NCBI RefSeq assembly: GCF_014803895.1
Contig: NZ_JAAVAU010000030.1
Location: forward strand, 1 to 50,241
Source: Lactobacillus sp.
GTDB taxonomy: Bacteria; Bacillota; Bacilli; Lactobacillales; Lactobacillaceae
DNA length: 50,241 nucleotides
Reading direction: 5' to 3'
Positions within the stretch are counted from its first letter, which is position 1, and each line of letters opens with the position of its first letter. The position numbers and the translations under genes were made by a program. The notes beneath the pieces were generated by a model that worked only from the letters and a program-made list of their open reading frames with translations, had not been told where the DNA came from and did no database searches. This document shows, one piece after another, positions 1 through 50,241 of the stretch.

Positions 1-138
1 CAACCTGCTGGTGTCAAAAAAAGTGAAACAAACTATGCCGAAGCGGTTAAAACTGCTAAGAGGATTCACACTAAAATGAAGATAGTACCTGTTGCTACTT
101 TTGATGATGCATTGAGATATTTAGAAAATTTAAAATAA
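1..138 (+). CDS. C-terminal end of SepM/YlbL-like PDZ serine protease (partial)
   Basis: Open from the first base of the window to TAA at 136-138, so only the last 45 residues are present. The end (KMKIVPVATFDDALRYLENL) resembles the C-terminus of the membrane-anchored Lon-like PDZ proteases of the YlbL/SepM family, which in lactobacilli often lie upstream of comEA. No catalytic residue is inside the window, so the call rests on the tail and the neighbourhood. A hairpin follows directly. Confidence 0.55.
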   Translation, partial: QPAGVKKSETNYAEAVKTAKRIHTKMKIVPVATFDDALRYLENLK

Positions 139-141
139 GAA

Positions 142-177
142 AAAACACGATGATTAAAAAATATCATCGTGTTTTTA
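142..177 (+). terminator. Rho-independent terminator after the partial protease gene
   Basis: Inverted repeat AAAACACGATGAT / ATCATCGTGTTTT with a short A-rich loop, followed by T residues. It lies between the protease stop and the comEA start, so comEA needs its own promoter. Confidence 0.8.
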
Positions 178-203
178 CGTATAAAGAATGTGAGGTGATT
201 AAT

Positions 204-899
204 ATGGATTTTAAAAAATTAAAAGAATTTTTAATTGAGAAAAAATTATACATAGGCGTAGCTATTTTACTATGCATTGGTGGAGTTATGTATTTTCAAA
301 ACAAAACAGAAAGTAGGGTTGACAATTCAGACTTAGTAACTGAACAAGTTGATCAAAAATACGAAAGTCAAACTTCTAGTAGTGAAAAAAGTAGCACCGC
401 TCATTCTCGTAGTATGCAACAATCTCAACAAGATACAGTAACATGTGATATTTCTGGGGCTGTAAAACATCCTGGTGTATATACCTTAAAAAATGGTGCA
501 AGATTAAATGATTTATTATCAGCAGCTGGAGGAATAATTAAGCAGGCAAATTTGAAAAATATCAATCGAGCATTGTTGCTAAAAGATCAAGATCAAATAT
601 ACGTCCCTCATAAGGGAGAAAAGGTTCCTGCTATTACAAGCTCATCGACTGGATCTTCAGTTGATTCACCTACTGCATCATCCTCATCAGCTACAAGTTC
701 TTCTGAAGAAAAAGTAAATATTAATACTGCATCAGTTCAAGATTTACAAAAACTTTCTGGAATTGGAGAAAAGCGTGCTGAACAGATTATTAGTTATCGA
801 GAACAAAATGGAAATTTTAAATCTATTGAAGATTTAACTAAGATATCTGGAATTGGGGAAAAAACTCTTGAAAAGCTTAAAGATCAATTGGAATTATAA
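204..899 (+). CDS. comEA: Competence protein ComEA (DNA receptor)
   Basis: Membrane-anchored DNA-binding protein that captures double-stranded DNA for the ComEC channel. An N-terminal membrane segment lies at about residues 14-31, then a Ser/Thr-rich spacer, an SLBB-like domain (CDISGAVKHPGVYTL, about 76-140), a second Ser-rich linker, and a C-terminal helix-hairpin-helix pair (KLSGIGEKRAEQI and KISGIGEKTLEKL, about 170-231) that binds DNA backbone. I chose ATG 204 because GAGGTG lies just upstream; the frame is open back to 150 but that part overlaps the terminator. The 231-aa length suits the family. comEC overlaps its 3' end, as in the usual comEA-comEC operon. No late-competence promoter motif was convincing. 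Confidence 0.93.
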   Translation: MDFKKLKEFLIEKKLYIGVAILLCIGGVMYFQNKTESRVDNSDLVTEQVDQKYESQTSSSEKSSTAHSRSMQQSQQDTVTCDISGAVKHPGVYTLKNGARLNDLLSAAGGIIKQANLKNINRALLLKDQDQIYVPHKGEKVPAITSSSTGSSVDSPTASSSSATSSSEEKVNINTASVQDLQKLSGIGEKRAEQIISYREQNGNFKSIEDLTKISGIGEKTLEKLKDQLEL

Positions 900-3144
900 T
901 TATGTTCAACCGGGTTTTATTTTTTTACTTGCTATTGCTTGTACAGTATTATCTTTTTTGCTTTTTCAAGCACAAGAATTTGGACATTACATAATTGGAA
1001 TAACAATTTTTATTTATTTAGTAAGTTTACTTTTTTATAAATTTTCTAAATTGAGGCTAGAAATACTTGTAGTAATAGCTTTATTTGGACTTATTTCCTA
1101 TCACCATAAAAATACAGTACTAAAAATCAATTTAAATATGCCATTAAAAATAAATTGTGATCAAGTAAAAATAAATAATTCTTTTTTATCAGGAGAAGCT
1201 ACTTTAGGAAAACAAAAAGTATTACTTTCAATGAAGGCTGACAAAAGAATTGAAGATTTAATTCAAAATGGTAGAAGTTTTTATCTAATTAAAATAAAAA
1301 CTGAGGCCGAGGAAATTGAAAGAGCTACTAACCCAGGCCAATTTGATTTTGCCAATTACTATAGGGGTCGGAGAATAAAGTACCGTTTGAAGATTAGTGA
1401 ATATCAAGTATTTTTAAAAAAGCAGACTATTTTAGATAAGCTTCATTTTTGGCGATTTCAAATTCAAAAATATTTAAGGTCAATGCCGAAGTTAACTTCA
1501 TTTTTAGCAAGTGAAATGATTTTGGCAGAAAATCCTGATCAAGAGAATAAAACAATTATAAATAATTATCGAGATTTAGGAGTTATTCATTTATTAAGTA
1601 TTTCAGGATTACACGTATCATTGTACACAACTGCAATTGGGTTAATGGCTACTTATTGTAAGCGTACTCAAAAAGAGATTATTATATATTGTTTAATATT
1701 CTTAATATTAGAGATATTTCTTTCAAAATTTCAGCCTGGGTTTGTGAGGGCTAGTTTAAGTTATGCTTATGGTAAATTTTTTAATCAGAAAAAAATTCCG
1801 ATTACTAATGCCGATAAATTAGGAATGGTAGGATTGACTCATTTATTTATTAATCCTACTTTATTTTTATCACCTGGAGCTATTTTAAGCTATTTATTAG
1901 TAACTGGATTAGAGTTAACAAAAAATACTTCGCGATTAAAGCAGGGGTTGCTTTTAAATTTACTAATTCTACCTCTGCTGTTACATTATTTCTATAAAGT
2001 AAATATTTTAACTCCATTTTTTAATTTCGTGATTGTACCGATTTTTAATTTTGTTTTATTACCATGTACCTTTTTTGCAGTAATTATTTTTCCATTTTTA
2101 CCTAAAATAGTAGATGTGATTGAAGTTATTTTTCAAATTATTATGAATTTTATTGATTGGTTAGCTCAAACTGGCTTAGGAAAAATTATTTTTGGGCAAA
2201 TAAATTGGTGGCAAACTTTATTAGGTATTGTGGTTACTTGTGTTTTTTTAATATATATAAAAAATAAGAAAATTAAGCGTTGGACATTTGGTATATTAGG
2301 CTTTTCTTATGTAATATTTTTTGTTTTAATTCATTTTCCTTTATACGGGCAAGTTTCGTTTATTGATGTGGGACAAGGGGATAGTATTTTAATTACAACA
2401 CCCATAAATCGCAAAGTATATTTAATTGATACAGGTGGAAAATTGAAATTTGGAAATTATAAGCATAGTGAGCCACAACTTAACCAAATTACTATTCCTT
2501 TTTTACAAGCACAAGGAATAGAAAAAATTGATGGTGTCTTTTTGTCACATCAAGATGCTGATCATATTGGTGATTTAGCCCCGTTACTAGAACAAATTAA
2601 AGTAGATAAGTTATATTTTGCGGAGGGGTTAACAAATAATATTAGTTTTCAAAAACGAATTAAAGATAAAGTAAACTGTACAAAGTTAATACCTCTATTG
2701 GCAGGAGATAAAGTTAAAGCTTCAGGAATAACTTTTCATGTGGTATATCCATTTGAACGAGGATTAGGTAAAAATGAAGATTCATTATCCTTATTTTTTG
2801 AATTAGCTCATCAAAAATGGTTGATGACTGGTGACTTAGATCAAGCAGGTGAACAAAAAATTTTTGAACACTACCCTTCTTTAAAAGTTGATTATTTTAA
2901 GTTAGGACATCATGGGAGTAGAACATCTTCGAATATAGATTTTTTACATGCTATTGAACCTAAAATGGTATTTATTTCTTCTGGTCGCCAAAATAGATTT
3001 GGACATCCTCATATTGAAACTTTAACTACTTTAAAAAAGTTGCATCTTCCATATTTAAACACGCAAGATAGTGGTACAATAACTTGGACTTATTCCATTT
3101 TTGGCAATCAAAGGATTTATACTTTTTTAAAAAAGGAAAAATAA
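853..3144 (+). CDS. comEC: ComEC/Rec2 DNA internalisation channel
   Basis: Polytopic membrane protein that moves single-stranded DNA into the cytoplasm during transformation. The N-terminal part is hydrophobic with a DUF4131-like segment, the centre is the Competence domain (LLSISGLHVSLYTTAIGL), and the C-terminal third is a metallo-beta-lactamase fold with FIDVGQGDSILI, SHQDADHIGDL, MTGDLD and KLGHHGSR motifs. All metal-ligand positions look intact and length (763 aa) is normal. The start is uncertain: ATG 853 overlaps comEA by 47 bp, and TTG 868 is an alternative. holA follows with a 1-base stop/start overlap. The gene appears intact, so the strain may retain DNA uptake machinery. Confidence 0.93.
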   Translation: MGKKLLKSLKINWNYNYVQPGFIFLLAIACTVLSFLLFQAQEFGHYIIGITIFIYLVSLLFYKFSKLRLEILVVIALFGLISYHHKNTVLKINLNMPLKINCDQVKINNSFLSGEATLGKQKVLLSMKADKRIEDLIQNGRSFYLIKIKTEAEEIERATNPGQFDFANYYRGRRIKYRLKISEYQVFLKKQTILDKLHFWRFQIQKYLRSMPKLTSFLASEMILAENPDQENKTIINNYRDLGVIHLLSISGLHVSLYTTAIGLMATYCKRTQKEIIIYCLIFLILEIFLSKFQPGFVRASLSYAYGKFFNQKKIPITNADKLGMVGLTHLFINPTLFLSPGAILSYLLVTGLELTKNTSRLKQGLLLNLLILPLLLHYFYKVNILTPFFNFVIVPIFNFVLLPCTFFAVIIFPFLPKIVDVIEVIFQIIMNFIDWLAQTGLGKIIFGQINWWQTLLGIVVTCVFLIYIKNKKIKRWTFGILGFSYVIFFVLIHFPLYGQVSFIDVGQGDSILITTPINRKVYLIDTGGKLKFGNYKHSEPQLNQITIPFLQAQGIEKIDGVFLSHQDADHIGDLAPLLEQIKVDKLYFAEGLTNNISFQKRIKDKVNCTKLIPLLAGDKVKASGITFHVVYPFERGLGKNEDSLSLFFELAHQKWLMTGDLDQAGEQKIFEHYPSLKVDYFKLGHHGSRTSSNIDFLHAIEPKMVFISSGRQNRFGHPHIETLTTLKKLHLPYLNTQDSGTITWTYSIFGNQRIYTFLKKEK

Positions 3145-4133
3145 TGACTCTTTTAAAGCTTTTTAAACAAACTCATCCTCAAACAAAAAATATCTTAATT
3201 GAGGGTGGGGATGCATTTTTTAATAATTATTTAGCACAAAATTATGCTCAGCAACTACAGTTTAAGGATTTTGAATTTATTACAGTAGATTGTAATGAAG
3301 ACGGAATTGATGAATTAATAGCTACCTTGACAGAATCTTCATTGTTTGGTGAACGTAAGTTAGTAGTGGTAAAAAATCCTTTTTTTCTAACTCCGAAGGT
3401 TGCAGCTAAGTTTAAGAAAAAAATTAAACAGTTAGAAAAAATTATTGATCATTTAAATGAATTAGATGACATTATAATATTTGTTGCTAATTATGATAAA
3501 TTAGATCGACGCAAAAAAATTACTAAGTGTCTTATTAATCAGGTTAATGTAATAAATACAGCACTAAAACCTTACGAAATAAGTGGGGTGATAAAGGCTA
3601 TTTCGAAAGAAGAGGGTTTTCAATTCACTAATCGGGCTCTACAAATTTTATTGCAACGTAGTGATCAAGTATTAGACTCGGTTTTAAGTAATTATATTAA
3701 ATTAAAAAATATTTGTGATACTGATCATCGTATTACTGAAACTTTAGTTGAGCAAAATATTGATCGGTCTTTATCAGAAAATATTTTTGAAATTTTATCG
3801 ACGGCGTTTAAAGGAAATATTGCTCAAGCAATCCAACGCTTAAATGATCACTTACTTGAGGGAAATAACGTAGTACAATTAATAGCAATTTTTGAAAGTC
3901 AAATAGAATTTTTACTATGTGTAAAAACTCTGGAAAATAGAAAATGGAGTAAGGATCAAATTACAAAAGAATTAGGTGCTAATCCTTATCGGGTAAAATT
4001 TGCTATGCAAAATAGGGTATCGTTAAGCAAGCTTAAAAAATTGATGACGCAAATTATTGAGTTGGATTTTAACTATAAAATGGGAAATTATCATGGTGAT
4101 GAATTTTTAAAATTATTTTTATTAAATATATAA
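3144..4133 (+). CDS. holA: DNA polymerase III subunit delta
   Basis: Clamp-loader subunit that opens the beta sliding clamp. The frame is open from 3084, but ATG 3144 sits after AAGGAAAAA and overlaps the comEC stop (TAATG), which suggests translational coupling; this gives 329 aa, standard for HolA. N-terminal AAA+-like domain lacks a functional P-loop, as is usual for delta. Typical segments include FFNNYLAQNYAQQL, ESSLFGERKLVVVKNP and the C-terminal LLCVKTLENRKWSKDQI region. holA after comEC is the common Firmicutes order. A strong terminator follows. Confidence 0.93.
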   Translation: MTLLKLFKQTHPQTKNILIEGGDAFFNNYLAQNYAQQLQFKDFEFITVDCNEDGIDELIATLTESSLFGERKLVVVKNPFFLTPKVAAKFKKKIKQLEKIIDHLNELDDIIIFVANYDKLDRRKKITKCLINQVNVINTALKPYEISGVIKAISKEEGFQFTNRALQILLQRSDQVLDSVLSNYIKLKNICDTDHRITETLVEQNIDRSLSENIFEILSTAFKGNIAQAIQRLNDHLLEGNNVVQLIAIFESQIEFLLCVKTLENRKWSKDQITKELGANPYRVKFAMQNRVSLSKLKKLMTQIIELDFNYKMGNYHGDEFLKLFLLNI

Positions 4134-4138
4134 GTAGC

Positions 4139-4176
4139 AAAAAAGACAAGAAACTAAACTGTTTCTTGTCTTTTTA
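4139..4176. terminator. Bidirectional terminator between holA and rpsT
   Basis: Stem AAAAAGACAAGAAAC / GTTTCTTGTCTTTTT with a 6-nt loop; T-runs on both strands allow it to end holA (+) and rpsT (-). Confidence 0.9.
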
Positions 4177-4194
4177 GGTTAATATTTTGCTGAA

Positions 4195-4458
4195 TTAGTT
4201 CTTTTTAGCAGCAGTTTTCTTAGCCATACGTGACTTGTCGCGATTAGCCTTGTTCTTAGAAATAAGGTGCTTACTTGCAGCCTTATCTAAAGCACGAGCA
4301 GCTTTAACTTCTAAATCGAGGACATCTTTTGCGTCAGCTTCAACAGCTTCGTTGAACTTTCTTACAGCGGTTCTCAATTTACTTAATTCGGAAGCATTAC
4401 GCTTGTTAGCAACTGCATTGGTCTTAACACGCTTAATTGCTTGTTTAATTTGTGGCAT
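4195..4458 (-). CDS. rpsT: 30S ribosomal protein S20
   Basis: Small, very basic protein that binds 16S rRNA. 87 aa beginning [21 protein letters not shown], the usual S20 N-terminus; the helical hairpin and the Lys/Ala-rich tail ([10 protein letters not shown]) are typical. The start is ATG at 4458 with AGGTG upstream; a TTG one codon earlier is less likely. Encoded opposite to its neighbours, as often in lactobacilli, between holA and rpsO. Confidence 0.97.
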
Positions 4459-4535
4459 CAAAATTCACCTCGATAAAATCAGATTTACCTGTTAATTATA
4501 CTTAATAGAAGGTAAAGGTGCAAGTGAAATTACGC

Positions 4536-4564
4536 TTGCTTTTTCAAAAAAATCCAGGTAATAT
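4536..4564 (+). promoter_or_regulatory. Promoter of rpsO
   Basis: TTGCTT (4536-4541), 17-bp spacer, TAATAT (4559-4564). It precedes a structured leader and rpsO. Confidence 0.55.
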
Positions 4565-4579
4565 ATATTCTTGTCAGAA

Positions 4580-4625
4580 CCATTAACGCTGTTTCCTCGC
4601 TGCCGACGGTTAACGTTGTTAATGG
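4580..4625 (+). promoter_or_regulatory. Structured rpsO leader, possible S15 autoregulatory site
   Basis: Perfect 8-bp outer stem CCATTAAC / GTTAATGG enclosing about 30 nt with a small internal CCG-A-CGG hairpin, between promoter and start codon. S15 is known in several bacteria to repress its own mRNA through leader structures; that this one does so is inference. Confidence 0.45.
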
Positions 4626-4654
4626 CAATTTAAAGAAAGAAAGGTTTTTTTCGA

Positions 4655-4924
4655 ATGGCTATTACAAAAGAAAAGAAAGATGAATTAATTAAGAAGTTTG
4701 CACGCCACGATGGCGATACTGGTTCACCAGAAGTACAAATTGCTTTGCTTACTGATGATATTAACAACTTGAACGCCCACTTAAAGGCTCACAAGCAAGA
4801 CCACCACTCATACGTTGGTTTGCTTAAGAAGATTGGTCACCGTCGTAACTTACTTCGTTACTTAAAGAACAAGGATATTACTCGTTACCGTGAACTAATC
4901 AAGGAATTAGGTTTACGTCGTTAA
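4655..4924 (+). CDS. rpsO: 30S ribosomal protein S15
   Basis: Primary 16S rRNA-binding protein of the small subunit platform. 89 aa with the conserved block [21 protein letters not shown] and [34 protein letters not shown] lies upstream of ATG 4655. It is a single-gene unit with its own promoter, leader and terminator, followed by rnjB. Confidence 0.98.
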
Positions 4925-4947
4925 TATTATTACTTTTGCACACACTA

Positions 4948-4976
4948 AGTCAGTTCAGTTGAACTGGCTTTTTTTG
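4948..4976 (+). terminator. Terminator of rpsO
   Basis: AGTCAGTTCA-GT-TGAACTGGCT stem followed by TTTTTTT. Confidence 0.85.
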
Positions 4977-4981
4977 TTTAT

Positions 4982-5010
4982 TTCAAATGTTTTACGTAAT
5001 ATGATAAAAT
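4982..5010 (+). promoter_or_regulatory. Probable promoter of rnjB
   Basis: TTCAAA (4982-4987), 17-bp spacer, TAAAAT (5005-5010), about 75 bp before the start codon. Confidence 0.4.
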
Positions 5011-5085
5011 TAATTAGATAAACTTCCGTTTTGATCATTCTGATCCTAATAAAAATGAATATTTAATTTAGAAAGAAGAAAATTT

Positions 5086-6882
5086 ATGTCACAAAAAATA
5101 AAATTAATGATTTTGAGCGGAGTACGTGAAAATGGAAAGAATATGTACGCCGTTCAAGTTGATGATGAAATTTTTATCATGGATGCCGGATTAAAGTATC
5201 CTGATAGTTCCTTGCTTGGAATCGATGTAGTTATTCCTGATTTAGAGTTCTTTAAAGAATATGGTGATCGTATTGCAGGTATTTTTTTAACGCATGGTCA
5301 TGCTGATTCTATTGGTGCATTGCCATATATTCTGCGCGATTATGATATTCCAGTATTTGGTTCAAAGTTAACTATTGAATTAGCTAAAATTGCCGTTCAA
5401 CGTGAAAATAAGCACCGTAAAAATAATTTATTTCATGTAATTGATGCTGATACAGAAATTGACTTTAAAAATGCGACAGTATCATTTTTCCCTACTACTC
5501 ACTCAGTTCCTGATTCTTTGGGAATTGATATTTCTACTCAAGAAGGAGAAATTGTTTATACTGGTGATTTTAAATTTGATCCTTCAGCTAAAGAGGGTTA
5601 TCAGACTGACTTTGTGAGGTTATCTGAGATTTCAAAAAAGGGTGTATTAGCTTTATTAGCAGATTCGACTAATGCTGAGGCAGTATTTCCGAATGATCAA
5701 CAAACATCCATTGAAAAGTACATTTTAGAAACCTTTCAAAATCATGATGGGCGAATTATTGTTGCCTCGAAAGCATCTAATATTAATCGTGTGCAAGAAA
5801 TTTTTACAGCTGCTCATAAAACTGGTCGTAAAGTATTCTTAACTGGTCGTGATGTAGGTAAAATTGTTTACACCGCTATGAAATTAGGATATTTAGATGT
5901 TCCTAAAAATTTATTAGTTCATGGTAAGGATTTGAAGAAGATACCTGCTAATGAATTAGTAATTCTAGAAACTGGTAGAATGGGTGAACCTCTTAAATCA
6001 CTCCAAAAAATGTCAACTAACCGTCATCGTATGGTTAAAATTAAAAAAGGTGACTTAGTCTTTATAGCTACAACTCCATCGCACTCTGTTGAAACAATGG
6101 TTGCTCAAACTAGTGATATGATTTATCGTGCTGGAGGCACGGTTAAGCAATTAGGAATTGATCGTCATACTAGCGGTCATGCAACAGGTCGAGATTTACA
6201 GCTTTTAATAGATACTTTGAAGCCTAAATTTTTAGTACCGGTAATTGGCGAATATCGTCTTCTTGAGATACAAGAAAATTTAGCAATTCAGGCTGGCATG
6301 AATCGTCATGATATTTTTATCACCAAAAATGGTGATACATTGTCTTTAGAAAAGGGGCGCTTTTATTTAAGTGACCCAGTTCCAGGCGAAGATATTATGA
6401 TTGATGGATCTGGTGTGGGAGACGTTGGTAATATTGTTTTGCGTGATCGTGAAGTATTATCTGACGACGGTATTTTTATTGCGGCTGTTACAATTGACCG
6501 TAAAAAGAAAAAAATTGTTGCTAAACCTTTAGTTTCTACACGGGGCTTTGTATATATCAAGGCTAACCATGCTTTAATGGATGGATCAGTAGAGGTCATC
6601 AAAGAGGCCATTAATAATAATTTTGAAAATAAACGCTTTGATTGGACTGAGTTAAAGCAAGATGTTCGCAATGCTGTTGAAAAATACTTATATAAAGAAA
6701 CAGGTCGGCGGCCAGTAGTTTTGCCAGTAGTAATGGAAGTAAATCAAAATAGACATCGTGCTATGGTAAAAAGAAATGCTGCTAAAGAAAATACTGCGCA
6801 AACAAAAGACCAGCATAACAAAAAGAAACCGTCAAATAGAAAAGACGCTAATAAGATGAGTGCAAAGAAGGCCAATGCTTAA
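5086..6882 (+). CDS. rnjB: Ribonuclease J2 (RNase J family, degenerate active site)
   Basis: Metallo-beta-lactamase/beta-CASP ribonuclease of mRNA turnover and rRNA maturation, usually acting with RNase J1. The family layout is complete: MBL fold (FIMDAGLKYPD, THSVPDSLGID, YTGDFKFDPS), beta-CASP insert and C-terminal domain, then a basic tail rich in Lys/Asn. The metal motif reads H70-G-H72-A-D74-S75 instead of HxHxDH, so the last histidine is replaced by serine. This is typical of the J2 paralogue, which has weak activity and supports J1. Position just after rpsO fits J2 in Lactobacillales. The stop overlaps the next start (TAATG), so the TPR gene is coupled. Confidence 0.9.
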   Translation: MSQKIKLMILSGVRENGKNMYAVQVDDEIFIMDAGLKYPDSSLLGIDVVIPDLEFFKEYGDRIAGIFLTHGHADSIGALPYILRDYDIPVFGSKLTIELAKIAVQRENKHRKNNLFHVIDADTEIDFKNATVSFFPTTHSVPDSLGIDISTQEGEIVYTGDFKFDPSAKEGYQTDFVRLSEISKKGVLALLADSTNAEAVFPNDQQTSIEKYILETFQNHDGRIIVASKASNINRVQEIFTAAHKTGRKVFLTGRDVGKIVYTAMKLGYLDVPKNLLVHGKDLKKIPANELVILETGRMGEPLKSLQKMSTNRHRMVKIKKGDLVFIATTPSHSVETMVAQTSDMIYRAGGTVKQLGIDRHTSGHATGRDLQLLIDTLKPKFLVPVIGEYRLLEIQENLAIQAGMNRHDIFITKNGDTLSLEKGRFYLSDPVPGEDIMIDGSGVGDVGNIVLRDREVLSDDGIFIAAVTIDRKKKKIVAKPLVSTRGFVYIKANHALMDGSVEVIKEAINNNFENKRFDWTELKQDVRNAVEKYLYKETGRRPVVLPVVMEVNQNRHRAMVKRNAAKENTAQTKDQHNKKKPSNRKDANKMSAKKANA

Positions 6883-7730
6883 TGGTGAATAAGAGTCAAC
6901 GTAATTTGTTGAATTTGGCTGAACAAGCGGTAGAAAATGAAAAATTAGATGAAGCTGTTCAACATTTACTAGAAGCTTTGAGATTGGGACACACTACCGA
7001 GATTGTTTATAAATTATGCGAACTTTTTTTGAAGCAGAACAAACCGTATAAGGCCTATACTTTAATTAAAGAAGAACCAGATTTATTTTCAGATAAAAAA
7101 ATTTATGATTTATATTTAAAAATTTTAAAAGATTTAAATTTCAATATTGAAGCTCTAGAGCTAAGTTATTTAAGTAATCAAAAAATAGATTTAGCTATTT
7201 CTCCGATTAGTGAACAAAAGCAACAAGAATTAATGCGAAATTTTAAAACTTTAAAATCGGTTAGTGAAAATGATTATTTAAAGTTATATCAGCTTAGTAA
7301 GCCTAACTTTATTCAGCTATCCCAAAGTTTATTAATTGATCCAACATTGGGATTTGCATTACGGTTGTCTTTATGTGAAGATTTAATAAAATTGGGGTAT
7401 GATAATAGTGTAATAGTTTCAGTTATGGGTGAAAATAAGACATTCATTCCCAAAGAAACTATGCTTTTACAAAAAGATCCAATTTATCGGGAATGTTGTA
7501 TAAGTTTAGCAGACTATTTGAGACGTGAACCTAGCAAATTACCGATAATGGTTGGCGAACTTAATGTTTGCCTGGGGATGCTTTATCCTAAGCTTCATGA
7601 TTATATTTCTGATCCAGACCAGTTTACCCATGATTTTCGACGATATCTTGAGAGTAAGCAAGGTGGCGTAAATCAAAAATTACTCAATAAAATTTATGAA
7701 TATTTAGCTTATGAAAAAGCGATAAATTAA
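6882..7730 (+). CDS. TPR-repeat protein of unknown function
   Basis: 282 aa, predicted cytoplasmic, all helical. The first ~60 residues read as tetratricopeptide repeats (NLLNLAEQAVENEKLDEAVQ, then a helix pair with FLKQNKPYKAYTLI). The C-terminal half has no motif I recognise. ATG 6882 overlaps the rnjB stop, so it is probably translated with RNase J2; a role as a partner or scaffold is only a guess from context. No terminator follows before the tuf promoter. Confidence 0.75.
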   Translation: MVNKSQRNLLNLAEQAVENEKLDEAVQHLLEALRLGHTTEIVYKLCELFLKQNKPYKAYTLIKEEPDLFSDKKIYDLYLKILKDLNFNIEALELSYLSNQKIDLAISPISEQKQQELMRNFKTLKSVSENDYLKLYQLSKPNFIQLSQSLLIDPTLGFALRLSLCEDLIKLGYDNSVIVSVMGENKTFIPKETMLLQKDPIYRECCISLADYLRREPSKLPIMVGELNVCLGMLYPKLHDYISDPDQFTHDFRRYLESKQGGVNQKLLNKIYEYLAYEKAIN

Positions 7731-7760
7731 TAGTTTTAATCAAGTTTTGAGTAAAAAAGG

Positions 7761-7788
7761 TTTACTTTTTTGGCGTATTTAGTATAAT
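7761..7788 (+). promoter_or_regulatory. Promoter of tuf
   Basis: TTTACT (7761-7766), 16-bp spacer, consensus TATAAT (7783-7788), about 130 nt before the start codon. Confidence 0.6.
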
Positions 7789-7801
7789 CAATAAAGGATA
7801 T

Positions 7802-7883
7802 TTTCAAAGGGGTACAGGCTATGCATTTGCCTTTGAAAGTAGTATAATAATCAACAGAGAATTATCCGTTACTTACTCAACGG
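7802..7883 (+). promoter_or_regulatory. Structured tuf leader with two hairpins
   Basis: Hairpin 1 pairs TTTCAAAGG (7802-7810) with CCTTTGAAA (7830-7838). Hairpin 2 pairs CCGTT (7866-7870) with AACGG (7879-7883). Both lie between promoter and RBS (CAGGAGGG). They may stabilise the mRNA or be regulatory; I know of no named element matching them. Confidence 0.4.
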
Positions 7884-7918
7884 ACTTCTTGCAAATATTT
7901 ACAGGAGGGTCATTTTAA

Positions 7919-9109
7919 ATGGCAGAAAAAGAACATTACGAAAGAACTAAGCCGCACGTTAACATTGGTACTATCGGCCACGTTGACCATGGTAAGACCA
8001 CTTTAACTGCAGCTATCACTACTGTTTTGGCAGAAGATGGTTTAGCACAAGCTGAAGATTACTCACAAATCGATGCAGCTCCAGAAGAAAAAGAACGTGG
8101 TATCACTATCAACACTGCCCACGTTGAATACGAAACTCCAAACCGTCACTACGCACACATGGATGCTCCAGGACACGCAGACTACATCAAGAACATGATT
8201 ACTGGTGCTGCTCAAATGGATGGTGCTATCTTAGTTGTTGCTGCAACTGATGGTCCTATGCCACAAACTCGTGAACACATCTTGCTTGCTCGTCAAGTTG
8301 GTGTTGAATACATCGTTGTATTCTTAAACAAGGTTGACTTAGTTGACGATCCAGAATTGATCGACTTAGTTGAAATGGAAGTTCGTGACTTGTTATCTGA
8401 ATACGATTACCCTGGTGATGATGTACCAGTTATCCGTGGTTCAGCTTTGAAGGCACTTGAAGGTGACAAGGAACAACAAGACGTTATCAGAAAGTTAATG
8501 GAAACTGTTGACGAATACATTCCAACTCCAGAACGTGATACTGATAAGCCATTCTTAATGCCAGTTGAAGACGTATTTACTATCACTGGTCGTGGTACTG
8601 TTGCTTCTGGTCGTATCGACCGTGGTACTGTTAAAGTTGGTGACGAAGTTGAAATCGTTGGTTTAACTGATAAAGTTGAAAAGTCAACTGTTACTGGTTT
8701 GGAAATGTTCCACAAGACTCTTGACTTGGGTGAAGCCGGCGATAACGTTGGTGTATTGCTTCGTGGTATCGATCGTGACCAAGTTGAACGTGGTCAAGTT
8801 TTAGCTGCACCTGGTTCAATTCAAACCCACAAGAACTTCAAGGGTCAAGTATATATCTTGAACAAAGATGAAGGTGGTCGTCACACTCCATTCTTCTCAG
8901 ATTACCGTCCACAATTCTACTTCCACACTACTGACGTAACTGGTAAGATTGAATTGCCAGAAGGTACTGAAATGGTTATGCCTGGTGATAATGTTGAATT
9001 CACTGTTGAATTGATTAAGCCAGTTGCCATTGAAAAGGGTACTAAGTTTACTATCCGTGAAGGTGGTAAAACTGTTGGTGCTGGTCAAGTAACTGAAATT
9101 CTTGACTAA
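7919..9109 (+). CDS. tuf: Elongation factor Tu
   Basis: GTPase that delivers aminoacyl-tRNA to the ribosome. 396 aa with G1 GHVDHGKT, switch region [14 protein letters not shown]3 DAPGHADY, G4 NKVD and the domain II/III sequences ([28 protein letters not shown]). The RBS AGGAGGG is strong and codon use is highly biased toward frequent codons, as expected of one of the most expressed genes. It is monocistronic, with its own promoter and terminator. Confidence 0.99.
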
Positions 9110-9125
9110 TCCTTATTTGGATTAA

Positions 9126-9158
9126 AAAAGACATGTTGTATGACATGTCTTTTTTTAT
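9126..9158 (+). terminator. Terminator of tuf
   Basis: AGACATG-TTGTATGA-CATGTCT stem extended by A/T pairs and followed by a long T-run. A small TAATCC/GGATTA hairpin overlaps the stop codon just before it. Confidence 0.9.
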
Positions 9159-9201
9159 TTGTATTTATTTTTGGAAATTTTTATAAAAATTTACTGTAAA
9201 T

Positions 9202-9230
9202 TTGTGTTTTGGCGGCGTTTAAGGTAAGAT
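9202..9230 (+). promoter_or_regulatory. Promoter of tig
   Basis: TTGTGT (9202-9207), 17-bp spacer, TAAGAT (9225-9230), about 50 bp before ATG 9278. Confidence 0.6.
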
Positions 9231-9277
9231 AGTTGAGTGTGCAAGAGCAACCCAAATTTGACATCGGAGGTATATTA

Positions 9278-10612
9278 ATGTCTGCAAAATGGAAAAAGAC
9301 CGGAAAAACAACCGGCGAATTAACTTTTGAAATTTCACAAGATCAAGTAAAAAAAGCTTTAGACCAAGCTTTTAAACGTGTAAAGAAGAATTTACGTGTT
9401 CCTGGATTCCGTAAGGGTCATGTGTCACGTATTATTTTTGATCAATACTATGGTGAAGAAGCCCTTTATGAAGATGCATTAAACATTGTTTTACCAGAAG
9501 CTTATAGTGCAGCTGTTAAGGAAACTGGTATTGATCCAGTTGGTCAACCACAAATTGTTCCTGAATCCATGGATGCAGGTAAAGATTGGGTTATGAAAGC
9601 TACTGTTAGCGTTAAGCCTGAAGTTAAATTAGGTGATTACAAGGGCGTTGAAGTTCCTAAACAAAGTACTCGTGTCTTAGTAAAGGACGTTGATGCTGAA
9701 TTAGACAAACGTCGCCAACAAAACGCTGAGTTAGTTTTGAAGGACAGTAAGTCTGCTAAGGGTGATACTGTAACCATTGATTACAAGGGTACTATTGATG
9801 ATAAGCCATTTGATGGTGGTAGTGCACAAAACTACTCCTTAGAATTAGGTTCTGGTACTTTCATTCCTGGTTTTGAAGACCAACTTATTGGTCACAAGGC
9901 TGGCGATGATGTTGACGTTGTTGTAACCTTCCCAAAAGATTACGGTGCTGAAGATTTAGCTGGTAAGGAAGCTCACTTTGCTACTAAGATTCACGAAGTT
10001 AAGTCAAAGGAATTACCTAAGCTAGATGATGAATTCGCTAAGGATGTTGATGATACTGTTGAATCACTTGACGAATTAAAGGATAAGATTAAGAAAGACT
10101 TGAAGAAGCAAAAGGAAGACAGCGCTAAGGACGCAATTCAAGATGCTGCTATTCGCGGTGCAGTTGCAAACGCTGAAATTGAAGAAATTCCAGATGCAAT
10201 GATTCAAGATGACATTAATACTCAAATGAATCAATACTTAGGTAATATGCAACGTCAAGGTATTGATCCACAAACTTACTTCAAATTAACTGGTACTACT
10301 GAAGCTCAATTGCGTGAACAATTAGCTAAAGATGCAGCTGAACGTGTTAAGACTAACCTTGTTTTGGAAGCTATCGTTGCTGCAGAAAAACTTGATGCAA
10401 CTGAAGAAGAAATTGAACAAGAAATTAAGGATTTAGCACATGACTATAACATGGATGAAAAAGTTGTACGTCGTACTTTAACTGATGATATGCTTAAGCA
10501 TGATATAGCTGTAAGAAAGGCAATTGATTTAGTTACTGATAAAGCTAAGCAAGTTCCTAAGAAGAGAAAGACTTCAACTAAAAAGGCTTCAACTAAGAAA
10601 GAAGATAAATAA
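9278..10612 (+). CDS. tig: Trigger factor (ribosome-associated chaperone, PPIase)
   Basis: Binds nascent chains at the ribosome exit tunnel and catalyses prolyl isomerisation. The N-terminal ribosome-binding domain carries [11 protein letters not shown] (a variant of the GFRxGxxP signature), the FKBP-type PPIase domain is at about 160-245 ([20 protein letters not shown]), and the C-terminal chaperone domain follows, ending in a Lys/Thr-rich tail. I chose ATG 9278 because CGGAGGT precedes it; the frame is open 15 codons further from a TTG. 444 aa is normal. tig-clpX-engB is a standard order, with a terminator between tig and clpX. Confidence 0.95.
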
Positions 10613-10640
10613 TTAATTCTTCGAAGAATCGAAGTTAAAT

Positions 10641-10669
10641 AAAAGGGCGGCTCAATAGTCGCCCTTTTA
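10641..10669 (+). terminator. Terminator of tig
   Basis: AAAAGGGCG / CGCCCTTTT stem with a 10-nt loop. Confidence 0.85.
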
Positions 10670-10700
10670 TAATGAAAAATTAAAGCTTGAAGTCTATTTT

Positions 10701-10729
10701 TTTACCTTATTGTGAAAAAATGATAAACT
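10701..10729 (+). promoter_or_regulatory. Probable promoter of clpX
   Basis: TTTACC (10701-10706), 17-bp spacer, TAAACT (10724-10729). No CIRCE or CtsR-type operator was seen. Confidence 0.4.
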
Positions 10730-10767
10730 ATCTTTTAGTTAGTTGAGTAAGAAAGGGGTCATATAAT

Positions 10768-12021
10768 TTGACTAATGATGTCACTCAACCGGAAGAAGTA
10801 AGATGTTCTTTTTGCGGTAAATCACAATCACAAGTAAGAAAAATTGTAGCGGGAAATGGAGTATATATTTGTAATGAATGTATTGAAGTTTCTCAAAAAA
10901 TTATTGATGATGAATTACGTGCGGATTCTTTAAAAGAAACTAAAGCTCTTCCTAAGCCAATGGAAATTAAGGAAAAATTGGATGAATATGTAATTGGGCA
11001 AGACCGGGCTAAGCGTGTGTTATCAGTTGCTGTTTATAATCACTATAAACGAATTAGCCAAATGGATATCGATGATGGAACTGAATTACAAAAGTCTAAT
11101 ATTGCTTTAATTGGACCTACTGGATCTGGTAAAACATATCTTGCGCAGACTTTGGCACGTATTTTAAATGTACCATTTGCAATTGCTGATGCAACCACTT
11201 TAACCGAAGCGGGTTATGTTGGTGAAGATGTAGAAAATATTTTGCTTAAATTGTTGCAAAATGCAGATTACGACCTTGAACGTGCTCAAAGAGGGATTAT
11301 CTATATTGATGAAATTGATAAAATTTCAAAGAAGGCAGAGAATGTCTCAATTACACGTGATGTATCAGGTGAAGGTGTTCAACAATCACTTTTAAAAATC
11401 TTAGAAGGTACTATTGCATCAGTTCCTCCACAAGGTGGGAGAAAACATCCGCAACAACAAATGATTAGAATGGATACTTCTAATATTTTATTTATTGTTG
11501 GTGGGGCCTTTGATGGTATTGAAAATATAGTTAAGAATCGCTTGGGTAAAAAGACTATTGGTTTTGGTGCTGAAAATGAAATGAATCAAGTTGATTCTAG
11601 TGAATGGCAAAAATATCTCACTACTGGAGATTTAGTTAAATTTGGATTAATTCCTGAATTTATTGGACGTATTCCTATTATCTCTACTTTGGATAAACTT
11701 GATTCAGAATCTTTGATAAGAATTTTGACTGAACCAAAAAATGCATTGATTAAGCAATATAAGCGTTTGATGGGCTTGGATGGTGTTAATTTAGAATTCA
11801 CTGAAGATGCTTTAGAAGCTATTGCAGATTTAGCTTTAAGTCGTCATATGGGAGCAAGGGGCTTACGATCAATTATCGAAAATTCAATGATGGATATCAT
11901 GTATAAGGCTCCTAGTGATGATACAATTGATACAGTAATCATTACTAAAGATGTAATCCTTGATCACGCGGAACCCAAAGTTACCTATAAAAAAGATCTT
12001 GAAGAACAGGCGGCAAAATAA
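10768..12021 (+). CDS. clpX: ClpX, ATP-dependent unfoldase of ClpXP
   Basis: AAA+ unfoldase that feeds substrates to ClpP. N-terminal C4 zinc-binding domain ([11 protein letters not shown] ... CNEC), Walker A GPTGSGKT, Walker [10 protein letters not shown], the ClpP-docking IGF loop (KKTIGFGAE) and sensor-2 [11 protein letters not shown] are all present; 417 aa is normal. The start is TTG 10768, placed 9 nt after AAAGGGG; the nearby ATGs are out of frame. The stop overlaps engB's ATG (TAATG), so the two are coupled. Confidence 0.97.
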
Positions 12022-12611
12022 TGAAAGTTACAGATAGTGAATTTATTATTAGCGCAGTTTCTGAGAAGCAGTATCCAGATGATGATTTACCAGAGTTTGC
12101 ATTAGCTGGTCGCTCGAATGTAGGTAAATCAAGCTTAATTAATACTATTGTTAATCGTAGAAAGCTTGCTAGAACTTCACAACAGCCTGGTAAAACACAA
12201 ACTTTGAATTTTTATAAAGTAAACAATGAACTTTATTTGGTTGATGTTCCAGGTTATGGCTATGCTAAAGTTTCTAAAAAGCAACGTGAAAAATTTGGTG
12301 AAATGATTCAAGATTATCTTGAATTACGCGCAGATCTTAAAGGATTAGTTCTTTTAGTGGATGCTCGTCATGATCCGACTAAAGATGATATTAGCATGTT
12401 TGAGTATGCTCAATATTTAGATATTCCAATCTTAGTTGTTGCAACTAAGATGGATAAGCTTAAAAAGATGGAAGCAAGTCAAATTAAACAAAAAATTGGT
12501 AAGAGCTTAGATTTAGAAAAAGAAAATGTCTCATTTTTACCATTTTCTAGTGTAGATAAACTTAATGTAGATAAATTCTGGGAGTGGGTAGAAACTCACG
12601 AAAAGGATTAG
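12021..12611 (+). CDS. engB: Ribosome biogenesis GTP-binding protein EngB/YsxC
   Basis: GTPase for 50S subunit assembly. 196 aa with G1 GRSNVGKSS, G3 DVPGYGYAKV, G4 ATKMDK and the C-terminal SSVDKLNVDKFWEWV region. Downstream of and overlapping clpX, as in many Firmicutes. A long hairpin terminator follows. Confidence 0.96.
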   Translation: MKVTDSEFIISAVSEKQYPDDDLPEFALAGRSNVGKSSLINTIVNRRKLARTSQQPGKTQTLNFYKVNNELYLVDVPGYGYAKVSKKQREKFGEMIQDYLELRADLKGLVLLVDARHDPTKDDISMFEYAQYLDIPILVVATKMDKLKKMEASQIKQKIGKSLDLEKENVSFLPFSSVDKLNVDKFWEWVETHEKD

Positions 12612-12614
12612 CAG

Positions 12615-12668
12615 AAAAATACTGTTTAACTTTAGATTTATTCATCTAAGATTATGCAGTATTTTTTT
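12615..12668 (+). terminator. Terminator after engB
   Basis: Outer stem AAAAATACTG / CAGTATTTTT with an inner TTAGAT/ATCTAA hairpin, followed by a T-run. Confidence 0.8.
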
Positions 12669-12732
12669 GTTTGCTCTTAAGAAATATAATAAAACCAAGT
12701 ATAATTAAAAATAGGTAGAAAAGAGGGAGTAT

Positions 12733-13251
12733 ATGACGCAAGTATGGCCGATATTTTTAGGCTTACTAATTATTTTAGGTATTATTACCTTGTTTAAGGA
12801 TAAAAATCATTTTTATTTTATAAAAGCCCTAATTTTATTTGCGGGTTTATTAATTATGAGTACAATAAATTTTCTGATTTTCTTTGTATTAGCATTTTTA
12901 TTTATTCATACAGATAAGAGTTTGCAGTTAGGAAATTTATTTATTTTATTAGGAATTTTAGTAGTTATTTCGGGAATTTTGCTTTATTGGGGATTGAAGG
13001 CCTTTAATCACTTTTTCCCACTTTCCACAACTACTTTAACATTGATTGAATATTATATTCAGTGGACTTTAATTTATGTTACAGTCTATCAAGCAATTTT
13101 TTCCAATATTAAGAAGATAACCAAGGTGGCGCACTATATTACTGTGGGAAATTTTTTAGATCCAAATTTGTTTGTGGTGATAGTCCTGCCTTCATTTATA
13201 TCTGCTTGGATTGGATTAATTTTATTAAAAAAACATATTCATGCAATTTAG
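12733..13251 (+). CDS. Small polytopic membrane protein, unknown function
   Basis: 172 aa with about five hydrophobic segments (for example PIFLGLLIILGIITLF, FLIFFVLAFLFI, FILLGILVVISGILLYW, a final VVIVLPSFISAWIGLILL) and little soluble sequence. It recalls small Firmicutes membrane proteins annotated SA1002-like, but I cannot confirm that. RBS AGAGGGAG precedes ATG. The next gene starts 15 bp downstream, so the pair is likely one transcript. Confidence 0.75.
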   Translation: MTQVWPIFLGLLIILGIITLFKDKNHFYFIKALILFAGLLIMSTINFLIFFVLAFLFIHTDKSLQLGNLFILLGILVVISGILLYWGLKAFNHFFPLSTTTLTLIEYYIQWTLIYVTVYQAIFSNIKKITKVAHYITVGNFLDPNLFVVIVLPSFISAWIGLILLKKHIHAI

Positions 13252-13266
13252 GGGCGAGTAAATTAA

Positions 13267-14025
13267 ATGTTAAGAAAATTAAATAGTTGGGTTATCAAAG
13301 TAATTGCTGTAGTTGGTGTACTGATTGCCGGTTTATTAACTATTAACGGAACAGTTACTATGTCCTCTTCTACATCTGGTCTAGTAAATTCGGTTTTAAA
13401 TAAAGCTGCTGCACAGTCGGGAAATAGTAATGTTGAAACTGGTGTACAATTATTTCAAGCACTTGGTTTAGATAATGCTGTCTTAAACCAATTACCAAAG
13501 AAAATTGAAATAAAGACTTCCTTGAGTAGTTTTAATGATACTACAAAATCTTTTCAACAAACGGGGCAGATTGAGACTAGTGACTTAGGGTTAAAAAATA
13601 ATACTGACCAAGAAAAAACGATTAATGATTTATTGATAAAGTTAATTAATAATCAATTAGCCCAGAATAAAAAACAAATAAGTCAATATGCTCAATACTA
13701 TCGAATGGCTTATTATGCTATTTTACTGCTGTATATTGTTACTATTATTCTAATTTTAACTAATAGTCGTGGAGCCATTATTCCCTTGCTAATTGCATCT
13801 GTAGGTTCCTATGAGTTACTACAATCTGGTTCTATACAAGCAATGGATATTTTGCACCAATCAATTTATTCTGGCATCAAAATCACTTTAGGTGGAGAAT
13901 TTATAACTAGTATAACTATTGCAATTATTATTTCTATTTTATGGTTATTTTTAGCAAAAATTGGTAAAAAGAAAAAGACTAAGATTCAACCATCATCTAA
14001 GAAGAAATATAAGCATGCTGCCTAA
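13267..14025 (+). CDS. Membrane protein with extracellular segment, unknown function
   Basis: 252 aa. A hydrophobic N-terminal segment (VIAVVGVLIAGLLTING) is followed by a ~110-residue polar region rich in Ser/Asn/Gln that is probably outside the cell. Two or three C-terminal membrane segments and a basic tail (GKKKKTKIQPSSKKK) end the protein. No family recognised. Follows the small membrane gene by 15 bp and precedes the phosphatase gene by under 40 bp. Confidence 0.7.
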   Translation: MLRKLNSWVIKVIAVVGVLIAGLLTINGTVTMSSSTSGLVNSVLNKAAAQSGNSNVETGVQLFQALGLDNAVLNQLPKKIEIKTSLSSFNDTTKSFQQTGQIETSDLGLKNNTDQEKTINDLLIKLINNQLAQNKKQISQYAQYYRMAYYAILLLYIVTIILILTNSRGAIIPLLIASVGSYELLQSGSIQAMDILHQSIYSGIKITLGGEFITSITIAIIISILWLFLAKIGKKKKTKIQPSSKKKYKHAA

Positions 14026-14063
14026 GGGTAACTAATTATAGATAGAAAGTTTAGAGGTAAATA

Positions 14064-14522
14064 ATGACTAAAAATATTATTTTTGTCTGTCATGGAAATA
14101 TTTGTCGGTCGCCAATGGCAGAATTTATTATGAAGGATATTGTAAATAAGGCTGCTAAGGGAGACCAATATAAAATTGACTCTGCTGCTGCAACTCAGGA
14201 TGCAATTGGGCATAATATTGATTCTCGTGCACAACGTGTCCTTAATGAGCATAATATTCCTTTTTCTAATCACTTTGCTCGGCAACTTACCCGTGAAGAT
14301 TATCAAAAATATGATTATTTAATTGCGCTAGATGAAGAAAACTTTTTTGATATTAATCGTATTTGTGGTGGGGATTTAGAACATAAGGAATATAAGTTAC
14401 TTAATTTTGCTGGATCTTATGATGATGTAGATGATCCATGGTATACTGGTGATTTTGAGAAAGCATATCAAGATATTTATCGAGGATGCCAAGCATTATT
14501 TGAAAAGATTGAAAAACAGTAG
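14064..14522 (+). CDS. Low-molecular-weight protein-tyrosine phosphatase
   Basis: 152 aa cytoplasmic phosphatase. The catalytic P-loop CHGNICRS starts at C9 (Cys nucleophile, Arg15), and the acid loop DDVDDPWYTGDF carries the general-acid Asp. Both are intact and length is normal. Physiological substrate unknown; in Firmicutes such enzymes often counter BY-kinases, none of which is in the window. Last gene of the run before a strong terminator. Confidence 0.93.
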   Translation: MTKNIIFVCHGNICRSPMAEFIMKDIVNKAAKGDQYKIDSAAATQDAIGHNIDSRAQRVLNEHNIPFSNHFARQLTREDYQKYDYLIALDEENFFDINRICGGDLEHKEYKLLNFAGSYDDVDDPWYTGDFEKAYQDIYRGCQALFEKIEKQ

Positions 14523-14535
14523 GTTTAATTGATTT

Positions 14536-14567
14536 AAAAAAGCATCCCAGTAAAGGGATGCTTTTTT
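14536..14567. terminator. Bidirectional terminator between phosphatase and C39-like peptidase genes
   Basis: AAAAAAGCATCCC-AGTAAA-GGGATGCTTTTTT; serves convergent genes. Confidence 0.9.
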
Positions 14568-15276
14568 ATTGTATGTATATAGATTGTTTTCCTTGCTGAT
14601 TATAGCTCGCCTCTAGATTATTCCAGCTAATTTTTTTGTTTTTTGTGCCAAAGGGATCGTTAACATATACAAGTTTCTTTTTCTTATTATAACCAGTGAT
14701 TACACAAGCATGTGAAGAAGGAGTTACGTTAACTTTACCTTCATTTGTCTGCCAAGTCTGCATATCAGATACTTTATTAAATTTAGTAGTTGTAATAATT
14801 AAAACCGGATGCCCCTTTGAAACTAATTTCATTACTTGTAAGAAGCTATGTCCTGTATAATTTCTAACTTTCTTAGTATATTTTCTAGCGACATTGTATA
14901 ATGGTTTGTTATAAACACACCAGCCAGCATTAGCAATATTCATATATCCTACAAAACCTTCATTAGGATTACCACGATATTTTCCATTATTAGTAAATGA
15001 ATCAACATGTGCAATTTCACTAGCAAGTTTGTCCTTATTGGTCTTATAACCATAATAATTAAGAAGCATAGAAAGAGACGTGACTTCACAGCCATTTGGA
15101 AGGTCAGGGTATTGATTTTCGAGTGGAACATTTAATTCTTGCTGTGGTCTTAAAGTTAACCAATCCCAGTTACTTGCTAATTTTTGAATACTAAAGAATG
15201 CTAAGATAATAAAAATTAATAATATTAATAAACTTTCAATCAGATGTTTTTTTAAAAATTGTTTTTTATTTTCCAT
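14566..15276 (-). CDS. C39-like papain-fold peptidase, membrane anchored
   Basis: 236 aa. N-terminal membrane anchor (SLLILLIFIILAFFSI, about 15-31) followed by an extracellular C39-like (Peptidase_C39_2) domain. Putative catalytic residues are C63 in NGCEVTSLSM, H189 in SHACVITGY and N206/D207 in YVNDPFG. It lacks the ABC transporter domains of bacteriocin-processing C39 proteins, so a role in processing a surface or secreted substrate is more likely, but the substrate is unknown. Divergent from asparaginase. Confidence 0.85.
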   Translation of the reverse strand: MENKKQFLKKHLIESLLILLIFIILAFFSIQKLASNWDWLTLRPQQELNVPLENQYPDLPNGCEVTSLSMLLNYYGYKTNKDKLASEIAHVDSFTNNGKYRGNPNEGFVGYMNIANAGWCVYNKPLYNVARKYTKKVRNYTGHSFLQVMKLVSKGHPVLIITTTKFNKVSDMQTWQTNEGKVNVTPSSHACVITGYNKKKKLVYVNDPFGTKNKKISWNNLEASYNQQGKQSIYIQ

Positions 15277-15335
15277 AGTTAATATTTAACCATATTTTTG
15301 TATAATTGAGAAAAAACATAAATTGGAGAATGATT

Positions 15336-16337
15336 ATGAGTAGAAAAAAGATACTTTTATTATCTACTGGTGGTACAATTGCTTCAGTAGTTTCTGAGGA
15401 TGGTTTAGTTCCTAAACAATCAGGGGAAGAATTAATTCAGTTACTTGGTGATTTACCTTATGATATTGATGTAAAAGATATTTTACAGTTAGATTCATCA
15501 AATATTCAACCAGAGGAATGGCAAATTATTGCTAAAAATATTTATAAATATCGCAATGACTATGATGGAATTGTGTTATCTCATGGAACCGATACAATGG
15601 CTTACACAGCTTCAATGTTGTCTTTTATGATTCAAGATTTGAATTTACCAGTAGTTTTAACTGGGAGTCAGGTTCCTATCAATGTTATGTGGAGTGATGC
15701 ACCAGATAATTTACGTTTAGCTTTAGCAGCTTCAATTCGTTGTAAGCCAGGTGTTTATTTAGCTTTTGATAGAAAAGTAATGCTTGGCTGTCGAAGTGTG
15801 AAGGTACGGACTATTAATTTTAATGCTTTTGAAAGTGTAAATGTTCCACCTGTTGCAACCGTAACCTCTGATGGGCTAGTTTTTAATAAAGATTTATCAT
15901 ATATTCCGCAAAGTAATTTAGCATGTAAATTAAATACAGATATTAATACTAACGTTTCGTTGGTTAAATTATTTCCTGGTTTTGATACTAAGTTGTTATT
16001 TGCATTAGCTGATAGTGGATGTAAGGGTATTGTAATTGAGGCTTATGGTTTAGGAGGTATGACAAATATTAGAAGGAACATGGTTGCAGCGGTAGGAGAA
16101 TTGATCAAGCGTGGTATTCCCGTAATTGCTAGCAGTCAATGTCTATATGAAAGAAGTGATTTGACAAAGTATGAAGTAGGACGGAGAGCCTTACTTGAAG
16201 GTGCTATTAGTGCCCGTGATATGACTTCAGAAAGTGCAATTACTAAGTTAATGTGGGGGTTAGGTCAGGGGATGGATATTCGTCAAATTACTAAATTTTT
16301 TGATACTAATATTGTTGGTGAAGTTACTTTAGAATAA
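15336..16337 (+). CDS. L-asparaginase
   Basis: Hydrolyses asparagine to aspartate and ammonia. LLLSTGGTIASV near the N-terminus carries the first catalytic Thr, and SHGTDTMAYTASMLSF the second Thr-Asp pair. Without a signal peptide and at 333 aa it resembles the cytoplasmic type I (AnsA) enzymes. I chose ATG 15336 because TTGGAGA lies just before; ATG 15330 and TTG 15306 are in frame but badly placed. TATAAT at 15301-15306 is a likely -10. Confidence 0.92.
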   Translation: MSRKKILLLSTGGTIASVVSEDGLVPKQSGEELIQLLGDLPYDIDVKDILQLDSSNIQPEEWQIIAKNIYKYRNDYDGIVLSHGTDTMAYTASMLSFMIQDLNLPVVLTGSQVPINVMWSDAPDNLRLALAASIRCKPGVYLAFDRKVMLGCRSVKVRTINFNAFESVNVPPVATVTSDGLVFNKDLSYIPQSNLACKLNTDINTNVSLVKLFPGFDTKLLFALADSGCKGIVIEAYGLGGMTNIRRNMVAAVGELIKRGIPVIASSQCLYERSDLTKYEVGRRALLEGAISARDMTSESAITKLMWGLGQGMDIRQITKFFDTNIVGEVTLE

Positions 16338-16367
16338 AAACAGGATTCCAGTTGGAATCCTGTTTTT
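16336..16367. terminator. Bidirectional terminator after asparaginase
   Basis: AAAAACAGGATTCC-AGTT-GGAATCCTGTTTTT; serves the convergent asparaginase and DUF2798 genes. Confidence 0.9.
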
Positions 16368-16368
16368 A

Positions 16369-16863
16369 TTAATTTTTTGTTGTTTTTTTATCAATTTTAG
16401 TATGAATTAAGAATAAAATTTTTCTAGCAATTGGTTGAGCAATTAATGTTTCAATTACTAAAGCTATCCCAAAATTTCGTGGCCAAATGATGAAAAATTT
16501 ATGTAGAGTTTCTACAGGTAAGTGTTTTTGACCAATCCAGCTACCAAGAATAGTCATTAAAGCAGAAATAATAATTACATTACAGAGAATATTAATAGTA
16601 ATTTGAGTATTAAAACTATCATTTTTATCGGTAATTTTTTCTTGCAAATAAGTTGCTGGTTTTTCTGCAATTAAAACGGTGATAACTACTGCCACCCAAA
16701 TAAAAGGTAAGACTGGTAACACACTTAAGTAATTATTCCAGCTGAAGCCTATCTCACACATAGAAATAATAGGACCGATAATATTAACCGAGATTAAAGA
16801 TACGATTAGCATAAAAAGTAATTTTTCTTTTAAATTTCGGGGTAATTTCATATAAAAATCCAT
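16369..16863 (-). CDS. DUF2798-type membrane protein
   Basis: 164 aa with four hydrophobic segments arranged as two similar halves. Each half contains a segment like LMLIVSLISVNIIGPIIS or ITINILCNVIIISALMTILGS and ends in an ALVIETLIAQPIARKI-like helix, the typical DUF2798 duplication. Function unknown. Alone on the reverse strand, separated from lysR by that gene's terminator. Confidence 0.75.
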   Translation of the reverse strand: MDFYMKLPRNLKEKLLFMLIVSLISVNIIGPIISMCEIGFSWNNYLSVLPVLPFIWVAVVITVLIAEKPATYLQEKITDKNDSFNTQITINILCNVIIISALMTILGSWIGQKHLPVETLHKFFIIWPRNFGIALVIETLIAQPIARKILFLIHTKIDKKTTKN

Positions 16864-16891
16864 AAGGTATATCTTTCTCCTTAATTTTTAG

Positions 16892-16936
16892 CAAACAAAA
16901 ATGGCTCAGCAAAATATGGGTGTTTTGCTGAACCAT
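16892..16936 (-). terminator. Terminator of the LysR gene
   Basis: On the reverse strand ATGGTTCAGCAAAA pairs with TTTTGCTGAGCCAT (8-nt loop), followed by TTTTTGTTT. Confidence 0.8.
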
Positions 16937-17004
16937 TATACGCGAAAACTTTTAATAATTAGTATATCAAGTCTAACATATATTTATAACAATTTCATGC
17001 GATT

Positions 17005-17883
17005 TTAGTTAACTTTTTTAAATAAAAGTTGTATAAATTTTTGAGCTGCTGGTGAAAGATATGTATTCTTTTTCCATGCTGCAATATGTCCTGCTTGAGT
17101 GAAGGGCTTGAAAGGAATAAAAGTTAAATCGTGAGTATTGTAGATATCTAATATCCCTTTAATACTTATCATTGAAAAAATTCCATCTTTTACTAGCAAT
17201 AGAGTATTTCCTGCTAAGTTATGAGTTGATCGTAAGTCTAATTTGTTAGCATCGAGTTTTAATACATCAATTAATTCATTACGCACAATATTACGTTTAG
17301 AAATAGCAAGTGGTATGCGGTAAAGATCATCGGCAGTAACATAATCTTTTTTAGCGAGGTAACTGTTGGTTTTAACGATTAATCCCCACTGGTCTTTAAT
17401 AGAAAGTTGAAGATGATGATATTTAGCCGTTTCAATTGGTTCAATGAGAATAATTAAATCTAAGAAACCTTGATCAAGTTTTTCTTTTAAATCATTTCCA
17501 TTACCAGTATAAATATCAAATTTTACATTGAGATATTTTTCTTGCATCTTTTTTACCATTTTCATGGCAAAGTAAGATACTGAGCTTTCAACACATCCTA
17601 GTCGAATTGTTCCAGATAAATCATTAGTTTGATTTTGTAATTCAGATTGAGTTTGTGACATAAAATTAAGAATCATCTGTGCGCGTTGTTGAAATAAGGC
17701 ACCAGCTTTGGTTAGAATTAACCGATGGTTAGTGCGATCAAAAAGATCAACGCCTATTTCTTTTTCTAATTCATTTATTTGACGAGATAAGGTGGGTTGG
17801 GTAATGTGAAGTTGTTCGGCGGCTTTAGTAACGTTGCCTAAGTTTGCCACAGTAATAAAATATTTGAGTACTCGAGTTTCCAT
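17005..17883 (-). CDS. LysR-family transcriptional regulator
   Basis: 292 aa. N-terminal winged HTH (METRVLKYFITVANLGNVTK, AAEQLHITQPTLSRQI) followed by an effector-binding domain (TIRLGCVESSVSYFAM onward). Typical length; effector unknown. It is transcribed away from cas3 across a 328-bp gap, the arrangement in which LTTRs often control the divergent gene. LeuO, another LysR-family member, is a known regulator of enterobacterial type I-E cas genes, but this protein is not LeuO by any feature I can see. A link to CRISPR is inference from position only. Confidence 0.9.
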   Translation of the reverse strand: METRVLKYFITVANLGNVTKAAEQLHITQPTLSRQINELEKEIGVDLFDRTNHRLILTKAGALFQQRAQMILNFMSQTQSELQNQTNDLSGTIRLGCVESSVSYFAMKMVKKMQEKYLNVKFDIYTGNGNDLKEKLDQGFLDLIILIEPIETAKYHHLQLSIKDQWGLIVKTNSYLAKKDYVTADDLYRIPLAISKRNIVRNELIDVLKLDANKLDLRSTHNLAGNTLLLVKDGIFSMISIKGILDIYNTHDLTFIPFKPFTQAGHIAAWKKNTYLSPAAQKFIQLLFKKVN

Positions 17884-18211
17884 AAAAATACCTCTACTTA
17901 TACAAGTTAAGCATTAAAAATAAATTGATATAAGTATTTTACATTAAATTAGTTCGTCAGCACAATTATGGAACTAAAGTGATCGTGTGGTAAGCTTATA
18001 GATATACTACAGAATAGAGGAAAAATAAAAAGTAGAAAGAAAATGTTGGTAAAAAATATTGTAACAGTAAGATATTAGTGTGGTTGTACAGTATCTGTAC
18101 TATGGCTTTTTATTTATCAAAAAATTATAGAATAAAAGCGTAAATATTAATAGATACTTGAAAATACTAATTTCTAAATAATTTTGTTATAAGTGTATAA
18201 GGAGAATTAGG
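17884..18211. promoter_or_regulatory. Divergent lysR-cas3 intergenic region with two inverted repeats
   Basis: 328 bp without a gene. TACTTATA (17895-17902) and TATAAGTA (17929-17936) form an 8-bp inverted repeat with a 26-nt centre just upstream of lysR, suited to LysR-type autoregulation. GTACAG-TAT-CTGTAC (18086-18100) is a compact perfect dyad followed by CTTTTTATTT, so it could be an operator or a weak terminator. I found no convincing -35/-10 pair for cas3 (TTGAAA at 18158 has no properly spaced -10). The cas3 RBS AAGGAGAA is strong. Confidence 0.5.
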
Positions 18212-20965
18212 ATGGAACAAATAACCTTATCTAAACAAGCATTATCTTTATGGGGTAAGAAAAAAGTTAATCATAATAACGAAAAACAATGGTTGCCATT
18301 AGTTGCGCACTTAGTTGATACCAAGAATGTTATTGGCTGGTTATACAATCACTGGCTTGATACTGGACAAAGAAATATTTTGAACAAAATTTTTGATAAT
18401 AGTGATGATATTCAAAATCTGGTTGCATTTTTAGGCTATATTCATGATATTGGAAAGGCTACCCCAGCTTTTCAAACTAAGGAATCCTTTGTACATAATA
18501 AAGATTTAGACCAAGAGTTATTAGAAAAACTTATAAGGAACGGTTTTACTGGATTAGATGACTTAAATTTACAGGAGCCACGTAAGTCACTTCATGCTGT
18601 AGCAGGGGAGACAATTTTAGAAAATGCAGGTTTATGTGAAAGTGTCGGCGCCATTATTGGTGGACACCATGGTAAACCTCAAGAAGAATATTTTGATTAT
18701 GAAGATCAATTAGATAATTACACTGCTAATTATTATCAGTCTGATATGTATAAAGAAAATCCTACCCGTGAAAAATGGGAAAGAGTACAAAATGAGTTAA
18801 TTAATTACGGATTATCATTATGTAATTTAAATAGTCTTGAAGATATTCCAGAAATAACTCAACCACAGGCGGTTATCTTGGAAGGCTTAGTCATTATGGC
18901 TGACTGGTTGGCTTCAAGTGAGTTTATTATAAAAGATGAACAAAAAATACCTCTATTTCCATTAATTTCTGTTGATCAAGGTTTTACAGATATTGATGAA
19001 ACTCAAAGATACCATCAAGGGATTATGAATTGGCTTAATACAGATTCATGGACTCCTCAACCAATCCTTCAACCTGAAAAGCAATATCAGAAACGTTGGA
19101 ATTTTAATCCCAGAGCTGTACAACAAGAAATGTCTAAAATAATAGGTGACAGCGTTGATCCGGGAATGATAATCATTGAAGCACCAATGGGTATTGGTAA
19201 AACAGAAATTGCTTTAATGGCTGTAGAGCAACTAGCTGCTAAAACTGGGAGAAATGGTCTTTTCTTTGGCTTGCCTACTCAAGCAACTTCGAATGCTATG
19301 TTTGAAAGAGTTGATAAATGGCTTAATGAAATTGCAGAAGAGGAAGATATTAAAATCCCAATTAAATTAATGCATGGGAAAGCTCAATTTAATAAAAAAT
19401 ATCGCAAAATTCCTAAGGCAGAGAACATTGAATCAGATGAAGGCTCAGTTGTAGTTAATGAGTGGTTCAATGGAAAAAAGTCAATTTTAACTGACTTTGT
19501 AATTGGAACTATTGATCAATTACTTTTAATGGGATTAAAGCAGAAACATTTAGCTTTGCGACATTTGGGACTAAGTGGCAAAGTTGTAGTTATTGATGAA
19601 GTCCACGCTTATGATACTTATATGGATTCCTATTTAGAAAAAGCAATTGAATGGTTGGGAGCGTATAATGTTTCTGTGATTGCTTTATCTGCTACTTTGC
19701 CTGTAGCTAAAAGAAATAGTTTGTTAAAAGCATATGCTAAGGGAAAATACGGTAGTAAAAAATTTAAAACTAAGGATGATAGTTGGCAATCATGTCAAGC
19801 ATATCCATTACTTAGCATGTTAGATGGGCGAAAATTAATACAAACAACAGAATTTGAAGCACCTAAGACACCAACTCATGTCGCAGTAACTCGCTTAAAT
19901 GTTGAAGATGATAAAGTAATTAAGCAAGTCAATAATAAGATAAAAAATGGTGGGGTAGCTGGTGTTATTGTCAATACTGTTAAGAGAGCGCAGATGTTAG
20001 CACAAATTGCGAAAGAAAAAGTAGATAATGATACACAAGTTTTACTCTTACATTCAGCGTTTTTAGCTACAGATAGAAGTAAACGCGAAGATGATCTTCA
20101 AGACTTAATTGGCAAGGGAAAACAAAGACCTCAAAAATTAATTGTTATTGGTACTCAAGTTTTAGAACAATCTCTAGATATTGACTTTGATGTAATGTTT
20201 ACAGATATTGCACCAATAGACTTGATTTTACAAAGAGCAGGCCGTCTACATCGTCACCAAATTGATAGACCACAAGGTTTAGAAAATCCACGGCTTTATG
20301 TAATGGGTATTAAGAGTTTGGGGGACTACGATGAAGGAACTGAAGCTATTTATGAACAGTATCTTTTAATGAAGACAGATTACTTTTTGAAAGATGAAAT
20401 TGATTTACCTAGCGATATTTCTCCACTGGTTCAAGACGTATATTCTGAGGATACTGATTCTGAGGTTGAAAATATTGCAGAAGCTAAGGCAAAATTAGAT
20501 GTTGATCAACATGAAGCTAAAAGGAAAGCTAGAGGATATCAAATTATGCCACCTGAGGATGACGAAACTTTGCATGGTTGGCTAGATAATTCAAACAAGG
20601 CTTCTGAACTTAGTGACATTAAAGCTGAAGCTGCAGTGAGAGATACCCAAGAAAGTATTGAAGTTATTTTACTTCGTAAGAAAGATAATGATTATTACTT
20701 GCTGAGCGGAGAAAATATCAAAGATGTGTCTGATGATATTGTGGCGCAACAAATAATTCGTTTGCCACATGCATTGACAATGGATATAGAGAAGTCCATC
20801 GAAACTTTAGAAAGTATTACCCAAACTAATTTTCCAGGATGGAAAGATAGTGTATGGCTTCGTGGAGCAATAGCTTTAGTATTAGATGAAAATAATGAAG
20901 TTGAATTTGGAAATTATAAAGTTAAGTATTCTTCTGATTTTGGATTAAGTTATGAAAAAGTGTAA
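18212..20965 (+). CDS. cas3: Cas3 helicase-nuclease, type I-E
   Basis: Recruited by Cascade to nick and degrade target DNA. 917 aa. The N-terminal HD nuclease has H33 and H78-D79 (GYIHDIGKATPAF) and GGHHGK. The SF2 helicase follows with Walker A APMGIGKTE, Walker B VVIDEVHAYD, SATLP, and motifs V/VI in LEQSLDIDFD and LILQRAGRLHRH. All key residues are present, so interference should be possible. It is separated from cas8e by about 200 bp holding its own small transcription unit, instead of being directly joined to the Cascade genes. The last ~25 bp also contain a promoter for that unit. Confidence 0.97.
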   Translation: MEQITLSKQALSLWGKKKVNHNNEKQWLPLVAHLVDTKNVIGWLYNHWLDTGQRNILNKIFDNSDDIQNLVAFLGYIHDIGKATPAFQTKESFVHNKDLDQELLEKLIRNGFTGLDDLNLQEPRKSLHAVAGETILENAGLCESVGAIIGGHHGKPQEEYFDYEDQLDNYTANYYQSDMYKENPTREKWERVQNELINYGLSLCNLNSLEDIPEITQPQAVILEGLVIMADWLASSEFIIKDEQKIPLFPLISVDQGFTDIDETQRYHQGIMNWLNTDSWTPQPILQPEKQYQKRWNFNPRAVQQEMSKIIGDSVDPGMIIIEAPMGIGKTEIALMAVEQLAAKTGRNGLFFGLPTQATSNAMFERVDKWLNEIAEEEDIKIPIKLMHGKAQFNKKYRKIPKAENIESDEGSVVVNEWFNGKKSILTDFVIGTIDQLLLMGLKQKHLALRHLGLSGKVVVIDEVHAYDTYMDSYLEKAIEWLGAYNVSVIALSATLPVAKRNSLLKAYAKGKYGSKKFKTKDDSWQSCQAYPLLSMLDGRKLIQTTEFEAPKTPTHVAVTRLNVEDDKVIKQVNNKIKNGGVAGVIVNTVKRAQMLAQIAKEKVDNDTQVLLLHSAFLATDRSKREDDLQDLIGKGKQRPQKLIVIGTQVLEQSLDIDFDVMFTDIAPIDLILQRAGRLHRHQIDRPQGLENPRLYVMGIKSLGDYDEGTEAIYEQYLLMKTDYFLKDEIDLPSDISPLVQDVYSEDTDSEVENIAEAKAKLDVDQHEAKRKARGYQIMPPEDDETLHGWLDNSNKASELSDIKAEAAVRDTQESIEVILLRKKDNDYYLLSGENIKDVSDDIVAQQIIRLPHALTMDIEKSIETLESITQTNFPGWKDSVWLRGAIALVLDENNEVEFGNYKVKYSSDFGLSYEKV

Positions 20966-20968
20966 AAT
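20940..20968 (+). promoter_or_regulatory. Promoter of the crRNA-like RNA, embedded in the cas3 3' end
   Basis: TTGGAT (20940-20945), 17-bp spacer, TAAAAT (20963-20968); the -10 overlaps the cas3 stop codon region. A start about 7 nt downstream would fall on the first base of the degenerate repeat (20975). About 20 of 30 bases match the array promoter at 27870-27899, including -35, -10 and spacing. Confidence 0.6.
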
Positions 20969-20974
20969 GTAAGG

Positions 20975-21082
20975 GTGATCCTCATGTAGGTGAGGGTGAT
21001 CCTGTTAGTTATATTTCTAAAGAGTAATCCTCATTTTATGAGGCGGCGATATCAATTAAGTGATGTTGCCTTTTTATTTTTT
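20975..21082 (+). ncRNA. Degenerate mini-CRISPR encoding a crRNA-like (CreR-type) RNA
   Basis: First pseudo-repeat 20975-21003: 29 nt, 21 identical to the array repeat without gaps. Its hairpin CCTCAT-GTAG-GTGAGG keeps pairing through changes on both sides compared with CCCCAC-GAAT-GTGGGG, and its last eight bases GTGATCCT match the crRNA 5' handle GTGATCCC at 7 of 8. Pseudo-spacer 21004-21023 (20 nt). Second pseudo-repeat 21024-21053 begins GTAATCC (array GTATTCC) with hairpin CCTCAT-TTT-ATGAGG. A rho-independent terminator overlaps its end. Seen directly: repeat similarity, hairpins, promoter and terminator. Inferred: Cas6e processing and loading into Cascade. The pseudo-spacer matches the cas8e promoter. 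No toxin ORF is present, so it resembles CreR regulators and not a CreTA toxin-antitoxin pair. Confidence 0.7.
21045..21082 (+). terminator. Terminator of the crRNA-like RNA
   Basis: GGCGATATCA (21045-21054) pairs with TGATGTTGCC (21061-21070) as ten pairs, two of them G-U, with a 6-nt loop, followed by TTTTTATTTTTT. It also separates cas3 from cas8e. Confidence 0.75.
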
Positions 21083-21103
21083 ATAAAACACTTGTAAATG
21101 ACT

Positions 21104-21131
21104 TTGTTAAGATGTATTTTTTAAATATAAA
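21104..21131 (+). promoter_or_regulatory. Promoter of the Cascade operon (cas8e onward)
   Basis: TTGTTA (21104-21109), 16-bp spacer, TATAAA (21126-21131). A weaker alternative is TTGTAA (21092-21097) with TATTTT (21115-21120). The first puts the transcription start near 21138, inside the pseudo-spacer match. Confidence 0.55.
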
Positions 21132-21132
21132 T

Positions 21133-21152
21133 GTTAGATATATATCTATAAA
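21133..21152 (+). promoter_or_regulatory. Candidate Cascade operator: match to the pseudo-spacer
   Basis: 16 of 20 bases equal the pseudo-spacer at 21004-21023. Mismatches are at positions 6, 12, 17 and 19. Positions 1-5, 7-11 and 13-16 match. The PAM-side trinucleotide is AAT (21130-21132), overlapping the -10. Type I-E Cascade leaves every sixth base unpaired, so positions 6 and 12 should not matter. Partial pairing of this length would be expected to allow binding without Cas3 cleavage. Confidence 0.6.
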
Positions 21153-21167
21153 AAGGAGTGATAATGA

Positions 21168-22859
21168 GTGAATAGTAAATTGCGTTTTAATTTGGTAACA
21201 GATCCATGGATCAAAGTAATCAGTAAAGATGATTATGCTGAAAAAGAGATCTCCCTAACTGAATTATTTCAAAATATTGGTAAATATTATCAACTTACTG
21301 GTGATACCCGCGCTCAAGATTTAGCGATACTGCGTTTTTTATTATCGATACTTTTAACTGTCTATACTCGTTTTGATGCTGATGATGAACAGTATGAGTG
21401 GTTAAAATTAGATGATAAATGGCGAGTGGTTGAGATAGATGATGATATCGATAAGTTGAATAAGATATTATTGAAAACTTGGAAGCAAATTTATAAACAG
21501 CAGGGTTTCACTGATAAAGTAGTAGAGTATTTAAATAAGTACAAGAATAAATTTGATTTATTTGGCGATACTCCCTTTTATCAGGTTACTAGAGAAGTAT
21601 ATGATCAAAATGTTGATGCTAAAAAGCAAGTTTCTAAAGGAAAAGGTACAGTAGCCGTTAAGCAGATAAATCGCAGAATCTCTGAAAGCAATAACACACC
21701 GTCTATATTCTCTCCTAAATCCGAAGAGGAGAAAAATAAAACGAACTTTGCTGAATTAACGAGATGGTTGATTACCTATCAGAATTTTTCTGGAGTTACT
21801 GATAAAACTAAGGTATCCTCAAAAGAAAAATTTTCAGTATCCAAGGGATGGCTATATTCGATTTCTCCTGTTTTTGTTAAGGGCAATGACTTATTTGAAA
21901 CATTAATGTTCAATTTAACATTGATAAATGATAAAGATGAAGACCTAAGAGTACTTAAGCAAAAACCAGTTTGGGAATATGAAGATATTAATGAATATAT
22001 TCAGCGTCGATTGACTGCGAAGTTTCCTGACAATTTGGCAGAATTATATACACTCTGGAGTAGGATGCTCCATATTGAGTGGGATGAGGATAAACCAACT
22101 ATTTTTACTGCTGGATTACCAAAAGTTGATAGTGATGGAATCTTTTTAGAACCAATGACTACCTGGCGTAAAGATAAAAAAGGTGTAGAAAGTCCAGCGA
22201 CTAAGAATAGAAATAATTTAAATATTGCTATGTGGCGTAATTTTGGTCAATATGTACCAGTTGCTGTGAAAAAAAATGATGATGACCCACGTACTCCAAT
22301 AATGGTAAATTGGATTCGGAATCTTAAAAATAAGGGGTTTATTCCTAAACTTAGAAGTATAAACTTAGTTTCTGTAGCGATGATTAGTGATGGAAATACC
22401 TCGCAATCTCCATATGCAGAAGTAGTCAATAATATGGAAGCTGAAGCTGGGGTATTATTTGACGATGATCATGAATTTGCTAAAAGATGGCCTGTAAAAA
22501 TTGAATCTGTAGTTATAGATACGCAAAAAATTGCAAGTTATTTCTACTGGTTTGCAAAAGAATTTTCTGAACTTCGAGGCATAAAAGATAATAGCTGGGC
22601 CAATAAAGCAACAGCACGGTTTTATGATCAGTTGAATATACCGTTTTATGCATGGCTTTCGAGTTTAACGAATGATGACGATCGTGAGGTTAAAGTCAAA
22701 GAATGGCGAAAAATTTTAACCCAAATCGTTACTCAGCAAGCTAGAGAAATCTTTACATTATCAGCTTCACAGGAAATAATTGGTAGAGATAAGCAGAATG
22801 TCTTTACTATCTATAATAAATTAAGAAGAAATATACATGTATATTTCAAATCAAAGTAA
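21168..22859 (+). CDS. cas8e: Cas8e (Cse1/CasA), Cascade large subunit
   Basis: Large Cascade subunit that reads the PAM and recruits Cas3. 563 aa, beginning with the family-typical LRFNLVTDPWIKVI; other typical parts are FDLFGDTPFYQV and LTRWLITYQNFSGVTDK. The start is GTG 21168, 9 nt after AGGAG; the upstream ATG 21164 runs into a stop after three codons. It opens the Cascade-adaptation operon (cas8e-cse2-cas7e-cas5e-cas6e-cas1-cas2), with short gaps or overlaps throughout, and has its own promoter. Confidence 0.95.
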   Translation: MNSKLRFNLVTDPWIKVISKDDYAEKEISLTELFQNIGKYYQLTGDTRAQDLAILRFLLSILLTVYTRFDADDEQYEWLKLDDKWRVVEIDDDIDKLNKILLKTWKQIYKQQGFTDKVVEYLNKYKNKFDLFGDTPFYQVTREVYDQNVDAKKQVSKGKGTVAVKQINRRISESNNTPSIFSPKSEEEKNKTNFAELTRWLITYQNFSGVTDKTKVSSKEKFSVSKGWLYSISPVFVKGNDLFETLMFNLTLINDKDEDLRVLKQKPVWEYEDINEYIQRRLTAKFPDNLAELYTLWSRMLHIEWDEDKPTIFTAGLPKVDSDGIFLEPMTTWRKDKKGVESPATKNRNNLNIAMWRNFGQYVPVAVKKNDDDPRTPIMVNWIRNLKNKGFIPKLRSINLVSVAMISDGNTSQSPYAEVVNNMEAEAGVLFDDDHEFAKRWPVKIESVVIDTQKIASYFYWFAKEFSELRGIKDNSWANKATARFYDQLNIPFYAWLSSLTNDDDREVKVKEWRKILTQIVTQQAREIFTLSASQEIIGRDKQNVFTIYNKLRRNIHVYFKSK

Positions 22860-22868
22860 GGGGATAGT

Positions 22869-23522
22869 ATGAGTAACAAAAAGAATACTATTCGTTCTAT
22901 AACAGCACGAATAATTTATCAACTATATAATAATGGAGAAATTAATAAAGGCGTTTTGGCTACATTAAGAAGAACTACTTCTATGGCTGATAAAGGAGCT
23001 GAAAAAGTTTGGCCATTTATTTTTGATAATATAGCAACTGATAATAAAAATGCGCAGATTAATATTTTGAGTACAAATGGTAATCCTACTAGACAGGAAA
23101 ATGCTATTTATACGGCATTACATTGTTATGCAATGTTTCAACAAGGAATTGACCAAACATGTGTATACGCTGCTTCCACTACTAGAAAAGATGAAGAAGG
23201 GTCCGAAGAAAAAGGTCTTACGCTTTTTAGCGCCTTAAGAATGGTGAAAAATAGTGATTCTAAAGTTGCAGAAGCTTTAGATAGACGAGTAACAGTACTG
23301 TTAGCGACAACAAACATAAATAGTGCTATTAAATCAATCACTCATTTGGTAAGTATGCTTAAAGGCAAAAAACTAGGATTCAAAATTGATTTTGCCCAAT
23401 TAGCCAGTGACTTAAATGTGTTTCAGATTAGCCCCAAGACAGCTAGAGAAATTGCTTTAAAGTGGGGAAGAGATTATTACTGGAATACCTATGCACTAAA
23501 AAATCAAAATGAAGAAAATTAA
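22869..23522 (+). CDS. cse2: Cse2 (CasB/Cas11e), Cascade small subunit
   Basis: Small helical subunit that stabilises the R-loop along the Cascade belly. 217 aa, with the family-typical start region GVLATLRRTTSMADKGAEKVWPFIF and basic helices in the C-terminal part (RMVKNSDSKVAEALDRR). Starts 10 bp after cas8e with RBS AAGGGGAT. Slightly longer than the E. coli protein. Confidence 0.93.
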   Translation: MSNKKNTIRSITARIIYQLYNNGEINKGVLATLRRTTSMADKGAEKVWPFIFDNIATDNKNAQINILSTNGNPTRQENAIYTALHCYAMFQQGIDQTCVYAASTTRKDEEGSEEKGLTLFSALRMVKNSDSKVAEALDRRVTVLLATTNINSAIKSITHLVSMLKGKKLGFKIDFAQLASDLNVFQISPKTAREIALKWGRDYYWNTYALKNQNEEN

Positions 23523-23547
23523 TCATGATTCAAGGAGAAAGAATAAA

Positions 23548-24657
23548 ATGAAGAATATGTATTTAGATATTAATTTATTACAAACTGTGCCATCCTCAAA
23601 TATTAACCGTGATGATACTGGTTCCCCTAAAACTGCAATTTACGGTGGTGTGCCTCGTTCAAGAGTTTCATCTCAAAGTTGGAAGAGAGCAATGCGGTTA
23701 GCATTTGAGGAAGAAACTAAGGATGCAGAGTGGCTGGAGAGCTATCGTACATTGAAAGCACCAACTATTTTGGCTAAAAAATTACAAAAACTTGATAATG
23801 AATTAAGTGATAAAGATGCAAATGAGAAAGCAGAGAAAATTTTTAAAGCTGCTGGAATAAAGGGTCTTGATAAGAATAAAGATACGGGAGAGTATTCAAC
23901 TAAAGCATTGCTCTTGGTTAGTGACGGTCAGTTGGAAAAAATTGCTAAATTTACTTTAGAGATTGATAAATTAGATAAAGATGCAGCAAAAGAAATCAAA
24001 AATATTTTAATGGGTAATCAATCATTAGACTTAGCTCTTTTTGGTAGAATGGTGGCTGATAATCCCGAATTGAATGTTGATGCGTCTAGTCAAGTAGCTC
24101 ATGCTGTTTCTACTCATGAAGTTACACCAGAATTTGATTTTTATACTGCAGTAGATGATGTTAAAGAAGATAATGAATCTGGGTCAGCTATGTTGGGAAC
24201 ACTTGAATATAATTCTTCAACTTTGTATAGATATGCAAATGTGAATGTTAGAGACTTAATGCATAATTTAGGTAGTAAGGACTTAACTTTAGAAGGTTTG
24301 AAGTTATTTATCAAAGATTTCATCATGACAATGCCAACGGGTAAGGAAAATAGCTATGCTAACAAGACTTTGCCACAATACGTGCTGATTAATGTACGTG
24401 ATGATACACCAGTTAACTTAGTATCTGCTTTTGAAACGCCGGTTAACTCAAATGGAGGATATGTAAATGCTTCAATTAAGCGATTAGAAGCGGAAAATAA
24501 GAATAGCTTAAAATTTGTTGATCAGCCAATATTTAGTATTGCTTTAACAAGTAAAGAATCTAAGATTGATAATGAAGCCCAAAATATTGATGATTTGATT
24601 AATCAAACTACTGAGTTTATTGGTCAGGAGTTAAAAGATGAAGACAGCAACGATTAG
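23548..24657 (+). CDS. cas7e: Cas7e (Cse4/CasC), Cascade backbone subunit
   Basis: Six copies form the Cascade backbone on the crRNA spacer. 369 aa starting MKNMYLDINLLQTVPSSNIN, then NRDDTGSPKTAIYGGVPRSR and SSQSWKRAMR, all conserved in this family. ATG 23548 follows CAAGGAGA; the frame extends upstream to 23509 inside cse2, but without a good RBS. The 3' end overlaps cas5e by 20 bp. Confidence 0.95.
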   Translation: MKNMYLDINLLQTVPSSNINRDDTGSPKTAIYGGVPRSRVSSQSWKRAMRLAFEEETKDAEWLESYRTLKAPTILAKKLQKLDNELSDKDANEKAEKIFKAAGIKGLDKNKDTGEYSTKALLLVSDGQLEKIAKFTLEIDKLDKDAAKEIKNILMGNQSLDLALFGRMVADNPELNVDASSQVAHAVSTHEVTPEFDFYTAVDDVKEDNESGSAMLGTLEYNSSTLYRYANVNVRDLMHNLGSKDLTLEGLKLFIKDFIMTMPTGKENSYANKTLPQYVLINVRDDTPVNLVSAFETPVNSNGGYVNASIKRLEAENKNSLKFVDQPIFSIALTSKESKIDNEAQNIDDLINQTTEFIGQELKDEDSND

Positions 24658-25360
24658 ATTAACTGCGCCCTTGCAGTCGTACGGAAATCAGGCTGATTTT
24701 AATCAGAGAACGACGAATTATTATCCAACAAAGAGTGCAATTATTGGTATGGTTGCTGCAGCATTGGGTTATCAAAGGGATAATTCTAGAATTGAAGAAT
24801 TAAATAAATTACTAGTAGCCGTTCGGATTGAACAACCGAGTAAAATGATGACTGAATTTCAAACGGTAGAATATCATAAAAGTTCAACTAAAACTGCTCG
24901 TAAGTTAACTTATCGTCAGTTTTTGCAAGATGCTGTTTTTGTGGTAGCAATTGGCAGTAATGATAATCAAGCAATTGATCAATTAATTAACGCTTTGAAA
25001 CATCCTAAATTTCAACTTTATTTAGGAAGAAGATCTAATCCACCTGCAGGACCGCTGAAAGTTGATGATTTTCAAGATAAAAATCCAATCCAAGTTTTAG
25101 AAGATTTACCTTGGCAAGCTTCTAAATGGTACCAGAAAAAATTCCCTAAAAAAGAATTCACAGCTAAAATAATCGCAGATGCTGTCCTTATTCCTGATGG
25201 TAAAGTGATTTTTACCAAGGATAAGGTAGGTTCGTTTAATCAAAAAGATAGATATCATAAATATCGCGCAATAACAGAAAAGAAAGTTCAACTTGAAAAC
25301 CTTGAATATGAGCAAGAAAAACATTTTCGTAGTGATTTAGATTATTGGTCAGCTATTTAG
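24638..25360 (+). CDS. cas5e: Cas5e (CasD), Cascade 5'-handle-binding subunit
   Basis: Caps the 5' end of the crRNA. 240 aa with the RAMP-type N-terminus TATIRLTAPLQSYGNQADF, YPTKSAIIGMVAAALGY and LGRRSNPPAGPL, all typical of I-E Cas5. Starts within the end of cas7e, with the RBS CAGGAG inside that gene. Confidence 0.95.
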   Translation: MKTATIRLTAPLQSYGNQADFNQRTTNYYPTKSAIIGMVAAALGYQRDNSRIEELNKLLVAVRIEQPSKMMTEFQTVEYHKSSTKTARKLTYRQFLQDAVFVVAIGSNDNQAIDQLINALKHPKFQLYLGRRSNPPAGPLKVDDFQDKNPIQVLEDLPWQASKWYQKKFPKKEFTAKIIADAVLIPDGKVIFTKDKVGSFNQKDRYHKYRAITEKKVQLENLEYEQEKHFRSDLDYWSAI

Positions 25361-25370
25361 GAGGATAATT

Positions 25371-27908
<2,538 letters not shown>

Positions 27909-27937
27909 GAAGGTTATAACAACGGGCTTTAATTACT

Positions 27938-28263
27938 GTATTCCCCACGAATGTGGGGGTGATCCCCGGAAAGCAGATTATTTTTAGTGAAAACAAAAGT
28001 ATTCCCCACGAATGTGGGGGTGATCCCATTAGTAGGTAAGACTGCACCGCAATATAATAGTATTCCCCACGAATGTGGGGGTGATCCCAATAAAGCTATG
28101 CGTGGGCTTAGATACTGAAAGTATTCCCCACGAATGTGGGGGTGATCCCATTGTTTATACCGACAAAGCAGGCTGGAAAAAGTATTCCCCACGAATGTGG
28201 GGATGATCCCAAGCAATAACAATTAATTTACAAGTCCAAACAGTATTCCCCACGAATGTGGGG
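27938..28263 (+). CRISPR. Type I-E CRISPR array, 6 repeats and 5 spacers
   Basis: Repeat of 29 bp (GTATTCCCCACGAAT followed by GTGGGGGTGATCCC) starting at 27938, 27999, 28060, 28121, 28182 and 28243: an exact 61-bp period and 32-nt spacers. Repeats 1-4 are identical, repeat 5 has one G-to-A change (GGGGATGATCCC), and repeat 6 loses the array sequence after GTGGGG. Degeneration at the far end and cas2 at the near end set the orientation. Every spacer is preceded by C, so the last repeat base may derive from the PAM. Spacer targets could not be identified here. Confidence 0.98.
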
Positions 28264-28312
28264 TCATTCTAGAGTAATTTATAATCTACATAGATTATAA
28301 AGACTAACCGAG
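28258..28312 (+). repeat. CRISPR trailer, copy A of a 55-bp direct repeat
   Basis: Starts inside the terminal repeat (GTGGGGTCAT) and ends ACTAACCGAG. It matches 29930-29984 at 50 of 55 bases. Contains the dyad TAATCTA-CA-TAGATTA. Confidence 0.85.
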
Positions 28313-28340
28313 GCATTCATTCCTTTAGTTAGTCTTTTTT
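28301..28340 (+). terminator. Terminator of the CRISPR array
   Basis: AGACTAAC (28301-28308) pairs with GTTAGTCT (28328-28335), followed by TTTTTT. The 5' arm lies within the duplicated trailer. Confidence 0.75.
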
Positions 28341-28538
28341 GTTTTTAAATCTTTTTTCAGTAGTAATTTAATTAATAAAATATATGGTACAAAAGTAGTC
28401 ACCCTAGGAGATTCATAAAATTTTAGAGTAACTTATTTTTTGTTGCTAACTTATAAAATTTATCTATTTTAGTATCTATCTAGGTGCATTATAGTAAGTG
28501 AAAGGAGGAAAAATAGGAATAGGTTGGAGGTGATAAAA

Positions 28539-28655
28539 GTGTTTTGGCACAGACCTAAGCCTAAAAAGAAAAAGGCTACAATTACCATTCACATTAGAAT
28601 AAAATTGGTAATTGTAACCTTCGAATTAAACCAAACCATCACAAAGTGGTGGTAA
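28539..28655 (+). CDS. 38-aa basic beta-rich micro-protein, cassette 1
   Basis: GTG start preceded by GGAGGTGAT at good spacing. The first 12 residues are basic and aromatic (MFWHRPKPKKKK). Then comes a stretch of alternating hydrophobic and polar residues (ATITIHIRIKLVIVTFEL), suggesting one or two beta strands, ending TKWW. Family not recognised. A second 38-aa protein at 29227 has the same length, layout, SD spacing and ending (KWK), which supports both as real genes. A hairpin follows, then the 44-aa membrane peptide gene. Confidence 0.6.
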   Translation: MFWHRPKPKKKKATITIHIRIKLVIVTFELNQTITKWW

Positions 28656-28656
28656 A

Positions 28657-28690
28657 TGAAAGGGGAGGGATTGAGGCTCCCTTCCTTTTC
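28657..28690 (+). terminator. Hairpin/attenuator within cassette 1
   Basis: GAAAGGGGAGGG pairs with CTCCCTTCCTTTTC (imperfect) directly after the 38-aa gene. Cassette 2 has a smaller GGGGA/TCCCC hairpin at the same place. Confidence 0.5.
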
Positions 28691-28722
28691 ATACACAATT
28701 ATAGCATGAAAGGATTATTAAG

Positions 28723-28857
28723 ATGAAAAAATTAATATTTGAATACTCAAACAGTGAAACAAAAACCGAAGCTAAATTGTGGTTCTATCCTGTTCGGTTT
28801 TGGGTAATCACTATTTTAGCTTTGGTTGGCTTTATAGTTTGGAAAGTGTGGTTTTAA
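28723..28857 (+). CDS. 44-aa single-pass membrane peptide, cassette 1
   Basis: ATG after AAAGGATT. Polar N-terminus (MKKLIFEYSNSETKTEAK), then a hydrophobic segment (VRFWVITILALVGFIVWKVW). It has the same length (44 aa) and plan as the peptide at 29415. The stop overlaps the next start (TAATG), as it does in cassette 2. Function unknown; a small toxin, holin-like or membrane regulatory peptide is possible but unsupported. Confidence 0.6.
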   Translation: MKKLIFEYSNSETKTEAKLWFYPVRFWVITILALVGFIVWKVWF

Positions 28858-29057
28858 TGGCTAAAATAACTGAGGCAAAGAAAAAAGCAAACAAAAAGTG
28901 GAATGATAAGAATAAAGATAAGAACACTTTGTATAATTATCGTTCAAAAACTAAGAAATTTATTTTGGAAATGGCTTCTAAAGATGATTTAGAAGATATA
29001 AAAAGATATGTACTTGAAAGAGAGGGAAGATTAAAGAGTAGTAAGACACAATTATAA
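28857..29057 (+). CDS. 66-aa helical basic protein, cassette 1
   Basis: MAKITEAKKKANKKWNDKNK followed by a Tyr-Arg-rich helix and FILEMASKDDLEDIKRYV. It recalls small conserved plasmid and phage proteins beginning MAKITEAQ, of unproven function, possibly DNA-binding. ATG 28857 overlaps the stop of the membrane peptide; the longer frame from 28779 has no RBS. It holds the place taken by an HTH regulator in cassette 2. A strong terminator follows. Confidence 0.7.
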   Translation: MAKITEAKKKANKKWNDKNKDKNTLYNYRSKTKKFILEMASKDDLEDIKRYVLEREGRLKSSKTQL

Positions 29058-29074
29058 TTCTAAGGGATTAAGGG

Positions 29075-29112
29075 AGACCATCAGGGGACTAGTTCCCTGG
29101 TGGTCTTTTTTA
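29075..29112 (+). terminator. Terminator of cassette 1
   Basis: AGACCATCAGGGGA-CTAG-TTCCCTGGTGGTCT followed by TTTTTT; very stable. Confidence 0.92.
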
Positions 29113-29226
29113 TGTATATTTTTTGGCATAATCTATTGTATTTTACTTCCTTATATGGCATTATATAAATGAAGGTTGAAAGAGAAAGGAGGTAAATAAT
29201 TATGGAATGGAAAAGAGGTGAAAATA

Positions 29227-29343
29227 TTGAAACTTTGGGCTTGGATAAAATCCAAAATAAAAAAGCCGGTCGAAGTAGAGATAGAGTTGCATTTGACTCT
29301 CTTCGTGATACCGACTTTAACAGTCCACTTCAAGTGGAAGTAA
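29227..29343 (+). CDS. 38-aa basic beta-rich micro-protein, cassette 2
   Basis: TTG start with AGAGGTGAAAATA upstream, the same spacing as GGAGGTGATAAAA before the cassette 1 gene. MKLWAWIKSKIKKPVEVEIE is followed by alternating LHLTLFVIPTLTVHFKWK. 38 aa, like its partner. A competing 53-aa frame (29202-29363) starts at an ATG with a strong RBS (AAAGGAGG) and overlaps it; cassette 1 has no equivalent frame, so I prefer the 38-aa reading, possibly translated after that leader ORF. Confidence 0.5.
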   Translation: MKLWAWIKSKIKKPVEVEIELHLTLFVIPTLTVHFKWK

Positions 29344-29414
29344 TGGCAAGATGGGGAGGTTAAATCCCCTACTTGTTATACACAATTTTAACAAGCCTGT
29401 TTCAATAAGTAAAT

Positions 29415-29549
29415 ATGAAACGTTACAAATTCACAAAAACAATTAATGGAATTAAGTTTAAATTTGATTTAGACTTACGTCCTCGAGTTTTTATTTTTTT
29501 AATACTTGAACTAAGCATTTTGGGTTGGATAATCTCGAAGATACTATAA
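29415..29549 (+). CDS. 44-aa single-pass membrane peptide, cassette 2
   Basis: MKRYKFTKTINGIKFKFDLD, then a hydrophobic segment (RVFIFLILELSILGWIISKIL). Same length and topology as the cassette 1 peptide. Both genes are preceded by a shared ATACACAATT motif. The stop overlaps the ATG of the HTH gene (TAATG). RBS weak. Confidence 0.55.
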   Translation: MKRYKFTKTINGIKFKFDLDLRPRVFIFLILELSILGWIISKIL

Positions 29550-29785
29550 TGAAAAAGAAAGAAATAATTATGAAAAATATTTTACAACAATACTTGGACC
29601 AACATAATGTAACCAGATATCAAGTTTATAAGGCTACAGGGATCGCTCAAACAACTTTATATAATGCGGTTGCACCAACTAAACCTTTATCAGGACAAAC
29701 AGTGAAAGTGATAAGTGCAGTTGCTAAAACGTTGGGTAAGACACCGGGTGAAGTATTAGATGAATTAATTGAACTAGAAAAGTGA
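29549..29785 (+). CDS. Small XRE/Cro-type HTH regulator, cassette 2
   Basis: Small DNA-binding protein. QYLDQHNVTRYQVYKATGIA and QTTLYNAVAPTKPLSGQTVK form a classical HTH; the C-terminus KTLGKTPGEVLDELIELEK is typical of single-domain XRE proteins. The start is uncertain: ATG 29549 is coupled to the preceding stop (78 aa), ATG 29570 gives 71 aa and has AAGAAATAA before it. Probably controls the cassette genes. Terminator at 29822-29845. Confidence 0.75.
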   Translation: MKKKEIIMKNILQQYLDQHNVTRYQVYKATGIAQTTLYNAVAPTKPLSGQTVKVISAVAKTLGKTPGEVLDELIELEK

Positions 29786-29815
29786 TATAATAAAAGTTAT
29801 ATACGGAGTATAATA

Positions 29816-29848
29816 AAAAGCCTGCTAAATTTCAGCAGACTTTTTATT
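29816..29848 (+). terminator. Terminator of cassette 2
   Basis: AAAAAGCCTGCT / AGCAGACTTTTT stem with an AAATTTC loop, followed by a T-run. Confidence 0.8.
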
Positions 29849-29929
29849 TTTGTTGCACGTTCAAAAGCGATAAATGTTGATGTATCAGTTGATTACAACG
29901 GTTATATAATACCTTGATTACGAACGCAA

Positions 29930-29984
29930 GTGGGGTCATCCTAGAGTAATTTGTAATCTATATAGATTATCAAGACTAACTGAG
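29930..29984 (+). repeat. CRISPR trailer, copy B of the 55-bp direct repeat
   Basis: 50 of 55 bases equal 28258-28312, from GTGGGGTCATCC to ACTAACTGAG. The dyad is perfect here (TAATCTATATAGATTA). Upstream, ACGAACGCAAGTGGGG looks like a mutated terminal repeat. The 3' arm of the array terminator is missing, so this copy is truncated. Confidence 0.8.
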
Positions 29985-30017
29985 TGATTCTGATATGAAC
30001 CCTAAAATTAGGACATA

Positions 30018-30251
30018 TTATTGAGCACATCTTTCTTTTATGTAAGTATCTACTTCACGTTGTAATATTTTACATTCAATAAGCTTTTTGGCAAACTTTT
30101 CTCGTTCTTTTAATTCTTTTTGGAGTTCTGCTTTTGAATATTTATCTATAAAATAGCCAATTTCTGGTGGTCTATTGTTAGTAGTTAAAAGATTTAAACT
30201 ATAACATAAACGATGAAAATAATTTCCTGAATCCTCAGCCAAACAAATCAA
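30018..30251 (-). CDS. 77-aa hypothetical protein, possibly a fragment
   Basis: Helical, charged C-terminal half (KYSKAELQKELKEREKFAKK). It begins at a TTG with no visible RBS and a stop lies close upstream in frame, so it may be the remnant of a longer gene. No family recognised. It lies among other decayed genes. Confidence 0.3.
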   Translation of the reverse strand: MICLAEDSGNYFHRLCYSLNLLTTNNRPPEIGYFIDKYSKAELQKELKEREKFAKKLIECKILQREVDTYIKERCAQ

Positions 30252-30348
30252 GTTATGACTCTAAGTAGTGATGATCCTTAATTAATATCATGTTAAGTTC
30301 TTGACTTAATGATATTAACTTTTAATATATTAATTTATTTACCACTAC

Positions 30349-30745
30349 TTATGATTGTTGCATATTACGTAAAGCATCAGTCACAACTTTAGAAACATTA
30401 ATTTTGTTTTTCTTAGCCCAATTATTTAAATTTTCTGGAATAGATACATTTCTTCTGACAGTTTTTATTTTGATTTAACCATTTATCCATATTCACAGGG
30501 ACCCACATAATGAAATCATCCTTTTCAAGCTTCCATTTTCTAGGGTCTTGTACTTCTGGATATTCAGTATCAAAAATCATGGTGGCGATTGCATCTTCTG
30601 CATGTATCATCGCTTCTTGTAAACTGGTGCCATCGGTCACCATACCTTTAATATTAGGCGAAACAACGCTGAAATAATGTCCTGTTTCATCATTGCATTC
30701 TGTAACAATGACGGGATAGATAAGTTCCTTACTTTTTTCATTCAT
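30349..30745 (-). pseudogene. HicB-like antitoxin, frameshifted, without HicA
   Basis: The first ~95 residues read as a HicB partial RNase H fold (YPVIVTECNDETGHYFSVVS, TSLQEAMIHAEDAIATMIFD). After MDKWLNQNKN the frame shifts in an A-run near 30468-30475. In the other frame translation continues KTVRRNVSIPENLNNWAKKN and INVSKVVTDALRNMQQS to a stop at 30349, the missing C-terminal ribbon-helix-helix part. So the DNA is full length with a one-base indel. No HicA toxin gene is adjacent on either side. Either a decayed orphan antitoxin or a sequencing error in a homopolymer. Confidence 0.8.
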
Positions 30746-31133
30746 TAGATAATTTTAAAAGAATATGCCAAACAAACGAGTTGTAAAGTCGTTTAATTAT
30801 AAATGATTCACTTTCTTTATTTATAAGACAAGTTTGTCATGCCTATTAAGTTTTGACTGAGCGTCTTGAATGATTATTGTTCCGTACGTTTGCTTAACTC
30901 TTCATCATACATCAAAATTTTTGCAATCTGGATGTAGAAGTTTTTTATGTCCATCACTTTTAGAAACTGATCTTTTAAGCATAATAAACCATTTTTAGTT
31001 TTGTTAGCGCATTCTTTTATTTCCTTTCCTTGATTTCTGTATAAATTATACAGAAAAGGCTATATCTAATGAAGAAAAGTACAAAATTTTTATACATAAA
31101 ATATAAATAATATTTTTAACTTAATTTCATACA
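30746..31133. other. Decayed intergenic stretch with a possible gene remnant
   Basis: About 390 bp without an intact gene. On the reverse strand 30874-31020 is an open frame of about 50 codons (contains FLKVMDIKNFYIQIAKILMY) without a clear start, probably part of a lost gene. A GACAA/TTGTC dyad lies near 30827-30838. Nothing else stands out. Confidence 0.4.
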
Positions 31134-31435
31134 TTACTTAAGATCCTCTGCACGATTTTTCATATAATTCATCAAATCTTTATTATTAGTAAAACCAGGA
31201 GTATTATCTTCAATTAAGCCCATATCTTTAGCTTCAGCTAAAAGAAGTGCTCTTTTAGTTTCTTTAGTAGGAGTATCGGAATTAGTGGTAAGAGAAAAGG
31301 GAATACCTTTTTGTTTAATAATTTGCTTAAAGTAGATTTTTATACTTGTTGAAACATCTAGACCTAATTCATCAAGTATTTTTTCACTTCATCATGATCT
31401 TTTTCGTTAGCGCGGTAACTATATGTATGTGACAT
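31134..31435 (-). pseudogene. RelB/DinJ-family antitoxin, frameshifted
   Basis: Starts MSHTYSYRANEKDHDEVKK at ATG 31435 (AGGATG upstream). A 7-A run near 31383-31388 puts the rest in another frame: ILDELGLDVSTSIKIYFKQI then IIKQKGIPFSLTTNSDTPTK and a C-terminal GLIEDNTPGFTNNKDLMNYM. That is a typical RelB/DinJ ribbon-helix-helix antitoxin of about 100 aa. TATAAT on the reverse strand upstream of the start suggests its old promoter. No RelE-type toxin gene remains beside it. Confidence 0.75.
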
Positions 31436-31511
31436 AATAATACATCCTTTCTGTCTCTATAAATTTACTTTTATTATACTACGATATACATACATTGTAT
31501 TTTTACTCTAC

Positions 31512-31850
31512 TTAAACAAACATATTTTGAAGAAGGAATCGTTTCAATTTTTTCAATGAATTTCTTCTACTTTTATTTTTTTCTTGGTATATATTTATTT
31601 TATCTAATAAATTGCCTATAACTTTTTGTTCTTTATTAGATGGTATTTTAATCATAAATTTAGTAGAAAAATCTTTAACCACATGCGGAATATTAGGAGT
31701 GCGAAAATTAAAATAAATTTTATTTTGATTACTTTTTAAAAAATGATATAAGTAAGAACTTGAGTATTTAGGGAAATATGCTTTTAAAGTAGAATCTAAA
31801 GCATCTTCAATTCCACGATATACAGTACCGGATTTCGGGTGATGGGCTAT
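31512..31850 (-). pseudogene. C-terminal remnant of a type I restriction specificity subunit (HsdS)
   Basis: Reverse-strand open frame without a good start. Contains YLYHFLKSNQNKIYFNF, the TRD end FMIKIPSNKEQKVIGNLLDK and the conserved repeat tail LKKLKRFLLQNMFV, which are typical of the distal target-recognition domain and helical spacer of HsdS. Only about 110 residues remain of roughly 400, and no hsdM or hsdR is present. Its 5' edge abuts the Mrr remnant, suggesting a deletion junction near 31840. Confidence 0.6.
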
Positions 31851-32159
31851 GATTATTTAACTAATGATGACTTTAGAACTACACGTGTTGCTATTCAGGC
31901 TAAACGTTGGAATATAAATAATATGATTTCATCCCCTGAAATTGACAAATTTAGAGGATCAATGGATAAATTTAGGGCTGAATATGGTGTATTCATTACT
32001 ACATCTTCTTTCACTAGAGAAGCAGTTAAAGCAGCCCGTTCAGGAACTAGAATTATAACCTTAATTGATGGCGAAAAGTTATTAGATTTAACTGCAAAGT
32101 ACCAAGTATTTGTTACTCCTAAGACTATATACGAGTTGGATAAAACATTTTTTAAATAA
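31839..32159 (+). pseudogene. C-terminal remnant of Mrr-like restriction endonuclease
   Basis: 106 residues with the Mrr catalytic core end: TTRVAIQAKRWN (the QxK motif of the PD-(D/E)XK fold), SSPEIDKFRGSMDKFRAEYG, VFITTSSFTREAV and IITLIDGEKLLDL, ending YELDKTFFK. The DNA-binding N-terminal half and the proximal catalytic Asp are missing; the frame begins at the junction with the HsdS remnant. Intact Mrr restricts methylated DNA; this piece should be inactive. Confidence 0.75.
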
Positions 32160-32303
32160 AGTTAGTGATCAGAGCAGCAAACTAAGCCATTACTAGTAGG
32201 GCTATATTGAAGTTAATAACTAAGCTCTATGGGGATGGGTTATAGCTTCTGGATAAACTGATTAATCTAGAGTATGAGAACTAAATTAAGTCAAATAAAA
32301 ACG

Positions 32304-32335
32304 GCCTACTGAATTTCAGTAGGCTTTTTATTGAA
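32304..32335 (+). terminator. Terminator-like hairpin before the tRNA
   Basis: GCCTACTGAA / TTCAGTAGGC stem with TTTTTA after it, in the 32160-32380 gap, which otherwise holds only a tRNA promoter. Confidence 0.7.
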
Positions 32336-32340
32336 TATAG

Positions 32341-32371
32341 TTTACACTAAATAAGTACAGTATGGTATAAT
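32341..32371 (+). promoter_or_regulatory. Promoter of tRNA-Ser
   Basis: TTTACA (32341-32346) and extended -10 TGGTATAAT (32363-32371); the 19-bp spacer is long but the TGn motif compensates. Confidence 0.55.
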
Positions 32372-32383
32372 TAACAAAGTTAT

Positions 32384-32471
32384 GGAGAGTTGGCAGAGTG
32401 GTAATGCACCGGACTCGAAATCCGGCGAACCGGCTTATACCGGCGCGCAGGTTCAAATCCTGTACTCTCCT
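32384..32471 (+). tRNA. tRNA-Ser (anticodon CGA)
   Basis: Acceptor GGAGAGT / ACTCTCC, D-arm GCA...TGC, anticodon stem CCGGA / TCCGG with loop CTCGAAA (anticodon CGA, reads TCG), long variable arm with CCGG stem typical of serine, and T-arm with GGTTCAAATCC. No CCA is encoded; the base after the acceptor is T instead of the usual serine discriminator G. Confidence 0.95.
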
Positions 32472-32482
32472 TTTATAAAATT

Positions 32483-32522
32483 AAGATGTCGCTTAGCTCT
32501 AGGACTTAGCGGCATCTTTTTT
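32483..32522 (+). terminator. Terminator of tRNA-Ser
   Basis: AAGATGTCGCTTAG / CTTAGCGGCATCTT stem with an 8-nt loop and a T-run. Confidence 0.85.
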
Positions 32523-32551
32523 GCTTTCCACAGAATAAAATTTACTAGCCA

Positions 32552-33295
32552 TTAAAATGTGGCTTCATTTTTCATTTGTTCATAGCGTTCAGCTAAACTC
32601 ATGTAGTAGTAAGGTTGGCTATAGACATGTGACAAACTTAATGTTACTACTGCTAATAATTTCCATGGCAAAAAGCTGATGATTAACTGCATATTTTCTT
32701 TCAGCCATGGCTTAGATATTTGAAAACTACGTCTAAGTACTTCAAAACTTGTTAGTTTAGGTTCATCAATAATTAATAAGAATATAGAAAAGAATAGTGA
32801 TTCATACATTACATCTCCTAGATACCAAAGGATAATACTCAATAGTGTAAGCATTATTAATATAGGCTTGGTAAGAAATTGATTAATAATGAGACGATAA
32901 TCAAAGGTAGAAAGTGTATGATGGTGTAAAAACCATATAAATATTGGTTTTGTTTGAAAGAGAAGAATGCTAATAGTTATTAAAGCAGGTATTAAGAAGC
33001 AGATACGAATAATTAAAGAATATGAGCTAAGCTTAAATATTTTTTCCCATGGAATTATATGACCATTTGTTAATTTATTTTCTTTTGTAAGATAAACTGC
33101 GAGACGCATAGCATTTTTGATTACTAGATATAGAAACATTAAGGGGAGGGCCAAAAATAAGGCAATTTTTTTGCTAATCTTGATTAGAACTCCAAATAAT
33201 AAAATAAAGATCATTAAGATAATCATCTTATCCCAATTGCCATGTAACGACTGTTTGGCTTTCTTTTTATCATTAGACACTTTTTGATTTCCCAT
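32552..33295 (-). CDS. DUF975 family membrane protein
   Basis: 247 aa with about five membrane segments. Begins with the family-like AKQSLHGNWDKMIILMIFIL; ends with the YESLFFSIFLLIIDEPKLTS / FEVLRRSFQISKPWLKENMQ block typical of DUF975. Function unknown; members often lie among membrane stress or secretion genes. Alone on the reverse strand. ATG 33295 with AAAGGTTATT upstream. Confidence 0.8.
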   Translation of the reverse strand: MGNQKVSNDKKKAKQSLHGNWDKMIILMIFILLFGVLIKISKKIALFLALPLMFLYLVIKNAMRLAVYLTKENKLTNGHIIPWEKIFKLSSYSLIIRICFLIPALITISILLFQTKPIFIWFLHHHTLSTFDYRLIINQFLTKPILIMLTLLSIILWYLGDVMYESLFFSIFLLIIDEPKLTSFEVLRRSFQISKPWLKENMQLIISFLPWKLLAVVTLSLSHVYSQPYYYMSLAERYEQMKNEATF

Positions 33296-33391
33296 TGCTT
33301 ATAAAATAACCTTTCATAATTATAATTACTAATAATTTTAGCATGGAAGATACTAAAAACGGTGATAGGTAGCTTTTTAACATAAGACAAT

Positions 33392-33432
33392 AAAACCCTC
33401 TTACATAAATTTTACTGTAGGAGGGTTTTATT
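33392..33432 (-). terminator. Terminator of the DUF2974 gene
   Basis: AAAACCCTCTTACA / TGTAGGAGGGTTTT stem, symmetrical, with T-runs at both ends. Confidence 0.85.
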
Positions 33433-33440
33433 ACGTTAAA

Positions 33441-35036
33441 TTATCGATGACTTTTTGGCATTTTTTTGCGTTGTGAAAATAATTCTAAGATCAATTTAAA
33501 TAAACCATAGACTACTAAAAAGATACCAACGAGTACAATAGTTTTTGTATTAAAGGAGTTGGGACTGATGATAATCATAATTCCTGCCGCAAAAGCTAGC
33601 AAACCTTCAATTGTATCAACAATCTTTTTGAAAATGAATGATGATCTTTTTAAAATAACCTGACGTAATTTTATATAGGCAAAGCCAATAAGGAAAATGC
33701 CTAAGACATAATGAGCTAAAAAGCCCAGTAATTTATTATTAGAAATAATGCCAATCGATAAGGCAAAAACTATCAAATATGAAATAATGAAAAAACGTTT
33801 TTGCTGAGTTTTAAATTTTGAAGTAGCAATATCTAAAATATGACTAGCACTCCAAAAAATTCCAAATAGTGAAGCTAGAAAACCAAATGAGCGATATGAA
33901 TAGTTAGGGAAAGTTAGATTGATAACCCCTAAAATAATCATCCCCCAACCAATCAACGATTCTCGTGTAATGAAGAGTCGATCGAGATGTAAACCACGAA
34001 TGCTAGACCAAATTGTGTGCCATAAACTACCTAAAACAAATCGCGTTCTACGAGAAGAATCAGTTAAGGAAAAGAGTATAGCACCAAAACCACCAAAGCC
34101 ATTTTTATTTAATTCAGTTATTTTTTCGGATCCGCTGGCAGCTAGAGCACCAAATAAATCATTAGTTAATGATTCGCGTTCTTCTGGTGTAGCTTCTTCA
34201 ATCCATTTATTAATCATTTGATTATAGATAACGGATTGTGGGTTGCGATGTTTACTAGTGACAAATTTGGAACTTTCTACTTCCCAGCTTAATGGATCGT
34301 GTTGAGCTAATTGTGTTCGATTAGAAACAACAATAGTAGCATCTTCGCCTTCTTCAGGCTCAAATAAGCGGCCAATAATACTGAATTCAGGGACATATCG
34401 TTTGATTTTCGTATGTACTTCATCGACTCGTTTACTTAGTCCTGGACTATCATAGGTATAAACGGCTGCTATTTTATTTTTTAAATTTGTAGGCAAGTTT
34501 AATGCAGCAAATTCTGCCAAATTTCCACCTTTAGAGTGTCCAACTAAAGTATATAATGTATCATCGTGAGAAATAATCTTTTGTACATATGATAAAGCAG
34601 CTGCTTGAGCTGCAGTAGTTTTAAAACTAATCTCGAAATCTTCTTTCCAGCCGACAATTGTGTCATCAGTTCCACGAAAAGCAAGATAATGTGTATTATC
34701 AGAAAGCCTAATTTTGATTGCGCTAAATTGAGTTTCATGAGTCAAAGTCTCTATATAAAAAGAGAGTTTAGCATCAGAGAAACGCTTAGACTGGGACATT
34801 AGTTTGAGTAATTCTTTTTGTCCTGGACTATTCTTGCGAAGTTGACCAGTTTTAAAATATTCTTGTGCAGCATCTTTGAGTGTAATTTCTTTATTATTAT
34901 TGGAAACGATGCCTTTAAAATCTATATATGATAAAACAGCAAATACTAGCCCATCAACTTCTCCAAATGGGAGTGCATTAAGACTAATATCTCCACGCCA
35001 TTTGATATAGGATAAAATATTATTTGTATTGTCCAT
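33441..35036 (-). CDS. DUF2974 (Mbeg1-like) alpha/beta hydrolase with a C-terminal membrane domain
   Basis: 531 aa. The N-terminal ~330 residues are a lipase-like hydrolase: HYLAFRGTDDTIVGWKEDFE supplies the oxyanion region and VGHSKGGNLAEF the serine nucleophile. The C-terminal ~170 residues hold about six hydrophobic segments (for example LIGWGMIILGVINLTF, FLASLFGIFWSASHIL, GLLAFAAGIMIIISP, VLVGIFLVVYGLFKLI), recalling HdeD/DUF308-type membrane domains. So it is probably a membrane-bound esterase or lipase facing the cytoplasm; substrate unknown. Confidence 0.85.
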   Translation of the reverse strand: MDNTNNILSYIKWRGDISLNALPFGEVDGLVFAVLSYIDFKGIVSNNNKEITLKDAAQEYFKTGQLRKNSPGQKELLKLMSQSKRFSDAKLSFYIETLTHETQFSAIKIRLSDNTHYLAFRGTDDTIVGWKEDFEISFKTTAAQAAALSYVQKIISHDDTLYTLVGHSKGGNLAEFAALNLPTNLKNKIAAVYTYDSPGLSKRVDEVHTKIKRYVPEFSIIGRLFEPEEGEDATIVVSNRTQLAQHDPLSWEVESSKFVTSKHRNPQSVIYNQMINKWIEEATPEERESLTNDLFGALAASGSEKITELNKNGFGGFGAILFSLTDSSRRTRFVLGSLWHTIWSSIRGLHLDRLFITRESLIGWGMIILGVINLTFPNYSYRSFGFLASLFGIFWSASHILDIATSKFKTQQKRFFIISYLIVFALSIGIISNNKLLGFLAHYVLGIFLIGFAYIKLRQVILKRSSFIFKKIVDTIEGLLAFAAGIMIIISPNSFNTKTIVLVGIFLVVYGLFKLILELFSQRKKMPKSHR

Positions 35037-35285
35037 ATTTGTTATCCATCCTTTACTCTCATCTTTATTTTACCGCTTCTGGTGGGTAAGCTGCTACTTT
35101 TAGTTTATAAATGAATTGATTTAAAGTACACATAAACTCGGGTTGATTAGTTATGAATCAAAATTTAATTATTGTGAAGTGTGAATAATTGAATCATCTA
35201 TTTTAATGTTTAGAGTTAAATATTATCTGCTAAAATTGTAAAATTTTTAAAAATATAAAATTAACAATTCTTAAACTTTTTATTG

Positions 35286-35315
35286 TTGCCATCTAAGTAA
35301 TTGATAGCCTATAAT
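35286..35315 (+). promoter_or_regulatory. Promoter of the SLAP protein gene
   Basis: TTGCCA (35286-35291), 18-bp spacer, TATAAT (35310-35315), 45 bp before the start codon. The rest of the 324-bp gap 35037-35360 is AT-rich with nothing recognisable. Confidence 0.65.
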
Positions 35316-35360
35316 ATAAGCGTTGAATAAATTTTTTGCGATATTCGGAGGAATTCAACA

Positions 35361-37274
35361 TTGAAGAAAAACGAAAAGAAACTTAGATTTTCAATTAGAA
35401 AATTAGCTGTTGGTGCAGCTTCAGTTGCTATCGGTGCAACCTTACTTGGCGTAGCTAGTCAAAACCAAGAAGTTCAAGCTGCTGATACTACTGCAACTAC
35501 TTCGACTACTTCAAGCCAAGATTCTCTTAAAATTGAGAATATGACAGTGCATATGACTGATGCAGAATTTGCCAAAATTAATGATGATGGCTTTTTCAAT
35601 GAAAACAGCACTAATGCTCAAATTGTGACTGATTTTGCAAAACAAGTTCAAACTGCAAATCCTGGTTATGAAGTAACTGCCGAAGCTGAACAGGGTGAAG
35701 TTATCGTTAAAAAAGATGGCACTACTGTTAAAACTATTAAAGTTGCAGAATACTTAGTAAATGCAGGTACACTTGCTACTACTACTAAATTCGTAACTCC
35801 AAATACTAGTGATGAGTTATTCGTTCCTGTTAAGGTTAAAAGTCTAACTTCATTAACTACGAGCGAATTTAGTCAAGTAGAAAAATTGATCAAGTCTTTG
35901 AACTCTAATGTTGAATCTGTTACTCAATCTGGTACTAAAGCAATTATTAAGTTTACTGATGGTTCAACTAAGAATCTTTCTAATAAGACTTTAGTAAACG
36001 AAGGTTGGATTAGTACTTTTAACAGAACTGGTAGTTTAAACACTTCTGCAACTACGGTTCGTCTTTCAGATGAAAAAGTTGTTGTAAAAGACGCTAAGAA
36101 TTTAACTGATGAAGAAAAAGCTCAAGTAATTGAAAGCCTTGAAAATGCTAACAGTGGCCTTTCTGATAAAGCAACTATTAAGGTTTCCGATGACGGCTAT
36201 GTCAGAGTTACTTTCAATACTACCCAAGGTGGTTTTACTTGGTTACAACCTAGTGATGTTATAACTACTGATACAACCACTAAGGTTAATGGTACTGTTA
36301 AGGTAAAGACGAATACTCGTTTGTATACTGAAGCTGGTAAAATTACCAAAACTACTGTAAAGAAAAATAGTAGTTGGAAGACTACTTCTAAGAAGATAAT
36401 GAATGGTAAGACTTATTACCGAATTGATTCTAATAAGATGTGGATTCCAGCTTCTAGGGTAACATTTACTGCTACTAAGACAGCTGCTACTGTTAAGGTT
36501 ACTTATAAATCTGCTAAGAACACAGTAACTATCAAGGATGGTATTACTAAAGTTTCACTTTATGACCATAACTTGAAGAAAGTTACTACTACTAAATCCG
36601 GTTCCACATTCTATACCACAATGGTAAGAATGGAAAATGGAAAGATTGTTGCTTACCGTTACAAGACTAACCAATGGATTAAAGTTAGCGATATTGCAAA
36701 AGTAGCTGCAGGTAAGACATCAACTACTTCTACTACTAAAACTACTTATCCTGCATATGCTGCAACTGTAGTACTTAAAGATGATGCGAAAAAGAAAGTA
36801 TCACTTTATGATTACAAGTTAAGTAAGGTTACTGCTACACTTTCAAATGTTTCATACGTATATACTACTAATGTTAAGAAAGTAAATGGTAAAGTTGTTG
36901 CTTACCGTTACAAGACTAATCAATGGATTAAAGTTGAAGATGTAGCTAGTGCAACTGCTGGTCACAAGAAGCCTACTATTAGTTCTACTTCTTCAAAGAC
37001 CACTTCAACTGAAACTACTACTACTAAGAAAACAACTACTAAAACCAGTAGTACAACTAAGTCACCTAAGATGACTGCATCCAAGGAAACTTGGAAAGTG
37101 GGTTACAAGAACGTTCAAGCTTACTTAATGGACGCTTCTGGTAAAAAAACTAAAAACATTGCATATGGTAAAAAGGTTAACGCTGTAGCTGTTGGTACTA
37201 TTAATGGCCAACGTGCTTGGAAGCTAAGTGATGGTAGCTACATTTATGCTAAGTACCTTGTACCTGTAAAGTAA
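35361..37274 (+). CDS. SLAP-domain cell-surface protein
   Basis: 637 aa secreted protein held non-covalently to the cell wall. The YSIRK-like signal (LRFSIRKLAVGAASVAIGAT, cleavage after VQA near residue 40) is followed by a Thr/Ser-rich region and two or three similar alpha/beta modules. The C-terminal half has four SLAP-like repeats: KVKTNTRLYTEAGKITKT; VSLYDHNLKKVTTTKSGS; VSLYDYKLSKVTATLSNV; and a final AYLMDASGKKTKNIAYGKKV. Repeats 2 and 3 share a nearly identical stretch (VAYRYKTNQWIKV). Start is TTG 35361 after CGGAGGAAT; the nearest ATG is far inside. No LPXTG. Ligand unknown; adhesion is a reasonable guess. Confidence 0.88.
   Translation: MKKNEKKLRFSIRKLAVGAASVAIGATLLGVASQNQEVQAADTTATTSTTSSQDSLKIENMTVHMTDAEFAKINDDGFFNENSTNAQIVTDFAKQVQTANPGYEVTAEAEQGEVIVKKDGTTVKTIKVAEYLVNAGTLATTTKFVTPNTSDELFVPVKVKSLTSLTTSEFSQVEKLIKSLNSNVESVTQSGTKAIIKFTDGSTKNLSNKTLVNEGWISTFNRTGSLNTSATTVRLSDEKVVVKDAKNLTDEEKAQVIESLENANSGLSDKATIKVSDDGYVRVTFNTTQGGFTWLQPSDVITTDTTTKVNGTVKVKTNTRLYTEAGKITKTTVKKNSSWKTTSKKIMNGKTYYRIDSNKMWIPASRVTFTATKTAATVKVTYKSAKNTVTIKDGITKVSLYDHNLKKVTTTKSGSTFYTTMVRMENGKIVAYRYKTNQWIKVSDIAKVAAGKTSTTSTTKTTYPAYAATVVLKDDAKKKVSLYDYKLSKVTATLSNVSYVYTTNVKKVNGKVVAYRYKTNQWIKVEDVASATAGHKKPTISSTSSKTTSTETTTTKKTTTKTSSTTKSPKMTASKETWKVGYKNVQAYLMDASGKKTKNIAYGKKVNAVAVGTINGQRAWKLSDGSYIYAKYLVPVK
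36647..36934 (+). repeat. Near-identical 39-bp segments in adjacent SLAP modules
   Basis: 36647-36685 and 36896-36934 differ at very few positions (encode VAYRYKTNQWIKV in each). They mark a recent duplication or gene conversion between modules. Confidence 0.7.
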
Positions 37275-37665
37275 TTATTAATTAAATTGTTCATAACTAA
37301 ACTAATATTTTTATCAAAATATAAGCCAAATAGTTATTTTGTTTTATGAAAGTAAAGTTATGCTTTAATACGAAAAGGCGATATTTGAAGGGTATTGCTC
37401 GAGGTGAATTTTTCGATATTAAATTTACGTAAAAAAGTTAATTTTATCGACAAAAAGCAATATAATTATCAATAAGAAATACATTTAATTTCGATCTTGG
37501 AAAATTTCACGAAAATTTATTAGTTTTTGTAAGTTTCTATAGCTGCAAATCTAATGAAGTTTCTTGAATCTGACATGTTCAGGGAAGAGAACGACTTTAA
37601 ATTGTATAATAAAATATAAGAAAGCTGGAATTTATCTAGAGGGTAAACAGCTTTTTTATTTTAAT
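37275..37665. other. Intergenic stretch with an isolated hairpin
   Basis: About 390 bp without a gene. AAGCTG (37622) pairs with CAGCTT (37648), followed by TTTTTATTTT, preceded by TATAAT near 37601; this could be a terminator for a small RNA or a decayed gene. The rest is AT-rich and unassigned. No clear terminator follows the SLAP gene directly. Confidence 0.35.
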
Positions 37666-37703
37666 TAAAAACCACCTACTTCAATTGAAGTAGGTGGTTT
37701 TTT
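37666..37703 (-). terminator. Terminator of the ECF transporter operon
   Basis: AAAAACCACCTACTTC-AATT-GAAGTAGGTGGTTTTTT; almost perfect 16-bp stem with T-runs on both strands. Confidence 0.9.
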
Positions 37704-38533
37704 TAATTGAATGGGTTATAAAAACGACCAGAATTAATTCTAAATAAAATGATAACAATTAAAATAAGAATAAATGCTAATGTAATTGTTAAATAATCAG
37801 CTAATTTAAAGGATTGTGTCACATACCAGGTTCGTTTTTTCTTTGAGCCAAAACGGCGTAGCTGCATAGCAGTACTAATAACATCAATTTTATCTAGACT
37901 TGAAAAAATTAGTGGCATTACAATATTTAAAGTACCATGAATTCTTTGGCTAAGATGAGCTTTTTTAGAAAGTTCATTACCTCGAGCTTGTTGAGCTGCT
38001 GAGATAGACCAATAAGAACTTTGAATATTAGGGATATAACGTAAAGCTAGAGATATAGAATAAGCAATTTTATAAGAAACACCAATTTTATTCAAGCTAG
38101 CCGCAAATTGGCTCGGATTAGTTGTGAGTAAGAATAAAAGAACTAATGGAATAGAACAGATATACTTTAAGATAACATTTAGTAAATAAAACAACTCTTG
38201 AGCGGTTAAGGTAAAGTATCCGGCACTGATTAGTACAGTTTTAGAATGATAAAGAGTTTGACCATAAGTGGGTTGAAAGATAAAGACAGCAATAATATTA
38301 ATTAAAGCAAAAATCATAATGAATTTTATAATGAAAGAAATTTGAGACCATTTAATTTTTGCAATTTTTAATAAAATTAATGAAAAGATACAGATTACTA
38401 ATAAAAATCTTGTGTCAAAAGTTATCATACAAGAGATAGATACTAATAGTAGAAAAATCAATTTGGTTGTAGCATTAAGCCCATGAATAAAGCTGTTTCC
38501 AGGTTGATAACCTAAAATTTGTTCATCGTGCAT
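37703..38533 (-). CDS. ecfT: ECF transporter transmembrane protein EcfT
   Basis: Scaffold membrane subunit linking the S component to the ATPases. 276 aa with four or five membrane segments and the coupling motif AAQQARGN, matching the EcfT Ala-Arg-Gly signature. ATG 38533 follows AGGAGGTTCAC; the frame is open 17 codons further but without an RBS. Starts 19 bp after the fused ATPase gene. Last gene of a three-gene operon. Confidence 0.88.
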   Translation of the reverse strand: MHDEQILGYQPGNSFIHGLNATTKLIFLLLVSISCMITFDTRFLLVICIFSLILLKIAKIKWSQISFIIKFIMIFALINIIAVFIFQPTYGQTLYHSKTVLISAGYFTLTAQELFYLLNVILKYICSIPLVLLFLLTTNPSQFAASLNKIGVSYKIAYSISLALRYIPNIQSSYWSISAAQQARGNELSKKAHLSQRIHGTLNIVMPLIFSSLDKIDVISTAMQLRRFGSKKKRTWYVTQSFKLADYLTITLAFILILIVIILFRINSGRFYNPFN

Positions 38534-38552
38534 TGTGAACCTCCTAAAGATT

Positions 38553-40247
38553 TTAGTACTCGCTTTTAATATAAGCTTCGACAAATTGATTTGGATCAGG
38601 TAATTGATAATATTGAGCTAAATTAAATAGACTTGTGCGTTTAAGTGAAGCTTTCTGTACTAGTTCAATATTTGTTAAAAGATTAAGTGGGGTTGTGTCT
38701 GCAATTAATTCCCCCTTAGCAAATGCTAAAGACCGATTAGTGTATTCCATCATTAAATGCATATCATGAGTAATAATCATAATAGTCTTACCTTGTTGAT
38801 TAAGCTCTCTTAAGAATTTCATTATTTCTGTGTAGGTTTTCCAATCTTGACCAGCAGTTGGTTCATCAAGAATAAGTAAGTCAGGTTCTAATACTAAAAT
38901 AGCGGCAATAGTGACTCGCTTTTTTTGACCAAAACTTAAAGCTGAAATTGGCCAATGTCGAAAAGGATAAAGACCACATACTTTTAAAGTACTAATGACA
39001 CGTTTTTTAATTTCATCTTCACTTATGTTTCTTAAGCGCAGCCCCAATGCTACTTCATCAAAAATCATTTTTTGTGAAATCATTTGATTGGGATCTTGCA
39101 TTACGTAACCAATTTTTTCTGCTCGTTCTTTAATAGAAAGATTGGCAAGATTTTGACCTTTAAAAGTAATATTACCTGAATAGGGAATAAACCCACAAAT
39201 TGTCCGACAAAGTGTAGTTTTTCCAGCCCCATTTTGTCCAACTATTGAGATGAAATCTCCTTGGTTAATAGTGGCGGAAATATCATGTAAGGGATAAGAT
39301 TGAGTTTTACTGTAGCGGTGACCAACTTGATTAAGTACAAGTAAAGAATTTTTCTTTTTATGAGTAGTATTTTTAAAGTTAGAATGAGCCCAGTTTTGTA
39401 ATTTACTACTTATTTGAGGATTTTTAGGTAATGCTAAAATATTATCTAGTTTGTCAATTTTCCTTAAGTCTACTCCTGCTTTTTCCATTGCAGTAAGATA
39501 TAGGGGAGGTCGAACTCCTGCTTTTTCTAGGTTATTGGTGTGCAATAATTTGTTAGGAGAAGTATCAGAGATAATTTTCCCATCATCTACTAGTACTATT
39601 CGATCGACCGGCTGAGTTAAAACTTCTTCAAGGCGATGTTCGATAATAATTACGGTAGCATTTAATTCCCGCTGGATTGAGTTAATAACTGCCATTGTTT
39701 TTTCACCAGCTGCAGGATCTAAATTAGCTAAAGGTTCATCAAATAAAAGAATAGGAGATTCGTCAACTAAAACCCCAGCGAGGGCAACTATTTGTTTTTG
39801 ACCGCCTGAGAGAGCTTGCGGAGATTGATGCAAAAGATTGGTAATATTCAATTTTTTAGCCCATTTTTTAATAGTTTCCTTCATCTTATCTTGATTTTTA
39901 CAATCATTTTCAAGTGAAAAGGCAATATCTTCACCAACTGTCAGACCAATAAATTGGCTATCAGAATCTTGTAAAATAGTTGAGGTAGTAAAAGAAAGAT
40001 CAAAAATTGATGTTTGCGTTATATTTTTACCATTAATAGTGCAAGTTCCTTTTATTTCTCCCTCGTCAATTTCTGGAATAAGGCCATTTAAACATTTCCC
40101 AATTGTGGATTTGCCACTTCCAGAGGGACCAGCAATTAAGATTTTTTCGCCAGGCTGAATAGCTAGATTAATATGTTTAAGCGTAGGTTCAGCTTGACTT
40201 ACATATTTAAAAGAAAAGTCTTTAAATTCAATAATTGGTTTATTCAT
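38553..40247 (-). CDS. Fused double ABC ATPase of an ECF transporter
   Basis: 564 aa with two complete ATPase domains in one chain. Domain 1: Walker A GPSGSGKST, signature ALSGGQKQIV, Walker B ILLFDEPLAN. Domain 2: Walker A GQNGAGKTT, signature ALSFGQKKRVT, Walker B LLILDEPTAG. Most ECF systems use separate EcfA and EcfA'; the fused form with a UPF0397 S component is typical of dedicated YkoD/MtsT-like transporters. Both sites look active. It follows the S component by 1 bp. Confidence 0.9.
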   Translation of the reverse strand: MNKPIIEFKDFSFKYVSQAEPTLKHINLAIQPGEKILIAGPSGSGKSTIGKCLNGLIPEIDEGEIKGTCTINGKNITQTSIFDLSFTTSTILQDSDSQFIGLTVGEDIAFSLENDCKNQDKMKETIKKWAKKLNITNLLHQSPQALSGGQKQIVALAGVLVDESPILLFDEPLANLDPAAGEKTMAVINSIQRELNATVIIIEHRLEEVLTQPVDRIVLVDDGKIISDTSPNKLLHTNNLEKAGVRPPLYLTAMEKAGVDLRKIDKLDNILALPKNPQISSKLQNWAHSNFKNTTHKKKNSLLVLNQVGHRYSKTQSYPLHDISATINQGDFISIVGQNGAGKTTLCRTICGFIPYSGNITFKGQNLANLSIKERAEKIGYVMQDPNQMISQKMIFDEVALGLRLRNISEDEIKKRVISTLKVCGLYPFRHWPISALSFGQKKRVTIAAILVLEPDLLILDEPTAGQDWKTYTEIMKFLRELNQQGKTIMIITHDMHLMMEYTNRSLAFAKGELIADTTPLNLLTNIELVQKASLKRTSLFNLAQYYQLPDPNQFVEAYIKSEY

Positions 40248-40248
40248 T

Positions 40249-40815
40249 TTAATATTCTTTCTTTAAACTTCCTTTTTTTATTTTAGTACCAGCGTATGCT
40301 TTTAATAGAATAGTTCCCAAAATTAACGTAGAAATTGAGTTAACTATTGTAGCACTAATTCCTTGCAAAAATACTTTATTAGCGGGTTCACTATAAATTA
40401 AAATATCACCAATTGGTGCAATTACTAGCCAACTGAAGGCATTCGCAAAAACTTGAACAATATTGAAAAAAATTATTTGTTTAGGAGAAAAAATACCATT
40501 TTTTAAATCAAGAAATTTATTACCATAAATTCCGACTACAAAACCTAGCATACCAGTGGCTAATACCCAGCTCCACCAAGTTTGTCCGTACATTAGAAAA
40601 TCAGAGAGGGTGTGACCAATAAAACCTACGCTAAAACCAACTTTAGGCCCATAAATCGTAGCTAGTAGAACTAAAAATGGGTAAACAATTTCAATATTTG
40701 TATTAGGAATTCCTGTTGGAATAGAAGTAAAACGAGCTAAAATAACATAGATAGCAGTTCCTATACCAATGGCAACAACATTACGTACTGAAGTTGAGGT
40801 TTTTGTTTTATTCAT
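40249..40815 (-). CDS. UPF0397 family ECF S component
   Basis: Substrate-binding membrane subunit. 188 aa with about five or six hydrophobic segments. NVVAIGIGTAIYVILARFTS and YPFLVLLATIYGPKVGFSVG then GHTLSDFLMYGQTWWSWVLA are characteristic of UPF0397. Its substrate is not established by the sequence. First gene of the operon with the fused ATPase and EcfT. No riboswitch was recognised in the upstream region (40816-41006), which would otherwise have hinted at the substrate. Confidence 0.85.
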   Translation of the reverse strand: MNKTKTSTSVRNVVAIGIGTAIYVILARFTSIPTGIPNTNIEIVYPFLVLLATIYGPKVGFSVGFIGHTLSDFLMYGQTWWSWVLATGMLGFVVGIYGNKFLDLKNGIFSPKQIIFFNIVQVFANAFSWLVIAPIGDILIYSEPANKVFLQGISATIVNSISTLILGTILLKAYAGTKIKKGSLKKEY

Positions 40816-40918
40816 TTTAAAATCTCTTTCGTTATTCTATTGATAAACTCAATTTAGAGAAAATTTTCTCATTCGTCAAGGAGTCTAATTAATGTAAACG
40901 GATACTGGGCTAAAAAGG

Positions 40919-40947
40919 TTATCAGATAGATAAAATTTGTTTATAAT
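40919..40947 (+). promoter_or_regulatory. Promoter of the DUF4767 lipoprotein gene
   Basis: TTATCA (40919-40924), 17-bp spacer, TATAAT (40942-40947), 60 bp before ATG. Confidence 0.5.
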
Positions 40948-41006
40948 AGTCGTTCAGGACATAAAACATGGTAAGATTAAAACTATAATTATGAAGAGGT
41001 GATACA

Positions 41007-42174
<1,168 letters not shown>

Positions 42175-42193
42175 ATAAATAGTATTTATTAAT

Positions 42194-42246
42194 AAAAAAA
42201 TCAGATGAGCGGTATTTTTGATAAAACGTGCTAATCTGATTTTTTT
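42194..42246. terminator. Bidirectional terminator between pyrR and the metal-binding lipoprotein gene
   Basis: AAAAAATCAGAT / ATCTGATTTTTT stem with a long loop; serves convergent genes. Confidence 0.8.
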
Positions 42247-42260
42247 AGTTATAATTAAAT

Positions 42261-43154
42261 TTATTTTTTAGCGACTTTGGCTAAATTTTCGTAATTTTGG
42301 GTAATCCACTTCAAATAAGTAGTGCCGTTTGGCATGGTTTCTCTAACTGAAAGGATAGGTATATTCTTAGCTTGAGCTTTTTTGATAAAACTGGAAACAG
42401 TTGAACTTTCTACTTGAGTATTATTCACAAAGAAAGCAATCTTTTTACCAGCAATATCTTTGTTCATCTTGTTGATGACTTGTGGTGTTGGATCTGTCCC
42501 CTTTTCGATTGCATCTTCGAAATCTTTATCGCCAATTTTGAATCCAGTAGCTGATAATGCATAATCAAAAACAGGTTCACTTACAAAAACAGGCTTGCTG
42601 TTTTTGCCATTGATTTTATTAGCAATAGTTTGAACTTTGTGAATTTTAGCAATATATTTTTTGCCATTTTCTTTATAGTAAGAAGCATGTTTCTTATCTA
42701 ATTTAGAAAGTTGTTCAACTAAATAGTTGGTATATTGAACAGGCATATTTAAATCATACCAAATATGGGGATTAGCATTACTTTTAAGTTTCATGATATC
42801 ATTCCCCACTTTAATGACTTTTTTACCACTCGCATCAGCTAATTTGTCAAGCCAACTATCATAGCCTAAACCGTTAGCTACAATAATATCAGCATTTTGA
42901 ATATTTTTAGCATCACTAGTTTTAGGCTCAAAATCATGTGGATCTACATCGCCTGTAACAATGGCTTGAGCATTACCGTATTTACCAACAATATTATTCG
43001 CAATATCCGCATAAATATTGGTACTAGTTACAATAGAGATTTTATTATCCTTTGAAGATTTTGAGGAGGTGGAATTAGAATTACCACAGCCTGTAAGGAT
43101 AACTAAAACTAGCGCTAAAATTGAAAATAAACTAAATAATTTTTTCTTATTCAT
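42261..43154 (-). CDS. Metal (probably zinc or manganese) ABC transporter substrate-binding lipoprotein
   Basis: 297 aa. Lipobox ILTGC (Cys 23), then the cluster A-I metal-binding fold. Likely ligands are H73 (DVDPHDFEP), H130 (NPHIWYDLN), E193 (VSEPVFDYAL) and an acidic residue in the C-terminal lobe. It lacks the long His-rich loop of classical ZnuA, so Zn versus Mn cannot be decided. The permease and ATPase are not adjacent, so it must use a transporter encoded elsewhere. A large dyad lies upstream. Confidence 0.88.
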   Translation of the reverse strand: MNKKKLFSLFSILALVLVILTGCGNSNSTSSKSSKDNKISIVTSTNIYADIANNIVGKYGNAQAIVTGDVDPHDFEPKTSDAKNIQNADIIVANGLGYDSWLDKLADASGKKVIKVGNDIMKLKSNANPHIWYDLNMPVQYTNYLVEQLSKLDKKHASYYKENGKKYIAKIHKVQTIANKINGKNSKPVFVSEPVFDYALSATGFKIGDKDFEDAIEKGTDPTPQVINKMNKDIAGKKIAFFVNNTQVESSTVSSFIKKAQAKNIPILSVRETMPNGTTYLKWITQNYENLAKVAKK

Positions 43155-43213
43155 AAATATATGAAATCTCCTTTAAAATTTGATTTAGCTATTATCTAAA
43201 TCATATCAGAATA

Positions 43214-43253
43214 CATGAAATATTAATATTAGTCAATAATATTAATTGTTTCA
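43214..43253. promoter_or_regulatory. Large palindrome between two divergent lipoprotein genes
   Basis: ATTAATATTA (43222-43231) and TAATATTAAT (43237-43246) form a perfect 10-bp inverted repeat with a GTCAA centre; flanking ATGAAA and TTTCAT extend it. It sits 68 bp upstream of the metal-binding gene and could be the operator of a metalloregulator. AT-rich, so a structural role is possible too. Confidence 0.45.
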
Positions 43254-43349
43254 TATTATAAATGAGAACAATTTTTGTAGATTTATAAAAGTTTATTATA
43301 ATTATGATAGGATTAATATGTAAAGAAAATTTAATTAGGAGAAAGTAAT

Positions 43350-43994
43350 ATGAAAAAGGTAATTTTATTAGGTGCAATGGCTTTAGCTCTGTCTGCTACT
43401 ATGGCAGGGTGTGGGCAAGTTAAAGTATCTAATGATGGAAATAATATTATTGTTGGTAAAGATAAAAAATCTACTGAAAAGAGTAGTGAAAAGTCTACTG
43501 AAAAAAGTCAAGCAGCTGCTCAATCGAAGAAGTTAGAAAAAGAGCTCAAAGAAAAACAAACTAAAGAAGAACAAGAACAAGCTAAGGTAACGTGGACTGA
43601 AAAAAAGGACGCACACTTAACTGATGCAATGAGAGCGTTGGGGAAAAAGCGTAAGGTAACCTATACTAAATATGATGGCAAAAATGCTCTAAAAGTTGCA
43701 AATACTCGTATTTATCCGGATACTTTCAAAAAAGATAAGTTTTATTTAAATGGTAAAAAGATCAGTATTGGTTGGAGTCCTCAAGGTGGGGATACTTATA
43801 GTTACAAGGTACTTTCAATCTATAATCGTGACTTAGGCAGTGGTAAGCATGCGACTTATTTATTCTGTCTACATGATAAAAAGCCTGTTGTTTTAGTTGA
43901 TAGTGCTGTTAAAAGCGGTAATATCACTTTAACTAAGAGTACGGATAAAGACTTAAATAAGAACTTTACGGATGTTATGAATGGTGACGTTTAA
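43350..43994 (+). CDS. DUF4767 lipoprotein (paralogue 2)
   Basis: 214 aa. Signal peptide with lipobox MAGC (Cys 21), a charged Lys/Glu/Ser-rich linker that may form a coiled coil (KSSEKSTEKSQAAAQSKKLE), and a C-terminal DUF4767 domain (ISIGWSPQGGDTYSYKVLSI, HATYLFCLHDKKPVVLVDSA). The domain is close to that of the 41007 gene, but the linkers differ completely. Divergent from the metal-binding lipoprotein. RBS TTAGGAGAAAG. Confidence 0.85.
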   Translation: MKKVILLGAMALALSATMAGCGQVKVSNDGNNIIVGKDKKSTEKSSEKSTEKSQAAAQSKKLEKELKEKQTKEEQEQAKVTWTEKKDAHLTDAMRALGKKRKVTYTKYDGKNALKVANTRIYPDTFKKDKFYLNGKKISIGWSPQGGDTYSYKVLSIYNRDLGSGKHATYLFCLHDKKPVVLVDSAVKSGNITLTKSTDKDLNKNFTDVMNGDV

Positions 43995-44096
43995 TAAGAT
44001 TTGCTTGAATTAACCACTTGAAGGTCTTATGATAGTCGTGTCAGAAGAATTATTAAAAGATAAGTAGTTTTTACTTTTAAGAAAGAAGTAGTTTTT

Positions 44097-44741
44097 ATGG
44101 AAATTACACTTTGGTTAGATTATGCTTGTCCATATTGTTATGTAGATTTTACACGTTTACAGGAAGTAATTAAGGATTCAGAATTAAGTAATATTAAGAT
44201 TAATCTTCATGCTGCACAAATTGATAAAGATGCACCACAACGTGCTGAAGATACAACTGGTAACTTATTAGCTAAGCAAGAAAATTTATCTAAAGCTGAA
44301 GTAGATAAAAGATTTGAATCCATTAAAAAGCTTGGTGAATCAGCTAATTTAGATATTAAGTATGCTGATACTCTTAATACTAATACTATGGATGCTCACC
44401 GTTTGGTGCAATGGGTTGAGCATGATAAAAAAGATAATGAAAAGGCAATCAAGCTGGCTAACTTATTATTTAAAGCTTATTTTACAGAAAATCGCGAATT
44501 AGCTAATCATGAAGTATTAATTGATCGGGCAGTAAAAGTTGGACTTGATCATGATGAAGTTGAAAAATTTCTTAATACTAACGAATATCGTGATTTAGTT
44601 ATTGAACAAGAAAATATATTAAGTGATAAAGGAATTAATTCAGTACCTTTTATGATAATAAATGGTAAGGAATTTAAAGATGTGCAGGAATCTGAAACTT
44701 TAAAGAGAATTATTAATAGTGCTTATTATAAACAAGCATAA
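44097..44741 (+). CDS. DsbA/FrnE-family oxidoreductase
   Basis: 214 aa thioredoxin-fold protein without signal peptide. Active-site C-P-Y-C in WLDYACPYCYVDF and cis-Pro loop in INSVPFMIINGKEFKD. FrnE-type members are cytoplasmic and linked to oxidative stress. Helical insert as usual for DsbA-like proteins. RBS AAGAAAGAAG. Own terminator downstream. Confidence 0.88.
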   Translation: MEITLWLDYACPYCYVDFTRLQEVIKDSELSNIKINLHAAQIDKDAPQRAEDTTGNLLAKQENLSKAEVDKRFESIKKLGESANLDIKYADTLNTNTMDAHRLVQWVEHDKKDNEKAIKLANLLFKAYFTENRELANHEVLIDRAVKVGLDHDEVEKFLNTNEYRDLVIEQENILSDKGINSVPFMIINGKEFKDVQESETLKRIINSAYYKQA

Positions 44742-44750
44742 TATAAATTT

Positions 44751-44795
44751 AAAAGAGCTATGGTATATGGATACAATACCAGTAGCTCTTTATTA
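44751..44795. terminator. Terminator after the FrnE-like gene
   Basis: AAAGAGCTA / TAGCTCTTT outer stem with an inner GGTAT/ATACC hairpin. Confidence 0.8.
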
Positions 44796-44833
44796 GTTGC
44801 ATTTATTTAATTATTTAGTATAAATATTGAACA

Positions 44834-45319
44834 TCAACTTATTAAAATAGGCATAAGATTTCGAATAATTACTAAAAGAATCGGAATGCAAATACCTTTT
44901 GCAATTTGATGATTATAAGAAAAGTAGCTCAGACAAAAAGTAGAGAAGAGTAGTAAAAGAATTAAAAAGGTTGAAATGGTTCCGAATGCTAAGGTAAAAG
45001 TTATTAAATGAATTAAGAGAATTCCAAGGAAATATTGGGCTAAGTAAGGAGAAAGTTTAGTTATTTTGCTTTTAAACGCTAGAGTGCGAAAAATAATAAA
45101 ATTGTTTACTGATGAGAAAGTAGTACTTGCTAACAAAATACTTAACCAGTCAAAGATAAATATTAAGCCGTTAAGAGACCTTAACAGAAGAGTTTTGTTA
45201 TACCAACCATAAGTTATTAAAAATAAAGTTCTATTTGAAAGAGATTGAGTTATTTTTACTTCGATCAAAAAGATAGCCAAAAAAAGAGTAAAAGAAAAAT
45301 AAACTTTATTAATTTTCAT
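44834..45319 (-). CDS. Small membrane protein of an ABC exporter operon
   Basis: 161 aa with about four hydrophobic segments (FSFTLFLAIFLIEV, LIFIFDWLSILLAST, YFLGILLIHLITFTLAF, CIPILLVIIRNLMPILI). It recalls DUF2705-like permease pieces found in bacteriocin-immunity ABC transporters, but this is uncertain. Its start lies within the end of the ATPase gene (11-bp overlap), so it is the last member of that operon. Confidence 0.65.
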   Translation of the reverse strand: MKINKVYFSFTLFLAIFLIEVKITQSLSNRTLFLITYGWYNKTLLLRSLNGLIFIFDWLSILLASTTFSSVNNFIIFRTLAFKSKITKLSPYLAQYFLGILLIHLITFTLAFGTISTFLILLLLFSTFCLSYFSYNHQIAKGICIPILLVIIRNLMPILIS

Positions 45320-45908
45320 TTACAAGTACTCCGTCACTTAACTTATAAAAGTGAGTATAAGGTATTTCATGAATTTCATCGTGACTAGCAACAATAATAG
45401 TTTTATTTTCTTTTTTTAATTTTTTAAGTAGAGAAGCAAATTGATGAATGCTATCAGGATCTAGTCCACGAGTAGGTTCGTCAAATAAAATAAGGTTTTG
45501 ATCTTCCATAACGGCTTGGATAATACCAATTTTTTGCCGCATACCAATAGAATATTTTCGAATAGCTTGTCGATCATCTGGATCTAAATAAAAAAATTCT
45601 AAAAGTTGTCGAACTGTACTGTCATTATAGTTGTGTCGTAGATTAGCTAAAAATTGAAGATTGGATAATCCTGTTTCATATTCTAAAAAACCAGGATTTT
45701 CAATTAAAGCCCCAATATAGGTGTTATTATCAAACGTTATACTGCCACTATCTGCTTTAAGCAAGCCTGTAATAATTTTAAAAATGGTAGATTTTCCCGA
45801 GCCATTACGACCGGCGATATGGATTAACTGTCCTGGCTTAGTGGTTAGATTAATATCTTTAAGAACCTGTTTATTTTTAAATGATTTTTGAAGATTTGAA
45901 ATTTGCAT
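45309..45908 (-). CDS. ABC transporter ATP-binding protein
   Basis: 199 aa with Walker A GRNGSGKST, signature YSIGMRQKIG, Walker B LILFDEPTRGLDP and the H-loop ASHDEIHE; short but complete. The start is ATG 45908 (GAAAGGC upstream); the longer frame to 45953 overlaps the permease gene. Its closest type is the BcrA/LanF class used for bacteriocin immunity or export. Central gene of a four-gene operon. Confidence 0.92.
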   Translation of the reverse strand: MQISNLQKSFKNKQVLKDINLTTKPGQLIHIAGRNGSGKSTIFKIITGLLKADSGSITFDNNTYIGALIENPGFLEYETGLSNLQFLANLRHNYNDSTVRQLLEFFYLDPDDRQAIRKYSIGMRQKIGIIQAVMEDQNLILFDEPTRGLDPDSIHQFASLLKKLKKENKTIIVASHDEIHEIPYTHFYKLSDGVLVNEN

Positions 45909-45922
45909 AAAGAGCCTTTCTA

Positions 45923-46492
45923 TTAAATATAAATATGGTGCATAGCACGCCAAAGAGGATCAAAATACTTACTATAGTGAATAATTAAGTAATTAGTTTC
46001 AAGAGTTTGATGATAGAAAATATTAATAAAGAGAATTAATAATAGCCAAATAACTGGATATTTTGAATTATAAATTAAAATTAGCCCCCAAGTTAAAATA
46101 GCCAAGATAATAAAATGAAGAATAATAATCAAGCTGCCATAAATTGGATTTCCATATTTAAAGGCAAGAGAATTAGTAAGAATAAACGGTAAAAATAGTC
46201 CGAGAATAAATAAAATTAAATTGGTACCTACAGATAAGCAAAGTTGATAGATGAATAAGGATTGCATTTTGCGAACAATAATTAGGGAACGAATTTTTTT
46301 GAAATAAAATATTTCCCAAGCAACTAAAAGTAGGAAGAACGTCTGATAATAAGTTGAAAGTCCATGTTGATGAATAAATAGATAGGGTAAATCATTACTT
46401 GCTCTGGTCAGAAAAATAAAAAGTCCAAAAATAATTCCTAATATTAATGAAAATACTGCAAAGGTTATAAATGTTCTTTTAATTTTTGCCAT
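45923..46492 (-). CDS. ABC transporter permease-like membrane protein
   Basis: 189 aa with five or six membrane segments (FAVFSLILGIIFGLFIFL, LILFILGLFLPFILTNS, FIILAILTWGLILIYN). No conserved motif recognised. The ATPase gene starts 14 bp downstream, and it overlaps the preceding permease by 14 bp, so a stable complex is likely. Confidence 0.75.
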   Translation of the reverse strand: MAKIKRTFITFAVFSLILGIIFGLFIFLTRASNDLPYLFIHQHGLSTYYQTFFLLLVAWEIFYFKKIRSLIIVRKMQSLFIYQLCLSVGTNLILFILGLFLPFILTNSLAFKYGNPIYGSLIIILHFIILAILTWGLILIYNSKYPVIWLLLILFINIFYHQTLETNYLIIHYSKYFDPLWRAMHHIYI

Positions 46493-47330
46493 ATTTAAGT
46501 CTCCGTTTTTTCCAGATAACAGCTAGAACAAGAGCTAAACAAATATAAAATACAGCCGAAAGGATGAATTGAAGATAATAATTTATTGGGTATGCTAGAC
46601 CATAAAAGGTGGTAAAACCGGGAGATACTAATGCTTCTGGAAAGAGAGTGCCACTAATAACCATAACTAGAGAGTTCCGATTTCCAAAAACTGAAATTAA
46701 TAAGGTAATAATTAAGAAAAAGAGAAATCCACTAGGAATAGAAAAAATTATCTTTGGAATATATAAGTTCAGAGCAAAAATAAACATTGAATAAATTCTC
46801 CAACCTAACGCGTTTAAAGCGATAAGAGAAACTACTTCGATTAATGTATTATTTGAAAAAGAAGGGGCACCAACTTCTTTAAAATAACCATTAACAGAAT
46901 AGTTAATTCCTGAAAGAGTTAAGTTAACAAAAATAATTTCATAAATACTGGTAAAAAGGGAAAGTAAAAATCCACCTAGAAATGAAGAAAGAAGCCCTTT
47001 CTTTAAGTATTTTGAATAGGATATTCTTTGGGGTAAAAAATTAAATGTGGCGTTGTCTTTTTGATAAATATAAAAGAGTGAGCCAAAAAGTGGGATAATT
47101 ATGAAACTTACAATAGTATAGATAAGGCCTGGTGTAGTAAAAGGAGGATCTTGTGAAAGTTGGATGTGTACAAATGAATTCAATCCTTGGAAAGGATTGG
47201 TTCTATTTAGTTTTCTAATTTGAACTAATAAAGAATGTTCTTCTTGCCAGTAACTGAATAGGTAAAAATTAAGGGTAATAAAATAAATAGAAAAAAGAAG
47301 GGCTAAAATTCTTTTAGTATTTTTGAGCAT
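46479..47330 (-). CDS. ABC transporter permease-like membrane protein (larger)
   Basis: 283 aa, six hydrophobic segments (ILALLFSIYFITLNFYLFS, LIYTIVSFIIIPLFGSLFYI, SFLGGFLLSLFTSIYEIIFV, LFFLIITLLISVFGN, FILSAVFYICLALVLAVIW). An extracellular loop of about 35 residues after segment 1. No family named. First structural gene of the exporter operon, with RBS AAAGGAC. A hairpin and a 16-codon ORF precede it. Confidence 0.75.
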   Translation of the reverse strand: MLKNTKRILALLFSIYFITLNFYLFSYWQEEHSLLVQIRKLNRTNPFQGLNSFVHIQLSQDPPFTTPGLIYTIVSFIIIPLFGSLFYIYQKDNATFNFLPQRISYSKYLKKGLLSSFLGGFLLSLFTSIYEIIFVNLTLSGINYSVNGYFKEVGAPSFSNNTLIEVVSLIALNALGWRIYSMFIFALNLYIPKIIFSIPSGFLFFLIITLLISVFGNRNSLVMVISGTLFPEALVSPGFTTFYGLAYPINYYLQFILSAVFYICLALVLAVIWKKRRLKYGKN

Positions 47331-47351
47331 AGTTTTGTCCTTTAAAGTAAT

Positions 47352-47376
47352 AAAGAAGGAAATAAATTCCTTCTTT
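47352..47376 (-). promoter_or_regulatory. Hairpin between the 16-codon ORF and the ABC genes
   Basis: AAAGAAGGAA / TTCCTTCTTT, a perfect 10-bp stem with an ATAAA loop. On the reverse strand few T residues follow, so an attenuator or processing site is as likely as a terminator. Confidence 0.5.
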
Positions 47377-47404
47377 TATTTATTATCTGCACTAAAATGG
47401 AGTT

Positions 47405-47455
47405 TTACATGGGTGAGGTTTGGTTATATAAATGATTTTTTATTTTCATTGTCAT
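47405..47455 (-). CDS. 16-aa putative peptide gene upstream of the ABC operon
   Basis: ATG 47455 with GAAAGGAATT at ideal spacing, encoding MTMKIKNHLYNQTSPM. It lies between the promoter and the exporter genes, next to an AgrA-like regulator. Could be a leader peptide or a signal peptide precursor, or chance. No signal sequence or double-glycine leader. Confidence 0.35.
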   Translation of the reverse strand: MTMKIKNHLYNQTSPM

Positions 47456-47480
47456 TTAATTCCTTTCAAAAATAGTAAAA

Positions 47481-47553
47481 TTATTTACCTAACAAGGATA
47501 CCTCAAATTTATCTTTAAAAAAGAAATTGGCGCAAGTTGCCATATTTTTGGCA
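47481..47553 (-). promoter_or_regulatory. Promoter of the ABC exporter operon with upstream dyad
   Basis: On the reverse strand TTGAGG, a 17-bp spacer and TAATTT lie upstream of the 16-codon ORF. Further upstream TGCCA (47538-47542) and TGGCA (47549-47553) form an inverted repeat, with another GGCGCAAG element beside it. A LytTR response regulator would bind in such a place, but the direct-repeat LytTR consensus is not obvious. Confidence 0.45.
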
Positions 47554-47567
47554 TATTCGTTAATTTT

Positions 47568-48317
47568 TTAAATTAGGTTTTTAACAATTTTTTGATAGCG
47601 AAAGGAATAAGGAACAATATTCTTATTAGGAAAGGTAATTGTTCTATGTTTTAAATTTATATCGGAGATATTTTTAGAATTGATGAGATAAGATTGAGAA
47701 ACTTTTGTCAGAGAAGGATAAATTCTCGCAATATTTTTAATACTTTCTCTAAAATAAGAAGAACCATTTTTAGTAATTAAGGCTAAATTGTGGGAGTTTT
47801 GAATAGTAGAAATATAATAAATATTATCAAGAGGAATTTTATAGACGTGGCTCCCAATGTTATATGTAAAAGTTTCTTTTTCTACTTGAGAAAATTGAAG
47901 GAGATTGTCTTTAGCTTGTGTTAAAGTTTCAGTAATACGCTCTTGAAATTTCGTTGCAGGCAGATTCTTTAATATATAATCTAAAGCATTAATTCTGCGT
48001 TGATAGGTTAAAAATGCAAAATGTTGATGAGAAGTTACAAAAATTATTTGCCCATTTTGGTCAATCGAGTGAATTTGCTCAGCTAAATCTAGACCATTTT
48101 TTTCTTGTTGAAGTTCAATATCAAGAAAGTAAATATTATTTTGAATTTTGTGTGTAGAAATATAATTCAGCAACTCAGAATAATTGGTCTTAGTATTAAA
48201 AATGTTAAAGTTTTGTTGGTCATCAGATAGGATAATTGTAGATTGTTTAACAGCATCAGTTACTTCGTTGAGATAAGCAGGATTATCATCGCAAACAAAA
48301 ATATTAAATTGTTGCAT
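47568..48317 (-). CDS. LytTR-family response regulator (AgrA/ComE-like)
   Basis: 249 aa. Receiver domain with FVCDDNPAYLNEV and phospho-Asp in YFLDIELQQEKNGLDLAEQI, then FVTSHQHFAFLTYQRRINAL; a C-terminal LytTR DNA-binding domain with YYISTIQNSHNLALITKNGS and KVSQSYLINSKNISDINLK. Typical partner of an AgrC-type kinase, which lies 12 bp upstream. Likely target is the exporter operon just downstream. Confidence 0.93.
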   Translation of the reverse strand: MQQFNIFVCDDNPAYLNEVTDAVKQSTIILSDDQQNFNIFNTKTNYSELLNYISTHKIQNNIYFLDIELQQEKNGLDLAEQIHSIDQNGQIIFVTSHQHFAFLTYQRRINALDYILKNLPATKFQERITETLTQAKDNLLQFSQVEKETFTYNIGSHVYKIPLDNIYYISTIQNSHNLALITKNGSSYFRESIKNIARIYPSLTKVSQSYLINSKNISDINLKHRTITFPNKNIVPYSFRYQKIVKNLI

Positions 48318-48329
48318 TGAGGGAACCTC

Positions 48330-49585
48330 CTAACTGCTAAAAATTGTAAGTGTAAAAGTAAACCAACCATTTTTTAGGCTGTAATGGAAAGAAAGATGAT
48401 TGCTATTTTTGACAATATCTACCACATTGGCTAATCCTAAGCCCGTATGCCCTGTTTTAGTTGTAATACCCTGCTTAGTAAGCTTAGAAACATCTTTTTG
48501 CATAGTAGCCCTATTTTTAATAGTAATTTCAATTTCATCAGAATTACCTTGATAAATCATTGTTTTAATTTCAAAATTTTTACCTAATCTTTTAAGGTTT
48601 AGACTTTCTTCAATTGCATTGTTATAGCCAATTCCTACTATTCTCAGTAAATCAAATGTATTAATAGTACTAGGAAAGTTAATAGGAATAACACATTCAA
48701 AAGTATATGGAATTTTCATCTTATAAATTTGATTGAACTTTTCTAAGATTAAACTTTTAAGATAAGGATTTGAAACATTGTTCAACTCGGAAATATTTAA
48801 ACTATTTGTCGAAAGTTGGTTAGCTGAGTATACTTCAAATTTACTTAGAATATTTTTGAAGTTATTAGAATCTATATCATGTGCTAGCCCTTTAAGCAAA
48901 TCTTGATAATCATGTTTAAAAGCTCGTAATTTATCTTGCTCGATTTTAAGTGTTTGTAAGTAAATATCTAAGTTTTTGTTTTCTCTTTCTAATTGTTGAG
49001 TTGCCTCCTTTTTTTGATAGTAGCGCAGTAAAAAGATTAAAAAGATAAATTGAAAAAGAATAAAAATTAAAACAGTAGATTTAGAAAAATTTTCTACTAG
49101 AAGCAAAGTAACAAAAGAAAAAATAATTAAAGAAAGTAAATAATAGTCATTATTTTTAGTGAGAAATTTGGTGAAATTAAAGTGGTATGTTACCCAAGCT
49201 AGTATAAAAATTACTAGAAGATAAAAAAGTACTGAAAAGTAGAGGAAGGAAAAGATTTTATAATCTTCTAGTTCGCCTAAAGTTGAGTCGACTGCTAGCG
49301 AAAGAAAATTGGTTAATACAACTGTTGTTAGAGTTTGTAAAGGACCAAATTTTTTTTGTAAAAAATCCAGAAACTAAAAATTTCAAGGATTGTTACAATC
49401 AGAGTGATAGGCATCCCGAAATCTTGTAAGATAAATAAAATGGGAAAAGTAATAAAAAAGAAAATAATATCTGAAAGATAAAATTTTCTTTTATTGTTTA
49501 AGGCATAGAAGATGATGTAATCAAATAATAAACCGCATAATTCATAGGCTCCCACTTCTAGTCCGTTAGTTGATAAATCTACCAT
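48330..49585 (-). pseudogene. AgrC-type sensor histidine kinase, frameshifted in the sensor domain
   Basis: Two frames together give a full-length GHKL kinase of about 418 aa. Part 1 (49328-49585) is the N-terminal membrane sensor, starting MVDLSTNGLEVGAYELCGLL. It shifts at homopolymers near 49350-49360 (eight A or six T). In the other frame translation is open without a stop from there to 48330: FGPLQTLTTVVLTNFLSL, several more membrane segments, then the kinase core with phospho-acceptor FKHDYQDLL, N-box NNAIEESLN and G-box GHTGLGLANV. From the internal TTG at 49106 a 258-aa core without most of the sensor could still be made. Either a real mutation or a homopolymer sequencing error. Confidence 0.8.
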
Positions 49586-49671
49586 TTAATAAAATGTCTC
49601 CGATTTCCTTTACCCCTTTTAACTACAAAAGAAACAAACGGATTAAAAAATAATAATTCAAAAATATTCAT
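49579..49671 (-). CDS. 30-aa putative peptide gene before the AgrC-like kinase
   Basis: ATG 49671 with GGAGG 12 nt upstream. N-terminal hydrophobic part MNIFELLFFNPFVSFVV, then a strongly basic tail KRGKGNRRHFIKW. The stop overlaps the kinase start, so translation is coupled. The N-terminus recalls the amphipathic start of AgrD-type precursors, but there is no Cys/Ser ring motif, no acidic tail and no AgrB in the window. Candidate inducing peptide for the kinase; unproven. Confidence 0.5.
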   Translation of the reverse strand: MNIFELLFFNPFVSFVVKRGKGNRRHFIKW

Positions 49672-49838
49672 TGTTACTTGAAACCTCCAAAAAATATATT
49701 TTTTAGTGTAACATAGATAGAAATACCAAAAAAGACGATTAATATTCAATATTAAGTGCAAGTTATAACAAGTTTGTACTCCTGACTTGAAAAAAGTTAT
49801 GAACTGTAATCTACAGACTATAATCTATGGTGAATTGG

Positions 49839-50241
49839 CTAGTCGTATTCATTTAACCATTTAATTAGTAGCCTAATATAATGATCACGTTCTTGTACAA
49901 AAGGCATATGACCACAACCTGCAAATAACTCCCAAGAACTATTTGCTAGATGGTCATTCATGGTTTTTGCGACTAAGGGGGTACATAAATCATCTGTTCC
50001 ATTAGTAATCAAAGTAGGGAGTGTAATATTTTTTAATTTATCGGTATATTCATAGTTGGATAAATTTCCTTCGGGAGTATATTCGTTGGGACCCCAAGCA
50101 GTAGTATAAGCAATAGTACCACCTTTTTTCTTTCGTAAGACGGGTTCGGGCAGATTTGAGGTCATTTTAATTACATGCTGACTCATAAAATGTTTGTTTG
50201 CTTTTTGATAGGCTTCACTAGAAAAGTTATGATTTCTTTCA
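49839..50241 (-). CDS. pepI: Prolyl aminopeptidase / proline iminopeptidase-like hydrolase (partial, C-terminal)
   Basis: The frame is open to the window edge, so the N-terminal part with the nucleophilic Ser is missing. Present: cap end (AYTTAWGPNEYTPEGNLSNY), catalytic Asp in TNGTDDLCTPLVAKTM and catalytic His in FAGCGHMPFVQERDHY, as in lactobacillar PepI. The enzyme removes N-terminal proline from peptides in the cytoplasm. Encoded convergent to nothing in the window; 77 bp separate it from the peptide-kinase region. Confidence 0.8.
   Translation of the reverse strand, partial: ERNHNFSSEAYQKANKHFMSQHVIKMTSNLPEPVLRKKKGGTIAYTTAWGPNEYTPEGNLSNYEYTDKLKNITLPTLITNGTDDLCTPLVAKTMNDHLANSSWELFAGCGHMPFVQERDHYIRLLIKWLNEYD

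Follow-up and report, generated by a model that had tools for sequence, protein, structure and literature searches.

The type I-E locus and a small element between cas3 and cas8e

The window, that is the whole 50,241-nt stretch of Lactobacillus sp. DNA analysed here, contains a type I-E CRISPR–Cas system on the plus strand. The system begins with cas3, encoding a helicase-nuclease of 917 amino acids (18,212–20,965; an open reading frame with matches to NCBIfam cas3_core and cas3_HD). A gap of 202 nt separates it from cas8e (cse1; 21,168–22,859), which opens the Cascade and adaptation operon. The cas8e frame matches NCBIfam casA_cse1 with an E value of 1.2e-15, under the curated cut-off of that model; a Cas8e search returned 1223 homologues, and PF09481 is found on the 120 homologues listed. 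The operon continues with cse2, cas7e, cas5e, cas6e, cas1e and a cas2e-DnaQ fusion (22,869–27,908; open reading frames with NCBIfam matches) and is followed by a CRISPR array (27,938–28,271) of six repeats and five spacers with a spacing of 61 nt, in which the terminal repeat is degenerate.

A small element occupies the cas3–cas8e gap. Starting 9 nt from the cas3 stop, pseudo-repeat 1 (20,975–21,003, plus strand) shares 21 of its 29 bases with the array repeat; the arms of its stem, CCTCAT/GTGAGG, lie at 20,980–20,985 and 20,990–20,995, and an 8-nt handle, GTGATCCT, follows at 20,996–21,003. The pseudo-spacer, hereafter the guide, is the 20-nt sequence GTTAGTTATATTTCTAAAGA (21,004–21,023, plus strand). 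Pseudo-repeat 2 (21,024–21,052, plus strand) retains a 6-bp stem, CCTCAT/ATGAGG, and has lost the 3′ handle; its match to the array repeat is weak (11/29 ungapped, 13/29 with one gap). The stem of the array repeat is CCCCAC/GTGGGG, and both pseudo-repeats have T-A for C-G at the third pair. A preliminary description of this DNA had reported two degenerate repeats around a 20-nt pseudo-spacer at 20,975–21,052, the 21/29 identity of the first, the handle at 20,996 and the exchange of the third stem pair on both sides of both repeats with retention of the hairpins, and all of this was reproduced.

The same description assigned the element its own terminator and its own promoter. An intrinsic terminator is indeed present at 21,045–21,082 on the plus strand, with a 10-bp stem (21,045–21,070), a 6-nt loop and a T-run, and overlaps the end of pseudo-repeat 2. 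Its fold has a z-score of −4.2, and a scan of 20,900–21,200 gave two terminator-like sites against a mean of 0.1 in shuffled sequences, the second site being the pseudo-repeat 2 hairpin on the minus strand. As for the promoter, the sequence TTGGAT-N17-TAAAAT does occur at 20,940–20,968 (plus strand), overlapping the 3′ end of cas3, but it has only 8 of 12 consensus bases and is not among the sites returned by the promoter scan. Because positions within cas3 can score equally (0.9% reach at least this score at exactly that spacing, and 9% score as well when ±2 nt and spacings of 16–18 are allowed), the putative promoter is weak evidence for a transcription start.

When the whole element is folded, repeats 1 and 2 pair with each other rather than forming two hairpins (−37 kcal/mol, z −5.6), a structure that could hinder easy processing by Cas6e. 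Rfam gave nothing near the gathering score for the element. By ordinary standards the unit is not a CRISPR array, with repeats matching at 21/29 and 11/29 and a spacer of 20 nt instead of the usual ~32 nt.

The guide matches a site ahead of cas8e

A near copy of the guide, GTTAGATATATATCTATAAA, lies 129 nt downstream on the plus strand, as a protospacer at 21,133–21,149 preceded by the PAM AAT (21,130–21,132). Guide and target differ at positions 6, 12, 17 and 19 of 20. Because type I-E Cascade leaves every sixth position unpaired, 15 of the first 17 positions are read, and 14 of these 15 match. Counting two unread bases, the match runs to position 16, which is below the >18 bp of E. coli interference. 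That the guide matches the cas8e promoter region of its own locus, the key point of the present analysis, is not part of the preliminary description.

Among the 13,423 sites with an AA PAM on both strands of the window, the target ranks first, and the runner-up reaches 12/15. When shuffled guides were compared with the cas promoter regions of the window, 3 of 20,000 matched equally well over the 15 read positions, and 78 of 20,000 if all 17 positions count; the match in the window alone is thus good, not overwhelming. Being AT-rich and in part a palindrome, the target is easier to match by chance, and a minus-strand match of 13/17 with the PAM TTT is also present.

The target follows closely on the −10 candidates, ~36 nt ahead of the cas8e start. 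A putative cas8e promoter, TTGTAA-N17-TATTTT (21,092–21,120, plus strand), has 8 of 12 consensus bases, and both nearest relatives (L104 and L001 in the survey below) have TTGTAA-N17-TATTAT at the corresponding distance. A rival candidate, TTGTTA-N16-TATAAA from 21,103, scores 9/12. Judged by consensus and position, the target site would belong to an active cas8e promoter region.

Similar units recur in Lactobacillaceae

To ask whether such a match exceeds chance, we combined 75 I-E loci that came with a Cas8e alignment with 76 upstream regions taken from the genomes of the Cas8e search; that search had matches in 25 of 75 genomes within the genus and in 77 of a family-wide sample of 397. Once loci with the same upstream sequence had been reduced to one, 105 remained, among them the window; loci count as distinct if they differ anywhere in the 400 nt preceding cas8e. 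An identical 120-nt stretch is still common to each of three pairs (L002/L003, L021/L107 and L037/L040), one guide is identical in L021 and L107, and another is common to L063, L109 and L114, so the 28 positive loci described below are not all independent. Candidates were defined as hairpins followed by a GTGATCC-like handle, close to a cas start and outside arrays. Each guide was scored against the cas promoter regions of its own locus over the 15 read positions, with a mandatory AA PAM and a cut-off of at least 13.

Matches of at least 13/15 to the locus's own promoter regions were obtained for 29 of 348 non-array candidates. The same candidates paired with the promoter regions of other loci reached this level in 42 of 35,844 pairings, and none of 322 array spacers did so against their own promoter regions (maximum 11). 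With a handle of at least 6/7 required, 28 of the 105 loci qualify, namely the window and 27 others. A stricter scan of the first 76 loci, with a threshold of at least 14, gave 15/243 own matches, 0/20,100 cross-locus matches and 0/236 for array spacers. The guides vary among loci, yet each matches its own promoter region. At the threshold of at least 13/15, 77 of the 105 loci are without such a unit, and in 12 of the 105 the sequence ahead of cas3 is <450 nt or cas3 is absent; the remaining negative loci may lack the unit or carry a form missed by the scan.

The boundary between arrays and units affects a few loci. Initially, a candidate with another 61 nt away was treated as an array spacer, and by this rule alone 3 of 232 'array' spacers reached 13–14. 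All three (L004, L022 and L044) turned out to be degenerate units that lie next to cas3 and match their own promoter, and they become non-array under the stricter rule that both repeats also be at least 25/29 alike. The least clear-cut members are L004, which sits at its array's end and is classed as array again by the looser likeness used in the position-blind scan described below, and L044, which has a full-length spacer. Left out of the count were L051, L054 and L062 (11/15, with a seed of 10/10) and a second row of L162 (handle 5/7); also uncounted are L026 and L043, whose guides fit on stems of four pairs, and L023, a solo repeat with 12/15. A loose scan run without array masking or a PAM was swamped by array self-matches and was superseded by the scans reported here. 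Searches of plasmids with the gap DNA, of viral contigs with Cas8e and of phages with the array DNA found nothing.

Guide–target pairs carry the signature of Cascade

The pattern of mismatches was examined after a position-blind selection in which 17 positions were weighted alike and neither stem nor PAM was required. Of the 43 sites that pass, 31 have an AA PAM, and 8 of the 12 others are, by reading, repeat or array self-matches. In these 31 sites, which include likely chance rows (L029, L108 at 694 and L178 at 845), mismatches fall at position 6 in 14/31 and at position 12 in 19/31, compared with 26 of 434 cells for the other positions from 1 to 16. Positions 17–20 are mismatched in 12, 17, 12 and 15 of 31, and position 18 is not distinct because the match fades from 17 on. 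Stems of five or six pairs are present at 27 of the 31 guide-bearing sites versus 57 of the 244 handle-like sites that have no target, no stem having been required. The base after the AA PAM, which was never a selection criterion, is T or C in 28/28 loci.

Both features agree with what is reported for type I-E effectors. Cascade of this type is described as not pairing every sixth base (PMC12871591). AAT is reported as a validated PAM in a cell-free test of the Ligilactobacillus salivarius I-E Cascade, whose authors give AAY at three self-target sites (PMC11288051). Our comparisons show a PAM that reads as AA followed by T or C in these loci, and guide bases 6 and 12 that appear free to differ.

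Changes between loci with similar guides follow the same division. At read positions, 89 changes in guide and target are matched and 43 unmatched, and at positions 6 and 12 the figures are 3 and 38; since the pairs are non-independent and were all chosen for matching, it is the contrast between the position classes that counts. Co-changes in guide and target are seen, for example, between L021 and L106 at positions 6, 14 and 15 and between L005 and L008 at positions 5 and 11.

Position of the unit and nearest relatives

The unit precedes cas3, at the head of the operon, in 23 of these 28 loci. In contrast, the unit of the window lies between cas3 and cas8e and is aimed at the region before cas8e, an arrangement found in 5 of 28 loci: the window, L. 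hamsteri (L001), Ligilactobacillus agilis (L066), L104 and L178. Cas8e of L104 is 60% identical to that of the window, and that of L178, a divergent I-E system, 32%. A true cas3–cas8e gap of at least 60 nt exists in 5 of the 105 loci, and 5/5 carry a unit aimed ahead of cas8e. These five were separated from 13 loci that had such a gap or no cas3; five other gaps are false (L009, L057, L060, L072 and L074), as the cas3 match continues in frame to cas8e past an internal stop, or, in L074, past an artefact of the stop search, and in three loci (L023, L073 and L075) no cas3 precedes cas8e on its strand.

Alignment of the window with L104 and L001 reveals an invariant handle motif, GAGGGTGATCC, and an invariant GTAATCC at the start of pseudo-repeat 2, with a guide between them that differs. 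Each of the three guides fits the region ahead of its own cas8e, that of L104 at 17/17. The L. hamsteri gap also contains a Fic-domain gene, and the pseudo-repeat is duplicated there.

A probable CreR-type guide RNA gene and its alternatives

Considering its anatomy, the guide–target match with its PAM, the mismatch pattern and the recurrence of such units with different sequences in relatives, the element is very probably a CreR-type guide RNA gene of type I-E that represses the cas8e operon. The suggestion of a CreR- or CreA-type RNA in the preliminary description was right in kind; the guide has a target with a PAM before cas8e, and such pairs exist in 27 other loci.

We infer transcription, processing, loading, repression and its release along the following lines. 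Transcription may begin at the weak promoter in the tail of cas3; just as possible is read-through from cas3 followed by Cas6e cleavage. A Cas6e cut below the pseudo-repeat 1 hairpin would leave GTGATCCT as the 5′ handle, and the RNA would end at the pseudo-repeat 2 hairpin. Cascade loaded with this guide would read AAT-GTTAG-x-TATAT-x-TCTA in the cas8e promoter region, occupy the start region of the operon and repress it, limiting its own synthesis. Because the pairing (~16 positions, two of them unread) is too short, Cascade is expected to sit and block without Cas3. Ordinary crRNAs or anti-CRISPRs that draw Cascade away would ease the repression. E. coli Cascade is reported to bind from 5 bp and to need >18 bp for interference and priming (PMC5904413). 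Off-target binding of Cascade in E. coli is reported to have no effect on local gene expression (PMC5904413), so binding alone does not prove repression.

The degenerate repeats and the short spacer would also be expected of the functionless end of a former CRISPR array, with a promoter match due to chance, which AT-rich sequence permits at least in part. The multi-locus comparison contradicts this reading, and we rejected it as extremely improbable: matches to the own promoter lie far above both the cross-locus and the array-spacer controls, handle and stem persist while the guide varies and tracks its target, and the PAM and the unread-base pattern suit Cascade. A strong terminator and the stable co-fold of the two repeats could instead mean that the hairpins act in cis, as a terminator or attenuator or as a Cas6e site in the cas3 3′ untranslated region, the guide match being secondary. 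Such a hairpin needs no guide that fits a site 129 nt away, no PAM and no tolerance at positions 6 and 12, and on the multi-locus comparison of guides and targets this explanation was likewise rejected and is scarcely credible.

An addiction module of the CreTA type, in which a small toxin RNA or protein, and not the cas genes, is what the guide represses, would look much the same, since CreA genes are likewise reported to have two degenerate repeats (PMC8501985), and the Fic-domain gene of L. hamsteri occupies the very gap in question. Yet the target of the window lies ahead of a cas gene, and the interval between terminator and cas8e holds short frames only, although a toxic RNA without a frame would escape such a frame search. 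In the L. hamsteri locus analysed, the only AA-PAM site above 10/15 for the guide or the duplicated pseudo-repeat is in the cas8e promoter region, not in the Fic gene. We regard an addiction module as very unlikely.

Beyond the CreR-type assignment itself, it is possible, though we hold this only tentatively, that the autorepression loop is internal in this clade, with CreR in the cas3 tail and only the Cascade and adaptation genes repressed. The best guide matches listed include none near the start of cas3 in the window, so cas3 appears to stand outside the loop. If this is true and CreR is cut from cas3 read-through, its supply would track cas3, and the circuit would set the Cascade-to-Cas3 ratio, not the total.

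Relation to known CRISPR-derived regulators

The primary paper on CreR and a wide survey of regulatory RNAs derived from CRISPR reportedly both appeared in 2023, in Cell Host Microbe and NAR respectively. A literature search, which misses most subscription journals, found no paper that treats CreR or a cas-regulating RNA together with Lactobacillus. Autorepression by CreR is described for types I-B, I-E and V-A (PMC13131331), and competition with crRNAs and relief by anti-CRISPRs are also reported (PMC12737573). Like CreR in these accounts, the element is a crRNA-like unit with a short guide that partly matches a cas promoter (PMC13131331, PMC12737573): a unit of degenerate repeats lies by the cas genes, the match to the promoter region is limited and bears a PAM, and its length is below that of interference.

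Given these reports, a type I-E CreR is known in kind and the element is not unprecedented. The preliminary description knew of no such RNA in a Lactobacillus I-E locus; for type I-E, CreR autorepression is already described. Two aspects may be new, the internal position, which leaves cas3 out, and the evolutionary footprint of the unread bases in natural guides, neither of which was found in the literature searched. RNA-guided self-control of CRISPR is indicated in many Lactobacillaceae I-E systems, for which exact guide–target pairs are now available. For editing with native I-E systems of lactobacilli, possible self-repression of the cas operon, and its possible response to crRNA supply, should be kept in mind.

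Two other kinds of RNA resemble the element. CreA of CreTA is reported to combine two degenerate repeats with a guide that represses a promoter (PMC8501985, PMC9458426); unlike in CreTA, no toxin gene was found in the gap of the window, and the target precedes a cas gene. The Racr RNA anti-CRISPRs of phages are reported as repeat-like small RNAs outside arrays (PMC10651486). In contrast to these virus-encoded solitary repeats, the unit of the window lies in a cas operon and has both a guide and a target.

Probable CreR-type units and their surroundings

Within the guide's target ahead of cas8e, positions 21135-21148 of the window form a perfect 14-nt palindrome, TAGATATATATCTA; lying in the start region of cas8e, it might serve as a protein operator as well.

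Ahead of cas8e in L023 (3850-3950), one of the compared Lactobacillaceae I-E loci, lies a single repeat, with a 12/15 match over the Cascade-read positions to a site immediately upstream of that repeat; it is perhaps a one-repeat form of the unit, and the same strand upstream lacks cas3. In L017 (1030-1160), the site in the locus's own cas promoter region that the CreR-like unit matches lies upstream of the unit and on the other strand, the sole minus-strand target match among the 28 loci (1/28) whose non-array unit matches its own cas promoter region at at least 13 of the 15 read positions. In L. hamsteri (L001, 2769-3985), a Fic-domain gene (2935-3732) is flanked by cas3 and the CreR unit, and to its left stands a second copy of the cas3 end and the first pseudo-repeat hairpin, this duplicate being without the handle, the 8-nt crRNA-like 5' end. 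The gene looks like an insertion with which part of CreR was copied along. The cas3 genes of L009, L057, L060 and L072 each carry an internal stop beyond which the cas3 match continues in frame, reflecting either gene decay or sequencing error.

The CRISPR array of the window

The first array repeat follows the stop of cas2e-DnaQ after only about 30 nt (27909-27937), a small space for a leader; this may be a truncated or secondary array. The trailing end of the array with its flank (28245-28318) shares 84% identity with 29917-29990, 1.7 kb further downstream, a copy that reads as if it were the remnant of a lost second array.
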